The notes under the pieces were generated by a model that saw nothing but the letters and a program-made list of their open reading frames with translations, had not been told where the DNA came from and did not search any database. Of a stretch of DNA of 64,000 bases, positions 1-64,000 are shown piece after piece. The translations under genes were made by a program, and so were the position numbers. Source of the stretch: Pseudomonas sp. DTU12.3 (GTDB lineage: Bacteria; Pseudomonadota; Gammaproteobacteria; Pseudomonadales; Pseudomonadaceae); assembly GCF_004124275.1 (NCBI RefSeq), contig NZ_CP027218.1:5527001-5591000 (forward strand). Reading direction: 5' to 3'. Position 1 is the stretch's first letter; every line of letters starts with the position of its first letter.

Positions 1-40
1 TGATTTCGATCAGGGTAAAACCGCGGTTGCTTCTACGCAT
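1..40 (-). CDS. pilE: PilE minor pilin, N-terminal fragment
   Basis: Only the first 13 codons lie in the window; the gene runs off its left edge. The minus strand reads MRRSNRGFTLIEI, the type IV prepilin signature: a short basic leader ending in Gly, then Phe-Thr-Leu-Ile-Glu, where PilD cleaves and methylates. It starts 15 bases after the pilY1 stop, so it is probably co-transcribed with the minor pilin operon. In P. aeruginosa the gene after pilY1/pilY2 is pilE, hence the name. No pilY2-like frame fits between them here. The type IV pilin class is clear; the exact gene name rests on position. Confidence 0.75.
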   Translation of the reverse strand, partial: MRRSNRGFTLIEI

Positions 41-55
41 GCCTCAAACTCTCGC

Positions 56-3000
56 TTACTGTATTTGTCGCCACATGATACGACGGCTACCGCCGCCGCC
101 CTTTTCCACCAAGGTGGTGATGTTGCCGCTGGAATCGTTGAAGATCTTGCGCGTCGCGCCGTTGACGACAGCGTTCAGGGTCGGGATGCCACCCGTGAAT
201 ATCACACCACTGGAAATCGTGTCATTGCTGTCGACCACGCCATCGCCGTTGGTATCGAGCACCGCATAGTTGAGCATCTTACCGCTGAATGCATCGACTT
301 CGACCAGTTTGCCCGTACCAAAACTCGAACAGGGATCGGTGGTATCCACACTCGCCGTGGTGAAGAGGATACGTCCCAGAACCAGGCTGGCCTGATTGAT
401 CACCCGTTCACCGATCAGCGCGCTGTTATACACCAACGGCAGGTACCAGCCCTTCTCTCCTGGATAAGTCGTATCGTTCTGCGTCGTTGTCACGAACTGC
501 CCGCTACTGCCGGAGAAAACCCCCGTGATGGCTTGCGCCTGCAAACTGCTGACGGTGAGCTGCCCGGAGCCGCCATCGGCATCCCACACCGAATAGAACG
601 CCTGCAAGTCCTTGTTGGTCTTGTCGGCCGTTTCGTTGAATTTACCGGTGCCGACAAAGATCTGTTTGCCGCCCAATGAGTTATCCGCCAGCAACGGCTG
701 CGTGGTGATCGGCTGAGTTGCGCCGCCCGCCGCGGTGAACAACGGCTTCCCGGAAAACGCTACCCCCCAGCTATCGGTGGACGTTGCGCTCAGATCGAAC
801 TTCCACAGCCGCCCTTTCAAGTCGCCGCCATAGGCGGCCTGGACCACGTTCGAGGAGTTGACCTTGAGCTTTACCGAGGACAAGCCGTTGGTGGTTTCCG
901 TGCTGTCGATAACGATTTTCTTGATCAGCGAACCGTCGCGAACATCCAGAACATACAGCGCTGCCACTCCGGAGTTGCTGCCGTAACCGTTGGAAATGAA
1001 CGCCGCCCAGCGACCATCGGCCAAGCGTGCCACTTCGGGGCGGGCATAGGCATAACCCAGATCATTAAACACATTGGCAGTGTTGGCGGTCGTGGGTGCA
1101 CTGACCTCCCACAACGCGCGCAAAACGTTGCCCGCCGAGGCGTCGAACAATTGCAGTGCATAGAACGTCCTGCCCCCTGCCCCCGTACCGCCGATAGCAA
1201 GGGTTTTCCATGCGCTATTGAGTTGGGCGTCATACACGGCGACCTGCCCATCTACCAGAAACTTGTGGCTGACACCGTTGATGTAGGTTGGATCGGCGAT
1301 AAAACGCAACGACGGCAACACACTGGAAGGCATGTAGGCATAACGCCGGGTGCCGTTGGCCGAGTTGATGACGTTGACGAAGCCGTCGTTGGCGTTCGCC
1401 ACCAGACTGGCATTCATGTTTGCCGCTTTGGTGGTCAGGTAAGAGGTGTACGTGGTGTCGCCGGACAGATCGGATGCGGTTTTGTCCGAAGGCGACGCCA
1501 GTACCAACGGCGAGTTGATGATGTCGCCGAGCAGCACGCTGCGCACCTTGAGCCCGGTCTTGTTGGTACCTTTGCTCCACTCCACCAGATCATTGCCGCT
1601 GATGCCGGTGGGCAGACTCTGACCGAGCGTGGTCTGCTGAGTGGCGGAAAAGTTGCCGTAGGCCAGGGTTACTGCAGCGTTGCTGGTGGTGTTCCACGAT
1701 TGATAGGTCGGTGCGGTGGCGCCCGGGACGATGGTCGTATCAGTGGTCCAGAGTGTCGTCGAAGTATTCACCGCACCGGCCGCAGTGAAGCCGAATGACT
1801 TGATCGTGCCGCGCCAGTCCTTGGGGTCGTAGCTGGTCTGAAAATAGCTGGTGCCGCTGGCGAGCGTGGTGCCGCTGGTGACCCCACTGCCGCCGGAACC
1901 GGCCTTGGAGGTGATATCACTCAAGGCGGACGACAACGCGGCGTTGAGTCCCGTGCTGTCGGTCGCCTGGTAATACTTGCCCTGTCCGTAACTGGCGGCA
2001 TCCGAGAGCATGTCATTGGCAGCGGTGAAGCCCACGGTGTAGGTGTTCATGTTCTGCTTGGGAAAATCCACTGCGTTCCAGCTCTTGCCGGCAGCATCGG
2101 TACCGCTCGAACGCATGTCGATGTCGAACGCGAACTTGGCGATGTCGTCCAGATACAGCGTATCGCCTTCGTTGTCGCCATTGAGGTTGTTGCCGTCATT
2201 GTTGACGCCATCCCAGTTCGGCAAACGGCTGCCACCCAGTGGGTCATTGCTTGGGAAGGTACGGTCATAGGTCGGCAAGCCGTCGGTGATCACCACACCG
2301 TAGTTTTTCTGGCAGCGATACTGGATCGGGCTGGTGTAGGTGCTCGGCGTGCTGTTGTAGTACGGCGCCATGCCGCGCATGTAGCGGGTGATCTCGTAAT
2401 AGGTTTCCGCCAGAGGAGTATTGGCGACGGCGCTCAACGCGTTGATCGAGGAGATCAGCGCGTTGTAGTTGGTGTCGGCCTGCGCCTGGGTGACGCTGCC
2501 GGATACCGGTGACAGATCGCTGATCGCCCGGGCGATGTAACCGCCATTGCCGGAGTTGTTGCTGGTGACCGGGTTGAACGTCGACAGGCCCATGCGCAAT
2601 GTGCGGTTGCTGGTGACCAGTGCGGTGGAAACGTTACGCGCAACGTTGATCCGGTAATCGTTGGGGATCGCCCCCGTGGTGAAATCGCGCGTGCCATTGT
2701 TGATGGCGAGGCTGACCACATAGGAGATGTAATCGCCGGTATAGCGGGTGTTACCGCTTCCCACCGGGTCTGGCAGTTTCAGGCACAGGGGCGCGAGGCT
2801 GTTGTTGTAGAAGGCATAGGCGCCGCCGGAGCAACCGGCAGTCGGCAGGCTGGAAAGGAATATCGGGTCGCCGGTAATCGTTGTCGAACTCAGGCATAAC
2901 CCGAGCAACGCGTTGCATTGCCGGGCCGGCGTGCGATCGACCGTCGGATCAAAACCGGCAGCGTAGATGATGCTGTTCATGCTCCCTGAATCGTCGATCA

Positions 3001-3139
3001 GCAACATCACGTTCGGTGCCACCGCTGCCGCACTCAACAGCGGCGAATCGGACGGCGTGAACGCATACGCCGGCGCTGCCAGATAAAAACTCAGCAGCAT
3101 GCCGATCAGCAGTGACCGGCAGCGTTTAATACTTCGCAT
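56..3139 (-). CDS. pilY1: Type IV pilus tip adhesin/biogenesis factor PilY1
   Basis: 1027-residue secreted protein. Residues 1-26 are a signal peptide ending in Ala-Tyr-Ala. A von Willebrand A-like segment follows, with a MIDAS-type DDSGSM motif near residues 49-54. The C-terminal half is the PilY1 beta-propeller family domain, with an EF-hand-like calcium loop (DTNGDGVVDSNDT, about 962-974) equivalent to the loop that controls pilus extension and retraction in P. aeruginosa. PilY1 sits at the pilus tip with the minor pilins, acts in adhesion and surface sensing, and feeds into c-di-GMP signalling. I start it at 3139 because GGAGAG lies 7 bases upstream; a start at 3154 is also open. It overlaps pilX by 14 bases. 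P. aeruginosa PilY1 is somewhat longer (about 1160 residues), mainly because the N-terminal half varies. Confidence 0.93.
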   Translation of the reverse strand: MRSIKRCRSLLIGMLLSFYLAAPAYAFTPSDSPLLSAAAVAPNVMLLIDDSGSMNSIIYAAGFDPTVDRTPARQCNALLGLCLSSTTITGDPIFLSSLPTAGCSGGAYAFYNNSLAPLCLKLPDPVGSGNTRYTGDYISYVVSLAINNGTRDFTTGAIPNDYRINVARNVSTALVTSNRTLRMGLSTFNPVTSNNSGNGGYIARAISDLSPVSGSVTQAQADTNYNALISSINALSAVANTPLAETYYEITRYMRGMAPYYNSTPSTYTSPIQYRCQKNYGVVITDGLPTYDRTFPSNDPLGGSRLPNWDGVNNDGNNLNGDNEGDTLYLDDIAKFAFDIDMRSSGTDAAGKSWNAVDFPKQNMNTYTVGFTAANDMLSDAASYGQGKYYQATDSTGLNAALSSALSDITSKAGSGGSGVTSGTTLASGTSYFQTSYDPKDWRGTIKSFGFTAAGAVNTSTTLWTTDTTIVPGATAPTYQSWNTTSNAAVTLAYGNFSATQQTTLGQSLPTGISGNDLVEWSKGTNKTGLKVRSVLLGDIINSPLVLASPSDKTASDLSGDTTYTSYLTTKAANMNASLVANANDGFVNVINSANGTRRYAYMPSSVLPSLRFIADPTYINGVSHKFLVDGQVAVYDAQLNSAWKTLAIGGTGAGGRTFYALQLFDASAGNVLRALWEVSAPTTANTANVFNDLGYAYARPEVARLADGRWAAFISNGYGSNSGVAALYVLDVRDGSLIKKIVIDSTETTNGLSSVKLKVNSSNVVQAAYGGDLKGRLWKFDLSATSTDSWGVAFSGKPLFTAAGGATQPITTQPLLADNSLGGKQIFVGTGKFNETADKTNKDLQAFYSVWDADGGSGQLTVSSLQAQAITGVFSGSSGQFVTTTQNDTTYPGEKGWYLPLVYNSALIGERVINQASLVLGRILFTTASVDTTDPCSSFGTGKLVEVDAFSGKMLNYAVLDTNGDGVVDSNDTISSGVIFTGGIPTLNAVVNGATRKIFNDSSGNITTLVEKGGGGSRRIMWRQIQ

Positions 3140-3605
3140 AAACACTCTCCACAACGCTACGCGAAGTGCCGGCGATGCCGACAGCGGTCACTCGATACAA
3201 GGTCGCCGAGGTATTGCTCGGCACGTTCACGGCGGTAAGGGTCGTGCCGATGTTCTGTACCCCGTAAAAGCCATTGCCGGCGGCGATCCAGGTGACGCTG
3301 GACGTCGAGTTGAGCCCCGCAGCGCTGACCACTGACGATTCCGCCGGTGGCGCACATTGCGTGGTGCCGCTGCACACCGCCAGCGTGTAGTTGTCCAGTT
3401 GCACCGCACTTTCACCTACGCGCAACGCCGCCTCGGCGGTCTGGAACGATTGATTGCGCAGGCTCACGCTACCGGCCATTTTTTCCTGCAGGTTGGCGCT
3501 TTGCATCGACGACAGGCCGATCACCGTGAGCAACAACAGGAACACCAGCGTGACCAGCAATATCATCCCGCGCTGCGCCTGACGCTTGTGCAGAGAGCGC
3601 CTCAT
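3126..3605 (-). CDS. pilX: Minor pilin PilX
   Basis: 159-residue inner-membrane prepilin-like protein. A basic N-terminus (RRSLHKRQAQRG) is followed by a single hydrophobic helix (MILLVTLVFLLLLTVIG) and a conserved SMQSANLQEKMAG stretch typical of PilX/PilX_N proteins. PilX joins PilV, PilW, FimU and PilE in the priming complex that starts pilus assembly and displays PilY1. After the leader Gly the residue is Met, as in other PilX proteins that deviate from Phe+1. A GAGGGG ribosome site 7 bases upstream favours the start at 3605; an upstream ATG at 3620 overlaps the pilW stop as ATGA and cannot be excluded. Confidence 0.88.
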   Translation of the reverse strand: MRRSLHKRQAQRGMILLVTLVFLLLLTVIGLSSMQSANLQEKMAGSVSLRNQSFQTAEAALRVGESAVQLDNYTLAVCSGTTQCAPPAESSVVSAAGLNSTSSVTWIAAGNGFYGVQNIGTTLTAVNVPSNTSATLYRVTAVGIAGTSRSVVESVYAKY

Positions 3606-3616
3606 CGTTACGCCCC

Positions 3617-4330
3617 TCATTGCAGACGGTTGCGCAAAGCGGCAACCACGTTGAAGGTTTGCGCGGCGACCCGGCTGTTGGGGTCGGTGAGGGTCAGGCT
3701 CAGGCGCACGCTGCGAATGCGCGCCGGATCACTGGGGTTGGCGCTGTAGGTCGAAGCTGCCACATCGGTCGCCGAACTGGCCAGACCGAAGGTCACGGTG
3801 AACGCGCTGACGTTGTTGATCAGTACCTGCTGGGTCGGCGTGCCGCTGCCGGTGCCCATCAGGATCTGGTTGTTGCTGAAACTGTAGAGCAGTCGCCGGA
3901 TCGGGAAGGCGATTTGCCCGGTCGCCGCGCTGCGCAAACCGGTGTAAGCGGTCGAGGTGTTACGGCAATCGGAAACCACCGTCCAGGTCGGCGTGCCGCC
4001 GCTGCCACCGACATCGGCCGTCACCAGCGTCAGTTTAAGGTTGGCATTGTCCCAACTGATCGGGGTGATTTGCACGGCGTTGAAATCCCCCGCCGTACTC
4101 GAATCGGTGATAGTGCCAAGGCAACCGAACATCCCCACCATGCGAATTTCCTGGATCATTTTACTCAGCAGGAAACGCGCGTCTTCCTGCATCGCCGCGG
4201 CACTGTTCTGGCTGACATAGGTGTTTTTTGCAGCGATGAACGTCTGCACCACGCCGAGCACCACAATCAGCCCCAGCGCCAAAGCAATCAGCAACTCGAT
4301 CAGGCCGAAACCACGCGCATGACGGTTCAT
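3617..4330 (-). CDS. pilW: Minor pilin PilW
   Basis: 237-residue type IV pilin-like protein. The leader MNRHARG is followed by FGLIELLIALALGLIVVLGVV, the prepilin cleavage site with Glu+5 and the hydrophobic alpha-1 helix. The length and the conserved QEDARFLL-like segment after the helix fit PilW. Start and stop are ATGA-coupled to the neighbours (pilV stop at 4327, possible pilX start at 3620), so translation of the operon is likely coupled. It works in the minor pilin tip complex with PilV, PilX, FimU, PilE and PilY1. Confidence 0.92.
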   Translation of the reverse strand: MNRHARGFGLIELLIALALGLIVVLGVVQTFIAAKNTYVSQNSAAAMQEDARFLLSKMIQEIRMVGMFGCLGTITDSSTAGDFNAVQITPISWDNANLKLTLVTADVGGSGGTPTWTVVSDCRNTSTAYTGLRSAATGQIAFPIRRLLYSFSNNQILMGTGSGTPTQQVLINNVSAFTVTFGLASSATDVAASTYSANPSDPARIRSVRLSLTLTDPNSRVAAQTFNVVAALRNRLQ

Positions 4331-4776
4331 GGCGTCGCCACCGGATCAACCGCGGCACGGCTGCTCAGCACGAAACTGCGCGGGGCACTGGCGGTGTTGG
4401 CTGCGCGCGCATCGCTCCAGGTAATGGTGATGGTGTACACGCGTTGATTGAGGGTGATGCTGCCCGTGGCGGTCGGGCCACCGAAGTTGACGATGTTGCT
4501 GGTGAAGTCGTAGAGGTCCTGATCCCGCGCAACACTGAGGTTGCCCGAGGTCGGTGGCGTGACGGTGTAATCAGCACCGGAGTTGGCACGGATGCGGTCC
4601 ATCATGTCGTAGGCGATGAAACTGGCCTGACTGGTCATGCGCGAACTGTCGGTGTACTTCAGCGCATTCAATTGCACCGCCGCCGCGCCCAACAGCCCGA
4701 CCGTCAGGATCAACAACGCGACCAGCACCTCGATCAGCGTCATGCCGTCCTGTGCGTGCTTGCTCCCTGCCCTCAT
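4327..4776 (-). CDS. pilV: Minor pilin PilV
   Basis: 149-residue prepilin. A short leader (MRAGSKHAQDG) precedes MTLIEVLVALLILTVGLLG, the PilV class III signal, with Met at +1 and Glu at +5. The start at 4776 overlaps the fimU stop as ATGA, matching the coupling elsewhere in this operon; a longer frame from 4815 would run into fimU and is less likely. PilV helps prime pilus assembly and connects to the PilY1 tip. Confidence 0.92.
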   Translation of the reverse strand: MRAGSKHAQDGMTLIEVLVALLILTVGLLGAAAVQLNALKYTDSSRMTSQASFIAYDMMDRIRANSGADYTVTPPTSGNLSVARDQDLYDFTSNIVNFGGPTATGSITLNQRVYTITITWSDARAANTASAPRSFVLSSRAAVDPVATP

Positions 4777-5246
4777 CCGCAACTTCCACCCAATTGAATT
4801 CGTCCGTTCAGACACACGTTCAGCGTCCTGCTTTGCGTTCCCAGCGTGTAACTGATGACCACCGCCGTCGAAGGTGCCGCCAGACCGCCGAGGTTATTGA
4901 AATCCAGCGCAGTCACTCCAGAGGTTAGCGTCAGAGTGGCGCCGCTGCTCATCGCTGGAACAACCCGCAATACATTGGCCGGCGTGCCAGTACTGTCGTA
5001 GACCGACAATTCACCGGTCCAGACGCTGCCCCCCGCCGTCGGGCGCAGGCGCAAGGTGGTGCCGCGATCAATCGCTTCGAGCCTGGTGAAACTGAGTGCG
5101 CGCTGCAGGTCGCCCACCTCGGTATCGGCCTTGCTACGCTGAATGGAACTGGTGAACGCCGGCACCGCCAGGGTGACAAGGATCACGAAGATCGCAATCG
5201 CGGCCAGCAACTCGACCAGCGTGAAACCTTTTGTACGAAGATCCAT
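4773..5246 (-). CDS. fimU: GspH/FimT-type pseudopilin in the FimU position
   Basis: 157-residue prepilin: leader MDLRTKG, then FTLVELLAAIAIFVILVTLA, followed by a GspH-like globular domain ending in NVCLNGRIQLGGSCG with a likely C-terminal disulfide. A strong GGAGG 7 bases upstream sets the start at 5246. It is the first gene of the minor pilin operon, the place of fimU in P. aeruginosa, where FimU links the minor pilin complex to the pilus shaft. FimT and FimU are related, so the exact name depends on position. Confidence 0.8.
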   Translation of the reverse strand: MDLRTKGFTLVELLAAIAIFVILVTLAVPAFTSSIQRSKADTEVGDLQRALSFTRLEAIDRGTTLRLRPTAGGSVWTGELSVYDSTGTPANVLRVVPAMSSGATLTLTSGVTALDFNNLGGLAAPSTAVVISYTLGTQSRTLNVCLNGRIQLGGSCG

Positions 5247-5376
5247 CGATGCCCTCCGTTGCCGTCGGCTATACCTGCTTCTACACGCTAGAACATTCGA
5301 CCGACCTGTGTCGGTTGATTTGTCCTGCCTGGCGCACGGATCGCGCCTTTCATCACGCTCCAGGGAGGGAATTTTC

Positions 5377-5931
5377 ATGTCGCAACAGGGTTTCAGCCTG
5401 ATCGAACTGCTTATGGGACTGGCGATTGGCGCAATTGTTCTGCTGCTGGTCAGTCCGGCATTTGCCACGCTCAAGGCATCCAGCCATCGGGAGGTGGCTG
5501 CGCAGTCGTTGCTCGACGGTATTCGCAACGCCCGATCGATGGCGATCACACACAATCAGAGCGTGGTGATCCATGGCATCAACGGCGACTGGAGCCAGGG
5601 CTGGCGGATCATTCTGGATATCAGCGGCAAGGGGCCGCAAGATGCGAGCAATCCGTTATTGCGCGAGCACGCCAGTGATGCGCAGGTGCCGGTGGTGGGC
5701 AATTGGGCAGTGAGTCGATATGTGCGGTTCAGCAGTCTGGGGCAACCACTGATGCCCGGGCGGGCATTTCAGGCAGGGACGCTACATATTTGCTCGGCTC
5801 ACGAGCCGGTCAGCCAGCTCCAGGTGGTGCTGGCAGCGACCGGTCGTGTGCGCCTGAGCAGTGTGAAAACCGCGCAGGCGCTGTGTCAGAAAGCCGAAAG
5901 GGTCAAATCGAACGGACGCGCAGCTCTTTAG
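5377..5931 (+). CDS. GspH/FimT family pseudopilin, divergent from the pil operon
   Basis: 184-residue prepilin with a very short leader: MSQQG followed by [20 protein letters not shown], then a GspH-like body (about 25-175). A strong AGGGAGGGA site lies 7-15 bases before the ATG. It is transcribed away from fimU across a 130-base gap and overlaps the ispH 3' end by 29 bases in convergent orientation. By content it resembles FimT, the family that in several bacteria binds DNA for natural transformation, but I cannot separate FimT from FimU confidently by eye. No second pilin gene follows it. Confidence 0.82.
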
Positions 5932-6847
5932 GCATCGAGAAGGTGATGTTCTCTTCGCGACCCGCCAGCTCGTCGGCACCGGTCGCCCCCCAGGCTTGCA
6001 GTTGCTGGATCACGCCACGCACCAGTACTTCCGGCGCAGATGCGCCCGCAGTGATGCCAATCCGTTCAACGCCATCGAACCAGCTTTTCTGCAGGTCTTC
6101 GGCACCGTCGATCAGATAGGCCGGCGTGGCCATGCGTTCGGCAAGTTCACGCAAGCGGTTGGAGTTGGAGCTGTTCGGACTGCCGACCACCAGCACTACG
6201 TCGCACTCGTCGGCCAATTGCTTGACCGCGTCCTGACGGTTTTGTGTGGCGTAGCAGATGTCGTCCTTGCGCGGGCCACCGATGGCCGGGAAGCGCGTGC
6301 GCAAGGCATCGATGACGCGACTGGTGTCGTCCATCGACAGCGTGGTCTGGGTCACGAAAGCCAGTTTTTCCGGGTTGTGCACCTGCAACGCGGCAACGTC
6401 TTTCTCGTCTTCGACGAGGTAGATCGCGCCGCCATTGCTAGCGTCGTATTGGCCCATGGTGCCTTCGACTTCCGGGTGACCGGCGTGGCCGATCAGGATG
6501 CACTCGCGACCGTCGCGGCTGTATTTCGCCACTTCGATGTGCACCTTGGTCACCAGCGGGCACGTTGCGTCGAACACTTTCAAGCCACGACCGGCGGCTT
6601 CGGTGCGTACGGCCTGGGAGACGCCATGGGCACTGAAGATGACGATGACGTCGTCCGGCACCTGATCCAGCTCTTCGACGAAGATCGCCCCGCGACTGCG
6701 CAGGTCTTCAACGACGAACTTGTTGTGCACCACTTCATGACGCACGTAGATCGGCGGCCCGAAGACTTCCAGGGCGCGGTTGACGATTTCGATCGCCCGG
6801 TCCACGCCGGCGCAGAAGCCACGGGGGTTGGCGAGTTTGATTTGCAT
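5903..6847 (-). CDS. ispH: 4-hydroxy-3-methylbut-2-enyl diphosphate reductase IspH
   Basis: 314-residue cytosolic [4Fe-4S] enzyme for the last step of the MEP isoprenoid pathway, converting HMBPP to IPP and DMAPP. The three cluster cysteines are visible in the contexts [12 protein letters not shown] (residue about 12), [11 protein letters not shown] (about 96) and [11 protein letters not shown] (about 197), together with the HGVS and SSNSNRL substrate-binding segments. The start at 6847 is supported by GAGG 7 bases upstream and by the canonical [13 protein letters not shown]-terminus. It heads away from fkpB across a REP pair. Confidence 0.97.
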
Positions 6848-6925
6848 GCTGTGCCTCGTGTCTTGCGCGCGAAATATAGGTACGTCCTGCTGATCGAGCA
6901 CATTGCTCAAAAACAGCAAAAATCT

Positions 6926-7019
6926 AATGTGGGAGCGGGCTTGCTCGCGAAAGCGGTGTGTCAGACAACATCAATGTTGAATGTCAGTCAGCATTCGCGA
7001 GCAAGCCCGCTCCCACATT
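6926..7019. repeat. REP pair (REPIN), GTGGGAG family
   Basis: Two inverted copies of a sequence reading GTGGGAGCGGGCTTGCTCGC on one arm and its complement on the other, separated by about 40 bases. This is the common Pseudomonas extragenic palindrome. It lies between ispH and fkpB. Each arm can form its own hairpin and the two arms can pair. Confidence 0.93.
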
Positions 7020-7037
7020 TGGACCGCGTGCGGTCAG

Positions 7038-7490
7038 TTATAGCGCTTTGACGGAGATGATTTCCACGTCAAAGGTCAGCGTCTTGCCGGCCAGCGGGTG
7101 GTTGAAGTCGATGGTCACTTGCGTGTCATCGAATTCCTTCACCACACCCGGCAGCTCAGTATTGGCCGCATCGTTGAAGATCACCAGCAAACCCGCTGAC
7201 AACTCCATATCGACGAACTGAGAACGTGGAATGATCTGCACGTTCTGCGGGTTCGGCTGGCCGAAGGCGTTTTCCGGCTCGACGGTCAGCGTGCGCTTGT
7301 CGCCGGCCTTGAAGCCGAACAGCGCCGCCTCAAAACCCGGCAACAGGTTGCCGTCGCCGACCTTGAAGGTCGCCGGGGCTTTGTCGAACGTGCTATCGAC
7401 GGTGTCGCCGTTCTCCAGGCGCAATGCAAAGTGCAAGGTGACTTCCGTGTTCTGGCCAATGCGTTGCTCAGCCAATACCTGTTCAGTCAT
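7038..7490 (-). CDS. fkpB: FKBP-type peptidyl-prolyl isomerase, FkpB/SlpA type
   Basis: 150-residue cytosolic prolyl isomerase. The FKBP core (NTEVTLHFALRLENGDTVDSTF, then GDGNLLPGFEAALFG) carries the inserted flap domain of the SlyD/FkpB group (about 70-120). There is no histidine-rich tail, which separates it from SlyD. Its start overlaps the lspA stop by 8 bases, so it is co-translated with lspA and ileS, the same order as in E. coli (ileS-lspA-fkpB-ispH). Function beyond general proline isomerisation and chaperone activity is not evident. Confidence 0.92.
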   Translation of the reverse strand: MTEQVLAEQRIGQNTEVTLHFALRLENGDTVDSTFDKAPATFKVGDGNLLPGFEAALFGFKAGDKRTLTVEPENAFGQPNPQNVQIIPRSQFVDMELSAGLLVIFNDAANTELPGVVKEFDDTQVTIDFNHPLAGKTLTFDVEIISVKAL

Positions 7491-7995
7491 GAACGGCCTC
7501 TTCGGTTTTCTTGGTTTTGAACATATCCAGTGCCAGCATCACCGCGCCAACGGTAATCGCGCTGTCGGCAAAGTTGAACGCCGGGAAGTACCAGCGGTTC
7601 TGCCAGTGCACCAGAATGAAATCGATCACATGGCCGAGGGCAATGCGGTCATACAGATTACCCAGCGCGCCGCCCAGCACCAGCGCCAAAGCGACGGCCA
7701 GCCAGGTTTCGTTGCGGCCCAGGCGCTTGAGCCAGACCACCAGCACCGCGCTGACCACGATCGCGATCAGGGCGAACAGCCAGCGCTGCCAGCCGGAGCT
7801 GTCAGCCAGGAAGCTGAACGCAGCGCCAGTGTTGTAGGCCAGGGTCCAGCTGAAGTAATCGGGAATGATCACAATCTGCTGAAACATTTCGAGCTTGCCT
7901 TCGAAGTAGAACTTGCTGGCCTGGTCAATGACCAGAACCAGCAAGCTCAACCAGAGCCAGCTCAACCGTCCAAAACGGCCAACGGCATTAGGCAT
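7483..7995 (-). CDS. lspA: Lipoprotein signal peptidase (signal peptidase II)
   Basis: 170-residue inner-membrane aspartyl protease with four transmembrane helices that removes signal peptides from prolipoproteins after lipidation. The catalytic aspartates are Asp125 (in GHVIDF) and Asp144 (in NFADSAI); the conserved NTGAAFS and [10 protein letters not shown] segments are present. It overlaps ileS upstream and fkpB downstream by 8 bases each, so one operon. Lipoproteins encoded in this same window at 22.2 and 30.2 kb would be substrates. Confidence 0.97.
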
Positions 7996-10819
7996 AGTGA
8001 CGAACCTCGCCAGCGCCGCTGATGTTGTCGACGCAACGACCGCAGATTTCCGGATGCTCCGGGTTCACGCCGACGTCTTCGCGGCAGTGCCAGCAACGGG
8101 CGCATTTCGGGAAGGCCGATTTGACGATCTTCAGCTTCAGGCCGCTGACTTCGGTGGTTACCGCGTCTTCAGGCGCGCTAACAAAAGGCGCCACGCTGGC
8201 CGTCGAGGTGATCAAGACAAAGCGCAGCTCGTTGCTCAGCTTGGCCAGGTCAGCGCTCAGCGCGTCTTCGGCATACAGCGTCACTTCGGCTTGCAGGTTG
8301 CCACCGACAGCTTTCGCCGCGCGCTGGATTTCCATCTCTTTGTTGACCGCTACTTTCACCGCCATCACGCGTTCCCAGTAGTCGCGGCCCAGTTCAACGT
8401 CGGCCGGCAGTTCGGTCAGACCTTCGTACCAGGTGTTGAGCATCACCGATTCGTTACGCTCGCCCGGCAGGTATTCCCACAGTTCGTCGGCGGTGAAGGC
8501 GAGGATCGGCGCGATCCAGCGCACCAGCGCTTCGGAGATGTGGAACAGCGCGGTTTGCGCCGAACGGCGAGCCTTGCTGTTGGCGCCAGTGGTGTACTGA
8601 CGATCCTTGATGATGTCGAGGTAGAAACCGCCCAGCTCCTGCACGCAGAAGTTGTGGATCTTCGAGTAGACGTTCCAGAAACGGTATTCGCCGTAGTGCT
8701 CTTGCAGCTCGCGTTGCAGCAGCAAGGTGCGGTCGACCGCCCAACGATCCAGCGCGAGCATTTCTTCCGCCGGCAGGATGTCGGTGGCCGGGTTGAAACC
8801 GCTCAGGTTCGAGAGCAGGAAACGCGCGGTGTTACGGATACGACGATAGGCGTCCGCACTGCGTTGCAGGATCTGGTCGGAAACTGCCATTTCACCCGAG
8901 TAGTCAGTCGAAGCGACCCACAGACGCATAATGTCGGCGCCAAGGGTGTCGTTGACTTTCTGCGGCGCAATCACGTTACCCAGCGATTTGGACATCTTGC
9001 GGCCGGCTTCGTCGACGGTGAAACCGTGGGTCAGCAGTTCGCGGTACGGCGCGTGGTTATCGATGGCGCAACCGGTCAGCAGCGACGAGTGGAACCAGCC
9101 ACGGTGTTGGTCGGAACCTTCCAGGTACAGGTCGGCACGCGGGCCGCTCTCGTGACCCATCGGGTGCGAACCGCGCAGGACGTGCCAGTGCGTGGTGCCC
9201 GAATCGAACCAGACGTCGAGGGTGTCGCTGATCTTGTCGTACAGCGGCGCTTCGTCGCCGAGCAGTTCGGCAGCGTCCATCTTGAACCAGGCTTCGATGC
9301 CTTCGACTTCAACGCGTTTGGCGACTTCTTCCATCAGCTCGACGGTGCGTGGGTGCAGCTCGCCGCTTTCCTTGTTGAGGAAGAACGGGATCGGCACGCC
9401 CCAGTTGCGCTGACGTGAGATGCACCAGTCCGGACGGTTGGCGATCATCGAGTGCAGACGCGCCTGGCCCCAGGTCGGGACGAACTTGGTGTCTTCGATG
9501 GCTTTGAGCGAGCGCACACGCAGGGTGTCGCCGCTGGTTGGCTCTTTGTCCATGCCGATGAACCATTGCGCGGTGGCGCGATAGATCAGCGGAGTCTTGT
9601 GGCGCCAGCAGTGCATGTAGCTGTGTTCGATGACGGTGGTGTGCATCAGCGCACCGACTTCGGTCAGCTTGTCGACGATGGCCGGGTTGGCCTTCCAGAT
9701 GAACTGGCCGCCGAAGAATTCCAGCGATGGCACGTATACGCCGTTGCTCTGCACTGGATTGAGGATGTCATCGTTGACCATGCCGTACTTCTTGCAGGTC
9801 ACGAAGTCGTCCACGCCGTAGGCCGGAGCGGAGTGAACCACGCCAGTGCCAGCGCCCAGTTCGACGTAGTCAGCCAGGTACACCGGCGACAGACGATCAT
9901 AGAACGGGTGACGGAAGTTGATCAGTTCCAGCTCTTTACCGGTGGTGGTGGCGATCACCGAACCTTCAACGCCGTAGCGCGCCAGGCAGGCTTCAACCAG
10001 CTCTTCAGCCAGCACCAGCAGCTTGTCGCCGATGTCGACGAGGGCGTAGTTGAACTCCGGGTGAACGTTCAGCGCCTGGTTGGCCGGAATGGTCCACGGG
10101 GTGGTGGTCCAGATCACGATCGACGCCGGTTTGCTCAACGATGGCAGACCGAACGCGGCAGCCAGTTTGGCTTCGTCAGCGATCGGGAAGGCGACGTCGA
10201 TGGTCGAGGACTTTTTGTTCTCGTACTCGACTTCCGCTTCAGCCAGCGCCGAACCGCAGTCGAAACACCAGTTCACCGGCTTGAGGCCCTTGAACACGAA
10301 ACCGCCCTTGACGATTTCGGCGAGGGCGCGGATTTCACCGGCCTCGTTCTTGAAATCCATGGTCTTGTACGGGTTGGCCCAGTCGCCCAGCACGCCGAGA
10401 CGGATGAATTCGGACTTCTGCCCTTCGATCTGCTCGGTGGCGTAGGCACGGCACAGCTCGCGGGTCTTGTCCGCGCCGAGGTTCTTGCCGTGGGTCACTT
10501 CAACCTTGTGCTCGATCGGCAGGCCGTGGCAGTCCCAACCCGGAACATACGGCGCGTCGAAGCCCGACAGGGTCTTCGAGCGGATGATCATGTCCTTGAG
10601 AATCTTGTTCAGTGCGTGACCGATGTGGATCGTGCCGTTGGCATACGGAGGGCCGTCATGCAGAACGAACTTCGGACGATCCTTGCCAATCTCGCGCAAC
10701 TTTCCGTACAGGCCAATACTGTCCCAGCGCTGCAGAATCTGCGGTTCGCGCTGTGGCAGGCCGGCCTTCATTGGGAAGGCGGTGTCCGGAAGGTTAAGCG
10801 TGGCTTTATAGTCGGTCAT
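7988..10819 (-). CDS. ileS: Isoleucyl-tRNA synthetase
   Basis: 943-residue class I aminoacyl-tRNA synthetase of the usual bacterial length. The HIGH motif is at about 65-68 within [12 protein letters not shown] and the KMSKS loop at 608-612. The CP1 editing domain lies between them. The C-terminus holds a zinc finger with the cysteine pattern CARCWHC...CGRC (about 900-930). It charges tRNA-Ile and edits valine. It is followed by lspA with an 8-base overlap and preceded by ribF only 13 bases away, the conserved ribF-ileS-lspA order. Confidence 0.98.
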
Positions 10820-10832
10820 TTAAGGCTCTTCA

Positions 10833-11771
10833 TTAGCGATGGGCGCTAGGTGCGGCTAGTGCACGGGCGGTGGCGACATCCGCATTGATCGCCGTTTTCA
10901 ATGCCTCCAGAGAGGCGAAGCGCTGCTCTTCACGCAGCTTTTGGTGGAAAACCACCGTCAAACGCCGGTCATACAGATCGCCGGCAAAATCTAGAAGATG
11001 AACTTCAAGGTGGGCCTTGCCATCACCTTGTACCGTGGGGCGCACGCCGATATTGGCGACGCCGGGCCAGGTCTTGCCGTCGATATCGACATCCACCAGA
11101 TAAACCCCGGTGAACGGCACGCGACGACGCTTGAGTTGAATGTTGGCAGTGGGCGTACCCAGTTGCCGGGCCAGTTTCTGGCCGTGCAGCACGCGACCGG
11201 CGATCCGGTACGGGCGGCCGAGCAAGCGTTCGGCCAAGGCAAAATCGGCAGCGGCCAAGGCGTTGCGTACCTGCGTGCTGCTGACACGAATGCCGTCCAG
11301 CTCGACGGTTTGCGCGGCTTCGACGGTAAAACCGTGAACCTGCCCGGCCTGCATCAGGAAATCGAAATCGCCGAGGCGGTCGCAACCGAAACGGAAATCG
11401 TCACCGACCTCCAGATGCTGCACGCCCAGACCATCCACAAGGATGGTGTCGACGAACTCACTGGCACTGAGCTTGCTCAAGCGCTGGTTGAACGCCAGGC
11501 ACAAGACCCGGTCAACGCCTTCGGCGGCCAGCAGTTGCAGCTTGTCGCGCAACCGTGCCAGACGCGCCGGGGCGGTTTCGGGGGCAAAGAATTCCCGTGG
11601 CTGCGGCTCGAAAATCACCACGCAGCTGGGTACGCCCAACTCGAGCGCACGCTCACGCAGTCGGGCCAGGATAGCCTGGTGACCACGGTGAACACCGTCA
11701 AAGTTGCCAATAGTGGCGACGCAGCCCCGATGCTGGGGGCGCAAGTTGTGGAGGCCTCGAACCAGCTGCAT
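10833..11771 (-). CDS. ribF: Bifunctional riboflavin kinase/FAD synthetase
   Basis: 312 residues, the normal length. The N-terminal FAD synthetase domain (about 15-190) shows CVATIGNFDGVHRGH with the nucleotidyltransferase GxHxGH-like motif and the ISSTxxR equivalent (VSSTQVRNAL). The C-terminal flavokinase domain (about 190-305) shows LGTPTANIQL and GVYLV. It makes FMN then FAD from riboflavin. I start it at 11771 (MQLVRGL, the family N-terminus); an in-frame ATG at 11789 is possible. It leads the ribF-ileS-lspA-fkpB run. Confidence 0.96.
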   Translation of the reverse strand: MQLVRGLHNLRPQHRGCVATIGNFDGVHRGHQAILARLRERALELGVPSCVVIFEPQPREFFAPETAPARLARLRDKLQLLAAEGVDRVLCLAFNQRLSKLSASEFVDTILVDGLGVQHLEVGDDFRFGCDRLGDFDFLMQAGQVHGFTVEAAQTVELDGIRVSSTQVRNALAAADFALAERLLGRPYRIAGRVLHGQKLARQLGTPTANIQLKRRRVPFTGVYLVDVDIDGKTWPGVANIGVRPTVQGDGKAHLEVHLLDFAGDLYDRRLTVVFHQKLREEQRFASLEALKTAINADVATARALAAPSAHR

Positions 11772-11900
11772 AACGCGCTTCTTGCTCATAAAGTGGTCGA
11801 TTATAACCACACCCGACGGTCGACGACAGGCAACACCGTAACGCAAAGTGATCGAGCCGACAAAACTGCCGGCCCGCGCCCATCCATAAAGGGTAAAACC

Positions 11901-13439
11901 TCAGCTCAAGGCCTTGCGATTGAAGTCGCGCAAGCGGAAACCGAGCAGCAGCAACATACCGAAATAAGCGACTACGCCCGCCGCGACCAATGCGCCCAGA
12001 CGCAGGAAACGCTCAAGCATGTGTCCTTGATCCCATGGCGGCATGAAATGCATACCGACCAGAAGCACCACGGACATCACCGCCACCGCCACCACCAGTT
12101 TGAAACCGAACTTGGCCCAGCCCGGTTGCGGCTGGTACATCTGTTGCTTGCGAAGTTGATAGAACAGCAGTCCGGCGTTCAGACACGCACCCGCACTGAT
12201 CGCCAAGGCCAGACCGGCGTGCGCCAGCGGACCAATCAGCACCAGGTTGAACAACTGGGTAACCACCAGAGTGAATATTGCGATTTTCACCGGGGTACGG
12301 ATGTTCTGTTGCGCGTAAAAGCCCGGCGCCAGCACTTTGATCACGATTATCCCGAGCAGACCGACAGAATAGGCAATCAGTGCGCGCTGCGTCATTTCGG
12401 CGTCGAAGCCACTGAACTGACCGTACTGGAACAGCGAAACGGTCAGCGGTTCGGCGAGAATCCCCAGCGCCAGCGAACACGGCAGCACCAGCACGAAGCA
12501 CAGGCGCAGGCCCCAATCGAGAATCCGCGAATACTCGTGGCGATCCTTGCTGGCGTAAGTTTTGGCCAGTGTCGGCAGCAGAATCGTGCCCAACGCCACG
12601 CCAAGCACGCCGGACGGCAACTCCATCAAGCGGTCAGCGTAATACATCCAAGACACCGAGCCCGCCACCAGAAACGAGGCGAAGATGGTGTTGATGATCA
12701 GCGAAATCTGGCTGACCGACACGCCAAGAATCGCCGGCAGCATCTGTTTCATCACGCGCCACACGCCGGTATCGCGCAGATTCAGGCGCGGCAGCACCAG
12801 CATGCCGATCTTTTTCAGGTGCGGCAGTTGATAGAGCAACTGCGCCAGACCACCGACCAACACCGCCCAGCCAAGGGCCATGACCGGTGGATCGAAGTAC
12901 GGTGTAAGGAACAACGCAAAGACGATCATGCTGACGTTAAGCAGGGTCGGCACAAACGCCGGCACCGAGAAGCGGTTCCAGGTATTGAGAATCGCACCGG
13001 CCAGCGATGACAGCGAGATCAGCAATATATAGGGGAACGTCACCCGCAGCAGATCGGAGGTGAGCTGGAATTTTTCCGGCGTGTCGGTGAAACCGGGAGC
13101 CGTGGCCCAGATCACCCAGGGCGCGGCGATCATGCCCAGCGCAGTGACGATCGCCAGTACCAGTGTCAGCAAACCTGAAACGTAAGCAATGAACGTACGC
13201 GTCGCCTCTTCGCCCTGCTGGCTTTTGTATTCGGCCAGAATCGGCACGAATGCCTGCGAGAAAGCGCCCTCGGCAAAGATCCGCCGCAGCAGATTGGGCA
13301 ATTTGAAGGCAATAAAGAAGGCGTCCGTCGCCATCCCGGCGCCGAATGTACGGGCAATGAGCGTGTCACGAACAAACCCTAAAACCCGGGAAAGCATCGT
13401 GATAGAGCTGACGGCGGCCAACGATTTGAGCAGATTCAT
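11901..13439 (-). CDS. murJ: Lipid II flippase MurJ (MviN)
   Basis: 512-residue polytopic membrane protein with about 14 hydrophobic helices. The N-terminus ([20 protein letters not shown], then [13 protein letters not shown]) and [12 protein letters not shown] are diagnostic of MurJ, including the cationic residues of helix 1 and loop 1 needed for lipid II flipping. It moves the peptidoglycan precursor lipid II across the inner membrane. It lies 129 bases upstream of ribF and is divergent from rpsT, as in other pseudomonads. Confidence 0.97.
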
Positions 13440-13609
13440 TGAGGGAATTTGTGCCTGTCGATAAACAGCAGGCGAACAAAGCGCCTACTTGTGCGATACT
13501 CCGCGCCGCAGCAGCACAGAGCCAAAGCTCGCGAGTTTACAGGTCAAGCGCCGGAAATAAATATCCCGCCTCTTTATACCTACCACTTAGCGGAACGTTT
13601 CAAGTGCCC

Positions 13610-13638
13610 TTGACAAGACTTCAACTCATCGGCATGAT
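13610..13638 (+). promoter_or_regulatory. Sigma-70 promoter for rpsT
   Basis: A perfect -35 TTGACA (13610-13615) is followed after a 17-base spacer by CATGAT (13633-13638), four of six matches to the -10 consensus. The start codon of rpsT is about 55 bases downstream. A strong -35 suits a ribosomal protein gene. Assigned by sequence only. Confidence 0.6.
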
Positions 13639-13691
13639 TCGCGGCCTATTTTGTTTGCTATTTCCTAAAAAGTCTTTCGAGGAGCTCGACG

Positions 13692-13964
13692 GTGGCCAAC
13701 TCACCTTCCGCCAAAAAACGTGCAAAACAGGCTGAGAAGCGTCGCAGCCACAACGCCAGCCTGCGTTCCATGGTTCGCACCTACATCAAGAATGTAGTTA
13801 AAGCCATCGACGCAAAAGACGCTGAAAAAGCTCAAGCTGCATACGTTCTGGCTGTGCCAGTAATCGACCGCATGGCCGATAAAGGCATCATCCACAAGAA
13901 CAAGGCTGCTCGTCATAAGAGCCGTCTGAATGGCCACGTTAAAGCGCTGAAAGAAGCTGCTTAA
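13692..13964 (+). CDS. rpsT: 30S ribosomal protein S20
   Basis: 90-residue basic protein with the S20 pattern [21 protein letters not shown] and a C-terminal half rich in Lys and Ala. It binds 16S rRNA early in 30S assembly. The start codon is GTG at 13692 with GAGGAG 8 bases upstream. S20 mRNAs often use a non-ATG start; in E. coli the UUG start is linked to autogenous control, so the GTG here may have the same role (inference). A clear terminator follows. It is a single-gene unit divergent from murJ. Confidence 0.98.
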
Positions 13965-13982
13965 TCGACGTAGTCATTAAAA

Positions 13983-14008
13983 AACCGACCTTAGGGTCGG
14001 TTTTTTAT
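13983..14008 (+). terminator. Rho-independent terminator of rpsT
   Basis: Inverted repeat AACCGACC-TTAG-GGTCGGTT followed by a run of T, 19 bases past the rpsT stop. Confidence 0.92.
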
Positions 14009-14039
14009 TGCCTGTGATTTAACAAATCCAGCGCAAAAA

Positions 14040-14132
14040 AATGTGGGAGCGGGCTGCTAGCGAATGCGATCTGCCAGTTGATACCTCTATCGACTGACAC
14101 GACCTCTTCGCGAGCAAGCCCGCTCCCACATT
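14040..14132. repeat. REP pair (REPIN), one arm degenerate
   Basis: The right arm (14107-14132) is the standard CGCGAGCAAGCCCGCTCCCA sequence. The left arm reads GGGAGCGGGCTGCTAGCGAA, missing one T and changed at the centre, so this pair has begun to decay. It lies between rpsT and creA. Confidence 0.9.
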
Positions 14133-14145
14133 TTGATTTGCGTGG

Positions 14146-14613
14146 TTATTGCTGGACAGGCACCCATGGCAGGATCGGGATTGCAGTCACGGCATTCTGC
14201 GGACTGCCTTCGATCAAGCGGTCGCTGTAGACCAGGTACACCAGCGTATTGCGCTTCTTGTCGAGGAAACGCACCACTTGCATGGTCTTGAACACCAGCG
14301 ATGTGCGCTCCTTGAACACCTCATCGCCATCCTTCAGCTCACCGTTAAACTTGATCGGGCCGACCTGACGGCATGCGATCGAAGCTTCTGCGCGATCTTC
14401 AGCCAGACCCAAACCACCCTTCACGCCGCCAGTCTTGGCGCGCGACAGGTAGCAGGTCACCCCTTCAACCTTCGGATCATCGAACGCCTCGACGACGATC
14501 CGGTCGTTCGGGCCGACAAATTTGAACACCGTCGACACCTGACCGATTTCTTCGGCCGAGGCCAGCAATGGCAGCGCCATCAGCAAGCCCAACAATCCTT
14601 TTGCTAAACGCAT
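14146..14613 (-). CDS. creA: CreA family periplasmic protein
   Basis: 155 residues. Residues 1-20 form a signal peptide ending in LASA. The mature part begins [19 protein letters not shown] and includes [20 protein letters not shown] and [13 protein letters not shown], the CreA family pattern with two conserved cysteines. The molecular function of CreA is not known. AAGGA stands 8 bases before the ATG. It begins 10 bases after proB, so the two may share a transcript; this neighbourhood (creA-proB-obg) is conserved in Pseudomonas. Confidence 0.93.
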
Positions 14614-14623
14614 GAAGTTTTCC

Positions 14624-15742
14624 TTATACCAGAATCAGGTTGTCACGGTGGACCAGTTCCGGCTCCGCCATGTAACCGAGCAAACCGACAATCGCATCCG
14701 ACGACTGACCGATGATTTTTTGCGCTTCCAGCGCGCTGTAGTTAGCCAGGCCACGAGCGATCTCACGACCGTCCGGCGCCACGCAGACCACCATCTCACC
14801 GCGACGAAAGCTGCCCTGAACCAGTTTGACACCCACCGGCAGCAGGCTTTTGTTGCCCTTGGACAACGCCGCCACCGCACCATCATCCAACACCAGGGTG
14901 CCGCGCGTCTGCAGATGCCCGGCCAGCCATTGCTTGCGCGCCGCGAGCATGCCGCGCTCAGGCGACAGCAACGTACCAATGCGCTCGCCTGCTTTCAGGC
15001 GATCAAGCACGCGCTCAAGACGCCCGCCGACAATAATGGTGTGCGCACCGGAACGTGCCGCCAGTCGCGCCGCCCGCAGCTTGGTCTGCATGCCGCCGCG
15101 CCCCAGCGCCCCACCGGTACCGCCCGCCACCGCGTCCAGGCTCGGATCGTCGGCGCGCGCTTCGTAAATCAGCTGCGCATCAGGGTTGTTGCGCGGATCA
15201 GCGTCGAACATGCCGTCGCGATCGGTAAGGATCACCAGCAGATCCGCCTCGACCAGGTTGGCCACCAGCGCAGCCAGCGTATCGTTGTCGCCAAAGCGGA
15301 TTTCATCGGTGACCACGGTGTCGTTTTCATTGATCACCGGGATCACTTTCAGTTCGACCAGCGCGCGCAAGGTGCTGCGGGCATTGAGGTAGCGCTTGCG
15401 ATCGGACAGGTCGTCGTGAGTCAGGAGAATCTGCGCGGTGTGCCGGCCATGCTCGGCGAAGCTCGATTCCCATGCCTGCACCAGACCCATCTGGCCAATC
15501 GCTGCAGCCGCCTGGAGTTCGTGCATCGCACTGGGTCGTGCGGTCCAGCCCAAACGGCTCATGCCGGCTGCTACTGCCCCGGAGGACACCAGCACCAGCT
15601 CGACGCCCGCCTCATGCAGCGCCACCATCTGCTCGACCCAGACACTCATTGCCGCGCGATCCAGCCCTTTGCCATCAGCTGTCAGCAAAGCGCTGCCGAT
15701 CTTCACGACCCAACGCTGCGCACCTGTCACCTTGCTCCGCAT
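14624..15742 (-). CDS. proB: Glutamate 5-kinase
   Basis: 372-residue cytosolic enzyme for the first step of proline synthesis, phosphorylating L-glutamate. The amino acid kinase domain (about 8-250) shows [31 protein letters not shown] and [15 protein letters not shown]; a PUA domain occupies about 275-365. Start taken at 15742 ([11 protein letters not shown]), matching the usual N-terminus; ATG codons at 15745 and 15751 are alternatives. It sits between obg and creA on the same strand. Confidence 0.96.
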
Positions 15743-15837
15743 CATCTTCAACCTTAGCTTGAGGGCAGCGCGACCCAGCGCCGCCCGTGACGTTATTCTT
15801 GGCCATTACCGACCAACAACCGATTTCCAGATACCAA

Positions 15838-15861
15838 AACGCCGCTCGATTGAGCGGCGTT
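15838..15861 (-). terminator. Likely terminator of obg
   Basis: A 10-bp perfect stem (AACGCCGCTC / GAGCGGCGTT) with a 4-base loop lies 19 bases beyond the obg stop. Read on the minus strand it ends in a short TTTTGG tract, so termination may be incomplete and proB could be read through. Confidence 0.65.
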
Positions 15862-15879
15862 CAAGTTTATCGCAACGAA

Positions 15880-17142
<1,263 letters not shown>

Positions 17143-17252
17143 TCAAGACATAAGACTCTTGCAAAAATGAGCGCAGCGACCCCAATCCACGACCTACATC
17201 GTACGCCGACAGCCCATACAAACAGTTTTGCAAGAGACTCACCCCACAAACG

Positions 17253-17282
17253 AAAAAGCCCCGTCGCGAGACAGGGCTTTTC
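17253..17282 (-). terminator. Terminator after rpmA
   Basis: On the minus strand, GAAAAGCCC pairs with GGGCTTTTTC across a GC-rich loop and ends in a T run, 15 bases past the rpmA stop. It separates rplU-rpmA from obg and may work as an attenuator. Confidence 0.8.
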
Positions 17283-17296
17283 CAGCGATTGCGCAA

Positions 17297-17554
17297 TTAA
17301 GCTGCGACAACGCTCACGTAACGGCGGTTGAACGCGCCTTTTACTTCAAACTTGATCACGCCTTCGATTTTAGCGAAGAGGGTGTGATCTTTACCCATGC
17401 CTACACCGTAACCGGCGTGGAATTGGGTGCCGCGCTGACGCACGATGATGTTGCCCGGAATGATTTTCTGGCCGCCATACATCTTAACGCCAAGGCGTTT
17501 GGCTTCTGAGTCGCGACCGTTACGGGTACTACCACCAGCTTTTTTGTGTGCCAT
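17297..17554 (-). CDS. rpmA: 50S ribosomal protein L27
   Basis: 85 residues: [20 protein letters not shown] followed by LGVKMYGGQ and the [17 protein letters not shown] core. It begins directly with the AHKK tail that reaches the peptidyl transferase centre; there is no Firmicutes-type N-terminal leader needing cleavage. A clear AGGAG precedes the ATG. It is the second gene of the rplU-rpmA operon. Confidence 0.99.
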
Positions 17555-17588
17555 GAGTCAATTCTCCTAGTGAGGAATTAGGCTGAAA

Positions 17589-17903
17589 TTAAGCCTGAAT
17601 ACCGGTGATTTTGATCTCGGTGTACCACTGGCGGTGGCCCATACGCTTCATGTGGTGCTTACGACGACGGAACTTGATGATGCGGACTTTATCGTGACGA
17701 CCTTGGGAGATCACTTCAGCCACAACGGTAGCGCCAGCAACAACTGGAGCGCCGATGTTCACGTCGTCGCCATTGGCAACCAACAGAACGCGATCAAAGG
17801 TAACGGATTCGCCGGTAGCGATTTCCAGTTTTTCGATCTTCAGGTATTCACCTGGGGCGACTTTGTACTGCTTGCCGCCAGTAACGATTACTGCATAAGA
17901 CAT
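17589..17903 (-). CDS. rplU: 50S ribosomal protein L21
   Basis: 104 residues, the normal length: [20 protein letters not shown] at the start and [19 protein letters not shown] near the end. The open frame extends far upstream, but GGAGAAAT before the ATG at 17903 and the conserved N-terminus fix the start. It binds 23S rRNA next to L20. First gene of the rplU-rpmA operon, divergent from ispB. Confidence 0.98.
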
Positions 17904-18034
17904 GGTATTTCTCCGATAATCCTGCTCACCCAGCTCTTTATAAGAAGAGGTATTGGCTGGCATGGCTGCATTAGGCTGGAAGGCCTGTTGCAATTGCGTA
18001 AGGCAGGTGCTGCCCAGGAAGTTCAGGGTGCGCG

Positions 18035-18063
18035 ATTGTACGCAAGGCGCGACAGTCACGCAA
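18035..18063 (-). promoter_or_regulatory. Sigma-70 promoter for rplU-rpmA
   Basis: On the minus strand TTGCGT (complement of 18058-18063) and TACAAT (complement of 18035-18040) are separated by exactly 17 bases: a good -35 and a five-of-six -10. The implied leader of about 125 bases before rplU is long enough for autogenous control. Assigned by sequence only. Confidence 0.6.
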
Positions 18064-18073
18064 GTAGCCTTCA

Positions 18074-18209
18074 GGCGGTGTGAAAGCGTCGCGAGCGAAG
18101 GGAATACTAAGAAAAAACAGGCGAGGAAGCGGAGTTTACGGTTTGTAAATGAGCATTCCGAGCCTGTTTTTGACGCAGGATTACCGAGCGCAGCAGCTTT
18201 CACAGTGCC
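18074..18209. repeat. Three-tier palindromic element, copy A
   Basis: A nested inverted repeat between the rplU and ispB promoters. The outer arms are related to GGCACTGTGAAAGC and its complement, the middle stem is AAAAACAGGC / GCCTGTTTTT, with GGAA / TTCC inside, and the apical hairpin is TTTAC-GGTTT-GTAAA. A second copy with the same architecture lies at 34561-34712. It is unlike the REP families of this window. No coding potential is evident. Confidence 0.8.
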
Positions 18210-18219
18210 CGACCGCGCC

Positions 18220-18248
18220 TTGACAGGTCTGGACTGGGGTCCTAGCAT
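18220..18248 (+). promoter_or_regulatory. Sigma-70 promoter for ispB
   Basis: Perfect TTGACA (18220-18225), a 17-base spacer, then TAGCAT (18243-18248). The ispB ATG follows at 18281, giving a leader of about 25 bases. It starts immediately after palindromic element copy A. Assigned by sequence only. Confidence 0.6.
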
Positions 18249-18280
18249 GCCGCGCAACCCTTCTGGAGCGACTCTCGCTG

Positions 18281-19249
18281 ATGCAACCCCAAGCTTTCTA
18301 CCGCGCGGTGGCGGACGATTTTAGCGCCGTCGACGGCATCATCAAGAAGCAGCTGACTTCCCGAGTGCCGCTGGTATCGAAAATCGGCGATTACATCACG
18401 TCGGCCGGCGGCAAACGCCTGCGTCCTTTATTAGTGTTGCTGTGTGGCAAGGCACTGGGCCGTGAAGGCGACGATCTGCGCCTGCTCGCCGCCACCATCG
18501 AATTCCTGCACACCGCGACCCTGCTGCATGACGATGTCGTCGACATGTCCGGCATGCGCCGTGGCCGCTCGACCGCCAACGCCATGTGGGGCAACGCGCC
18601 AAGCGTGCTGGTCGGCGACTTCCTCTATTCGCGCTCATTCGAAATGATGGTCGAACTGGGTTCGATGCCGGTGATGAAGATCCTGTCCCAGGCCACGCGC
18701 ATCATCGCCGAAGGCGAAGTGTTGCAGCTGTCCAAGGTACGTGACGCCAGCACCACCGAAGAAACCTACATGGAAGTCATCCGCGGCAAGACCGCGATGC
18801 TCTTCGAAGCGTCGACCCACAGCGCCGCAGCCCTGTGCGAGGCAACGCCTGAACAGTCTGAAGCGCTGCGCACCTTTGGTGATCACCTCGGCGTGGCGTT
18901 CCAGTTGGTAGACGACTTGCTCGACTACAAGGGCGACGCGGAAACCCTGGGCAAGAACGTCGGTGACGATCTGGCCGAAGGCAAGCCGACCCTGCCGCTG
19001 ATCTACACCATGCGCGAAGGCACGCCGGAACAGGCTGCGCTGGTGCGTCAGGCGATCCAGAAAGGCGGGATCGAAGATCTCGAGAGCATTCGCATTGCCG
19101 TCGAAGCCTCTGGTTCGCTGGAGTACACCGCACAACTGGCGCGTGATTACGTGGCCCGTGCGATCAAGTGCCTTGAGGCGTTGCCGGCCAGTGAATACCG
19201 GGATGCGCTGGTTGAACTGAGCGAGTTTGCGGTCGCGCGTACGCACTGA
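18281..19249 (+). CDS. ispB: Polyprenyl (octaprenyl/solanesyl) diphosphate synthase
   Basis: 322-residue all-alpha trans-prenyltransferase. The first aspartate-rich motif appears as [15 protein letters not shown] (about 83-97) and the second as [12 protein letters not shown] (about 208-219); GGKRLRP is at about 43-49. It condenses IPP onto farnesyl diphosphate to make the ubiquinone side chain; pseudomonads use Q9, so the product is probably solanesyl diphosphate (inference). It links to ispH in this window through IPP supply. GGAGCG precedes the ATG by about 10 bases. Confidence 0.96.
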
Positions 19250-19259
19250 TTCTGCCCTT

Positions 19260-19350
19260 TGTGGGAGCGAGCCTGCTCGCGAAAGCATTCTGCCAGTCGA
19301 TATCAATGCTGACTGACAAAACGCCTTCGCGAGCAGGCTCGCTCCCACAG
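19260..19350. repeat. REP pair (REPIN), GAGCCTGCTCGC variant
   Basis: Inverted arms GTGGGAGCGAGCCTGCTCGC and its complement, about 45 bases apart, between ispB and the zinc-ribbon gene. Both arms carry compensating changes (AGCCTGCT versus GGCTTGCT) relative to the copy at 6926, so pairing is kept. Confidence 0.93.
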
Positions 19351-19430
19351 TTGTTTGTGCGATATGCCCTCCCGCCGTTAAAACCTTATACAATGTGCGA
19401 CTTTTAGCGATCCCTACCCAAGGAGCCTTA

Positions 19431-19772
19431 GTGAGCACGTTGCCACCCTGCCCGAAATGCAATTCCGAATTCACCTACGAAGACGGTACCCAACTGGTGT
19501 GCCCTGAGTGCGCCCACGAGTGGTCCGCCAGTGGCGAAGCCGAAGTGGCATCCGATGATGCCGTGAAGAAAGATTCGGTCGGTAATGTCCTGCAGGACGG
19601 CGACACCATCACCGTGATCAAGGACCTCAAGGTCAAGGGCACCTCGCTGGTGGTCAAGGTCGGCACCAAGGTCAAGAACATCCGCCTGTGCGATGGCGAC
19701 CACGACATCGACTGCAAAATCGACGGCATCGGCCCGATGAAACTGAAATCCGAGTTCGTCAGAAAAGTCTGA
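19431..19772 (+). CDS. PhnA/YjdM family zinc-ribbon protein
   Basis: 113 residues starting at GTG 19431, with AAGGAGC 5-11 bases upstream. The N-terminus holds a zinc ribbon with two CxxC knuckles, CPKC (about 6-9) and CPEC (about 25-28). The rest is the PhnA/YjdM domain: [27 protein letters not shown] and [12 protein letters not shown]. Despite the old name, this family is not the phosphonoacetate hydrolase and its role is not established. The gene stands alone between REP pairs. Confidence 0.93.
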
Positions 19773-19932
19773 TTCTGCTGTCATCCATCCCGCGCCAGCC
19801 GTGGGATGGCGCTTCACCCTCCCCCCGTTTCAACCCGATAAAACCGCGCAATAGCCAAACGCCAGCCGTTTTGACCTTACGCAATCTTTACCCGGAAAAA
19901 TTCACAATCTGCCAATAGGCGCTTGCTATTTA

Positions 19933-19951
19933 GATAATAAGAATTATTCTC
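19933..19951 (+). promoter_or_regulatory. Fur-box-like site
   Basis: The 19-base sequence GATAATAAGAATTATTCTC matches the classical Fur consensus GATAATGATAATCATTATC at 15 of 19 positions by hand count and is itself an imperfect palindrome. It lies about 30 bases upstream of the start codon at 19981, where a repressor would block transcription. Iron control is inferred from the site. Confidence 0.7.
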
Positions 19952-19980
19952 ATCAAATACCTTCAATGGAGATGAGAACC

Positions 19981-20238
19981 ATGACTTATCTGATCGACGC
20001 CTGGCTGGATCGCCCACACCCTTACCTCAGAATCCTCCATCGGGAGACCGGTGAAGTCTGTGCGGTGCTTGAAGAGGAAGCCTTGCATGAACTGCAGGAT
20101 CAAGGGGATCTGGACGTCAGCAGCCTGAATTCCAGCGAACCGTTGGTGCTCAAGGAGCTGGTGCGCAATCTGTTCCTGTTCTGCTACGCCCGGGCATTGC
20201 GCCCGACCAGTGAGCTACATCACAAGATCGAATTATGA
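19981..20238 (+). CDS. Small conserved Pseudomonas protein behind a Fur-box-like site
   Basis: 85-residue soluble protein (MTYLIDAWLDRPHPYLRILH, then RETGEVCAVLEEEAL). No signal peptide, membrane helix or metal-binding cluster is visible. A GGAGATGAG ribosome site precedes the ATG. From position and sequence it corresponds to P. aeruginosa PA4570, which I recall as an iron-starvation-induced gene of unknown function. The Fur-box-like site about 30 bases upstream agrees with that. No partner gene is next to it: it is bordered by the zinc-ribbon gene and a REP pair. Confidence 0.85.
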   Translation: MTYLIDAWLDRPHPYLRILHRETGEVCAVLEEEALHELQDQGDLDVSSLNSSEPLVLKELVRNLFLFCYARALRPTSELHHKIEL

Positions 20239-20251
20239 AACCCGGTAAAAA

Positions 20252-20343
20252 CTGTAGGAGTGAGCCTGCTCGCGAAGACTGATCAACATCCAACACATAG
20301 GTTGTCTGTCACACCGCCTTCGCGAGCAAGCCCGCTCCCACAT
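20252..20343. repeat. REP pair, chimeric left arm
   Basis: The right arm (about 20317-20343) is standard. The left arm reads CTGTAGGAGTGAGCCTGCTC, combining the GTAGGAG start of the second repeat family with the body of the GTGGGAG family. It lies between the small gene behind the Fur-box-like site and fklB. Confidence 0.85.
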
Positions 20344-20370
20344 TAGCCCGCCATCAAGGCAGGCCCGGGA

Positions 20371-20988
20371 TTACAGAACGTCCAGCAGCTCGACGTCGAA
20401 TACCAGAACGCTGTGCGGCGGGATGCTGCCAACGCCTTGAGCGCCGTAAGCCAGTTCGCTCGGCACATACAGGCGCCATTTGCTGCCGGCATTCATCAGT
20501 TGCAGTGCTTCGGTCCAGCCAGCGATCACGCCGCCAACCGGGAATTCTGCAGGCTCGCCACGCTCGTAGGAGCTGTCGAACACGGTGCCGTCGATCAGTG
20601 TGCCGTGGTAGTGAGTACGCACTTGATCTTCACGGGTCGGCTTGGCGCCTTCGCCCTGACTCAGCACTTCGAACTGCAGGCCGGAAGCCAGAGTGGTGAT
20701 GCCATCACGCTTGGCGTTTTCAGCCAGGAAGGCCAGGCCTTCGCCAGCAGCGGCTTCAGCTTTGGCAGCGGCTTCGGCTTGCATGATTTCGCGGATAACC
20801 TTGAAGCTGGCGGACATCTCTTCCTGGCCAACACGGCTTTCCTTACCGGCGAAAGCGTCGGTCAGACCCGCCAGGATCGCGTCCAGGTTAACGCCAGGTG
20901 GCGGGTTGTCGCGCAGCTGATCACCCAGCTGACGGCCGATGCCGTAGCTGACGCGGGTTTCGTCGGTGGACAGATTTACTTCGGACAT
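20371..20988 (-). CDS. fklB: FKBP-type peptidyl-prolyl isomerase FklB
   Basis: 205 residues. An N-terminal helical dimerisation domain (about 1-110, starting MSEVNLSTDETRVSYGIGRQ) is followed by the FKBP catalytic domain with VRTHYHGTLIDGTVFDSSYE, VIAGWTEALQLM and VPSELAYGAQGVGSIPP. No signal peptide is present, so it is cytosolic (FklB/FKBP22 type) rather than periplasmic FkpA. GGAG stands 8 bases upstream of the chosen ATG. It catalyses prolyl cis-trans isomerisation and likely has chaperone activity. Confidence 0.95.
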   Translation of the reverse strand: MSEVNLSTDETRVSYGIGRQLGDQLRDNPPPGVNLDAILAGLTDAFAGKESRVGQEEMSASFKVIREIMQAEAAAKAEAAAGEGLAFLAENAKRDGITTLASGLQFEVLSQGEGAKPTREDQVRTHYHGTLIDGTVFDSSYERGEPAEFPVGGVIAGWTEALQLMNAGSKWRLYVPSELAYGAQGVGSIPPHSVLVFDVELLDVL

Positions 20989-21110
20989 GACACTGCTCCG
21001 CTGTGCGGACGGCCACAAGACTTGCCGTGCGTGCACAGCGCGTCCCGGCGCGCCCGGAACCAAAAGGGCGAGCAGACTAGCACAGATGTTCCGGCGATGG
21101 CGCGCAAGGC

Positions 21111-21416
21111 CTATAGGGCCGAACGCCAGGCCAGCGGCACTTTCAGGCTTTCCTCGCTGCTAGGGCCCATGCCGCACATTTCATCATGTACCGAGGTGTG
21201 TACGAGGTTGAACGGCAGCACCGGAAAGGCATGCAGCAAATCCCGCGCATGCTCCACCGAACGCAGCGTCAGCATGTTGCCCTTGGGATCACTCAATGGA
21301 TACGCGGCGCCATGCATGCGCGCTTCGAGCAGATAAATCCCGCCCTCCATGGAGATCAGGTTCAGCTCATCGACCTTCCTGGCAATGGCAAACGCATTCA
21401 ACTCTTGCAGGTTCAT
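21111..21416 (-). CDS. DUF6482-like small protein
   Basis: 101 residues (MNLQELNAFAIARKVDELNL, then ISMEGGIYLLEARM). The pattern of a short helix followed by EGGIYLLE and DPKGNMLTLRSVEHARDLL resembles the small Pseudomonas family I know as DUF6482; I am fairly but not fully sure of that name. No signal peptide or membrane helix. The function is unknown. It lies 136 bases downstream of the UPF0114 gene, with a strong hairpin between them, so it probably has its own promoter. Confidence 0.8.
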   Translation of the reverse strand: MNLQELNAFAIARKVDELNLISMEGGIYLLEARMHGAAYPLSDPKGNMLTLRSVEHARDLLHAFPVLPFNLVHTSVHDEMCGMGPSSEESLKVPLAWRSAL

Positions 21417-21493
21417 CAGCGCACCTCACGCGGTGGCGAATCAGGACGTCTACAGGGATATGCCCGCGCGCCCCAAAGCACAAGCCACAAACG

Positions 21494-21529
21494 ACACCGC
21501 CCGTCTGTTTCACAACAGACGGGCGGTGT
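21494..21529. terminator. Long-stem hairpin, probable terminator
   Basis: A perfect 16-bp stem (ACACCGCCCGTCTGTT with its complement) around a TCAC loop, 24 bases past the UPF0114 gene stop. T tracts on either side are weak, so it may act as an mRNA-stabilising or bidirectional terminator structure. Confidence 0.7.
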
Positions 21530-21552
21530 TCATTGCCGTGATCAGAGGTTGA

Positions 21553-22041
21553 TCAGTGCTTGGTGAGCTTGTCCAGGTAGCCCATGGCAAATGCCGAGAT
21601 CACGAAAGTCATGTGGATGATCACGTACCACATCAGATGCTCGGGATCGACGTTCTTGGCGTCCATGAAGATGCGCAGCAAGTGGATCGAAGATATTGCC
21701 ACGATGGAAGCGGCGACTTTCATCTTCAACGATGAAGAGTCCATGGTGCCCAGCCAGCTGAGCTTTTCCTTGCCTTCATCGATGTTCAGTTCAGAGACGA
21801 AGTTCTCGTAGCCGGAAATCATCACCATGACCAGCAGGCCGCCGACCAGCGCCATGTCGATCAGCGACAGCAGCACCAGAATCAGCTCCGACTCGGCCAT
21901 CGAGAAGACGTTGGGCAGGATGTGAAAAACTTCCTGGAAAAATTTCAGTGCCAGCGCCAGCAGCCCGAGGGACAGCCCGATATAGATCGGCGCCAGCAGC
22001 CAGCGCGAGGCGTACATTGCGTTTTCGATAAAGCGTTCCAT
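21553..22041 (-). CDS. yqhA: UPF0114/YqhA family inner-membrane protein
   Basis: 162 residues with about four hydrophobic helices (about 15-35, 55-75, 105-125, 135-155). [20 protein letters not shown] and the [15 protein letters not shown] stretch are characteristic of UPF0114 (TIGR00645). Function unknown; homologues are widespread in proteobacteria. Divergent from the lipoprotein gene at 22202. Confidence 0.9.
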
Positions 22042-22201
22042 TGAATCTCACACAGGGGGCTGGAAATGGCGGCGAGTATACCAGCCACCGATGACAGCCA
22101 GAAACCGCCCGCAAATCCGTCACCTGCGTGTGTGTGGCATTTTTTTTCTGCTAGTGTCCAAACCATTGACAGCCCAGCGACAGTGGACAGGACGTGTGGA
22201 A

Positions 22202-24031
22202 ATGGATGTGCGATTGCCGTTAACGACCGCCGGAATTTGCTTCGCCCTGCTGCTCGGCGGTTGCTCGCCGGGTGAAGAGAAGCACGCGCTGAACCTTGAA
22301 GAAAAGACCGCACAGTTTGAACAATCGCTCGACGCCATTACCGATCCGAAGCTCAAGGACGCCGTCAGCGAACTCGGCGGCTCGTTGCTGTTGCTCGAAC
22401 GTGCACAGCAGAAACTCGACGGCATTCCAATGCGTATCGAATACGGCGAAGACGCCCTTGGCGTACTCAAGCACTACCCTACCCCGCAGGCGCTGGTCGA
22501 CACCTTTATCAACGGCCTGTTCGTCCTGCACAAGGACGCCAGCTCCGACTACCTCACCGATCTGCAACCGGTATTCCCGTTCATTCTCAACACCCCCGGC
22601 GGCTTCCTGTTCCCGCATGGCGTGGAATGGCAATCGGTGACCCTGAGCAACAAACGCGTGATTGCCTGGCAGCCGGAATGGTCGGAAACCGATCCCGGCA
22701 TTCAGCTCAGCCCGTCCAGTTCCAACGTCACCAACCCCGATGACCTGACCGTGACCTACCCGTTCATCGAGGGCCTGGATGTCGACAAGAAGACCCAGCC
22801 GCAACCGGTGAGCCTGCAAGGCCAGGTCGAAGTCATCGCACCGCGTCGCCTGTACACTTTCGATCTGACGAAAAAAGACCTCGGCCAGACCCGCACCAAC
22901 GACAATCTCAGCGTCAAACTGCTCAAACTTGAGAAGAACTACGCCGAAGTCGAAGTCAGCAACAGCCTGCCCCTCGCCGCGCAAGTCGCTGGCACCCCGC
23001 TCAATCCACTGATCGTGCAGGCGCGCGACAACACCGGGCAATACCTGGTGCGCGCCGGTTCGATCAACGAGAGCCCGGAGCAAGTGGCCTTCTACGAGAA
23101 ACAACTGGCGCACCTGCAACAGCAGAAGAGCTGGACCGATAGCCTGGAAACACAGCTGACCAACGATCAGCAAACTTTCGAACAACAACACCCGCGACGC
23201 TACAACAAGGTCTACTTCAACGGCCCGATCGAGACTCTGGAAGTCAGCGTGCTGGATTTCTCGTCTGCCACGGTGACCCGCAAGGCGCTGGATCTGCCGA
23301 TCCGCGCGTTCAGCCAGCACACCACGGAAAAAGCCATACAGCCGCTGGATCTGCCGGTGGTGGTTTACGACGACCAGGCCGCGAGCTGGCTCAAAGGCGC
23401 GAGCCTGACGGAAGAACAGCTGAAAGCCGGGATCCGTATTCATCAGTCGGTCGAAGACCCGAGCGCTGCCCGTATCGAGTTTTCCCATCGCCGCACGTTC
23501 AACGATGAATTGCTCGGCGATGACTTCAGCCCCGGTGAAAGCCCGGTGACGTTCTTCACGGAAAAACACAACGGCAAACTCGACGAGCCCATCGAATTAC
23601 CGCCCGAGGCGTATCAGGTAGATCCGCTGCAAGCGACGATTACCTACGATTTGAATCTGTTTCCGGAAACCCCGGCGATCGCGGTCGGTTCGATGCCGCT
23701 GTTTCTCGCCACTGTGGCCCAGCAAGCGTACGACGCCAAGTCCCTGCCCAAAGGCCTGGAGATCAAGAACAACACGCTAATGGTGGATCTGAAATTGTTT
23801 CCGGCCAACGAATGGCGTTTCTTCGTCAAGGACGACAGCGGCAATTACCTGAAGCAGATTCTTTCGGTCAGCCACGATGCGAAGGCAGAAGGCCCGGCAC
23901 TGTTCGGCGTGCACTATTTCTACGGCCATCCGACACACGTGGAAACCTATCAACGAACCGACCTCGCCACCGTGCAATATGGCTTTGAGGTCAAACTCGA
24001 CAAGGCGCAGGTGCCGGAGACTGCTCCCTGA
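22202..24031 (+). CDS. Large predicted lipoprotein of unknown function
   Basis: 609 residues. The signal peptide MDVRLPLTTAGICFALLLGG is followed by Cys, giving a lipobox (LGGC) at about residue 21; the residue after Cys is Ser, so outer-membrane sorting is expected. The mature part has an early helical segment (about 25-65), then a long beta-rich region with repeated DLP and LDLPI segments. I recognise no catalytic motif. AGGA lies about 9 bases before the ATG; the frame is open further upstream but without a better start. It stands alone, divergent from UPF0114 and convergent with the small gene at 24082. Confidence 0.85.
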   Translation: MDVRLPLTTAGICFALLLGGCSPGEEKHALNLEEKTAQFEQSLDAITDPKLKDAVSELGGSLLLLERAQQKLDGIPMRIEYGEDALGVLKHYPTPQALVDTFINGLFVLHKDASSDYLTDLQPVFPFILNTPGGFLFPHGVEWQSVTLSNKRVIAWQPEWSETDPGIQLSPSSSNVTNPDDLTVTYPFIEGLDVDKKTQPQPVSLQGQVEVIAPRRLYTFDLTKKDLGQTRTNDNLSVKLLKLEKNYAEVEVSNSLPLAAQVAGTPLNPLIVQARDNTGQYLVRAGSINESPEQVAFYEKQLAHLQQQKSWTDSLETQLTNDQQTFEQQHPRRYNKVYFNGPIETLEVSVLDFSSATVTRKALDLPIRAFSQHTTEKAIQPLDLPVVVYDDQAASWLKGASLTEEQLKAGIRIHQSVEDPSAARIEFSHRRTFNDELLGDDFSPGESPVTFFTEKHNGKLDEPIELPPEAYQVDPLQATITYDLNLFPETPAIAVGSMPLFLATVAQQAYDAKSLPKGLEIKNNTLMVDLKLFPANEWRFFVKDDSGNYLKQILSVSHDAKAEGPALFGVHYFYGHPTHVETYQRTDLATVQYGFEVKLDKAQVPETAP

Positions 24032-24037
24032 GGAGCA

Positions 24038-24074
24038 AGATCAAAAGATCGCAGCCTGCGGCAGCTCCTACAGG
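24038..24074. repeat. Single GTAGGAGCTG-family repeat arm
   Basis: One arm reading AAAAGATCGCAGCCTGCGGC then AGCTCCTACAGGG, just after the stop of the large lipoprotein gene. No partner arm is nearby. Confidence 0.85.
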
Positions 24075-24081
24075 GTAGGTG

Positions 24082-24399
24082 TTAATTGAGGCTGCGACTG
24101 CGGCCACCGTTGATCTGCCGCAGCTGGGCTTGCAGGTGCAGGCTCCAGATCTGCGGATCATCGGCCAGTTCGTAGCCGTGCAGGGTCAGACTTTCAACGA
24201 TGGTGTCGAGAATCGACTCGGCGGCGATCGGTCCGTGAAACGGGCCCTGGGCTTTGATCGCGGAAGGTTGTTCGCCGGCCATGCCGGCCGCGAAGAGCAG
24301 CGTCCACATGCCGTTATCGCCGGCCAACGGCTTGATGGCGCATTCGATTCGGGTCACCAGACCCAGGCACTGACGGGTGAGACAGAGGTTGCGCGACAT
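24082..24399 (-). CDS. Conserved hypothetical protein upstream-of-Lon neighbourhood
   Basis: 105 residues (MSRNLCLTRQCLGLVTRIEC). Two early cysteines (6 and 11) and a third at 20 are present but not in a CxxC pattern. The C-terminal part (DTIVESLTLHGYELADDPQI, then WSLHLQAQLRQI) looks helical. No signal peptide or membrane helix. It probably corresponds to a Pseudomonas-conserved hypothetical gene next to the Lon-like protease gene in P. aeruginosa. Function unknown. Confidence 0.75.
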   Translation of the reverse strand: MSRNLCLTRQCLGLVTRIECAIKPLAGDNGMWTLLFAAGMAGEQPSAIKAQGPFHGPIAAESILDTIVESLTLHGYELADDPQIWSLHLQAQLRQINGGRSRSLN

Positions 24400-24592
24400 G
24401 GCGGCGACCCTCGGTGAAGCCGGTATTCAGCCCCCACGGGAGGACTGGCTCGATCCAGTGATACTGTCGATATCCTTGAGCTGAGAATAGAAGAAAAGTC
24501 CGCTGCGCAAGCCAGATAGAACCAGCAGGCGCCGAATGGTCATTGTGTGAAGTTTGACGTCAGAGTAGTGACGAATTTTTCGCCGCATCTGA

Positions 24593-24669
24593 AAAAAAGA
24601 TCGCAGCCTTCGGCAGCTCCTACATTGGAATGCAATCCATGTAGGAGCTGCCGAAGGCTGCGATCTTTT
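24593..24669. repeat. GTAGGAGCTG-family inverted pair
   Basis: Two nearly perfect inverted arms (AAAGATCGCAGCCTTCGGCA then GCTCCTAC, and its complement) separated by about 15 bases. It sits 8 bases beyond the stop of the Lon-like protease gene and could form a long hairpin at the 3' end of that mRNA. Confidence 0.92.
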
Positions 24670-24677
24670 GCGTCAAA

Positions 24678-27116
24678 TCACGCCGGTTTGGCTTCGGCCA
24701 GAGCCTCCTGGGCCAGTTCCTTTTCCGCTTCCTTGAGGTCTTCCTCGCTGATCATTTCAGCGATGTCGCGCAAGCGCTCCACTACCCGCGCGTTGATGCT
24801 GCCTTCCGGGAATTCACCGTCGGCATTCGGCTCACCCGCCGGCTCGCCAACCAGCAAGCTCAACGCCTCATCAGCCTGACGCACCGCGTAAACGTGGAAC
24901 TGCCCGGCACGCACCGCTGCCAGGACCTTCTCATCCAGCATCAACGTGGCCACGTTGGCCTGCGGAATGATCGCGCCCTGCTCACCGGTCAGTCCGCGCG
25001 CTTCGCAGAGACGGAAGAAGCCTTCGATCTTCTCGTTGACCCCGCCCACCGCCTGCACTTCGCCGAACTGGTTGATCGAACCGGTAATTGCAAAGCACTG
25101 CTTCAATGGCGTTTTCGACAGCGCCGAAATCAGCGTGCAGGCCTCACCCAGCGACGCACTGTCGCCGTCGACGTAACCGTAGGATTGCTCCAGCGCGATG
25201 CTCGCGGAAATCGCCAACGGGAATTCCTGGGCGTAACGGCTGCCCAGATACCCGGTGAGGATCATCACGCCTTTGGAGTGGATCGGCTGACCGAGGTTGA
25301 CCTCGCGCTCGATGTCGACGATGCCGCTACCGCCCGGGTACACCGTGGCGGAAATCCGCGCCGGCACACCGAACGCCGAGTCGCCAACTTCGAGCACGGT
25401 CAGGCCGTTGCACTTGCCGACTGCGGCGCCATCGGTATCGATCAGGATGATCCCGGCGAGCATGTCGTCGAGAATCCGCGCCGAAACACGCCCGGTGCGG
25501 GTGGCTTTGGCTTTCAATGCACGTTCAATGTGCCCGGCGTCGGTTCTTTCATCGCCGGCCAGATGACGGATGAAGTCCGCTTCGCTGACCAACTGGAACA
25601 GATCGCCGATACGCGCCGACAGACGCCCCTGATGCTCGGCCAAACGTGCGCTGTATGTGGCCAGACGCGCCACCGCATCGGCGGTCAGCGGTGCCATGCC
25701 TTCTTCCGAGGTACGGGTTTTCAGCAATTGGGCGAACTGCTCGAGACTCTCGTCGACCATCGGGATGTCTTCGTCGAAGTCGACCAGCACGCGGAACATT
25801 TCCTGGAAGTCCGGATCGAGATCTTGCAGCGTGTAATACAGCTGCCGCGCACCGATGATAATGACTTTGACCTGCAACGGAATGTGCTGCGGGTTGAGCG
25901 TTACGGTGGCGAAACGGCCCATCTCGCCCAGCGGCGATTCCATTTTCAGCTTGCGCGATTGCAGGGCGCGCTTGAGCGCATCCCACACGAACGGCTCGCT
26001 GAGCATTTTTTCCGCTTCAAGAATCAGGAAACCGCCGTTGGCGCGGTGCAAGGCACCCGGACGCAACTGGCGATAGGTGGTGTACAGCGCGCCCTGATCG
26101 GTGGTGTATTCGATGCGGCCGAAGAGGTTTTCGTAAGTCGGGTGCGGCTCGAACACCACCGGCGCACCGCCGCTGGCCGGGTGACCGACGACCAGGCTTG
26201 GCGCGTATTGCTCTTCGAGCAGTTTGCGCGCGACAGCGTCGGTCTTGCTGTCGTCGACCAGTTGCTCGACCACGGTTTTCAGCAGGTACACCTGCATCGC
26301 TTGCAGATAACCGCAGACCGCAGCGTTTTCCGCGTACTTCTCGGACAACGGCGACAGCAGCGGCTGCAAGGCCAGGGTGATGGTTTCTTCGTTGAGCGAA
26401 CGCAATTGATTGTTCGATTCGCGCTTCCACTGCGGCAGGCTCGCGAGTTCTTCGTTCAGGCGCTCTTCGAGACCGGAGATGTCCTCGTGGAAACGCTCAC
26501 GATCAGCTTCCGGCAGTTGGGCGAATTCGGCTTCGTCCAGCGCCTTGCCATCGAGCATCGGCGTGAAGGCAATGTTGCTACTGTCGCGGTACAGGGCGAC
26601 GTCTTTTTCCAGCGCCAGGCGTTCGATGATGTCGAGGGCCTTGTCGTAGCGCTGGTTGAAGGCGCGGTCGATGGCGCTTTTTTTCTGCTGATAGGACGGA
26701 TGCTCGAACACCGCCGGAAACGTCGCCAGCAGGTTGTCGATCAAGCCGTTGATGTCAGCCGTGAACGAGGTGGCCGTGCCCGAAGGCAATTCCAGCGCAC
26801 GCGGTTCACGCGGTTCATCGAAATTGTTGACGTAGACCCAGTCCGCCGGGGTCTGCAGGCGTTTGCCTTCGGCCTTCAGGTAACGTTTGACGAACGAGAA
26901 GCGGCCGGTGCCGGGCTCGCCCATGACGAAGACGTTGTAACCGGGGCGTGGCATCGCCACACCGAACTGCAAGGCTTCGACCGCGCGTTCCTGGCCGAGC
27001 ACACCGCGAAAGGGCTCCAGATCATTGGTGGTAGTGAAGCTGAACTGTTCAGCGGAAAACGGACGGGTCAGCGCTTCGGGCGCGAGACGCAAGCTGGCAG
27101 CAACAGGATCAGGCAT
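24678..27116 (-). CDS. Lon-type ATP-dependent protease, AAA_32/LonB-like
   Basis: 812-residue cytosolic AAA+ protease. The N-terminal part has a Walker A-like GEPGTGRFS (about 66-74) in which Arg replaces the usual Lys. A long helical insertion (about 140-280) and a second part of the ATPase module with GGFLILEAEKML follow. The C-terminal S16 protease domain has the Ser-Lys dyad: Ser in VDGDSASLGE (about 656) and Lys in GGVNEKIEGF (about 699). It belongs to the group often annotated as Lon protease family or LonB-like (P. aeruginosa PA4576 type), distinct from housekeeping LonA. Substrates are unknown. Confidence 0.93.
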   Translation of the reverse strand: MPDPVAASLRLAPEALTRPFSAEQFSFTTTNDLEPFRGVLGQERAVEALQFGVAMPRPGYNVFVMGEPGTGRFSFVKRYLKAEGKRLQTPADWVYVNNFDEPREPRALELPSGTATSFTADINGLIDNLLATFPAVFEHPSYQQKKSAIDRAFNQRYDKALDIIERLALEKDVALYRDSSNIAFTPMLDGKALDEAEFAQLPEADRERFHEDISGLEERLNEELASLPQWKRESNNQLRSLNEETITLALQPLLSPLSEKYAENAAVCGYLQAMQVYLLKTVVEQLVDDSKTDAVARKLLEEQYAPSLVVGHPASGGAPVVFEPHPTYENLFGRIEYTTDQGALYTTYRQLRPGALHRANGGFLILEAEKMLSEPFVWDALKRALQSRKLKMESPLGEMGRFATVTLNPQHIPLQVKVIIIGARQLYYTLQDLDPDFQEMFRVLVDFDEDIPMVDESLEQFAQLLKTRTSEEGMAPLTADAVARLATYSARLAEHQGRLSARIGDLFQLVSEADFIRHLAGDERTDAGHIERALKAKATRTGRVSARILDDMLAGIILIDTDGAAVGKCNGLTVLEVGDSAFGVPARISATVYPGGSGIVDIEREVNLGQPIHSKGVMILTGYLGSRYAQEFPLAISASIALEQSYGYVDGDSASLGEACTLISALSKTPLKQCFAITGSINQFGEVQAVGGVNEKIEGFFRLCEARGLTGEQGAIIPQANVATLMLDEKVLAAVRAGQFHVYAVRQADEALSLLVGEPAGEPNADGEFPEGSINARVVERLRDIAEMISEEDLKEAEKELAQEALAEAKPA

Positions 27117-27417
27117 CGGGCTTCCTTAACAATCAGGCGGGGCAGATAGCGGCATTCTGGCGCTGCCCGTGCCCCACTGGCAAGGCGCGCCATGTGACAA
27201 AGCATAGACAACCGCCCCGCTACGCCGCAGCCCCCCGGAAACCGGGGTCATGAGCAAATCTTTTGTAAAAAATCACGGAACCCCGGGAACGTGCCTAAAC
27301 TCCAAACTGCGCGGCTGGAACTAATACCGGCCCACTGGCTTCGTTTGGGTCTGTCTCGTACAGAGCTTGGGGGGCCAGAACCCTGTCCATTGGTATGCAC
27401 ATAAAGAGAACAAAGCT
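27117..27417. other. Intergenic region, divergent lon-like / DUF3015
   Basis: 301 bases between two divergent genes. A GGAACCCCGGGAAC stretch near 27280 vaguely recalls an extracytoplasmic sigma -35 element but no good -10 follows. No gene, repeat or firm promoter recognised. Confidence 0.5.
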
Positions 27418-27906
27418 ATGAAACGGATTCTTCTCGGTACTCTCTTCACCGCTGTATCCATCAACGCAATGGCGCAAGCTCCAGGCGGCCCGGATTGCGG
27501 TTGGGGCAACATGCTGTTCGAAGGTCAGCGTGGCACCCCGGCGCACTTCCTCGCTTCCACCACCAACGGCACTTCCGGTAACGCTACGTTTGGTATGACT
27601 TCCGGCACCAACGGTTGCTCGACCAACGCGTCGCTGACCTACGGCGGCAAATCCTGGTTTGCCATGAATGGCATGATGAACGAGCTGTCCGAAGACATGG
27701 CCAAAGGCAACGGCGAAGCGCTGACGACTTATGCCGTGGTACTGGGCGTGGCGCCGGAAGATCGCGCGCATTTCGCTGCTGTGACTCACGAGCACTTCCA
27801 GCAGATCTTCAGCAAGGCTGACGTGACCGCTGAAGACGTGCATACCAACACCCTGGCCGTACTGAAATCGGATCCTCGTCTGACCAAGTACGCTACTCAG
27901 GCTTAA
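27418..27906 (+). CDS. DUF3015 family secreted protein
   Basis: 162 residues. Signal peptide MKRILLGTLFTAVSINAMAQ, cleaved at about residue 19-20. The mature start (APGGPDCGWGNMLFEGQRG), the Gly/Thr/Asn-rich middle (TTNGTSGNATFGMTSGTNGC) and the C-terminal NTLAVLKSDPRLTKYA are characteristic of DUF3015, a periplasmic or secreted family of unknown role. Two cysteines in the mature part could form a disulfide. Monocistronic, with its own terminator. Confidence 0.92.
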   Translation: MKRILLGTLFTAVSINAMAQAPGGPDCGWGNMLFEGQRGTPAHFLASTTNGTSGNATFGMTSGTNGCSTNASLTYGGKSWFAMNGMMNELSEDMAKGNGEALTTYAVVLGVAPEDRAHFAAVTHEHFQQIFSKADVTAEDVHTNTLAVLKSDPRLTKYATQA

Positions 27907-27918
27907 GCTCGACCCCCA

Positions 27919-27951
27919 CCCGCTTCTTTCGGGAAGCGGGTTTTGTTTTTT
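27919..27951 (+). terminator. Rho-independent terminator of the DUF3015 gene
   Basis: Stem CCCGCTTC / GAAGCGGG with a TTTCGG loop and a following TTTTGTTTTTT tract, 12 bases after the stop. Confidence 0.93.
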
Positions 27952-27985
27952 GGGCTGCCGCTCCCTGGGCAATGCCAAATGCATG

Positions 27986-28088
27986 ACTGTAGGAGCTGTC
28001 GAGTGCAACGAGGCTGCGATCTTTTGATCTTTTTTAATCTTTGAAAAACAAAGATCGCAGCCTCGTTGCACTCGACAGCTCCTACAGT
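27986..28088. repeat. Long perfect inverted repeat, GTAGGAGCTG family
   Basis: Arms of about 38 bases (ACTGTAGGAGCTGTCGAGTG on through CAACGAGGCTGCGATCTTT and the exact complement) around a 25-base AT-rich centre. The arm interior (GTCGAGTGCAACGAGGC) differs from other copies at both ends in a matched way, so the two arms evolve together. Confidence 0.93.
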
Positions 28089-28156
28089 TTTAGTGTCCGA
28101 CAGGGCATGGCATTCTGCGCAGGATCTTTATTTTCTTTCGACTTAAGTTGCCACTT

Positions 28157-30010
28157 ATGCTCAAACGCCTTGCCTGGCTGGCGCTCTGTGTCTGCGCCCC
28201 GCTGTCCGCCGCGCCACATATCGACCCTCAACGTTTGCAGCAACTGGCCAACGACCGCTTCTGGATTTCCCTCGGTCACTACGAAACCGCCAAGCTCGGC
28301 GGCTGGCGCAGCTATGTCAGCGACAAGAAGTTCTTTCTCGCCCCCGATGGCAATGAACATCCCGACCATGAACTGGCAGCCACCGTGCAAGCGCTGTACG
28401 CCCCGGCCAGTCTTGGCGAGCAACACGCACAGTGCGTTTATCCTGCACGCACCCGCTGGCTGAAAGCGCAGCTCAAGCTCAGCGATCTGCCGACGCCCGA
28501 GTGCGCCGAGTACAAAAAGTGGTTCAAGGACGTCTCGCCGCACAGCGCGGTGATGATCTTCCCCGCGGCGTATTTGAACAGCCCGTCATCGATGTTCGGT
28601 CACACCCTGCTGCGCATCGATCAGGCCGACGTGCAGGCCGACAAGACTTCACTGCTCAGTTACGCAATCAACTTCGGCGCCTACATCGAAGGTTCCGACA
28701 ACAGCATTCTTTACGCTTGGAAAGGCTTGATGGGCGGCTATCCCGGCCTGTTCGCGCTGGTGCCGTACCAAGAGAAACTCTCTGAGTACCGCAGCCTGGA
28801 AAACCGCGACCTGTGGGAATACCGACTCAATCTGACCCAGGAAGAAACCGCACGCATGGTCGAACATGTGTGGGAGCTGAAGCAGATCCAGTTCGACTAT
28901 TTCTTCTTTGATGAAAACTGCTCTTACCGCTTGCTCGAGTTGCTGCAAGTGGCGCGGCCGAGCCTGCGCCTGACCGAACAATTCCCGCTGACCGCAATCC
29001 CCACCGACACCGTCAAAGCGGTGAAAGAAGCCGGGCTGGTGGAAAGTATCGAATACCGCCCGTCCCGCGAGCGTGAGCTGCTCAGCCGCGCCGAGCCGCT
29101 CAGCGATGAAGAACAACAATGGGTGCTGAAAGTCAGCGCCGATCAACAGCAATTGCAGGACCCGGCGTTCAAAGCCCTGCCCCGCGATCGCCAGGCGTTG
29201 ATCATCGACGCTGCGTATCGTCTGGAGCGCTACCGCGCCAATGGTCAGGAGCGTGATCCGCAACGGGCCCAGCGCAGTTTCGAACTGTTGCGGGCGATCA
29301 ACAAGAACCCGGCACCCGAGCTGGCAATTCCGCAACCGGGCCTGCCCGAAGATGGCCACGAATCGCGCACCTGGCAGGCCGGACTCGGCACCCGTGGCGA
29401 TCGTGCGTTCGGTGAGTATGGTTTGCGCATGGCTTATCACGATCTCAACGACAACGCCGAAAGCTTCCCGCTCGGCGCGCAGATCGAAATCCTGCAGATG
29501 AAGCTGCGTCAGTACGAGGGTAATCACTGGCAGTTCCAGCAACTGGATCTGGCGACGATTCGTTCGCTGACGCCGCGCAATGAGTTGTTGCAGCCGTTGT
29601 CATGGCAGGTCACCGGTGGCCTGGAGCGGGTACCGGGCAAGCATGATGACGAAACGCTGGTCAGCCACGTCAACGGTGGCGGCGGTGGTACGTGGGCGTT
29701 GGGCGACGATGTGCTGGGTTTTGCCCTCGGCACGGTGCGGGTCGAGCACAACAATGACTTCGCCGCGTTTGTGTCCCCGGCCGGCGGCTTCAATACCGGG
29801 GTGCTGTGGAAAAACCCGCTGGGCAATCTCAGCCTGGAAGCCAAGGGTGATTATTTCTTCAACGGCGAAGTGCGCCGTAGCCTGAGCCTGAATCAGCAGT
29901 GGGAATTGTCGCGTAATCTTGGCCTGCGCCTGAGTGCACAACGCGAGTTCAGCCACATCGCCACGCCGGAAACGGAAGTCATGCTCGAAGTGAAGTGGTA
30001 TCACTATTAA
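28157..30010 (+). CDS. Lnb/DUF4105 domain outer-envelope protein
   Basis: 617 residues. Signal peptide MLKRLAWLALCVCAPLSAA (about 1-19). The N-terminal periplasmic domain (about 30-290, Lnb_N/DUF4105) shows the conserved NSPSSMFGHTLLRI, YAINFGA and FFDENCSYRLLELL segments, with His and Cys residues that resemble the catalytic pair of an NlpC/P60-like fold. The C-terminal part (about 400-617) is beta-rich with alternating hydrophobic residues and ends in LEVKWYHY, as outer-membrane barrels do. Function unknown. A TTG nine bases upstream is open, but ATG at 28157 gives a clean signal peptide. It may share a transcript with the lipoprotein gene downstream, although an inverted repeat lies between. 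Confidence 0.88.
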   Translation: MLKRLAWLALCVCAPLSAAPHIDPQRLQQLANDRFWISLGHYETAKLGGWRSYVSDKKFFLAPDGNEHPDHELAATVQALYAPASLGEQHAQCVYPARTRWLKAQLKLSDLPTPECAEYKKWFKDVSPHSAVMIFPAAYLNSPSSMFGHTLLRIDQADVQADKTSLLSYAINFGAYIEGSDNSILYAWKGLMGGYPGLFALVPYQEKLSEYRSLENRDLWEYRLNLTQEETARMVEHVWELKQIQFDYFFFDENCSYRLLELLQVARPSLRLTEQFPLTAIPTDTVKAVKEAGLVESIEYRPSRERELLSRAEPLSDEEQQWVLKVSADQQQLQDPAFKALPRDRQALIIDAAYRLERYRANGQERDPQRAQRSFELLRAINKNPAPELAIPQPGLPEDGHESRTWQAGLGTRGDRAFGEYGLRMAYHDLNDNAESFPLGAQIEILQMKLRQYEGNHWQFQQLDLATIRSLTPRNELLQPLSWQVTGGLERVPGKHDDETLVSHVNGGGGGTWALGDDVLGFALGTVRVEHNNDFAAFVSPAGGFNTGVLWKNPLGNLSLEAKGDYFFNGEVRRSLSLNQQWELSRNLGLRLSAQREFSHIATPETEVMLEVKWYHY

Positions 30011-30084
30011 AAGATCGCAGCCTGCGGCAGCTCCTACAGGGATCGCGCGCTCATGTAGGAGCTGCCGAAGGCTGCGATCTTTTG
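30009..30084. repeat. GTAGGAGCTG-family inverted pair
   Basis: Arms AAAAGATCGCAGCCTGCGGC and its partner about 20 bases apart, starting at the stop codon of the Lnb/DUF4105 gene. The two arms differ slightly (CTGCGG versus CTTCGG), so they pair imperfectly at the centre. Confidence 0.9.
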
Positions 30085-30161
30085 ATCTTTCTTTCACACC
30101 CCACCAACGAATCCCCTTCTAGACTTTCCCCATAAGCCGAGAACCGGCGCGGGAGAGTGCG

Positions 30162-30518
30162 ATGTGGCGGTGTGTGGGATTGCTGTGCGTTTTGTTGCTG
30201 CTGGGCGGTTGCCAGTCGACTCACGAAGACTTGATCGCCAAAGGTTATCCACCGGCCTTCGCCGACGGTTTCGATGACGGTTGCGTCAGCGGTCGTCAGG
30301 CTGCCGGATCGATCAGCGGCGAATTTCGCAAGAACGTGCCGCGTTATCTCAAGGACAAGCAATACGCCGAAGGCTGGACCGACGGCTTTCGCCAGTGTCA
30401 GGCGATGCTCGAAAACAAGGATCGCGACGACTATCGCAACGAACACTGGGACGAACGCGAACGCGCCTGGCAGCAACAGAAAGATCAGGACGCCGGGCGG
30501 GCTTATCGCTCGCCATAG
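30162..30518 (+). CDS. Small predicted lipoprotein
   Basis: 118 residues. Signal peptide MWRCVGLLCVLLLLGG followed by Cys17: a good lipobox (LGGC), with Gln-Ser next, so outer-membrane location is likely. The mature part is very charged (EFRKNVPRYLKDKQYAEGWT, EHWDERERAWQQQK) and probably helical; Gly-Phe-Asp-Asp-Gly and GWTDGF repeats recall SEL1/tetratricopeptide-like turns. Function unknown. Located between the Lnb/DUF4105 gene and a Gre-like factor on the same strand. Confidence 0.87.
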   Translation: MWRCVGLLCVLLLLGGCQSTHEDLIAKGYPPAFADGFDDGCVSGRQAAGSISGEFRKNVPRYLKDKQYAEGWTDGFRQCQAMLENKDRDDYRNEHWDERERAWQQQKDQDAGRAYRSP

Positions 30519-30588
30519 GTCGCTTGCAGACATCCAGTGAAACCAAATGCCTGCGAACATGGCCCAAACCTCATACGGGGAGGACAGC

Positions 30589-32456
<1,868 letters not shown>

Positions 32457-32616
32457 TTAGCCGGACTGTAACAAACGAATTGCGCACAGGAACAGAGCAA
32501 AATGTCGCAGATATGAAATTAAATGGTGCACAGGATATAAATAAACCGGCTTTTTTAACTTTTATTGCACCTGATTGGTGAGATAAAACCCGAGTAATGC
32601 ACTAACAGTGATACCG

Positions 32617-32685
32617 CCTTCGCGAGCAAGCCCGCTCCCACATTTGAAATGCATTCCCCTGTGGGAGCGGGCTTGCTCGCGAAGG
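32617..32685. repeat. REP pair in opposite arm order
   Basis: Arms in the order CGCGAGCAAGCCCGCTCCCA ... GTGGGAGCGGGCTTGCTCGC, 16 bases apart. This is the reverse of the arrangement at 6926, 19260 and 45918. It lies between gdhA and the ettA terminator; the remaining 200 bases next to gdhA are AT-rich with no gene. Confidence 0.93.
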
Positions 32686-32717
32686 CCGCGACTCGGTAAA
32701 CCTGAAAAAACCCAAGC

Positions 32718-32743
32718 AAAAAAAACGGAGCCCGAAGGCTCCG
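32718..32743 (-). terminator. Rho-independent terminator of ettA
   Basis: On the minus strand CGGAGCC-TTCG-GGCTCCG is followed by eight T. It lies 24 bases beyond the ettA stop. The UUCG tetraloop is especially stable. Confidence 0.95.
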
Positions 32744-32766
32744 CTCTTTCATGCAACCAACCTCAA

Positions 32767-34431
32767 TCAGGCCAGTTTCTTGTGACGTACCCGGTGTGGC
32801 TGGGCAGCCGCTTCGCCGAGACGCTTTTTGCGATCCGCTTCGTACTCGGTGTAGTTACCTTCGAAGAAGATCGCTTGCGAGTCGTCTTCGTACGCGAGGA
32901 TGTGTGTCGCCACGCGGTCAAGGAACCACCGATCGTGAGAGATCACAATCGCAGCGCCCGGGAAGTCCAGCAGGGCTTCTTCCAGCGAACGCAGGGTTTC
33001 AACGTCGAGGTCGTTGGACGGTTCGTCGAGCAGCAGGACGTTGCCGCCCTCCTTCAGGGTCAGCGCCAGGTGCAGACGACCGCGCTCACCACCGGACAGA
33101 TCCTTGACGAACTTCTGCTGATCGCCGCCCTTGAAGTTGAAGCGACCGACGTAGGTGCGCGACGGGATCTCGTAGTTGCCGATGCGGATCTGGTCGGAAC
33201 CGTCGGAGATCTGCTGGAACACAGTCTTGCTGCCATCGAGGTCATCGCGGCTCTGATCGACGCAGGCCAGTTGCACGGTTTCGCCGACTTCGATGCTGCC
33301 CGAGTCCGGTTGTTCCTTGCCCATCAGCATGCGGAACAGGGTCGACTTACCGGCACCGTTACCGCCGATCACGCCGACGATGGCGCCTTTGGGCATCGAG
33401 AACGACAGGTTGTCGATCAACACGCGATCGCCGTAGCCCTTGGTGACGTTCTTGAATTCGATGACCTTGTCGCCCAGACGTGGACCGGCCGGGATGTAGA
33501 TCTCGTTGGTTTCGCTGCGCTTCTGGAATTCCTGCGATTGCATTTCTTCGAAGCGTTGCAGACGTGCCTTGGATTTCGACTGGCGGGCTTTCGCGCCTTT
33601 GCGCACCCACTCCAGTTCTTCCTTCATGGCTTTTTCGTGCGCCGACTGCTGCTTGGATTCAGCGGCCAGACGATCGGACTTGGCTTCGAGCCAACCCGAA
33701 TAGTTGCCTTCGTACGGAATGCCCGCGCCGCGGTCGAGTTCGAGGATCCAGCCGGCGACGTTGTCGAGGAAGTAACGGTCGTGCGTGATCGCTACCACAG
33801 TGCCCGGGAAGTCGTGCAGGAAGTGCTCCAGCCACGCAACGGAATCAGCGTCCAAGTGGTTGGTTGGTTCGTCGAGCAGCAGCATGTCCGGCGCGGACAG
33901 CAGCAGGCGGCACAGGGCCACACGACGCTTCTCACCACCGGAGAGGAATTCGACCTTGGCGTCCCACGCCGGCAGACGCAGGGCGTCGGCGGCGACTTCC
34001 AGTTGACGATCGAGGTTGTGACCGTCGCTGGCTTGCAGGATCGCTTCGAGCTTGGCCTGTTCAGCAGCCAGTTTGTCGAAGTCGGCATCTTCCTCAGCGT
34101 AAGCCGCGTAGACCTCGTCCAGGCGGGCCTGGGCGTTCTTGATCACGCTGACCGCTTCCTCGACCACTTCACGCACGGTCTTGGTCGGATCAAGTTGTGG
34201 CTCTTGCGGCAGATAACCGATGTTCAGTTCCGGCATCGGACGGGCTTCGCCCTCGAACTCGGTGTCGACGCCAGCCATGATTTTCAGCAGCGTGGACTTA
34301 CCCGAACCGTTGAGGCCAAGTACGCCGATCTTGGCGCCGGGGAAGAAGGACAGCGAAATGTTTTTGAGAATTTCCCGCTTCGGCGGAACAACTTTGCCCA
34401 GCCGATGCATGGTGAAGACGTATTGAGCCAT
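32767..34431 (-). CDS. ettA: Energy-dependent translational throttle protein EttA
   Basis: 554-residue ABC-F ATPase. It has two nucleotide-binding domains with Walker A motifs GLNGSGKST (about 39-47) and GGNGAGKST, signature motifs LSGGEKRRV and LSGGERGRL, and LLLDEPTNHLD / LLLDEPSNDLD Walker B pairs. There is no membrane domain. EttA binds the ribosomal E site and gates entry into elongation according to ATP/ADP. The start at 34431 (MAQYVFTMHRLGKVVPPKRE) has AAGG 7-10 bases before it; the open frame extends to 34566 but that part overlaps noncoding sequence. Single-gene unit with a strong terminator. Confidence 0.97.
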   Translation of the reverse strand: MAQYVFTMHRLGKVVPPKREILKNISLSFFPGAKIGVLGLNGSGKSTLLKIMAGVDTEFEGEARPMPELNIGYLPQEPQLDPTKTVREVVEEAVSVIKNAQARLDEVYAAYAEEDADFDKLAAEQAKLEAILQASDGHNLDRQLEVAADALRLPAWDAKVEFLSGGEKRRVALCRLLLSAPDMLLLDEPTNHLDADSVAWLEHFLHDFPGTVVAITHDRYFLDNVAGWILELDRGAGIPYEGNYSGWLEAKSDRLAAESKQQSAHEKAMKEELEWVRKGAKARQSKSKARLQRFEEMQSQEFQKRSETNEIYIPAGPRLGDKVIEFKNVTKGYGDRVLIDNLSFSMPKGAIVGVIGGNGAGKSTLFRMLMGKEQPDSGSIEVGETVQLACVDQSRDDLDGSKTVFQQISDGSDQIRIGNYEIPSRTYVGRFNFKGGDQQKFVKDLSGGERGRLHLALTLKEGGNVLLLDEPSNDLDVETLRSLEEALLDFPGAAIVISHDRWFLDRVATHILAYEDDSQAIFFEGNYTEYEADRKKRLGEAAAQPHRVRHKKLA

Positions 34432-34560
34432 GGAGAACCTTGGGTCAGTGACAGATGAATGATTGCAGCGCGGGCGATGCCCGGCCAGACCATGCGCGTC
34501 GTTCACTTGATGGTTATCAATGCGTGCGCGCTGAAAAAGTCTGAGTCTAGGAGCTGGACC

Positions 34561-34712
34561 AGACACTGTTAAAACGTAACGAGCGAAGGAAAGACAAGGC
34601 GAAAACAGGCGAGGACCGGTCGGAGTCGCGCTCGACTTTACGGGTTGTAAATGAGCAGTCCGAGCCTGTTTTCAACGCAGTATTTCCAAGCGCAGTAGTT
34701 TTAACAGTGTCT
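34561..34712. repeat. Three-tier palindromic element, copy B
   Basis: Perfect 15-base terminal arms (AGACACTGTTAAAAC at 34561-34575, complement at 34698-34712), inner stem AAAACAGGC / GCCTGTTTT and apical TTTAC-GGGTT-GTAAA. Same architecture and much identical sequence as 18074-18209. It lies in the 439-base gap between the divergent genes ettA and morA; the remaining part (34713-34870) probably holds the morA promoter and leader but I see no clear element. Confidence 0.85.
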
Positions 34713-34870
34713 GGGCTCCCGCGTAACCGGCAAAGCTACCTGAATGACCGGTGGCAGTCCAGCCGAGCGGGGCTGGCACTTCGCCACAACTCAAGGCATG
34801 CTAGCCGCCCTTTGGGCGTCCGGCTTATAGTGCACGTCGCGCCAGTCCAGCCAGACCGCAGGATTACAGC

Positions 34871-37800
34871 TTGTCCAATGTCACTCCGCCAGCTTCTGTG
34901 AGCGCGTCCAATCCGGCGACCGGCTCGCCCCTGCGCGGAACATTAAAAGGGGCGCTGGCGACACTGGTGCTGTTGCTGCTGGCATTGCTGTTCTGGCAGC
35001 TGCTCGATCAACTGCGCGAAACCCAGAAGAACCAGCGCCAGTACACCATCGACTACACCGCCGACCTCGCCTCGCAGGTCAGCCTGAACATGGCGCTGAA
35101 CGCGCAAATCGCCCTCAACCTGCTACCGATCGTCGAGCAACCGCAAACCGCCGACGAACAGCAGGCACTGTTGCGCAAACTTCAGCAGTCGCTGCCGGAT
35201 CTGCGCAGCATGGCATTGCTCAGCCCTTCCGGGCGGATCCTCAGCGACAGCGCGGCCGACAGTGCCGACGCCGACTACCTGAGCGAACTGGTCCGGCGCA
35301 GCCGCGCCCAAGCGCACTACTTCAGTAACGCCGACGATGGCTCGGTGGTGCATTTGCTGCTGCATCAGGCCAGCGGCAGCACTCGCGGTTATTGGGCCTT
35401 GCGCCTGACGCCAACGTTTTTCAACTCGCTGACCAAGCAGGGTGAAACCGGTGCCCGTCCGCTGTGGCTGGTGGAAAACCGCAACAATCACCAGATCATC
35501 AGCCGCGATGAGGCACTGCCTTCGGCCAAACCAGGCGTGCTCACCCCCGACGATCTCGCCAACACGGTGCTGACCGTGCCGCTGAGCAGCAGCGACTGGC
35601 AGTTGCGTGGCCTGTTCGACCGTCAACGCGTGCTCGAAGAATTGCTCCCGGCGTTCATCGGCAAATGCCTGCTCGGCCTGGCGTTTTCGATGCTGCCGGT
35701 GATTGCCTTGCTGAACATGCGCCGCCGCCAGCGCCAGTTGCATGAAGGTCGTCGACGTTATCAGGATATTTTCGAAGGCACTGGCGTCGCCCTCTGCGTA
35801 CTCGATCTTTCCGGCCTCAAGCAGGTTTTCGACAAGGCCCAGATCCAGACCAGCGATCAGCTCAAGGCCTGGCTCGACCAGCCGCAGCAGCGCCAGCAAT
35901 TGCTCCAGGAACTGCGCGTCACCGAGGTCAATCAGGTGGCGTTGCAATTGCTCAACGTCAATTCCTGCGAGCATGCCTGGCAACTGCTGATCGACGGCCA
36001 TCCACACCGCCAGTGCGCCATCGGCAATCAGGTCCTCGATGCCGTGTTGCAGCAACAGGACCAACTGGAGCTGGAAATCAAACTGCCGGACATCAATGGC
36101 CGCGACCAGCACCTGTGGATGGTGCTGCGCCTGCCGACCGAGCAGCACGACTATAAAGCGGTGATCCTCAGCATCAACGACATCACCAGCCGCAAGCTGA
36201 TCGAGTTGTCGCTGCTGGAGCGCGAAGGTTTCTGGTCGGACGTGGTGCGCACCGTGCCGGATCACCTCTACGTACAGGACGTGATCAGCCAGCGGATGAT
36301 TTTCAGCAACCACCACCTCGGCCAGACGCTCGATTACAACCGCACTGAACTGCATCAGATGGGCGAGTACTTCTGGGAAATCCTCCTGCATCCGGAAGAC
36401 GCCGATTACTACCATCGCTCGCGGCAGATGCAGCGTCACGCCGGTTACAGTCAGTTGCTGCAATGCCAGCTGCGCTTCCGTCATCGCGACGGCAAGTGGC
36501 GGCGTTTCGATATCCGCGAACAGGCGCTGGCGCGGGACAAGCATGATCAAGTCACGCGGATTATCGGCGTGGCCAAGGACATCACCGAGCAGATCGAGGC
36601 CAGCGAATCCCTGCGTGACAGCGAGCAGCGCTACCGCATGCTCGCCGAAAGCATCAGCGACGTGATTTTTTCCACCGACAGCAAGCTTTCGCTGAACTAC
36701 GTCAGCCCGTCGGTGCAAGCCGTGCTCGGTTACGACGCCGAGTGGATTTTCCAGAACGGCTGGCAGTCGACCATCGCCAACCCGCAGCAACTGAGCGGCA
36801 TCTACACGCTGATGGATCGCGTCAGTAAAGCCCTCGATAAACCCGAACAACTGGCGCTGTTGCGCAGTCAGGTGCAGACGCAATTGTTCCTGTTCGACTG
36901 CCTGCGCGCCGACGGCCGCAAGATCCCGATCGAGTTGCGGCTGGTGCTGGTGTGGGACGAGCATGGCGGATTTGAAGGCGTGCTCGGTGTCGGTCGCGAT
37001 ATCAGTCAGCAGCGCCGCGCCGAGAAAGACCTGCGCATGGCGGCGACGGTATTCGAGCACTCGACCTCGGCGATCCTGATCACCGATCCGGCGGGCTATA
37101 TCGTTCAGGCCAACGAAGCGTTCAGCCGGGTCAGCGGTTACGCCGTGGCCGAAGTACTCGACCAGTTGCCAAACATGCTCACCGTCGACGAGCAACAGGA
37201 TGCGCACCTGCGTTACGTGCTCAAGCAACTGCACCAGCACAACACCTGGGAAGGCGAAGTCTGGCTCAAGCGCCGTAACGGCGAGCATTACCCGGCGTGG
37301 GTCGGCATCACCGCGGTGCTCGATGACGAGGGCGACCTGGCCAGTTACGTGTGCTTCTTCAGCGACATCAGCGAGCGCAAGGCCAGCGAGCAACGCATTC
37401 ACCGCCTCGCCTACTACGACGCCCTGACGCACCTGCCCAACCGCACGCTGTTCCAGGATCGCCTGCACACCGCGCTGCAATCGGCCGAGCGGCAGAAGTC
37501 GTGGGTGGTGCTGATGTTCCTTGACCTCGACCGCTTCAAACCGATCAACGACTCCCTCGGCCACGCTGCCGGCGACCGCATGTTGAAAGACATGGCCACG
37601 CGCCTGCTGGCCTGCGTCGACGATGACGACACCGTGGCGCGCATGGGCGGCGACGAATTCACCCTGCTGCTGCAACACCGCTCCAGCCGCGAACTGGCGC
37701 TGAACCGGGCGATTCATGTCGCCGAGCAGATCCTCGCCAGTCTGGTGCGACCGTTCGTGCTCGAAGGCCGCGAGTTTTTCGTCACCGCGAGTATCGGCAT

Positions 37801-38719
37801 TGCCCTGAGCCCGCAGGACGGCAATGAACTCAGCCAGTTGATGAAGAACGCCGACACCGCGATGTACCACGCCAAAGAGCGCGGCAAGAACAATTTCCAG
37901 TTCTATCAGGCCGACATGAACGCCAGTGCGCTGGAACGCCTGGAGCTGGAAAGCGATTTGCGCCACGCCTTGGAACAAGACGAATTCGTCTTGTATTACC
38001 AACCGCAATTCAGTGGCGACGGCAAACGCCTGACGGGTGCCGAAGCACTGTTGCGCTGGCGTCATCCGCGTCGCGGGCTGGTGCCGCCGGGGGATTTCAT
38101 TCCGGTACTGGAAGAACTCGGGCTGGTGGTCGACGTCGGCGACTGGGTAATCAGCGAGGCGTGTCGCCAGTTGAAGACCTGGCACCAGAACCGCGTGCGC
38201 GTGCCGAAGGTGTCGGTGAACATTTCCGCCCGGCAGTTCTCCGATGGCCAGCTCGGCACGCGGATCGCCACCATCCTGCGCGAAACCGGTCTGCCGCCGG
38301 CGTGTCTGGAATTGGAGCTGACCGAAAGTATCCTGATGCGTGAAGTCAGCGAGGCGATGCAGATTCTCGCCGGCTTGAAAAACCTTGGCCTGAGCATTGC
38401 GGTCGATGACTTCGGCACCGGTTATTCATCGCTGAACTACCTCAAGCAGTTCCCGATCGATGTGTTGAAGATCGACCGCACGTTCGTCGATGGCTTGCCG
38501 TCGGGTGAGCAGGACGCGCAGATCGCCCGGGCGATCATCGCCATGGCGCACAGCCTGAATCTGGCGGTAATCGCCGAAGGTGTGGAAACCCATGAACAAC
38601 TGGACTTCTTGCGTGAGCATGGGTGCGATGAGGTTCAGGGGTATCTGTTCGGGCGGCCGATGCCGGCGAGCCGGTTTGAGGCGCAGTTCAGCAATGACGC
38701 GCTCTTCATGTTCGACTGA
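34871..38719 (+). CDS. morA: MorA-like membrane PAS-GGDEF-EAL c-di-GMP enzyme
   Basis: 1282 residues. One transmembrane helix near 28-47, a periplasmic sensor segment of about 215 residues, and a second helix near 263-283. Several PAS/PAC domains follow (about 300-830). The GGDEF motif is intact at 926-930 and the EAL motif at 1058-1060, with supporting EAL-domain motifs ([27 protein letters not shown]), so both cyclase and phosphodiesterase activity are plausible. The usual RxxD inhibitory site before GGDEF reads VDDDD without Arg. The start codon is TTG with AGGA about 9 bases upstream. The position directly before glyA matches morA of P. aeruginosa and P. putida, which controls motility and biofilm. 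Confidence 0.93.
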
Positions 38720-38721
38720 AG

Positions 38722-38823
38722 AAAAGATCGCAGCCTTCGGCAGCTCCTACCGGGATTGATGTCGGTCACGGTATTTGCGTGCGCCTCGGATAATGTAGGA
38801 GCTGCCGAAGGCTGCGATCTTTT
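38722..38823. repeat. GTAGGAGCTG-family inverted pair
   Basis: Arms AAAAGATCGCAGCCTTCGGC and complement, about 45 bases apart, right after the morA stop. They lie between morA and glyA and may stabilise the morA mRNA end. Confidence 0.92.
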
Positions 38824-38955
38824 CAGGCCGGCACAATCACCATCTATCTGCGCATGAACGCCACTTGTCTGCGACATGATGTCGTTTCATATGCCATCCA
38901 AAACCCGTTGGGTTAGAATGCCCCCCTTTTCTGCCCCCGATCCTTGAGGACCGCC

Positions 38956-40209
38956 ATGTTCAGCCGTGATTTGACTATTGCCAAGTACGACGCCGACCTT
39001 TTTGCCGCCATGGAGCAAGAAGCTCAGCGCCAGGAAGAACACATTGAGCTGATCGCTTCGGAAAACTACACCAGCCCAGCGGTGATGGAAGCTCAAGGCT
39101 CGGTCCTGACCAACAAGTACGCTGAAGGCTACCCAGGCAAGCGTTACTACGGTGGTTGCGAGTACGTCGACATCGTTGAGCAACTGGCCATCGACCGCGC
39201 CAAAGAGCTGTTCGGCGCCGATTACGCCAACGTTCAGCCGCACGCCGGTTCGCAAGCCAACGCCGCTGTCTACCTGGCCCTGCTGCAAGGTGGCGACACC
39301 ATTCTGGGCATGAGCCTGGCCCACGGCGGTCACCTGACCCACGGCGCCAGCGTTTCCTCCTCGGGCAAGCTGTACAACGCCGTGCAGTACGGCATCGACG
39401 CCAACGGCCTGATCGACTACGACGAAGTCGAGCGTCTGGCGGTTGAGCACAAACCGAAAATGATCGTGGCCGGTTTCTCTGCCTACTCGCAGATTCTGGA
39501 CTTCCCGCGTTTCCGCGAAATCGCTGACAAGGTTGGCGCTTACCTGTTCGTCGACATGGCTCACGTAGCCGGTCTGGTTGCCGCGGGTGTTTACCCGAAC
39601 CCGGTGCCTTTCGCTGACGTCGTGACCACCACCACCCACAAGACCCTGCGCGGTCCACGTGGCGGCCTGATCCTGGCGCGCGCCAACGCCGACATCGAGA
39701 AGAAGCTCAACTCCGCAGTATTCCCTGGCGCCCAGGGTGGCCCGCTGGAGCACGTGATCGCCGCTAAAGCGATCTGCTTCAAGGAAGCGCTGCAGCCAGA
39801 GTTCAAGGCTTACCAGGAACAAGTGGTGCTGAACGCCCAGGCCATGGCCGAAGTGTTCATCGAACGCGGTTTCGACGTGGTCTCCGGCGGTACCAAGAAC
39901 CACCTGTTCCTGCTGTCGCTGATCAAGCAGGACATCTCCGGTAAAGACGCTGACGCCGCTCTGGGCAAAGCCTTCATCACCGTGAACAAGAACTCCGTGC
40001 CAAACGATCCACGCTCGCCGTTCGTCACTTCCGGCCTGCGCTTCGGTACCCCGGCTGTGACCACTCGCGGCTTCAAGCAAGCCGAGTGCAAGGAGCTGGC
40101 CGGCTGGATCTGCGACATCCTGGCTGACCTGAACAACGAAGCGGTGATCGACGCCGTTCGTGAGAAAGTCAAAGCCATCTGCAAGAAACTGCCGGTGTAC
40201 GGCGCTTAA
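38956..40209 (+). CDS. glyA: Serine hydroxymethyltransferase
   Basis: 417 residues, fold-type I PLP enzyme. It begins [20 protein letters not shown], has the conserved [11 protein letters not shown] and the PLP lysine in [13 protein letters not shown] (about 230). It converts serine and THF to glycine and methylene-THF. GAGGA 6 bases upstream sets the start at 38956. Pseudomonads carry more than one glyA; next to morA the P. aeruginosa copy is glyA3. It has its own terminator. Confidence 0.97.
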
Positions 40210-40236
40210 TAGCGACGTTTAATCCGCAGCATGAAA

Positions 40237-40266
40237 AACCGGCCAAGTGATTGGCCGGTTTTTTTC
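40237..40266 (+). terminator. Rho-independent terminator of glyA
   Basis: AACCGGCCAA-GTGA-TTGGCCGGTT followed by seven T, 27 bases after the stop. Marks the left edge of the AT-rich insert. Confidence 0.95.
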
Positions 40267-40484
40267 GTCTGCAGGAAAGCGATATCGAACCCATCTTCTG
40301 GGCTGATCATTTTCTGCGCTTGAAAATTGAAACAATAACTTAAATAAAAACACCCCCACCCACAAAACTTAGCTGCTAGTGTTTGACCGGTACAAACATA
40401 CACCCCAATAACAACTAAAAATTCATAGAGAAGACTTTTAACAAACTCTAAAAACCCTGTCATTCAGAATTCAAGGAAGAGTTC

Positions 40485-41057
40485 ATGAGCACCAACAGGC
40501 AGAAATCCTTTATAGCAACACTGGAACTTGACCGCCATTACCTTGATATTCTCGGGGCGTTATATGAAACACCCATCCTGCGCCTTGACAAATCCTTTTC
40601 GGGTGGCTTTTTTACCGGAGCATCCATCAAAATAAATGACGCTCATCTACTGGGGCACCGTCCGCGCGGGGAAGTAAACAATGCTGCGCCGATGAGTATT
40701 TACTTCCGCTGCACCGATGACTATTACCACCTCTACATCCGTTCCCACGCCACTCATACCGGCCATTGCATCAGCAAGGATGTCGCCGGCGTGCTGGGTG
40801 CCTTCCTGCCGGCAGGCGGCGACACCACCTCGTTCAACCTACTGAGTCTGGATAATCGAACCATCACCCTTGAGGACATGGGACGTGATACCCAGCGAGT
40901 TCGGCTCAAGGCCCGCAACTCCGGACACATCAGCGCCGTTCGCCGCCGAGGTGCCCCCTACAGCTACCTGGCCGGGACTGATAACGACGGCATCCCGTTC
41001 ACGCTGCGAATCATTGAGCGCAACGCATCGTTCCTCAGTGATCCAGATGAAATCTGA
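40485..41057 (+). CDS. Unknown protein, first of a tandem paralog pair
   Basis: 190-residue soluble protein (MSTNRQKSFIATLELDRHYL) that I do not recognise. No signal peptide, membrane helix or catalytic motif. It shares a clear pattern with the next gene: MST..KSF.AT at the start, YFRC.DDYY.LYI in the middle, G..T.FNLL....ITL.. and a short R..V..GT block near the end, spaced alike. The alternation of short hydrophobic stretches suggests an all-beta fold, perhaps trefoil-like or lectin-like (inference only). AGGAAGAG precedes the ATG. The 275 bases upstream are AT-rich and contain a possible -35 (TTGACC at 40383). Base composition is below the neighbours, suggesting transfer. Confidence 0.8.
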   Translation: MSTNRQKSFIATLELDRHYLDILGALYETPILRLDKSFSGGFFTGASIKINDAHLLGHRPRGEVNNAAPMSIYFRCTDDYYHLYIRSHATHTGHCISKDVAGVLGAFLPAGGDTTSFNLLSLDNRTITLEDMGRDTQRVRLKARNSGHISAVRRRGAPYSYLAGTDNDGIPFTLRIIERNASFLSDPDEI

Positions 41058-41132
41058 CCACACAAGCATTTGAATGCTTGCGCCCACTTGCGGCCAAGCG
41101 GCTTATCTATTCGCATTAAAAAGAAGACACTA

Positions 41133-41687
41133 ATGAGTACTGACCAGGAAAAATCCTTTACTGCAACCATGAGCACTCGCTTTGGTTACCCGCACTTTCC
41201 AAAGTTGACCTATGGCAGGGCAATCAGCACGCCACGTCCGGATTACGAGGTCTTTACCTTCTCCCACCAAATAGATGTTTCAAACTATCTTTTCCTCAAG
41301 CCCGATGTCGCTCCCGATGCCTTGACCTTTTATTTCCGGTGCCTCGACGACTATTACACCCTCTACATTTTCACGCCTGGCGAGTATTACTACAGAACCA
41401 TCAGCCGTGAAGAAAAAGACTTCCTGAATTCTTATTCAACCGAAGATGGAGATCAGACCACGTTCAACTTGCTGAACGCCAAAGGCAACATCATCACCCT
41501 CGATGAGATCGACACGGATAACCCCACCGTCAGAATACAGACCCGAGGCGGTGCTCTGCTCTGCGCAGGACAAAGTCGCAGTAAATACGATGCGAAAGTG
41601 GGCACGTTCGTGCGCACCAACTCGAATCGCAGTGCAGGTGTTCTGGACTTCAAGCTGAATATCCTGCAGCGCAACGTGCCCTACTGA
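41133..41687 (+). CDS. Unknown protein, second of a tandem paralog pair
   Basis: 184 residues (MSTDQEKSFTATMSTRFGYP), paralogous to the preceding gene over its whole length: YFRCLDDYYTLYI matches YFRCTDDYYHLYI, and GDQTTFNLL.......ITL matches GDTTSFNLL.......ITL. Aromatic residues are common (YEVFTFSHQ, GEYYYRTIS). No signal peptide or membrane segment. It begins 75 bases after the first gene, so the two probably share a transcript, closed by the hairpin at 41722. Function unknown; a secreted-toxin, lectin or adhesin-binding role would be guesswork. The frame is open further upstream but the ATG at 41133 aligns with the paralog start. Confidence 0.8.
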   Translation: MSTDQEKSFTATMSTRFGYPHFPKLTYGRAISTPRPDYEVFTFSHQIDVSNYLFLKPDVAPDALTFYFRCLDDYYTLYIFTPGEYYYRTISREEKDFLNSYSTEDGDQTTFNLLNAKGNIITLDEIDTDNPTVRIQTRGGALLCAGQSRSKYDAKVGTFVRTNSNRSAGVLDFKLNILQRNVPY

Positions 41688-41721
41688 GCAGATTCACAAC
41701 AACGAGCCTCAGCACCAAAAC

Positions 41722-41744
41722 AGCCCGGCGAGCATGGCCGGGCT
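41722..41744 (+). terminator. Probable terminator of the paralog pair
   Basis: Inverted repeat AGCCCGGC ... GCCGGGCT with a 7-base loop, 34 bases past the stop. The T tract after it is broken (TCTGTATTT), so efficiency is uncertain. Confidence 0.7.
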
Positions 41745-41955
41745 TCTGTATTTGCGGACGTCTTTCCCGCAATCACTGAGCGCAGCACCACTGGTCTGAC
41801 CGGTCATGCCAATTTTGTGTTTTCCTCTTGTATTCCAGAAAAACCCGAGCGTAGACTGCGCCTGCACTGGACATACCGGTAAGACCACAATAATTAAGTC
41901 CTGAATCTGATGCGCCACGCGCACGGCAGTCAGGACACCGACCAGGATTCCTCCC

Positions 41956-43269
41956 ATGCTCAGATGGTGCTCGCGTTCAATCTTCCTCCAAGTGGTTCTC
42001 GGACTGATGCTCGGCATCGTCTGCGGGCTGACCCTTCCTGAATACTCCGCCCAGCTGAAACCGCTCGGCGACGGTTTCATCAAACTGATCAAGATGCTCA
42101 TTGGCCTCATCGTGTTCTGCGTGGTGGTCAGCGGCATCAGCGGCGCGGGCGATCTGAAGAAGGTCGGGCGCATCGGCCTTAAATCAGTCATCTACTTTGA
42201 AGTGCTGACCACCATCGCCTTGGTCATCGGCCTGGTCTTTGCTTTCAGCACCGGCATCGGCAGCGGCGCAAATATTCATCTGGAGCAGCTGTCCACCACC
42301 GACATGGGTGATCTCGCCGAACGCGGCCAGCACCTGCACACCACCACACAATTCCTCATGGACCTGATTCCGACCTCGGTGATCGGCGCCTTCGCCGACA
42401 ACAACATCCTGCAAGTGCTGTTGTTCTCGGTGCTGTTCGGCAGCGCGTTGAATCTGGTCGGTGAAGCGGCTTCCGGGATCTCCCGACTGATCAACGAACT
42501 GAGCCATGTGATCTTCCGCATCATGGGCATGATCGTCCGCCTGGCGCCGATCGGCGTGTTCGGCGCCATTGCCTTCACCACCAGCAAATATGGCCTCGAT
42601 TCTCTGCAGCACCTGGGCAGTCTGGTCGGTTTGTTCTACCTGACCTGTATGGCTTTCGTCGGCGTGATTCTCGGTCTGGTGATGCGTGCGTCCGGCCTGC
42701 GCCTGTGGCCACTACTCAAGTACCTGCGGGAAGAATTGCTGATCGTCATGGGTACGGCGTCGTCCGACGCGGTGCTGCCGCAGATCATGCGCAAACTTGA
42801 GCACCTGGGCATCGGCAGCTCGACCGTGGGCTTGGTGATTCCGACCGGCTACTCGTTCAACCTCGACGGTTTCTCGATCTACCTGACCCTGGCCATCGTG
42901 TTCATCGCCAACGCCACCGGCACGCCGCTGGCCATGACTGATCTGCTGACGATTCTGCTGGTGTCGCTGATCACCTCCAAAGGCGCCCACGGCATTCCCG
43001 GCTCAGCGCTGGTGATTCTGGCGGCAACATTGACGGCAATTCCGGCGATCCCGGTGGTCGGTCTGGTGTTGGTGCTGGCCGTGGACTGGTTCATGGGCAT
43101 CGGCCGGGCGCTGACCAACCTCATCGGCAACTGCGTCGCCACCGTCGCCATCGCCCGTTGGGAAAAAGACATCGACGTACAACGCGCCAACAAAGTACTC
43201 AGCGGTCAGCAGGGCTACACCTTTCAACCGCGTAAACCAGCAACTCCGGCGCACCAGCAGGAGTTCTGA
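41956..43269 (+). CDS. dctA: DctA-type dicarboxylate:cation symporter
   Basis: 437-residue inner-membrane transporter of the DAACS family with about eight helices and two re-entrant hairpins. The signature segments GTASSDAVLPQIMRKLEHLG and TGYSFNLDGFSIYLT are intact, as in C4-dicarboxylate (succinate, malate, fumarate) carriers. Family gives substrate class, not the exact substrate; P. fluorescens genomes hold several DctA paralogs. AGGA is about 9 bases before ATG. Two GntR-family regulator genes follow on the same strand and may control it or a related carbon source. Confidence 0.88.
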   Translation: MLRWCSRSIFLQVVLGLMLGIVCGLTLPEYSAQLKPLGDGFIKLIKMLIGLIVFCVVVSGISGAGDLKKVGRIGLKSVIYFEVLTTIALVIGLVFAFSTGIGSGANIHLEQLSTTDMGDLAERGQHLHTTTQFLMDLIPTSVIGAFADNNILQVLLFSVLFGSALNLVGEAASGISRLINELSHVIFRIMGMIVRLAPIGVFGAIAFTTSKYGLDSLQHLGSLVGLFYLTCMAFVGVILGLVMRASGLRLWPLLKYLREELLIVMGTASSDAVLPQIMRKLEHLGIGSSTVGLVIPTGYSFNLDGFSIYLTLAIVFIANATGTPLAMTDLLTILLVSLITSKGAHGIPGSALVILAATLTAIPAIPVVGLVLVLAVDWFMGIGRALTNLIGNCVATVAIARWEKDIDVQRANKVLSGQQGYTFQPRKPATPAHQQEF

Positions 43270-43279
43270 TTTCAACCCC

Positions 43280-43312
43280 GTAGGAGCTGCCGCAGGCTGC
43301 GATCTTTTGATC
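43280..43312. repeat. Single GTAGGAGCTG-family repeat arm
   Basis: One arm GTAGGAGCTGCCGCAGGCTG then CGATCTTTTGATC between dctA and the FadR-type regulator gene. No partner arm nearby, and the arm may reduce read-through into the regulator. Confidence 0.88.
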
Positions 43313-43352
43313 TTGCTTGCGGCGCACCCAACGGGCTCACGGAGCAAGACCA

Positions 43353-44057
43353 GTGATCACCACATCAACCGTCGTCAACTCAGTCGTAGAAAAACTCCGC
43401 GCCGCCCTCGCCCGTGGCCAATGGCGCTCCGGCGACATGTTACCGGGCCAGCGCGAGCTCGCCGAACAACTGGGCATCAGCCGGCCGAGCCTGCGTGAAG
43501 CCGTGATCGTCCTGGAAACCCTCGGCCTCGTGCGCTCGATGCCGGGCAAAGGCGTGGTCGTCCTCGACGCACAATTGAGCGACAGCCAAAGCCACGACAG
43601 CGCAGTCGCCGGCGCCAGCCTCGAAGACGTGCTGCAACTGCGTTACACCCTCGAGCCGTTCATCGTCGGCCTGGTCGCGCAGTCGATCAGCAGCAAGGAA
43701 GTCGGTCAGTTGCGTCTGACCCTGATGGACATGCGCGAGGCCCTCGAAGCCGGCGACAGCGAAGCCGGGGTCAGTGCCTACATCGCGTTTCACGAGGAGC
43801 TGTTCACCCTCACCTCGAACCCGATCTTCCAGAGCGTCGTGCAGCAGACCAGCAACGCCCTCAAGCAAAGTGCCGAAGTATTGCGCAACTCGCCTGAGCA
43901 CCTGGCCGAACGCCTCGAAGAAAACGAAGCCGTGGTGCGCGCAATCCGCAGCAAGAACAGCGCCCAGGCCAGCGCCGAAATGCGTCGACACATTTTGCGC
44001 GAAGGTCAGCGGATGGGCATCGAGCTGAATATTCCGGATGACAACCTGAGTCACTGA
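43353..44057 (+). CDS. GntR family regulator, FadR/FCD type
   Basis: 234 residues from a GTG start at 43353 (GGAG about 9 bases upstream). N-terminal winged helix (about 10-75) with LPGQRELAEQLGISRPSLRE and ALVILETLGLV-like recognition pattern; C-terminal FCD ligand-binding domain (about 90-225) with conserved Asp/His positions for a metal and an organic acid. FCD regulators commonly respond to carboxylates, which fits the dctA-type gene 83 bases upstream. The effector is unknown. Confidence 0.92.
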   Translation: MITTSTVVNSVVEKLRAALARGQWRSGDMLPGQRELAEQLGISRPSLREAVIVLETLGLVRSMPGKGVVVLDAQLSDSQSHDSAVAGASLEDVLQLRYTLEPFIVGLVAQSISSKEVGQLRLTLMDMREALEAGDSEAGVSAYIAFHEELFTLTSNPIFQSVVQQTSNALKQSAEVLRNSPEHLAERLEENEAVVRAIRSKNSAQASAEMRRHILREGQRMGIELNIPDDNLSH

Positions 44058-44076
44058 TTCCTATTGGAGACAGGCC

Positions 44077-44787
44077 ATGAACAGTTTTGCCGCAGCGTCG
44101 CACACTCGCCAGACCACGACGCCTCTGCCCTTCTCCCGTCCGCGCGCAGCGGTGGAGGATCTGTATCCGCGACTGTTCGATGCCATTCTCGAACAGCGTA
44201 TCGATGCCGACAGCCGCTTCACCGAAGACAGTCTGAAAGACATGTTCAACGTCAGCCGCGCCGATGTGCGGCGGGTGCTGACGCAGTTATCCCATGAGCA
44301 AGTCATTGTGCTGCGCGCAAATCATCGTCCGCGTGTGGCGGCGCCGGATCGCGAGCAGACCCGGCAGACCTTGCATGCACGGCGACTGACTGAAAGCACG
44401 TTGGTGCGCCTGGCTTGTCAGCGTCCGCAGGCTGATGGTTTGCAACGCTTGCGTGGGTTGATTGAGCGTGAGCGGCTGGCAGTTGAGCAGGACCGACGTG
44501 GGGCGGCGATTCGCTTGTCCGGGGAATTTCATCTGACGTTGGCGCAGATGGCGGGGAATGCACCGTTGGCGCATTTTTTGGGCAGTCTGGTGCCGTTGAC
44601 GTCATTGGCGATCGCGCGGTGTGAGGGTTCAGCGCACAGCTGTTGCGCTTGGCGGGAGCATTTGGCGTTGGTTGAGGCGGTGGAACAAGGCGATGCTTCC
44701 AGGGCCGGGATGCTGATGAATCGGCACTTGGATCATCTTGAGCAGACGCTGTTGGGTTCAGACCTTGGGCATTGTGCTGTCGGTTAG
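44077..44787 (+). CDS. GntR family regulator, second copy
   Basis: 236 residues. A divergent winged-helix domain (about 25-90: LYPRLFDAILEQRIDADSRF, SLKDMFNVSRADVRRVL) followed by an FCD-like helical domain (about 100-230) with FHLTLAQMAGN and HLALVEAVEQGDASRAG. It starts 19 bases after the FadR-type gene, so the two are probably co-transcribed. The N-terminal 24 residues are not part of the usual DNA-binding domain. The target is not clear; similar proteins regulate purine, xanthine or dicarboxylate use (inference). Confidence 0.88.
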   Translation: MNSFAAASHTRQTTTPLPFSRPRAAVEDLYPRLFDAILEQRIDADSRFTEDSLKDMFNVSRADVRRVLTQLSHEQVIVLRANHRPRVAAPDREQTRQTLHARRLTESTLVRLACQRPQADGLQRLRGLIERERLAVEQDRRGAAIRLSGEFHLTLAQMAGNAPLAHFLGSLVPLTSLAIARCEGSAHSCCAWREHLALVEAVEQGDASRAGMLMNRHLDHLEQTLLGSDLGHCAVG

Positions 44788-44791
44788 ATCG

Positions 44792-44879
44792 CCTTCGCGA
44801 GCAAGCCCGCTCCCACAGGAGACCGCGTTCTTTCCAGACAAATGCGATCCACTGTGGGAGCGAGCTTGCTCGCGAAGAG
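44792..44879. repeat. REP pair in opposite arm order
   Basis: Arms CGCGAGCAAGCCCGCTCCCA and GTGGGAGCGAGCTTGCTCGC, 33 bases apart, in the same inverted order as 32617. It lies in the convergent gap between the GntR gene and yjiA. Confidence 0.92.
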
Positions 44880-44903
44880 GCCATCACTGACAACCAGGAA
44901 CCA

Positions 44904-45875
44904 TCAGCCTGCAACAACCTTGGCAAACCCCGCCCGAATTTTCTCTTCCGGCAAATCATCGGCGATAAACACAATCACGCTTTCCCGCACTTCACTCTCG
45001 GCCCATTCGGTGTCCCAGTCGAAACCATAGAGTTTCAGCACGCCCTGAAACACCAACCGCCGATCTTCGCCGACAATGCTCAGCACGCCTTTGTAGCGCA
45101 GCAATTGTTTGCCGTGGTCTTCCAGCAGCTCGTTCATGAACTCGCTGAGCTGATCGATATCCAGCGGCTGATCGGTGCGCAGCACCAGGCTGGAAATGCG
45201 ATCAATCGATGGCGCCTTGGTCGCCGGACGCAGACTCAAACCGCCGCCAAGATCCGCATTCAGATTGAAGCCGCGCACATCCAGCAGTTCAGCCAGTTCG
45301 ATGTTGCCGCGATCAACCACACGAATCGGCGCACGACGGTTAATCCGCGTCAGGCGTTCGCTCAGTGCATTGAAGGTGGCTTCGTCGACCAGATCGGTCT
45401 TGCTCACCAGCAAGCGGTCGGCGAAACCGATCTGCGCCTGGGCAATGGTCTGGGTCAGATGCACATCCGCGTGCGCGGCATCGACCAGGGTGATGATGCC
45501 GTCGAGCAAGTAACGCTCGCGCAGCTCTTCATCGATGAAAAAAGTCTGTGCAACAGGCGCAGGATCGGCCAGCCCGGTGCATTCGATCACCAGACGGTCG
45601 AAGGCGATTTCGCCGCTGTCCAAACGCTCGAGCAGCAGATACAGGGCCTTGGTCAAATCGGTATGGATGGTGCAGCAGACGCAGCCGTTGGCCAGGGTCA
45701 TGACTTGCACGGGTTCGTCGCCGAGCAACTGAGTGTCGATGCCGGCATCGCTGAATTCGTTTTCGATCACGGCGATTTTCAGGCCGTGCTCGGCTTTCAA
45801 AATGTGGCGCAGCAAGGTGGTCTTGCCGGCACCGAGGAAACCGCTGAGTACTGTTACCGGGATGGGAGAGGACAA
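44904..45875 (-). CDS. yjiA: CobW/COG0523 GTPase YjiA
   Basis: 323 residues. Walker A GFLGAGKT (about 12-19), the metal-binding CxCC motif (GCVCC, about 64-68) and the SKTDLVD guanine motif are visible; a C-terminal CobW_C domain follows (about 220-315). COG0523 GTPases insert or hand over metals such as zinc, cobalt or nickel. In Pseudomonas this copy clusters with ybdD and cstA, as in this window. No Zur box was recognised upstream. Confidence 0.93.
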
Positions 45876-45917
45876 ACGCTTTCTCCTTCACAAAATGAAT
45901 GAACAACACAGAAACAA

Positions 45918-46009
45918 ATGTGGGAGCGAGCCTGCTCGCGAAAGCGGTGTGTCAGTCAAATCAATCATCAACTGACACTCCGTATTCGCGAGCAGGCTCG
46001 CTCCCACAG
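45918..46009. repeat. REP pair (REPIN), GAGCCTGCTCGC variant
   Basis: Inverted arms TGTGGGAGCGAGCCTGCTCG and complement, about 40 bases apart, between yjiA and ybdD. The variant matches that at 19260. Confidence 0.93.
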
Positions 46010-46040
46010 GGGGGATTACCTCAACCTTTGCGCTGTCAGC

Positions 46041-46238
46041 TCAACAGCACTTCGGCCCACCCTTGCCACCATAACGCGCTTCCTGACGTTCGCGGAAGAA
46101 CATCTCGTAGCTCATCACCGGTTTGTCCGGGTGCTTGGTTTGCATATGCTCGACGTAGGTGTCGTAGTCGGGCATGCCGACCATCAGGCGCGCAGCCTGA
46201 CCGAGGTATTTACCGAGGCGACTCAGGTCATTGAACAT
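46041..46238 (-). CDS. YbdD/YjiX family small protein
   Basis: 65 residues: [40 protein letters not shown] and a C-terminal KGGPKCC. This is the DUF466 (YbdD/YjiX) pattern, with two terminal cysteines. The partner is the CstA-type transporter upstream, 15 bases away and on the same transcript; in E. coli small YbdD/YjiX proteins are needed for function of these pyruvate carriers. Confidence 0.93.
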
Positions 46239-46253
46239 GGTGCAATCCTCTGG

Positions 46254-48320
46254 TTACGCGTCCGGCAGGGCCTGGAATGGCGATTCTTTATCCGTACGCT
46301 CTTTTTTGCCCCAGGCGGCGATGCCGACCTTGAGCGCATAGAACAGGATACTGAAGACCACGAACAGGAACAGCGCGGTGAGCGTTGCGTTGGTATAGGC
46401 GTTGAAGATCACGTGCTGCATCTGATCGATACTCTTCGCCGGGGCGAGAATCTGACCGTTGGCCAGCGCGTCGCTGTATTTCTTCGCCAGCGACAGGAAA
46501 CCGATCGCCGGGTTGGCATCGAAGAGCTTGATGAAGCCTGCGGTCGTAGTGCAGATCAGCAGCCAGGCCGCTGGCAGCAGGGTGACCCAAATGTAGCGCT
46601 GACGCTTCATTTTGATCAGGACCACGGTGCCGAGCATCAGCGCGATACCGGCCAGCATCTGGTTGGAGATACCGAACAGTGGCCACAGGGTGTTGATGCC
46701 GCCCAGTGGATCGATCACACCCTGATACAGCAACCAGCCCCACATCGCCACACAACCGGCGGTGGCGATCAGGTTGGCGGTCCACGATTCGGTACGTCGC
46801 AGTGCCGGGACGAAAGAGCCGAGCAAATCCTGCAGCATGAAACGACCGGCACGGGTGCCGGCGTCGACTGCGGTCAGAATGAACAGCGCTTCGAACAGGA
46901 TCGCGAAGTGGTACCAGAACGCCATGGTGTTTTCACCCGGCAGGACACTGTGCAGGATCTGCGCGATACCGACTGCCAGGGTCGGCGCACCGCCGGCACG
47001 AGCCAGGATCGTAGTTTCGCCGATGTCGTGCGCCACGGCTTGCAGCGCTTCCGGCGTAATCGCAAAGCCCCAGCTGGAGACCACTTGCGCAACCGAAGCA
47101 ACATCACTGCCAACCACGGCAGCCGGGCTGTTCATGGCGAAGTACACGCCTGGCTCGATCACCGACGCAGCGACCATGGCCATGATGGCGACGAACGACT
47201 CCATCAGCATGCCGCCGTAACCGATGTAACGGGCGTTGGTTTCGTTATCCAGCAGCTTCGGCGTGGTGCCCGAAGAAATCAGCGCGTGGAAGCCGGAAAC
47301 CGCACCGCAAGCGATGGTGATAAACAGGAACGGGAACAGACCGCCCTTCCACACAGGGCCAGTGCCGTCGACGAACTGGGTCAGCGCGGGCATTTTCAGC
47401 TCGGGCATGGTCACCAGAATGCCGATCGCCAGGGCGATGATGGTGCCGATCTTGAGGAACGTGGAGAGGTAGTCACGCGGTGCGAGAATCAGCCAGACCG
47501 GCAGCGATGCCGCGACGAAACCGTAACCGACCAGCATCCAGGTAATCTGCACGCCGGTGAAGGTGAACGCTTTGGCCCATACCGGATCAGCGGCAATCTG
47601 CCCACCGAGCCAGATCGAACCGAGCAGTAGCAACACGCCGACCACGGAGATTTCGCCGATGCGGCCCGGGCGGATGTAGCGCATGTAGATGCCCATGAAC
47701 ATCGCGATCGGGATGGTCGCCATCACGGTGAAGATGCCCCACGGGCTCTCCGCCAGTGCCTTGACCACGATCAGCGCCAGCACCGCGAGGATGATGATCA
47801 TGATCAGGAAGCAGCCGAACAGGGCGATGGTGCCGGGAATACGGCCCATTTCTTCTCGCACCATGTCACCCAGGGAACGGCCGTTGCGCCGGGTCGACAT
47901 GAACAGCACCATGAAGTCCTGCACCGCGCCCGCCAGCACCACACCGGCTATCAGCCACAGCGTACCGGGCAGATAACCCATCTGCGCTGCCAATACCGGG
48001 CCGACCAGCGGCCCCGCGCCAGCGATGGCAGCGAAGTGGTGACCGAAAAGAATGTGTTTGTTGGTCGGCACATAGTCCAGACCATCGTTGTTGAGCACGG
48101 CGGGGGTGGCCCGACGCGCATCGAGTTGCATCACATTGTTAGCGATGAACAGACTGTAGTAACGGTACGCAACCAGATAAATGGCCACGGCAGCGACCAC
48201 GATCCACAAGGCGTTGATCGCCTCGCCGCGGCGCAATGCCACTACGCCCAGGGCGCACGCTCCTACGATTGCCAGCAATAGCCAGGGTAAGTGGCGTAGC
48301 AGGCTATTATTATTTTTCAT
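46254..48320 (-). CDS. cstA: CstA/BtsT family carbon starvation (pyruvate) transporter
   Basis: 688 residues with about 16-18 membrane helices. FGHHFAAIAGAGPLVGPVLA, SSGTTPKLL and GGMLMESFVAIMA are CstA family signatures. It begins MKNNNSLLRHLPWLLL at 48320; the frame is open further upstream. In E. coli relatives (CstA, BtsT) import pyruvate or peptides at carbon starvation. It is the first gene of a cstA-ybdD unit next to yjiA, and is divergent from the mapZ gene. Confidence 0.94.
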   Translation of the reverse strand: MKNNNSLLRHLPWLLLAIVGACALGVVALRRGEAINALWIVVAAVAIYLVAYRYYSLFIANNVMQLDARRATPAVLNNDGLDYVPTNKHILFGHHFAAIAGAGPLVGPVLAAQMGYLPGTLWLIAGVVLAGAVQDFMVLFMSTRRNGRSLGDMVREEMGRIPGTIALFGCFLIMIIILAVLALIVVKALAESPWGIFTVMATIPIAMFMGIYMRYIRPGRIGEISVVGVLLLLGSIWLGGQIAADPVWAKAFTFTGVQITWMLVGYGFVAASLPVWLILAPRDYLSTFLKIGTIIALAIGILVTMPELKMPALTQFVDGTGPVWKGGLFPFLFITIACGAVSGFHALISSGTTPKLLDNETNARYIGYGGMLMESFVAIMAMVAASVIEPGVYFAMNSPAAVVGSDVASVAQVVSSWGFAITPEALQAVAHDIGETTILARAGGAPTLAVGIAQILHSVLPGENTMAFWYHFAILFEALFILTAVDAGTRAGRFMLQDLLGSFVPALRRTESWTANLIATAGCVAMWGWLLYQGVIDPLGGINTLWPLFGISNQMLAGIALMLGTVVLIKMKRQRYIWVTLLPAAWLLICTTTAGFIKLFDANPAIGFLSLAKKYSDALANGQILAPAKSIDQMQHVIFNAYTNATLTALFLFVVFSILFYALKVGIAAWGKKERTDKESPFQALPDA

Positions 48321-48480
48321 TTTATTATTCCAGCCAGGGTGGACAAGAAAGACAGCCACCCCGAGTTTAGCGCTACTGGCGGCAAAGACCATACCCCGAC
48401 ATTGGTCTGAGTGGCCCGTCCACGCTGGCACGCTTGAACAATGCGGGTCTATAGTCAGCGAACCTTCGGAGGATTGCGCC

Positions 48481-48849
48481 ATGAGCGAGCACCCAGCCAA
48501 TCGTCGTCGCTTCAAACGTATTGCGTTCGATGCCAGAACCGAGCTGAGTCAGGCCGAGTACATCTGGCCGGTCAAGCTGATCGACCTGTCACTCAAAGGG
48601 TTGCTGATCGAACGGCCGGAACCGTGGCTGGGCGATGCAGCGCAAGACTTTTTCGTCAGTATCCATCTGAGCCCGGACGTCGAAATCGAAATGGATGTGC
48701 ATCTGACCCACAACGATCATGGACACTTGGGCTTTGTCTGCCGACACATCAGCCTGGAATCGATCCAGCGCTTGCGGCGGTTGATAGAGCTGAACCTGGC
48801 CGATCCGCAAGAGCTGGAACGCGAACTGGGCGCCTTGATCGAAATCTGA
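48481..48849 (+). CDS. mapZ: PilZ c-di-GMP adaptor MapZ
   Basis: 122-residue single PilZ domain. The two c-di-GMP motifs are present: RRRFKR (about 8-13) and DLSLKG (about 35-40). The arrangement matches P. aeruginosa PA4608 (MapZ), which in the bound form inhibits the chemotaxis methyltransferase CheR1 and so changes flagellar motor switching; the neighbour radA is conserved too. GGAGG 8 bases upstream sets the start. It is divergent from cstA and followed by an inverted repeat. Confidence 0.92.
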   Translation: MSEHPANRRRFKRIAFDARTELSQAEYIWPVKLIDLSLKGLLIERPEPWLGDAAQDFFVSIHLSPDVEIEMDVHLTHNDHGHLGFVCRHISLESIQRLRRLIELNLADPQELERELGALIEI

Positions 48850-48857
48850 ACGTTGCC

Positions 48858-48940
48858 CCTGTAGGAGCTGCCGCAGGCTGCGATCTTTTGACTTTGGTTT
48901 GAAGATCAAAAGATCGCAGCCTGCGGCAGCTCCTACAGGG
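48858..48940. repeat. GTAGGAGCTG-family inverted pair
   Basis: Arms TGTAGGAGCTGCCGCAGGCT and complement, about 17 bases apart, in the convergent gap between mapZ and radA. Both ends of the gap carry only this element. Confidence 0.93.
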
Positions 48941-48949
48941 AATCTCGGG

Positions 48950-50317
48950 TTATTCGAAGAGTGCGTCGAGGGCCTGTTCGAGGCGGGTCACGGCGATAAT
49001 CTGCAAGCCTGGCGGCGATTCCTTTGGCGCATTGCCCTTGGGCACGATCGCGCGTTTGAAGCCGTGCTTGGCGGCTTCCTTCAGGCGCTCCTGACCGCTT
49101 GGCACCGGACGCACTTCGCCAGACAAACCGACCTCGCCAAACACCAGCAGGTCATGCGGCAATGGCCGGTTGCGCAAGCTCGACATGACGGCGGCCATCA
49201 GCGCCAGGTCAGATGCCGTTTCCAGCACCTTCACCCCACCGACCACGTTGAGGAACACGTCCTGATCGTGGGTCGGAATCCCGCCATGGCGATGCAACAC
49301 CGCGAGCAACATCGCCAAGCGGTTCTGATCCAGGCCCAGAGTGACCCGACGTGGATTGGCCAAATGGCTGTCATCGACCAGCGCCTGCACTTCGACCAGC
49401 ATCGGCCGCGTACCTTCCCAGGTTGCCATGACCACACTGCCCGGGACTTCTTCCTGCGCGCGGGTGAGGAAAATCGCCGAAGGGTTGGAGACTTCCTTCA
49501 GGCCCTTGTCGGTCATGCCAAACACACCCAACTCGTTGACCGCGCCGAAACGGTTTTTCACCGCGCGCAGCAAACGCAGACGCCCATCGGATTCGCCTTC
49601 GAAATACAGCACGGTGTCGACCATGTGTTCGAGCACCCGGGGACCGGCGAGCGCGCCTTCCTTGGTCACATGACCGACGAGGAAAATCGCCGTGCCGCTC
49701 TGCTTGGCGTAACGCACCAGCAGCGCCGCGCTTTCACGCACCTGAGAGACGCCGCCGGGCGCCGATTGCAGTTGTTCGGTGAAGATCGTCTGGATCGAGT
49801 CGATCACCATCACCTTGGGCTTTTCCTGCCGGGCGGTGGCGATGATGGTTTCGATGCAGGTTTCGGTCATCACTCGCAGTTGATCCTGCGGCAAGCCGAG
49901 ACGGCGGGCGCGCATGGCCACTTGTTGCTGCGATTCTTCGCCGGTGACGTACAGCGCCGGCATGCTCTTGGCGAGGTTGCACAGGGTTTGCAGCAGGATT
50001 GTCGACTTGCCGATACCTGGATCGCCGCCGATCAACACCACCGAACCGTCGACCAGACCGCCGCCGAGCACGCGATCCAGTTCACTGGAAGCGGTGGAAA
50101 AGCGCGGAATTTCTTCGATGCTGACTTCGGCCAGGGTCTTGATCTGTGCCTGCTGCCCGGACCAGCCGGTACGACCGGTCGGGGCTGTAGCGCCGCCGCT
50201 TTCGATCATGGTTTCGGTCAGGGTGTTCCAGGCGCCACATTCACCACACTGGCCGGCCCACTTGGGAAACGTTGCGCCACACTCGGTGCAGCCGTACATG
50301 CGCTTGGCCTTGGCCAT
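48950..50317 (-). CDS. radA: DNA repair ATPase RadA
   Basis: 455 residues. N-terminal C4 zinc finger (CTECGATFPKWAGQCGECGAW, about 10-30), a RecA-like core with Walker A GGDPGIGKST and the RadA-specific KNRFG motif (about 250-254), and a C-terminal Lon-like domain. RadA migrates branches in recombination intermediates. Single gene in this orientation, 46 bases downstream of ankB but with its own strong start. Start at 50317 (MAKAKRMYGC). Confidence 0.98.
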   Translation of the reverse strand: MAKAKRMYGCTECGATFPKWAGQCGECGAWNTLTETMIESGGATAPTGRTGWSGQQAQIKTLAEVSIEEIPRFSTASSELDRVLGGGLVDGSVVLIGGDPGIGKSTILLQTLCNLAKSMPALYVTGEESQQQVAMRARRLGLPQDQLRVMTETCIETIIATARQEKPKVMVIDSIQTIFTEQLQSAPGGVSQVRESAALLVRYAKQSGTAIFLVGHVTKEGALAGPRVLEHMVDTVLYFEGESDGRLRLLRAVKNRFGAVNELGVFGMTDKGLKEVSNPSAIFLTRAQEEVPGSVVMATWEGTRPMLVEVQALVDDSHLANPRRVTLGLDQNRLAMLLAVLHRHGGIPTHDQDVFLNVVGGVKVLETASDLALMAAVMSSLRNRPLPHDLLVFGEVGLSGEVRPVPSGQERLKEAAKHGFKRAIVPKGNAPKESPPGLQIIAVTRLEQALDALFE

Positions 50318-50363
50318 CTCGATCCCCCGGCAAAAATCGCGATGATAACGCAGCTACCGTCGA

Positions 50364-50897
50364 TCAGCGCGGCGCAGCGGTACGGATTTCCCCGCTGGCC
50401 AGACGTGTGGCGCTGTTGCCCAGCGGATCCTCGGCATGCAGGTCGGCACCCTTGGCTTGCAGCGCATCGAGCAATTCCAGGCGCTGGAACAACCCGGCGT
50501 ACATGGCGGCCGTCTGTCCGGCACCATTACGTTGATCAGGGCTGCAATCAGTGGCCATCAGGCGTCGGGCGATTTGCAACTCACCTTTGAAGATTGCCCC
50601 CATCAGCGCGGTATTGCCGCGTTGATCCTGCGCACAGGCATCGGCGCCAGCCGCGAGCAGACGTTCCACCGCCGGCGCCTGGCCGTGATAGGCCGCCAGA
50701 ATCAATGCGGTGTAACCCTTATTGTCACGGGTATCGAGGGAGTAGCCGGATTCAATGAAAGTCTCGAGCATCGGCACGTCGCCGCGCCGGGCGGCGTCGA
50801 AATAGTAGTCCTGCAACTGGGCCTTGATCGCCTCGGGGTTCTGTTCGGCCAGCACCGCAAAGGACAGGCAGCCGAGCAGCAAGAAAACAACACGCAT
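50364..50897 (-). CDS. ankB: Periplasmic ankyrin-repeat protein AnkB-like
   Basis: 177 residues. Signal peptide MRVVFLLLGCLSFAVLA (about 1-17) then about four ankyrin repeats: YFDAARRGDVPMLETFIESG, TALILAAYHGQAPAVERLLA, TALMGAIFKGELQIARRLMA and TAAMYAGLFQRLELLDALQA. In P. aeruginosa ankB follows katB and is needed for full KatB activity and H2O2 resistance. The gene is 60 bases downstream of katB here, same strand. The repeats probably bind protein. Confidence 0.92.
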   Translation of the reverse strand: MRVVFLLLGCLSFAVLAEQNPEAIKAQLQDYYFDAARRGDVPMLETFIESGYSLDTRDNKGYTALILAAYHGQAPAVERLLAAGADACAQDQRGNTALMGAIFKGELQIARRLMATDCSPDQRNGAGQTAAMYAGLFQRLELLDALQAKGADLHAEDPLGNSATRLASGEIRTAAPR

Positions 50898-50957
50898 AAA
50901 TCACCTCCTGGAACAGAACGGGGCCTGATTCAGGCCCCGCATGGCATGGCGTCGGGA

Positions 50958-52499
50958 TCAGTCGACCAATTTCGCAGCCAACGCCTTGACCCGGCTCAGA
51001 TCACCCTTGGCCACGGCTGTCACACCGCTGCCGTATTCCGGATCAGCCTTATAAAGGAAGGACAGGATGATGTGCTTGCTCTCCTCGTCAGTGGTCGCCA
51101 GCGAGCCGCCGAAGCTGTCGATCAGGTCACGACGTTCCTTCTGGCTGAATGAGCGATACAGATCACCGGCCTGCTTGAAGTTCTGCTCCCGTGTAATTTT
51201 CGCCTGCTGAGTATTGCCAGACAGCGCCGACTGACTGTAAAGCGCACTGTTTGTTTCTTCACGCGGTTGCAAACGGCTCGGCTGATAATTGACCCCGGAG
51301 TTGCTCGCGCCGATGTTCATTGCGCCATCCTGGTTGCCGTTATTCACCGTCACCTTCGGTGCATTGATCGGCAGTTGCAGCGCGTTGGCGCCCAAGCGAT
51401 ACATTTGCGTGTCAGCGTAAGAGAACACTCGGCCTTGCAATAAACGATCTTCCGAAGGCTCGATCCCCGGCACCACATTAGCCGGCGCCATGGCCACTTG
51501 TTCGGTTTCCTGGAATACGTTTGCCGGATTTCGGTTCAAGACCATTTGTCCAACTTTTCGCTCAGGGATACCTGGCCAGATCTTGGTCGCGTCCAATGGA
51601 TCGAAATCAAACTTGGACAAATCTTGTGGTTTCAGCACTTGAATGTACAAGTCCCATTTCGGGAAATCACCTTTATTGATATGCGTAACAAGGTCACTGG
51701 TCATATGACTGTAGTCTTGACCCTGAACTTTACTTACTTCTTCAGGCGTGAGGTTTTTGATCCCTTGCAAACTTTTCCAGTGAAACTTCACGTAGTGAAC
51801 TTCACCTTTGGCGTTAACCAACTTATAGGCGTGTACGCCATTACCATCCATTTCTCGATAACTTGCTGGCGTTCCCGAGTTGGAATACAACTCGGTGAGC
51901 GTTCGAGTGGCTTCAGGCACATGGGAAAAGAAATCGAAGCGACGTGAGTCGTCGTCAAGGTTAGTCCGCGGATCTGGTTTAAAGGCATGCACCATATCCG
52001 GAAACTTGATTGCATCACGGATGAAAAAGGTCGGAAAGTTATTCCCAACCAGATCCCAATTGCCATCGGCGGTGTAGAACTTGGTGGCAAAGCCACGAGG
52101 ATCGCGCAAGGTTTCCGGGGAGTGGTTGCCATGCACCACGACGGAAAACCGTACGAAGACCGGCGTCGCCTGGCCGGCGGCAAATACCTTGGCCTTGCTC
52201 AGGTCGCTGAGATCGTTGGTCACGGTGAAGGTGCCATGCGCACCGGTACCGCGGGCATGCACCACGCGCTCGGGAATGCGTTCACGATCGAAACGCTGCA
52301 GCTTCTGGATCAGTTGCACATCCTGCAGCAGCACCGGGCCATTGGCGCCGGCGGTTTGCGAGTTCTGGTTGTCACCGACCGCTGCGCCGTTATCGCGCGT
52401 CAGCGGCGCGGCATTCACGGACAACGTCAGCAGGCTGGCGGTGAGTACGCCGAGGGTACGGCGATGGGGAAAAGCCCCTATGCCAAGCGATGAAGTCAT
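50958..52499 (-). CDS. katB: Periplasmic catalase KatB
   Basis: 513-residue clade-type heme catalase. Signal peptide (about 1-31, ending LLTLSVNA). The catalytic His is in RVVHARGTGAHGTF (about 78), Asn in LVGNNFPTFFIRDA, and the heme-ligand Tyr in RVFSYADTQMYRLG (about 365). It decomposes H2O2 at the periplasmic side and works with AnkB. AGAGGAA precedes the ATG. The middle (51601-51840) is much lower in GC than the flanks, about 42 percent by hand count. The upstream 286 bases to mscL are AT-rich and may hold an OxyR site, not identified. Confidence 0.95.
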   Translation of the reverse strand: MTSSLGIGAFPHRRTLGVLTASLLTLSVNAAPLTRDNGAAVGDNQNSQTAGANGPVLLQDVQLIQKLQRFDRERIPERVVHARGTGAHGTFTVTNDLSDLSKAKVFAAGQATPVFVRFSVVVHGNHSPETLRDPRGFATKFYTADGNWDLVGNNFPTFFIRDAIKFPDMVHAFKPDPRTNLDDDSRRFDFFSHVPEATRTLTELYSNSGTPASYREMDGNGVHAYKLVNAKGEVHYVKFHWKSLQGIKNLTPEEVSKVQGQDYSHMTSDLVTHINKGDFPKWDLYIQVLKPQDLSKFDFDPLDATKIWPGIPERKVGQMVLNRNPANVFQETEQVAMAPANVVPGIEPSEDRLLQGRVFSYADTQMYRLGANALQLPINAPKVTVNNGNQDGAMNIGASNSGVNYQPSRLQPREETNSALYSQSALSGNTQQAKITREQNFKQAGDLYRSFSQKERRDLIDSFGGSLATTDEESKHIILSFLYKADPEYGSGVTAVAKGDLSRVKALAAKLVD

Positions 52500-52785
52500 A
52501 TCAGGTTCCTCTGGTTTTTTTGGGCGCATCCTGGTGCGCCAACCAGAGGCTAGAGGGCGTAGCGCTGGAACCTAAATAGAATCTTCACAAGTTCACCATT
52601 AAGAAAAATAGCTTCCTGATCAGCGAGTTAAGGCGTATTTCGCGCGCGATTAGTGGCACTTTGCAAACTATTTACCGATTAATGTGTCGATAAAAACGGG
52701 TATTGTAAGAAGGTGTTTCGCGCAGGACGCGTTTTGCTGATTTACACTGCGTACACCAACCTCATCTGTAACAAGGAAATAACCT

Positions 52786-53199
52786 ATGGGCGTGCTAAGT
52801 GAGTTCAAGGCCTTCGCGGTCAAAGGCAATGTGGTCGACATGGCCGTCGGTATCATCATCGGTGCGGCCTTCGGCAAGATTGTTTCGTCGTTTGTCGGCG
52901 ACGTCATCATGCCGCCAATCGGCCTGCTGATCGGAGGTGTGGACTTCAGTGACCTGGCGATTACGCTGAAAGCTGCCGAGGGCAGCACCCCTGCGGTCGT
53001 CATGGCGTACGGTAAGTTTCTCCAGACGATTCTGGACTTCGTGATCGTCGCCTTCGCGATTTTCATGGGTGTCAAAGCCATCAACCGCCTGAAGCGTGAA
53101 GAGGCCGTGGCCCCTACTCTGCCGCCGGTTCCGACCAAAGAAGAGGAACTGCTGGGCGAGATCCGCGACTTGCTCAAGGCGCAGAACAACCGCCCCTGA
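52786..53199 (+). CDS. mscL: Large-conductance mechanosensitive channel MscL
   Basis: 137 residues with two membrane helices (about 15-45 and 72-97). [20 protein letters not shown] then [13 protein letters not shown] and the C-terminal helix [17 protein letters not shown] are diagnostic. A pentameric pore opened by membrane tension that vents solutes on osmotic downshock. AAGGAAA precedes the ATG. Single gene, convergent with fprA. Confidence 0.98.
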
Positions 53200-53218
53200 A
53201 CAGGCGGCGCAAAACAAA

Positions 53219-53246
53219 ACGGCACCTGCGAGGTGCCGTTTTTTTT
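53219..53246. terminator. Bidirectional terminator, mscL / fprA
   Basis: Stem ACGGCACCT / AGGTGCCGT with a 3-base loop. T tracts occur on both strands (TTTTTTTT for mscL, TTTTGTTTTG for fprA). The plus-strand T tract runs into the fprA stop codon. Confidence 0.92.
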
Positions 53247-54021
53247 ACCAGTAGTTTTCCACCGCTACCTGGCCGGGCCTGCGGGTCAGGCTCAGGCTCA
53301 TACCGCGATGTTTGAGCAGGGCGCGGGTGTCGTCGATCATTTGCGGATTGCCGCACAGCATGACCCGTGAATGCTCGGGCGAAAGCTCTACACCGGCCTT
53401 GCGCTCCAGCTCACCGCTTTCGATCAGTTGGGTGATACGCCCATTCAGCGCGCCAGGATGCTCCTCACGCGTTACCGTCGCGATGAACTGCAATTTGTGC
53501 GCGTGCTCTTGCAGATAATCCCGTTGCGTCAGTTCGGCAATCAACGATTGATAAGCCAGCTCCCGCGCCTCGCGCACGCTGTAGACGAGAATGATGCGCT
53601 CAAATTTTTCCCAGACCTCGAAGTCCTGCAGAATCGATAGAAACGGCGCCACCCCGGTGCCCGTCGATAACATCCACAGGTCGCGGCCATCAATGAAACG
53701 ATCCAGGGTCAGATAACCAAAGGCCTGACGCTCCACCAGCAAGGTGTCGCCCACCTGCAGTCGGCTGAGCTCGCTGGTGAATTCGCCTCCGGGGACTACG
53801 ATGGAAAAGAACTCGAGAAACTCATCGAACGGCGACGACACCATCGAATAGGCCCGCCACACCGTGCTGCCATCTGCCTTGGTCACCCCGAGTCGGGCGA
53901 ACTGGCCCGCACGAAACCTGAACCCGGCATCCCGGGTGGTACGCAGCGTGAACAGATTGGCCGTAACCGGCTGGACATCAAGCAAGGTCTGTCGGGTGAA
54001 CTTCTCAGTGCTGGCAGTCAT
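53245..54021 (-). CDS. fpr: Ferredoxin-NADP reductase FprA
   Basis: 258 residues. FAD-binding domain with RAYSMVSSP (about 51-59), NADP domain with TGTGVAPFLSIL (about 117-128) and the C-terminal AVENYW. It transfers electrons between NADPH and ferredoxin or flavodoxin and takes part in oxidative stress defence. GGAGTGCC precedes the ATG. It is divergent from a LuxR gene. Confidence 0.96.
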   Translation of the reverse strand: MTASTEKFTRQTLLDVQPVTANLFTLRTTRDAGFRFRAGQFARLGVTKADGSTVWRAYSMVSSPFDEFLEFFSIVVPGGEFTSELSRLQVGDTLLVERQAFGYLTLDRFIDGRDLWMLSTGTGVAPFLSILQDFEVWEKFERIILVYSVREARELAYQSLIAELTQRDYLQEHAHKLQFIATVTREEHPGALNGRITQLIESGELERKAGVELSPEHSRVMLCGNPQMIDDTRALLKHRGMSLSLTRRPGQVAVENYW

Positions 54022-54346
54022 GAGGCACTCCATCGAACGGATAGCCGCAGTTTCGCGCAATCCTCTGCGATTAAACACCGGTGGTTTGTAATGGTATTAG
54101 CACTAAGCTCGCGCAAACAAGATCTCAACGCATTCTCAAACGTGTAAGCCCTGAGTATCACTTTTCGTTTAGATGCTATCCCCAATATAAAAACCGCGAG
54201 CACTAATATCTTTTTTTGAAAATAACACCATGTTCCAAGAGCGAAATATTCCAGAACACTTTGTAAGAAACGTCCTACACTTCGTTTTCGTGCTGATCCA
54301 CTGGATCCAAAAAGCACCCCCGCGAAGTACTCATGGAGAGTTTGTG
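54022..54346. other. Intergenic region, divergent fprA / luxR solo
   Basis: 325 bases between divergent genes. The half next to the luxR gene is AT-rich (54160-54240). I see no lux-box-like palindrome and no repeat. No convincing frame of its own is present, although the luxR frame is open from 54230. Confidence 0.6.
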
Positions 54347-55060
54347 ATGGAAATGTGGAAGGAGTCGCAGTTAAAGCAACTGACTTTCGCAAGGGAAATA
54401 GACGTCGCTTATCCAATCCTGCTGAGATTTGCCGAGAATATTGGATTCAGTTTTTGCGCTATCTATTTGACATCAAACAATCGGAATGCCGATTTTAATG
54501 CCTTGCAAATCAATAACTATCCCAAGCAGTTCAGTCAGCAATATGAAAAGGAGCGTTACAGTAAAGTTGATCCGGCAATAGCACATTGCAACCACTCAAT
54601 GTTGCCGATCGTCTGGAGCGAGAACCTGTTTTCGTCTACCCCGCAATTATGGCAAGCCCAGCAGGAATATGGCTTGCGCCATGGCTGGTCGCAGTCATTC
54701 CTGCATGAAGAGAGCGGCTTGTGCAGCATTATCAGCCTGGCCAGAGAACATGGCCCGTTGAGCCCGCTTGAGCTGTACGAGCATTTTGGCTACATGTTTT
54801 ACGCGACCAGTCATTTGAGCGAACTGTTCGCCAAAACTCTGCCCAAAGCGGCGCTCAAGGCCGCGCAACCACACCTGTCGCCGCGAGAGCTCGAGGTGTT
54901 GAAACTCTCAGCTGTCGCCAAGACCGCTTATGAAATCTCCAGAATCCTGTTCCTGAGCGAGCGAACCGTGAATTATCACGTGCAAAACGTGATTCTGAAG
55001 CTCAACGTCTGCAATAAGATTTCTGCCGTCATTGCCGCCGCTCGAATCGGCATTATCTGA
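54347..55060 (+). CDS. ppoR: LuxR-type orphan (solo) quorum-sensing regulator
   Basis: 237 residues. N-terminal autoinducer-binding domain (about 18-160) and C-terminal LuxR helix-turn-helix (about 172-235: LSPRELEVLKLSAVAKTAYE, FLSERTVNYHV). No luxI-like synthase gene is near, so it is a solo. In the binding pocket, conserved positions read YPKQFSQQYEKERY and KVDPAI: the usual Trp57 is Phe, while Tyr61, Asp70 and Trp85 are kept. GGAGAG before the ATG at 54347 supports this start. Position next to fpr and mscL matches, from memory, the P. putida solo PpoR, which binds acyl-homoserine lactones. Confidence 0.85.
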   Translation: MEMWKESQLKQLTFAREIDVAYPILLRFAENIGFSFCAIYLTSNNRNADFNALQINNYPKQFSQQYEKERYSKVDPAIAHCNHSMLPIVWSENLFSSTPQLWQAQQEYGLRHGWSQSFLHEESGLCSIISLAREHGPLSPLELYEHFGYMFYATSHLSELFAKTLPKAALKAAQPHLSPRELEVLKLSAVAKTAYEISRILFLSERTVNYHVQNVILKLNVCNKISAVIAAARIGII

Positions 55061-55233
55061 CGAGAGATCCCCGCCACGACGAAAACCTGCGGGTATTCCA
55101 AAGGAAAAAAAAGTACCATTTGCGACCTTCCTGAGTGATGACGCCAGACTGCGCGTCGCATTGCACTCGGACGGTTCCGCCGCACGCTACCCTGGGCCGC
55201 GGGACACCCGTTGATTACCCAGAGTCCCGCCCC

Positions 55234-56358
55234 ATGCCTTTGCTCGACACCCCCTTCGCCCAACTCGATCTGATCCGCCAGCCCGAGCAGCAGAATGAAC
55301 CGCTGCAAGCCTTCGACGCGGCTGACGAATACCTGCTCAATCATCTTGCCGCGCAACAGCCAGCAGCGAACACGCGGGTGTTGGTGCTCAATGACAGCTT
55401 CGGCGCGCTGGCTGCGAGCCTCTTGGGCAAAGTCGAGGTGAGCAGCAGCGGTGACTCGTTTCTAGGCTTTCAAGGGCTGGAAAAGAATTTGCTGCGCAAT
55501 GGCCAGGCATTCGACGCGATTCGCGCAACCCCGGCCAGCGAGCCGTTGGTCGGCCCGTTCGACCGCGTACTGATCCGCGTACCGAAAACCCTGGCCCTGC
55601 TCGAAGAACAACTGATCCGCCTGCAAGGGCAACTGGCGCCAGGCGCTGAAGTCGTTGCCGCGGCGATGGTCAAACACCTGCCACGCGCTGCCGGTGATTT
55701 GCTGGAGCGTTACATCGGCCCGGTACATGCCTCGCTGGCCGTGAAGAAAGCTCGACTGTTGATAGCCACACCGGAGGCAAAAGCCCCGGCGGTCTCGCCC
55801 TACCCGTCGCGCTATCGTCTTGATGAACCGGCGATCGAACTGCTCAACCACGCCAATGTGTTTTGCCGTGAAGGCCTCGACATCGGTACTCGCGCCTTTC
55901 TGCCCCACCTGCCACAAAACCTCGGTAGTGCGCGGGTGGCCGACCTTGGCTGCGGTAATGGCGTGTTGGCGATTGCCAGCGCCCTGCGCAACCCGGACGC
56001 GCATTACACGCTGGTCGACGAGTCGTACATGGCGGTGCAATCGGCCGCTGAAAACTGGCGCGCGACGTTGGGTGATCGCGAGGTCGTAGTGCGTGCAGGC
56101 GATGGTCTGGCCGGGCAGGAGGCACAATCACTGGACGTGGTGCTGTGCAATCCGCCCTTCCATCAGCAGCAGGTGGTCGGCGACTTCCTCGCCTGGCGCA
56201 TGTTCCAGCAAGCGCGTGAGGCTCTGGTGGTGGGTGGCGCGTTGTACATCGTCGGCAACCGTCACTTGGGTTATCACAGCAAACTGGCGCGCCTGTTCCG
56301 GGGCGTTGAGCAAGTCGCGGCCACGCCGAAGTTCGTGATTCTCAAAGCACGCAAATAA
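55234..56358 (+). CDS. rlmG: 23S rRNA m2G1835 methyltransferase RlmG
   Basis: 374 residues. Two tandem methyltransferase-like domains. The C-terminal catalytic domain (about 190-372) has the SAM motif VADLGCGNGVLAIAS and the NPPF motif (NPPFHQQQ, about 306). It methylates G1835 of 23S rRNA. The N-terminal domain is a degenerate relative (VLVLNDSFGALAA), as in RsmC. Length is usual for RlmG (about 375). Neighbour of the fpr/luxR genes as in other pseudomonads. Confidence 0.93.
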   Translation: MPLLDTPFAQLDLIRQPEQQNEPLQAFDAADEYLLNHLAAQQPAANTRVLVLNDSFGALAASLLGKVEVSSSGDSFLGFQGLEKNLLRNGQAFDAIRATPASEPLVGPFDRVLIRVPKTLALLEEQLIRLQGQLAPGAEVVAAAMVKHLPRAAGDLLERYIGPVHASLAVKKARLLIATPEAKAPAVSPYPSRYRLDEPAIELLNHANVFCREGLDIGTRAFLPHLPQNLGSARVADLGCGNGVLAIASALRNPDAHYTLVDESYMAVQSAAENWRATLGDREVVVRAGDGLAGQEAQSLDVVLCNPPFHQQQVVGDFLAWRMFQQAREALVVGGALYIVGNRHLGYHSKLARLFRGVEQVAATPKFVILKARK

Positions 56359-56368
56359 TCTTCAGGGC

Positions 56369-56394
56369 AAAAAAAACCCTCCGTGAAGAGGGTT
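56369..56394 (-). terminator. Rho-independent terminator of the cio operon
   Basis: On the minus strand AACCCTC-TTCACG-GAGGGTT is followed by eight T. It lies 43 bases beyond the stop of the last cio gene and 10 bases from the rlmG stop. Confidence 0.92.
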
Positions 56395-56436
56395 ACAAAC
56401 CGTACCCGAAGGCGCCGGGACGGGGATGATTCAGAT

Positions 56437-56604
56437 TCAGTGCGTGGTCAGGCCTGCCGCACTCATGAACAGGCGCATCAGGCTGGCGGCGATAAACAGC
56501 ACGCCAACACTGCCGACCCAGATCAGGGCCAGCCAGCCGAGCCGCTGCCACAGCGGCTTTTTTTCGGCTTGTTTAATCTCATGAAGGGAATGTTTGCTGG
56601 ACAT
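56437..56604 (-). CDS. DUF2474 small membrane subunit, CioZ-like
   Basis: 55 residues: MSSKHSLHEIKQAEKKPLWQ then one membrane helix (LGWLALIWVGSVGVLFIAA). This is the DUF2474 type: a CydX-like third subunit coded after cioB in many proteobacteria. GAGG about 9 bases upstream favours the ATG at 56604. It ends the cioA-cioB-cioZ operon. Confidence 0.88.
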   Translation of the reverse strand: MSSKHSLHEIKQAEKKPLWQRLGWLALIWVGSVGVLFIAASLMRLFMSAAGLTTH

Positions 56605-56649
56605 TGTTTCGATCCTCATCAGTCAGATCGATGGCGCCGTTGCCGACGC

Positions 56650-56676
56650 CATCGCGGGCAAGCCCGCTCCCACAGG
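56650..56676. repeat. Single REP arm between cioB and the DUF2474 gene
   Basis: One arm ATCGCGGGCAAGCCCGCTCC followed by CACAGG, changed at the centre (GCGGGCAAGCCCGC, itself a perfect hairpin). It sits inside an operon, in the 73 bases between cioB and the downstream small gene, where it could reduce or stabilise downstream expression. Confidence 0.88.
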
Positions 56677-56677
56677 T

Positions 56678-57685
56678 TTAGTGATAACCGTCTTCATGGG
56701 TGACCTTGCCGCGGAACACGTAGTAGCTCCAGAAGGTGTAACCCAGGATGAACGGGATGATGAAGAGCGTGCCCACCAGCATGAAGCCCTGGCTTTGCGG
56801 CGGTGCGGCAGCGTCCCAGATCGAGATCGACGGCGGCACGATGTTCGGCCACAGGCTGATGCCCAGACCGCTGTAGCCGAGGAAGATCAGCACCAGGGTC
56901 AGCAGGAACGGCATGTAGTTGGCATTGCGTGCCACCGCGCGGATCAGGCCGTACATCGTCACCAGCACCAGAATCGGCACCGGCATGAACCAGAACAGGT
57001 TGGGCATGCTGAACCAGCGCGAGGCAATTTCCGGATGCGCCAGTGGCGTCCACAGACTGACGACACCGATCACCGCCAGCAACACGAACGCCAGAGGCCG
57101 GGCCAGATTGTGCATCTGCTCTTGCAGCTTGCCTTCGGTCTTCATGATCAGCCAGGTGCAGCCGAGCAAGGCATACGCCACCACCAGCGCGGCGCCGCAG
57201 AACAGTGTGAACGGTGTCAGCCAGTCGAGTGAACCGCCGGCGAACTGCCGATTGACCACCGGCAAGCCATCGATAAATGCACCCAGTGCCACGCCCTGGA
57301 AGAACGTCGCCGCCACCGAGCCGCCGATAAACGCCTTGTCCCACAGATGACGTTTGTCGTCCTTGGCCTTGAAGCGGAACTCGAACGCCACACCCCGGAA
57401 AATCAAACCGATCAGCATGAAGATCAGCGGCAGGTACAGCGCCGACAACACCACCGAATACGCCAGCGGGAACGCGCCGAACAACGCCGCGCCGCCCAGC
57501 ACCAGCCAGGTTTCGTTGCCGTCCCAGACCGGGGCGACGGTGTTCATCATCACGTCACGATCGACCTTGCCCGGGATGAACGGAAAGAGAATCCCGATCC
57601 CCAGGTCGAAGCCGTCCATGACCACGTACATCATGATGCCGAAGATGATGATCACGGCCCAGATCAGCGGAAGATCAATACCCAT
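56678..57685 (-). CDS. cioB: Cyanide-insensitive terminal oxidase subunit II, CioB
   Basis: 335 residues, about eight or nine helices. MGIDLPLIWAVIIIFGIMMY, then VVMDGFDLGIG, and DGNETWLVLGGAALFGAFP are CydB/CioB signatures. With CioA it forms the bd-type quinol oxidase that resists cyanide. It starts 3 bases after the cioA stop, so coupled translation. Confidence 0.96.
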   Translation of the reverse strand: MGIDLPLIWAVIIIFGIMMYVVMDGFDLGIGILFPFIPGKVDRDVMMNTVAPVWDGNETWLVLGGAALFGAFPLAYSVVLSALYLPLIFMLIGLIFRGVAFEFRFKAKDDKRHLWDKAFIGGSVAATFFQGVALGAFIDGLPVVNRQFAGGSLDWLTPFTLFCGAALVVAYALLGCTWLIMKTEGKLQEQMHNLARPLAFVLLAVIGVVSLWTPLAHPEIASRWFSMPNLFWFMPVPILVLVTMYGLIRAVARNANYMPFLLTLVLIFLGYSGLGISLWPNIVPPSISIWDAAAPPQSQGFMLVGTLFIIPFILGYTFWSYYVFRGKVTHEDGYH

Positions 57686-57688
57686 GAG

Positions 57689-59137
57689 TCAAATCTCCTT
57701 GGTCAGGCGGACGTCGTCGTCGCCGTGGTCGGCATCCGCCGAATCGTCGGCAGCGGACAACGGACGAGCCGGTGTGCGTTTTTTGCCTGGACCACCCTCC
57801 GGCGTTTCTGCGCCTTCGCTGATCTTCGGCCCTTTACGGACCAGGCGCATCATGTAGCCGAGACCTGCACCGAACAGCGCGAAATACACCACCACAAACA
57901 TGATCAGGGTGATGCTCATCTGCACGAAGCTATGGTTGGAAGAGGCATCCGCCGTGCGCATCAGTCCATAAACCACCCACGGCTGACGGCCGATTTCGGT
58001 GGTAAACCAGCCGGCCAGAATCGCGATCAGACCGGACGGCCCCATCCACAACGCCAGATAGAGGAACGGCCGCGAGGTGTAGAGCGTGTCGCGCTTACGC
58101 AGCCACAGACTCCACAGACCGGTGAAGATCATCAGGAAACCGAGGCCGACCATGACCCGGAACGACCAGAACACGATGGTCGAATTCGGCCGGTCTTCCG
58201 GTGGAAACTCCTTGAGCGCCGGCACCTGTTTGTCCAGCGAGTGCGTGAGGATCAGGCTGCCGAGGTACGGGATCTCCACGGCGAACTTGGTCTTCTCTTC
58301 TTTCATGTCCGGCCAGCCGAACAGGATCAACGGCGTCGCTTCGTCGCCTTTGTTTTCCCAGTGACCTTCGATCGCGGCGATTTTTGCCGGTTGGTGTTCG
58401 AGCGTGTTCAGGCCATGGAAGTCGCCAATGACTGCCTGGATCGGCGCGACGATCAACGCCATCCACATCGCCATCGACAGCATGGTACGAATGGCCGGGT
58501 TGTCCTTGCCGCGCAGCAAATGCCAGGCTGCCGATGAACCGACGAAGAACGCCGTGGCAACAAACGCAGCGGTCGCCATGTGCATCAGTCGATACGGGAA
58601 CGAGGGGTTGAAGATGATCGCCAGCCAATCGGTCGGAATCACCTGGCCGTTGATGATTTCAAAACCCTGCGGGGTCTGCATCCAGCTGTTGGATGCCAGA
58701 ATCCAGAAAGTCGAGATCAGCGTACCGATGGCCACCATGATCGTGGCAAAGAAGTGCAGACCCCGCCCGACCTTGTTCCAGCCGAACAACATCACCCCAA
58801 GGAAACCGGCTTCGAGGAAGAACGCAGTGAGCACTTCATACGTCAGCAATGGCCCGGTGACGGCGCCGGCGAAGTCCGAGAAGCGACTCCAGTTGGTGCC
58901 GAACTGGTAGGCCATGACCAGCCCCGAGACCACGCCCATGCCGAAGTTGACGGCAAAGATCTTCGACCAGAAATGGTAGAGGTCACGGTAAGTGTCGTTG
59001 TGGGTTTTCAGCCACAGGCCTTCGAGTACCGCAAGGTAGCTCGCAAGACCGATGGTGATGGCCGGGAACAGGATGTGGAACGAGATGGTGAACGCGAACT
59101 GAATTCGGGCGAGATCTAGTGCCTCTAAACCGAACAT
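57689..59137 (-). CDS. cioA: Cyanide-insensitive terminal oxidase subunit I, CioA
   Basis: 482 residues, nine helices. MFGLEALDLARIQFAFTISF with the heme b595 His (H21), GWFTTEIGRQPW near 390, and a short Q-loop, which marks the CIO subclass rather than E. coli type bd-I. The C-terminus is an acidic cytosolic tail (DDSADADHGDDD). It reduces oxygen with ubiquinol. Regulation: a perfect ANR/FNR-type site lies about 160 bases upstream; in P. aeruginosa, ANR represses cioAB at low oxygen. Confidence 0.96.
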   Translation of the reverse strand: MFGLEALDLARIQFAFTISFHILFPAITIGLASYLAVLEGLWLKTHNDTYRDLYHFWSKIFAVNFGMGVVSGLVMAYQFGTNWSRFSDFAGAVTGPLLTYEVLTAFFLEAGFLGVMLFGWNKVGRGLHFFATIMVAIGTLISTFWILASNSWMQTPQGFEIINGQVIPTDWLAIIFNPSFPYRLMHMATAAFVATAFFVGSSAAWHLLRGKDNPAIRTMLSMAMWMALIVAPIQAVIGDFHGLNTLEHQPAKIAAIEGHWENKGDEATPLILFGWPDMKEEKTKFAVEIPYLGSLILTHSLDKQVPALKEFPPEDRPNSTIVFWSFRVMVGLGFLMIFTGLWSLWLRKRDTLYTSRPFLYLALWMGPSGLIAILAGWFTTEIGRQPWVVYGLMRTADASSNHSFVQMSITLIMFVVVYFALFGAGLGYMMRLVRKGPKISEGAETPEGGPGKKRTPARPLSAADDSADADHGDDDVRLTKEI

Positions 59138-59297
59138 ATGGCTTCCTCTGTCAGGTAATACCGGCTGCGGACCCGGAGGCCTGCACCCACTGCCCCCACG
59201 GATATGAGTGCGGCGAATTCTGATTCGTTCTTTTTAAACAACCATCGCAACGCAGGGAGTCTGGCCAACTGGCCGCCGGATCAATTCCGTTGAGGTC

Positions 59298-59311
59298 TTG
59301 ATCTGGATCAA
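59298..59311. promoter_or_regulatory. ANR/FNR-type binding site upstream of cioA
   Basis: TTGATCTGGATCAA: a perfect TTGAT-N4-ATCAA palindrome centred about 167 bases before the cioA start codon. This fits Anr control of the oxidase. The 566-base gap to the MFS gene otherwise holds the repeat at 59447 and no gene that I can support. Confidence 0.85.
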
Positions 59312-59446
59312 GCAACGTTGAAAGAGTAGTCCCATTTTTGCCGATGAACTGCGTGGTCGTTTGCCGCGTGACAAGTTGCCTCATTGCAGCTGCAACGCCC
59401 TGCAACAAATCCCCGGAGCCATGTGATGGTAAGGAAACAACACATA

Positions 59447-59588
59447 AACCCTGTGGCGAGAAGATTTATCCCCGTTGGGCTGCGAAGCGGCCCCGAATCC
59501 ATCCAGCGCGTATTTTCAGATCAATCGTGGCGCCCAATTTGCGACTGCTGCGCGGCCGAACGGGGATAAATCCCCTCGCCACAGGGTT
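59447..59588. repeat. GGGGATAAAT-family inverted repeat
   Basis: Arms AACCCTGTGGCGAGAAGATT (then TATCCCCGTT) and the complement of AACGGGGATAAATCCCCTCG (then CCACAGGGTT), separated by about 55 bases that include GGGCTGCGAAGCGGCCC. This is a third Pseudomonas intergenic repeat family, the only copy in the window. It lies in the divergent gap between cioA and the MFS gene. Confidence 0.88.
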
Positions 59589-59703
59589 AATTTGTGATGG
59601 CGAGAATATCGATGTCTGGCTAACTAAATTTTTTGTCATAGCAACTTCCTGTTACAGACTGGTGATAACCTCGCGGTTCCCCTCGAACCAGACCTGCCTT
59701 CAG

Positions 59704-60942
59704 ATGCCCAGCCAAGAGCCTTTGCTGTTACGTCACCACCGCCCCTTCCTGGCTTTCTGGATGGCGCGAATTTTTACCGCCAGCGGTTTCCAGATGCTCA
59801 CCGTGGCGATTGGCTGGAACCTCTATCAACTGACCGGCAACGTTCTCGATCTGGGTCTGGTGGGCCTGGTCGAATTCGCTCCGCGCGTGCTATTCATGTT
59901 GCACACCGGGCATGTCGCTGACCGCTACGACCGACGCAAAGTCGCAGCGATCTGCCAGTCGTTACAGGCGTTGATCGCCCTGGCGCTGGCCATCGGCAGT
60001 GCAACCGACCATGTCACCCGCGAGATGATCTTTATCCTCGCCTTCCTGCTCGGTGCGGCGCGCTCCTTTGAGATGCCGACCACCCAGGCTTTGCTGCCAA
60101 GCATCGTGCCTAGTGCATTGTTCCCCCGCGCCGTTGCGGCGGCGCAGTCGGCGCAACAGTCCGCGACCATCGTCGCCCCGGCCCTTGGCGGTCTGCTCTA
60201 TGCGTTCGGCAGCGTCTGGGTATATGGCCCGACGGTGCTGCTGTACGTGATTGCCTGCACGCTGATGCTCAACCTGCCCGCACGACAAACGCCATTGAAC
60301 AAAGGCAAAGCCACACTGGATTCATTGCTCGCGGGGATCCGCTTCATTCGCAGTCGCCCGGACATCCTCGGGGCGATTTCACTGGATCTGTTTGCGGTGC
60401 TGCTCGGGGGTGCCACAGCGCTGCTGCCGGTATTCGCCAAGGATATTTTGCTGACCGGCCCGTGGGGGTTGGGCCTGCTGCGTTCGGCACCGGCGGTTGG
60501 CGCACTGGGAATGTCGCTGTTCCTCGCACGATTTGCCGTGGAGCGTAAGGTCGGCCGGGTGATGTTTACCGCAGTCGGTGTCTTCGGCGTCGCGACCATC
60601 GCCTTCGGCCTGTCGACCTCGTTCTGGTTCTCGCTGGCGGTGCTGGTGGTGCTCGGCGCGGCGGACATGATCAGCATGGTCATTCGCGCCTCCTTCGTGC
60701 AACTGGAAACCCCGGACGAAATGCGCGGCCGGGTCAGCGCGGTGAACGGCCTGTTCATCGGCGCTTCGAACCAGCTCGGCGAATTCGAATCCGGCGTCAC
60801 CGCCCACTGGTTCGGTACCGTGCCGGCCGTGGTAATGGGCGGGATCGGCACGCTGGTGGTGACGGGGACATGGATCAAGCTGTTCCCGACACTGGCTAAC
60901 CGCGATCAGATGCATGTGCCGGTGGAAGAGGCGAAGATCTGA
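59704..60942 (+). CDS. MFS transporter, EntS-like
   Basis: 412 residues with about 12 helices. MPSQEPLLLRHHRPFLAFWM at the start; HTGHVADRYDRRKV (about 72-85) is the MFS loop 2-3 motif, and EMRGRVSAVNGLFIGASNQLGE is typical of EntS-type exporters. The substrate is unknown; siderophore-like or small hydrophobic compounds are possible (inference). A frame open upstream to 59338 crosses the repeat and is not coding. Start at the ATG 59704. Confidence 0.9.
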   Translation: MPSQEPLLLRHHRPFLAFWMARIFTASGFQMLTVAIGWNLYQLTGNVLDLGLVGLVEFAPRVLFMLHTGHVADRYDRRKVAAICQSLQALIALALAIGSATDHVTREMIFILAFLLGAARSFEMPTTQALLPSIVPSALFPRAVAAAQSAQQSATIVAPALGGLLYAFGSVWVYGPTVLLYVIACTLMLNLPARQTPLNKGKATLDSLLAGIRFIRSRPDILGAISLDLFAVLLGGATALLPVFAKDILLTGPWGLGLLRSAPAVGALGMSLFLARFAVERKVGRVMFTAVGVFGVATIAFGLSTSFWFSLAVLVVLGAADMISMVIRASFVQLETPDEMRGRVSAVNGLFIGASNQLGEFESGVTAHWFGTVPAVVMGGIGTLVVTGTWIKLFPTLANRDQMHVPVEEAKI

Positions 60943-60947
60943 AGCCT

Positions 60948-61508
60948 TCAGACCAACAACGCCCCCGCCACTTTCGCCCGTAGCGCCTTGCCGCCAAGTT
61001 GCTCAACCAGCGTTAGCGCAAACTCCAACACCGCGCCGGAGCCCTGCGCGGTGATGCAGTTGCCATCCACCACTACCGGTTGATCAACAAACGTACAGCC
61101 GGACAATTGATGGCTGGTGCTCGGCAGACAGGTCATGCGCCGCTGGCGCAATACGCCAAAGGCTTGCAGGGCGACGGCCGGGGACTCGGCGATGGCGGCG
61201 AACAGGCGGCCGGCGCTGGATTGATCCTTGAGCAGTTGTTGCAGGGGCTGGTGCGCGGCCAGGTGTTGCGAACCGACGGCGCCGCCGGGCAGTACGATCA
61301 GGTCAAAATTCTGCGCCAATACATCGACCAGCATGCCGTCGGCGGTCAGGCGTGTGCCGCGCGCGCAGGTCAACATGCGCCGGCCTTCGATACTGGCCGC
61401 GACGACTTCGATCTCCGCGCGGCGCAACACGTCGATCAGGCTCACGCATTGCAGATCATCAATGCCCTCGGCGAGGGTAATCAGGGCTCTAAAAGTCATG
61501 GGCGCCAT
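60948..61508 (-). CDS. DJ-1/PfpI superfamily protein lacking the nucleophilic Cys
   Basis: 186 residues. The DJ-1 fold is clear: ALITLAEGIDDLQCVSLIDV, IVLPGGAVGSQHL and GSGAVLEFALTLVE. At the nucleophile elbow, where DJ-1/YajL read AAICAxP, it reads AAIAESPAVAL: Cys is replaced by Ala. Conserved acidic residues remain. It may be inactive as a deglycase or hydrolase and act by binding. Start 61508, or ATG 61499. It is 5 bases from the MFS gene stop, convergent. Confidence 0.88.
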   Translation of the reverse strand: MAPMTFRALITLAEGIDDLQCVSLIDVLRRAEIEVVAASIEGRRMLTCARGTRLTADGMLVDVLAQNFDLIVLPGGAVGSQHLAAHQPLQQLLKDQSSAGRLFAAIAESPAVALQAFGVLRQRRMTCLPSTSHQLSGCTFVDQPVVVDGNCITAQGSGAVLEFALTLVEQLGGKALRAKVAGALLV

Positions 61509-61565
61509 CCGCTGGGTGATCCTTGAAGCGTAGTCAGCTTCCTCCGGATCGCGCAGCGCCAGGCG

Positions 61566-62021
61566 TTACTTGATGTAAAGCTGCGTCGAGACCTGGTTGC
61601 CCGGCGCATTGATCGAGGTGTTGCTGAAGGTGAACGTGCCTTCCTGCTTGCCCTCCAGATCATAGATGTACAACGCGCCGACGATCTTCGTCGCCGCGCC
61701 CGTGCACTCCGTCAGGTTGCCGTTACCGTAGGCGCAAACCTGGGTTTTCATCCCGTCGAGCCCGAAACCGTCCAGTGCGACACTGGGTACACGGCCGTAA
61801 CCCATCTCCAGCACATACACCTTGATGTTGGCACCGCCGTGGTCGCAAGCGGTCTTGTCTTGCCCTTGGGAAATATTTTCGATGCCACAAGCGGCCGACT
61901 GTACCTTGAGCACCTGGACACTGGACAACGGCGGCGCCGATGCCGCCATTACGGCAGGCACACTGGCCATAAACGTGCAAAACAGCCCCAACGATCGAAC
62001 GAAATTGCGCTTGACGCCCAT
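61566..62021 (-). CDS. Predicted secreted protein of unknown function
   Basis: 151 residues from the second of two ATGs, 6 bases after a GGAGG; the ATG one codon upstream also works. Signal peptide MGVKRNFVRSLGLFCTFMAS then VPAVMA (cut about 26). The mature protein is 125 residues, with four cysteines likely in two disulfides (SAACGIE, TACDHGG, QVCAYGN, TECTGA), and starts ASAPPLSSVQVLKV. It recalls the DUF4879 group of small secreted proteins, but I am not sure. Function unknown. Single gene. Confidence 0.82.
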   Translation of the reverse strand: MGVKRNFVRSLGLFCTFMASVPAVMAASAPPLSSVQVLKVQSAACGIENISQGQDKTACDHGGANIKVYVLEMGYGRVPSVALDGFGLDGMKTQVCAYGNGNLTECTGAATKIVGALYIYDLEGKQEGTFTFSNTSINAPGNQVSTQLYIK

Positions 62022-62230
62022 CATGCCCCTCCCCCCAAAACAGGCGCGCAGTATGGCGCACTTCGCCTGACTGCAAAACATCGCCGACGATCGCAGCCAA
62101 TCCCCCACGCTGCTGGTATGATGCGCGGCTTTTTCCGGCCCACCACAATTTTCCAGGCGCTTGCGACGGTCTGTGCTTTGCTGTTGAGGTCGATACATTC
62201 ACGGCGCTATGCGCGCCACGGGGAGCAGAC

Positions 62231-63526
62231 ATGCTGGAAAGGCTGTTTCAACTCAAGGCACACAACACCAACGTGCGCACCGAGATTCTTGCGGGCATCA
62301 CGACGTTCCTGGCCATGGCCTACATTCTGTTCGTCAACCCGAGCATCCTCGGCGAGACCGGCATGGACAAGGGCGCGGTGTTTGTCGCCACCTGTCTGGC
62401 CGCCGCGATCGGTTCGACGATCATGGGCCTGATCGCCAACTACCCGATCGCCCTGGCACCGGGCATGGGTCTGAACGCCTTCTTCACCTACACCGTCGTC
62501 CTGCACATGGGTCATACCTGGCAAGTGGCGCTGGGCGCGGTGTTCATTTCGGCCGTGTGCTTCTTCCTGCTGTCGATCTTCCGCATCCGTGAATGGATCA
62601 TCAACAGCATTCCGCTGCCGCTGCGCTCGGCGATTGCTGCCGGTATCGGTCTGTTCCTGGCGCTGATCGCCCTGCACAACGCCGGCATCGTGGTCAGCAA
62701 CCCGGCGACCATGGTCGGCCTTGGTGACCTGAAACAACCGGCGCCGATCCTCGCCACCCTCGGTTTCGCCCTGATCGTTGCTCTCGAAGCGCTGAAAGTG
62801 CGCGGCGCGGTACTGATCGGCATTCTGGCAGTGACCATCACCTCCATCGCGATGGGCTTCACCCCGTTCGGCGGCGTGACTTCGATGCCACCATCGCTGG
62901 CCCCGACCTTCATGCAGCTGGACATCAAAGGCGCACTGGACATCGGTCTGGTCAGCGTGATTTTCGCCTTCCTGTTCGTCGACCTGTTCGATAACTCCGG
63001 CACCCTGATCGGCGTCGCCAAGCGCGCCGGCCTGATGGGCAAGGACGGCCACATGCCGAAAATGGGGCGCGCGCTGATCGCCGACAGCACCGCGGCCATG
63101 GCCGGTTCGCTGCTGGGTACTTCGACCACCACCAGCTACATCGAATCCGCTGCCGGCGTCAGTGCTGGCGGGCGTACCGGCCTGACGGCCATCGTGGTGG
63201 CGATCCTGTTCCTGCTGGCGCTGTTCTTCTCGCCACTGGCAGCCAGCGTTCCGCCATTCGCCACGGCACCGGCGCTGCTGTTCGTCGCCGTGTTGATGAC
63301 ATCCGGCCTGGCGGAAATAGACTGGGACGACATCACCGTTGCTGCGCCGGTAGTCGTGACCGCGCTGGCCATGCCGTTCACTTACTCGATCGCCAACGGC
63401 ATCGCGTTCGGTTTCATTTCCTGGACCGTGATCAAATTGCTGTCGGGGCGTGCCCGCGAGCTGAACCCGGCGCTGGTGATTCTGTCGATTCTGTTCGTGA
63501 TCAAGTTGGGTTGGTTCAACGCATGA
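62231..63526 (+). CDS. NCS2 family purine/xanthine permease, AzgA-like
   Basis: 431 residues with about 12-14 helices. The AzgA subgroup pattern is clear: [46 protein letters not shown] and [20 protein letters not shown]. Uptake of hypoxanthine, guanine or adenine by proton symport is likely. GGGGAGC precedes the ATG. Its stop overlaps the trmA start as ATGA. Confidence 0.92.
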
Positions 63527-64000
63527 CATTTGATTCCCAGGCTTACGCCGAACAACTCGAAGCCAAGGTCACGCGTTTGCGTGATCTGCTGACGCCGTTC
63601 GATGCCCCCGAGCCGACCGTGTTCGACTCGCCGCTGCAGAACTTCCGCCTGCGCGCCGAATTCCGCCTGTGGCGCGAGGGTGGCGATCGGCATTACGCGA
63701 TGTTCGCTCAGGACGACAAACGCACGCCGATCCTGATTGAAGAGTTCCCGATTGCCAGCCTGCGCATCAATCAGTTGATGCCGCAGCTCAAGGCGGCGTG
63801 GCAGGCCAGTTCGGCGCTGAGCCACAAGTTGTTTCAGGTCGAGTTTCTGACCACGCTGTCCGGCGACGCGATGATCACCCTGTGCTATCACCGTCCGCTG
63901 GACGAACACTGGCATGCGGCGGCAACCAAGCTGGCGGCGGATCTCGGCGTCAGCATCATCGGGCGCTCGAAGGGCAAACGCGAAGTGCTTGGCCTCGATT
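63523..64000 (+). CDS. trmA: tRNA (uracil-5-)-methyltransferase TrmA, N-terminal part
   Basis: The first 159 codons; the gene runs off the right end. [20 protein letters not shown] then [20 protein letters not shown] matches the TrmA N-terminal domain; the SAM domain and catalytic Cys lie beyond the window. It makes T54 in the T-loop of tRNA. ATGA overlap with the permease gene suggests coupling. Confidence 0.93.

Follow-up and report, generated by a model that had tools for sequence, protein, structure and literature searches.

The palindrome that separates ettA from a gene for a PAS-GGDEF-EAL protein in Pseudomonas sp. DTU12.3 raises the question of whether it is a mobile element or a structured RNA, two readings that an earlier note had offered as alternatives. 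Within the window, by which we mean the whole stretch of 64,000 nucleotides that was analysed, the palindrome had been placed at 34561-34712 with exact 15-base ends, an inner stem and an apical hairpin. All three tiers are present: the arms at 34561-34575/34698-34712, the inner stem GAAAACAGGC/GCCTGTTTTC at 34601-34610/34664-34673, and the apical hairpin TTTAC-GGGTT-GTAAA at 34637-34651, in which TTTAC (34637-34641) faces GTAAA (34647-34651). The limits proved slightly wider. Pairing runs two pairs further outward and the palindrome spans 34559-34714, with 17 of 17 end bases paired (34559-34575/34698-34714), and the element itself, as delimited by its tips CAG...CTG and by comparison of filled and empty sites, is the 154 bp at 34560-34713. 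The element and its parts are given on the forward strand unless stated otherwise, the + strand of the element being the one with the conserved GTAAATGAGCA.

Perfect end arms, inner stems and the apical hairpin make the palindrome nearly complete, and its predicted folding energy gives a z-score of -6.8 as RNA and -8.7 as DNA, with none of 200 shuffles equal to it in either case. Among the filled loci, only this genome has perfect arms; the other 7 carry CCAGACGCTG on the left, with one G-T replacing A-T. Allowing up to 3 mismatches, the 15-base end has no further match in the window. Read from the sequence, 154 bp cannot accommodate a transposase gene. No Rfam model reached its gathering score in the window, where the only hit by E-value was an unrelated miRNA (E 2.7), and as far as tested the palindrome matches no described element or Rfam family.

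The history of the site is visible in its relatives. Among 80 named Pseudomonas loci with the ettA-morA gap (ettA was assigned by a family model, and the name morA for the GGDEF-EAL gene is carried over from the earlier note), 7 are filled and 71 are empty, the remaining two being a locus with the right end only (L094) and one that could not be aligned (L065). Empty sites consist of a small hairpin, GGAGC-TGGAAC-GCTCC, the loop of which is exact in 69 of the 71 loci and changed in L138 and L141. Where the site is filled, the order is GGAGCTGGA, the element (CCAGAC...GTCTGG) and GCTCC, with small variants (the end GTCTTG in L077, GGG for GGA in L070 and L093). The element therefore sits in the loop of the hairpin, where two loop bases have been replaced and no target duplication is found; in the window the interrupted halves are GGAGCTGGA at 34550-34558 and GCTCC at 34715-34719, and relatives with an empty site read GGAGCTGGAACGCTCC. 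We infer that the filled lineages inherited this copy from an ancestor in which it moved. Of the eight filled copies, only this one and L066 have an extra hairpin at this site, GTCG...CGAC (34619-34636).

This distribution bears directly on the proposal that the element is a structured cis-regulatory RNA of morA (or ettA), kept for gene control. Such an RNA would agree with the strong fold, with the covariation of the core described below and with the position of the element in the gap ahead of a GGDEF-EAL gene, where it interrupts a conserved leader. However, the element is absent from 71 of the 80 related loci, the same core also neighbours other genes and recurs in 70 of 177 genera, and there is no Rfam match, which together make this reading very improbable. 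An RNA specific to morA was rejected, the site being empty in most relatives, and the role in c-di-GMP gene control that the location had suggested finds no support. The leader itself (34715-34870) is strongly conserved, with a mean column identity of 88% (21 of 80 loci), and begins at the interrupted hairpin. It is predicted to form a long-range helix of 13 pairs, none of them changed on both sides, and it matched no Rfam family.

Copies of the element are dispersed. The genome of origin (G000, 6.27 Mb, one contig) holds 4 by similarity and 6 by the covariance model, i.e. four clear and two weaker copies and thus more than two, and matches were found in 42 of 95 genomes searched (this one included), with at most about nine candidates scored per genome and first-look candidates numbering up to 79. 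The two weaker copies (L294 and L295; C1:299288-299407 and 5419026-5419130) have quite different outer arms. The window contains a second, diverged copy at 18072-18211 (+ strand; coordinates converted from L003), which lies in the rplU-ispB gap inside a 9-bp host stem, CAAGGCGCG/CGCGCCTTG; the names rplU, ispB, def, fmt, arcA and arcB were, like morA, given by eye or taken from the earlier note. Of 30 loci of relatives, 4 have this stem intact, 6 show a single mismatch and 16 show two or more (3 loci were not found and 1 was misplaced), and since it is imperfect in most relatives the target hairpin here is variable. The def-fmt gap, filled in G012, has an uninterrupted terminator, GGCTTGC..GCAAGCC, in 27 of 30 fetched loci; the three exceptions are G012, G100 and G054, the last with a copy of its own (L268). 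At arcA-arcB, where 21 of 30 loci were displayed, 15 have a hairpin, five have no room for one and the genome of origin has the element. The arms of those 15 hairpins (within L142-L171) vary and are largely still complementary. Two copies lie close together or overlap in L271 (G042:C19) and in L241/L242 (G022:C67), with N letters in L241 and in L284, the same place as L242.

The ends of the element point to the kind of transposase that could have moved it. Both the CAG...CTG tips and the 15-base repeat are the element's own, and a reading of the outer arms as host terminators did not hold for most copies. At 12 of 15 bases the left terminal inverted repeat, CAGACACTGTTAAAA (34560-34574), is identical to CAGACTGTGTGAAAA, which terminates the IS1182-type insertion sequences, and the right repeat (34699-34713, - strand) is its perfect complement. 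Insertion sequence ends, CAGRCTGTGTGAAAAC, occur paired 1.2-1.7 kb apart in G012, G018 and G046, and the window copy shares 12 of 15 bases with them at each end. These three stretches have one long frame each, of 477-484 aa with DUF772 and DDE domains, and both transposases tested (L272 and L273) pass the IS1182 model NF033551 with 416.8 and 432.3 bits (cut-off 270); for L275-L277, of which L275 is shorter, the ends alone were read. When up to 2 mismatches are allowed, 11 of the 14 genomes examined contain the pattern CAGACYGTGTGAAAACG. In the genome of origin no IS1182-type end lies within 2 mismatches of this pattern, and a search that had no positive control found no IS1182 relative, so the window copy is now probably immobile, a fossil. 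We infer from these sequence likenesses that an IS1182-type transposase moved it, and such an enzyme would have acted in trans on an element without a gene. Other MITE-like elements of about 150 bp have similar IS1182-type ends and no visible core (L278, L280, L281 and L287), and in L282 (G022:C34) just 47 bp are left, comprising both ends and only a few bases of the core, as would result from excision of the hairpin. The paired arms of L019, L004 and L026 are unlike the IS1182 end.

Insertion sequences with these ends also share the taste for hairpins. Four of six IS-type stretches are flanked by duplicated tetraloops inside a terminator stem (CTGG, TTCG, CTTG and TGCG), with the other two flanked by GGTC (L274) and by no duplication (L276). 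For the group tests 43 of 87 motif matches were kept, the rest being poor-ended matches (chance motifs), the G041 copies L255-L262, L241 and out-of-register copies, among which L251 has a TTGG duplication that was left uncounted. In the hairpin test over 49 sites (43 MITEs and 6 insertion sequences), joined true flanks had a mean of -7.76 against -5.33 (sd 0.37) for re-paired flanks, a value reached in none of 2000 permutations, and the 43 MITEs alone gave -6.13 against -4.84 (sd 0.39; 1 of 2000 permutations). Exact 4-bp duplications flank 16 of the 49 sites, compared with about 1% of mismatched pairs. Five of the 6 insertion sequences have one, and so do 11 of the 43 MITEs, four of which share one repeated target (GGTA). 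Site by site, the hairpin test was passed by only 9 of 49, 4 of these being insertion sequences. The window copy does not pass it (p 0.18) and has no target duplication, a feature that most but not all MITEs show, and the second window copy gives p 0.65, its stem falling outside the 16 nt tested. Insertion into stem-loops without a sequence consensus is thus seen at ettA-morA, at def-fmt, at rplU-ispB (with a stem that most relatives have imperfectly) and in the group test.

We consider it very probable that the palindrome is a MITE, i.e. an element without a gene that is moved in trans by a DDE transposase, with IS1182-type ends and hairpin targets. IS1182-family insertion sequences take DNA hairpins, often transcription terminators, for their sites. 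The hairpin shape, the intergenic position and the occasional lack of a target duplication could also belong to a REPIN or another RAYT-mobilised repeat, or to an integron-type attC hairpin. Yet the ends and the duplications fit DDE transposases, insertion sequences with similar ends exist, and with a size of 110-154 nt as well as those ends we set this reading aside as scarcely credible. A phage origin was rejected when no phage record matched; four viral contigs (L350-L353) have an exact match to the core pattern. The MITE half of the original proposal is thus upheld by dispersed copies, by filled and empty sites and by transposase elements with similar ends elsewhere. It does not exclude the other half, because covariation in the core also suggests structural constraint.

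The evidence for that constraint comes from the folded core, which the covariance model R1, built from 29 cores, places at 34575-34698 (124 nt here, about 110 nt in most copies). Compensatory changes are many. In a structure-blind alignment of 23 copies, the structure has 51 pairs, including 17 in the arms, and 93.6% of cells are paired, against 35-41% in slid controls, over which the structure is somewhat favoured as it was taken from the window copy; 35 pairs have changes on both sides, and no shuffle out of 500 does as well. RNAalifold independently recovers nearly the same structure, with 48 pairs, 35 of which have double changes, and fold and covariation agree on both the inner stem and the apical hairpin. 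A model-fitted alignment of 51 copies (50 distinct) has double changes in 30 of 31 pairs and 95.3% of cells paired, against 36-47% in slid controls, with the alignment leaning towards R1. Core words are visibly common to the 48 copies displayed out of these 51, which were fetched from many genera. R1 matches 72 of 185 sampled gammaproteobacterial genomes, representing the 70 of 177 genera mentioned above, and across the phylum 45 of 200 genomes (24 of 109 genera), some of them outside Gammaproteobacteria; about 20 candidates were scored per genome, which makes copy numbers lower bounds, and E-values come from a short calibration. Some cores have additional modules at two places, for example one like CGCAACGACC...AATCAA in the left arm (L042, L046 and L050, and in variant form L045) and, close to the tip, hairpins that resemble TACTCGCTTCGCTCG (L044, L047, L050 and L053).

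Covariation of this sort can be read in two ways. Quasi-palindrome correction by template switching is a known mutational process, and in a MITE it could copy changes from one arm to the other with no selected structure in the core. The outer arms behave in this manner, as they vary most yet stay complementary (16 of 17 arm pairs double-changed and 90% of cells paired). On the other hand, bulges and internal loops that correction should erase (for example GGAG/TGA at the tip and GACAAGGC/AACGC) recur in the copies read, which come from many genera. G-U pairs also outnumber A-C mismatches, by 44:17 in the structure-blind alignment (21:8 in the core) and by 80:13 in the model-fitted one, which favours one strand; this strand test is suggestive, with both ratios weakened by shared ancestry and the 80:13 also by fitting. 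Both the conserved bulges and the surplus of G-U pairs lean, without proof, towards a core selected as a folded strand, and we regard neutral covariation as rather unlikely. Either the core is selected as a folded strand while associated with different transposases, or template switching keeps the palindrome. On the first of these readings, which we favour, the core would stay folded because one of its strands has a role, be it for the transposase, in replication or as an RNA; the constrained strand could be RNA or single-stranded DNA. Orientation relative to genes shows no bias, with 27 co-directional and 18 opposed copies over both sets, as counted from crude ORF calls with 15 loci inside an ORF and 14 with a one-sided neighbour. 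A bias in the first set (14 co-directional versus 5 opposed) was discarded, the second set alone giving 12 versus 15.

The same core is also found with other ends. Outside the IS1182-type copies these include CAGGCTGTTGAAAAA, GGGCACCTCTAAAAAT, CTACTGTGTCACAAAG, GGTTCTGTACGAAAAGTC and GGAACCTCTGAAAAA. With two duplicate loci taken out, 28 of the 107 other-end loci have a 4-bp duplication and ends that match in 9 or more of 12 bases, and 18 of the 28 duplications are YTAR, compared with 5 of 319 mismatched halves with such a duplication and matching ends (before removal, 30 of 109, 19 YTAR and 3 of 325). A YTAR target duplication is what we take to be the mark of IS5-type elements, and the YTAR duplications beside core copies with other ends point, at the level of sequence, to IS5-type transposases. 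An Azotobacter plasmid has annotated IS5-family genes between ends GGGTTTGTCTGAAAAGTC, and near them is a 0.9-kb stretch between ends GGTTCTGTACGAAAAGT with two frames that by eye resemble pieces of an IS5-type transposase. The core is absent from the ends that were read of the Azotobacter IS5-type and the Pseudomonas IS1182-type elements. The possibility that the window element is a piece of an IS1182 or IS5 insertion sequence was accordingly rejected, as the ends read share the terminal repeat and not the core, and because they lack it the core does not look like an insertion sequence remnant.

The window element is thus best taken as a MITE that has ends of IS1182 type, and the core is its novel part. 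We tentatively propose, as a possibility that falls short of an even chance, that one core under single-strand constraint extends across Gammaproteobacteria and to some genomes in other classes of the phylum, carried by MITEs whose ends belong to more than one transposase family. In that case the core would be what persists and the ends would serve as interchangeable vehicles, swapped perhaps through insertion of one hairpin into another's loop, which is how IS1182-type elements insert. A literature search on the core words returned no related paper (unrelated ones were judged by title), and in the literature covered, with subscription papers, supplements and ISfinder outside its scope, we found no account of one folded core with several types of transposon end.

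The usual view of a MITE is that of a degenerate copy derived from a single insertion sequence. A core whose fold is kept through hundreds of compensatory changes, with ends that resemble different transposases in different lineages, is unlike that picture, and it makes two matters testable: whether the fold helps an element without a gene to spread, and whether hairpin-targeting transposition can swap ends. The QMITEs and other bacterial MITEs are, in the accessible portion of a review, non-coding elements with terminal repeats and a folded transcript (PMC10969869), and the window element is likewise non-coding with terminal repeats; one covarying core under many end types is not reported in that portion (PMC10969869). 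The intergenic repeats R0-R200 of P. fluorescens, in the same genus, are dispersed and MITE-like according to their authors, R178 having 101 bp with internal 11-bp repeats (PMC2718517), a likeness drawn from the available part of their description and not from sequence. MITEPsy1 of Pseudomonas syringae is described, in the part of its report available to us, as a non-coding element of 100 nt with IS5-like ends and a CTAG or YTAA duplication (PMC3189936), which fits YTAR as the mark of IS5-type elements. By that partial description it resembles the G041 copies (GGAACCTCTGAAAAA; duplications such as CTAA, TTAG and TTAA), and its ends are unlike those of the window copy.

According to the accessible text of two papers, the staphylococcal IS1182-family elements IS1272 and TnSha1 target hairpins, part of which is deleted on insertion, and do not duplicate the target (PMC5678879, PMC4923244). 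The window element resembles them in its IS1182-type partner transposase (here in other genomes), in its hairpin or terminator targets, and in a site from which target bases were lost with no target duplication. Both of those elements carry their own transposase, whereas the window element has 154 bp and no gene, and no such core is mentioned in the accessible text (PMC5678879, PMC4923244). The Pseudomonas insertion sequences that we read differ from IS1272 and TnSha1 in that they mostly duplicate the tetraloop, which bears on the strand-joining mechanism. The targeting of hairpins and terminators by IS1182-type elements is thereby extended from staphylococci to Pseudomonas.
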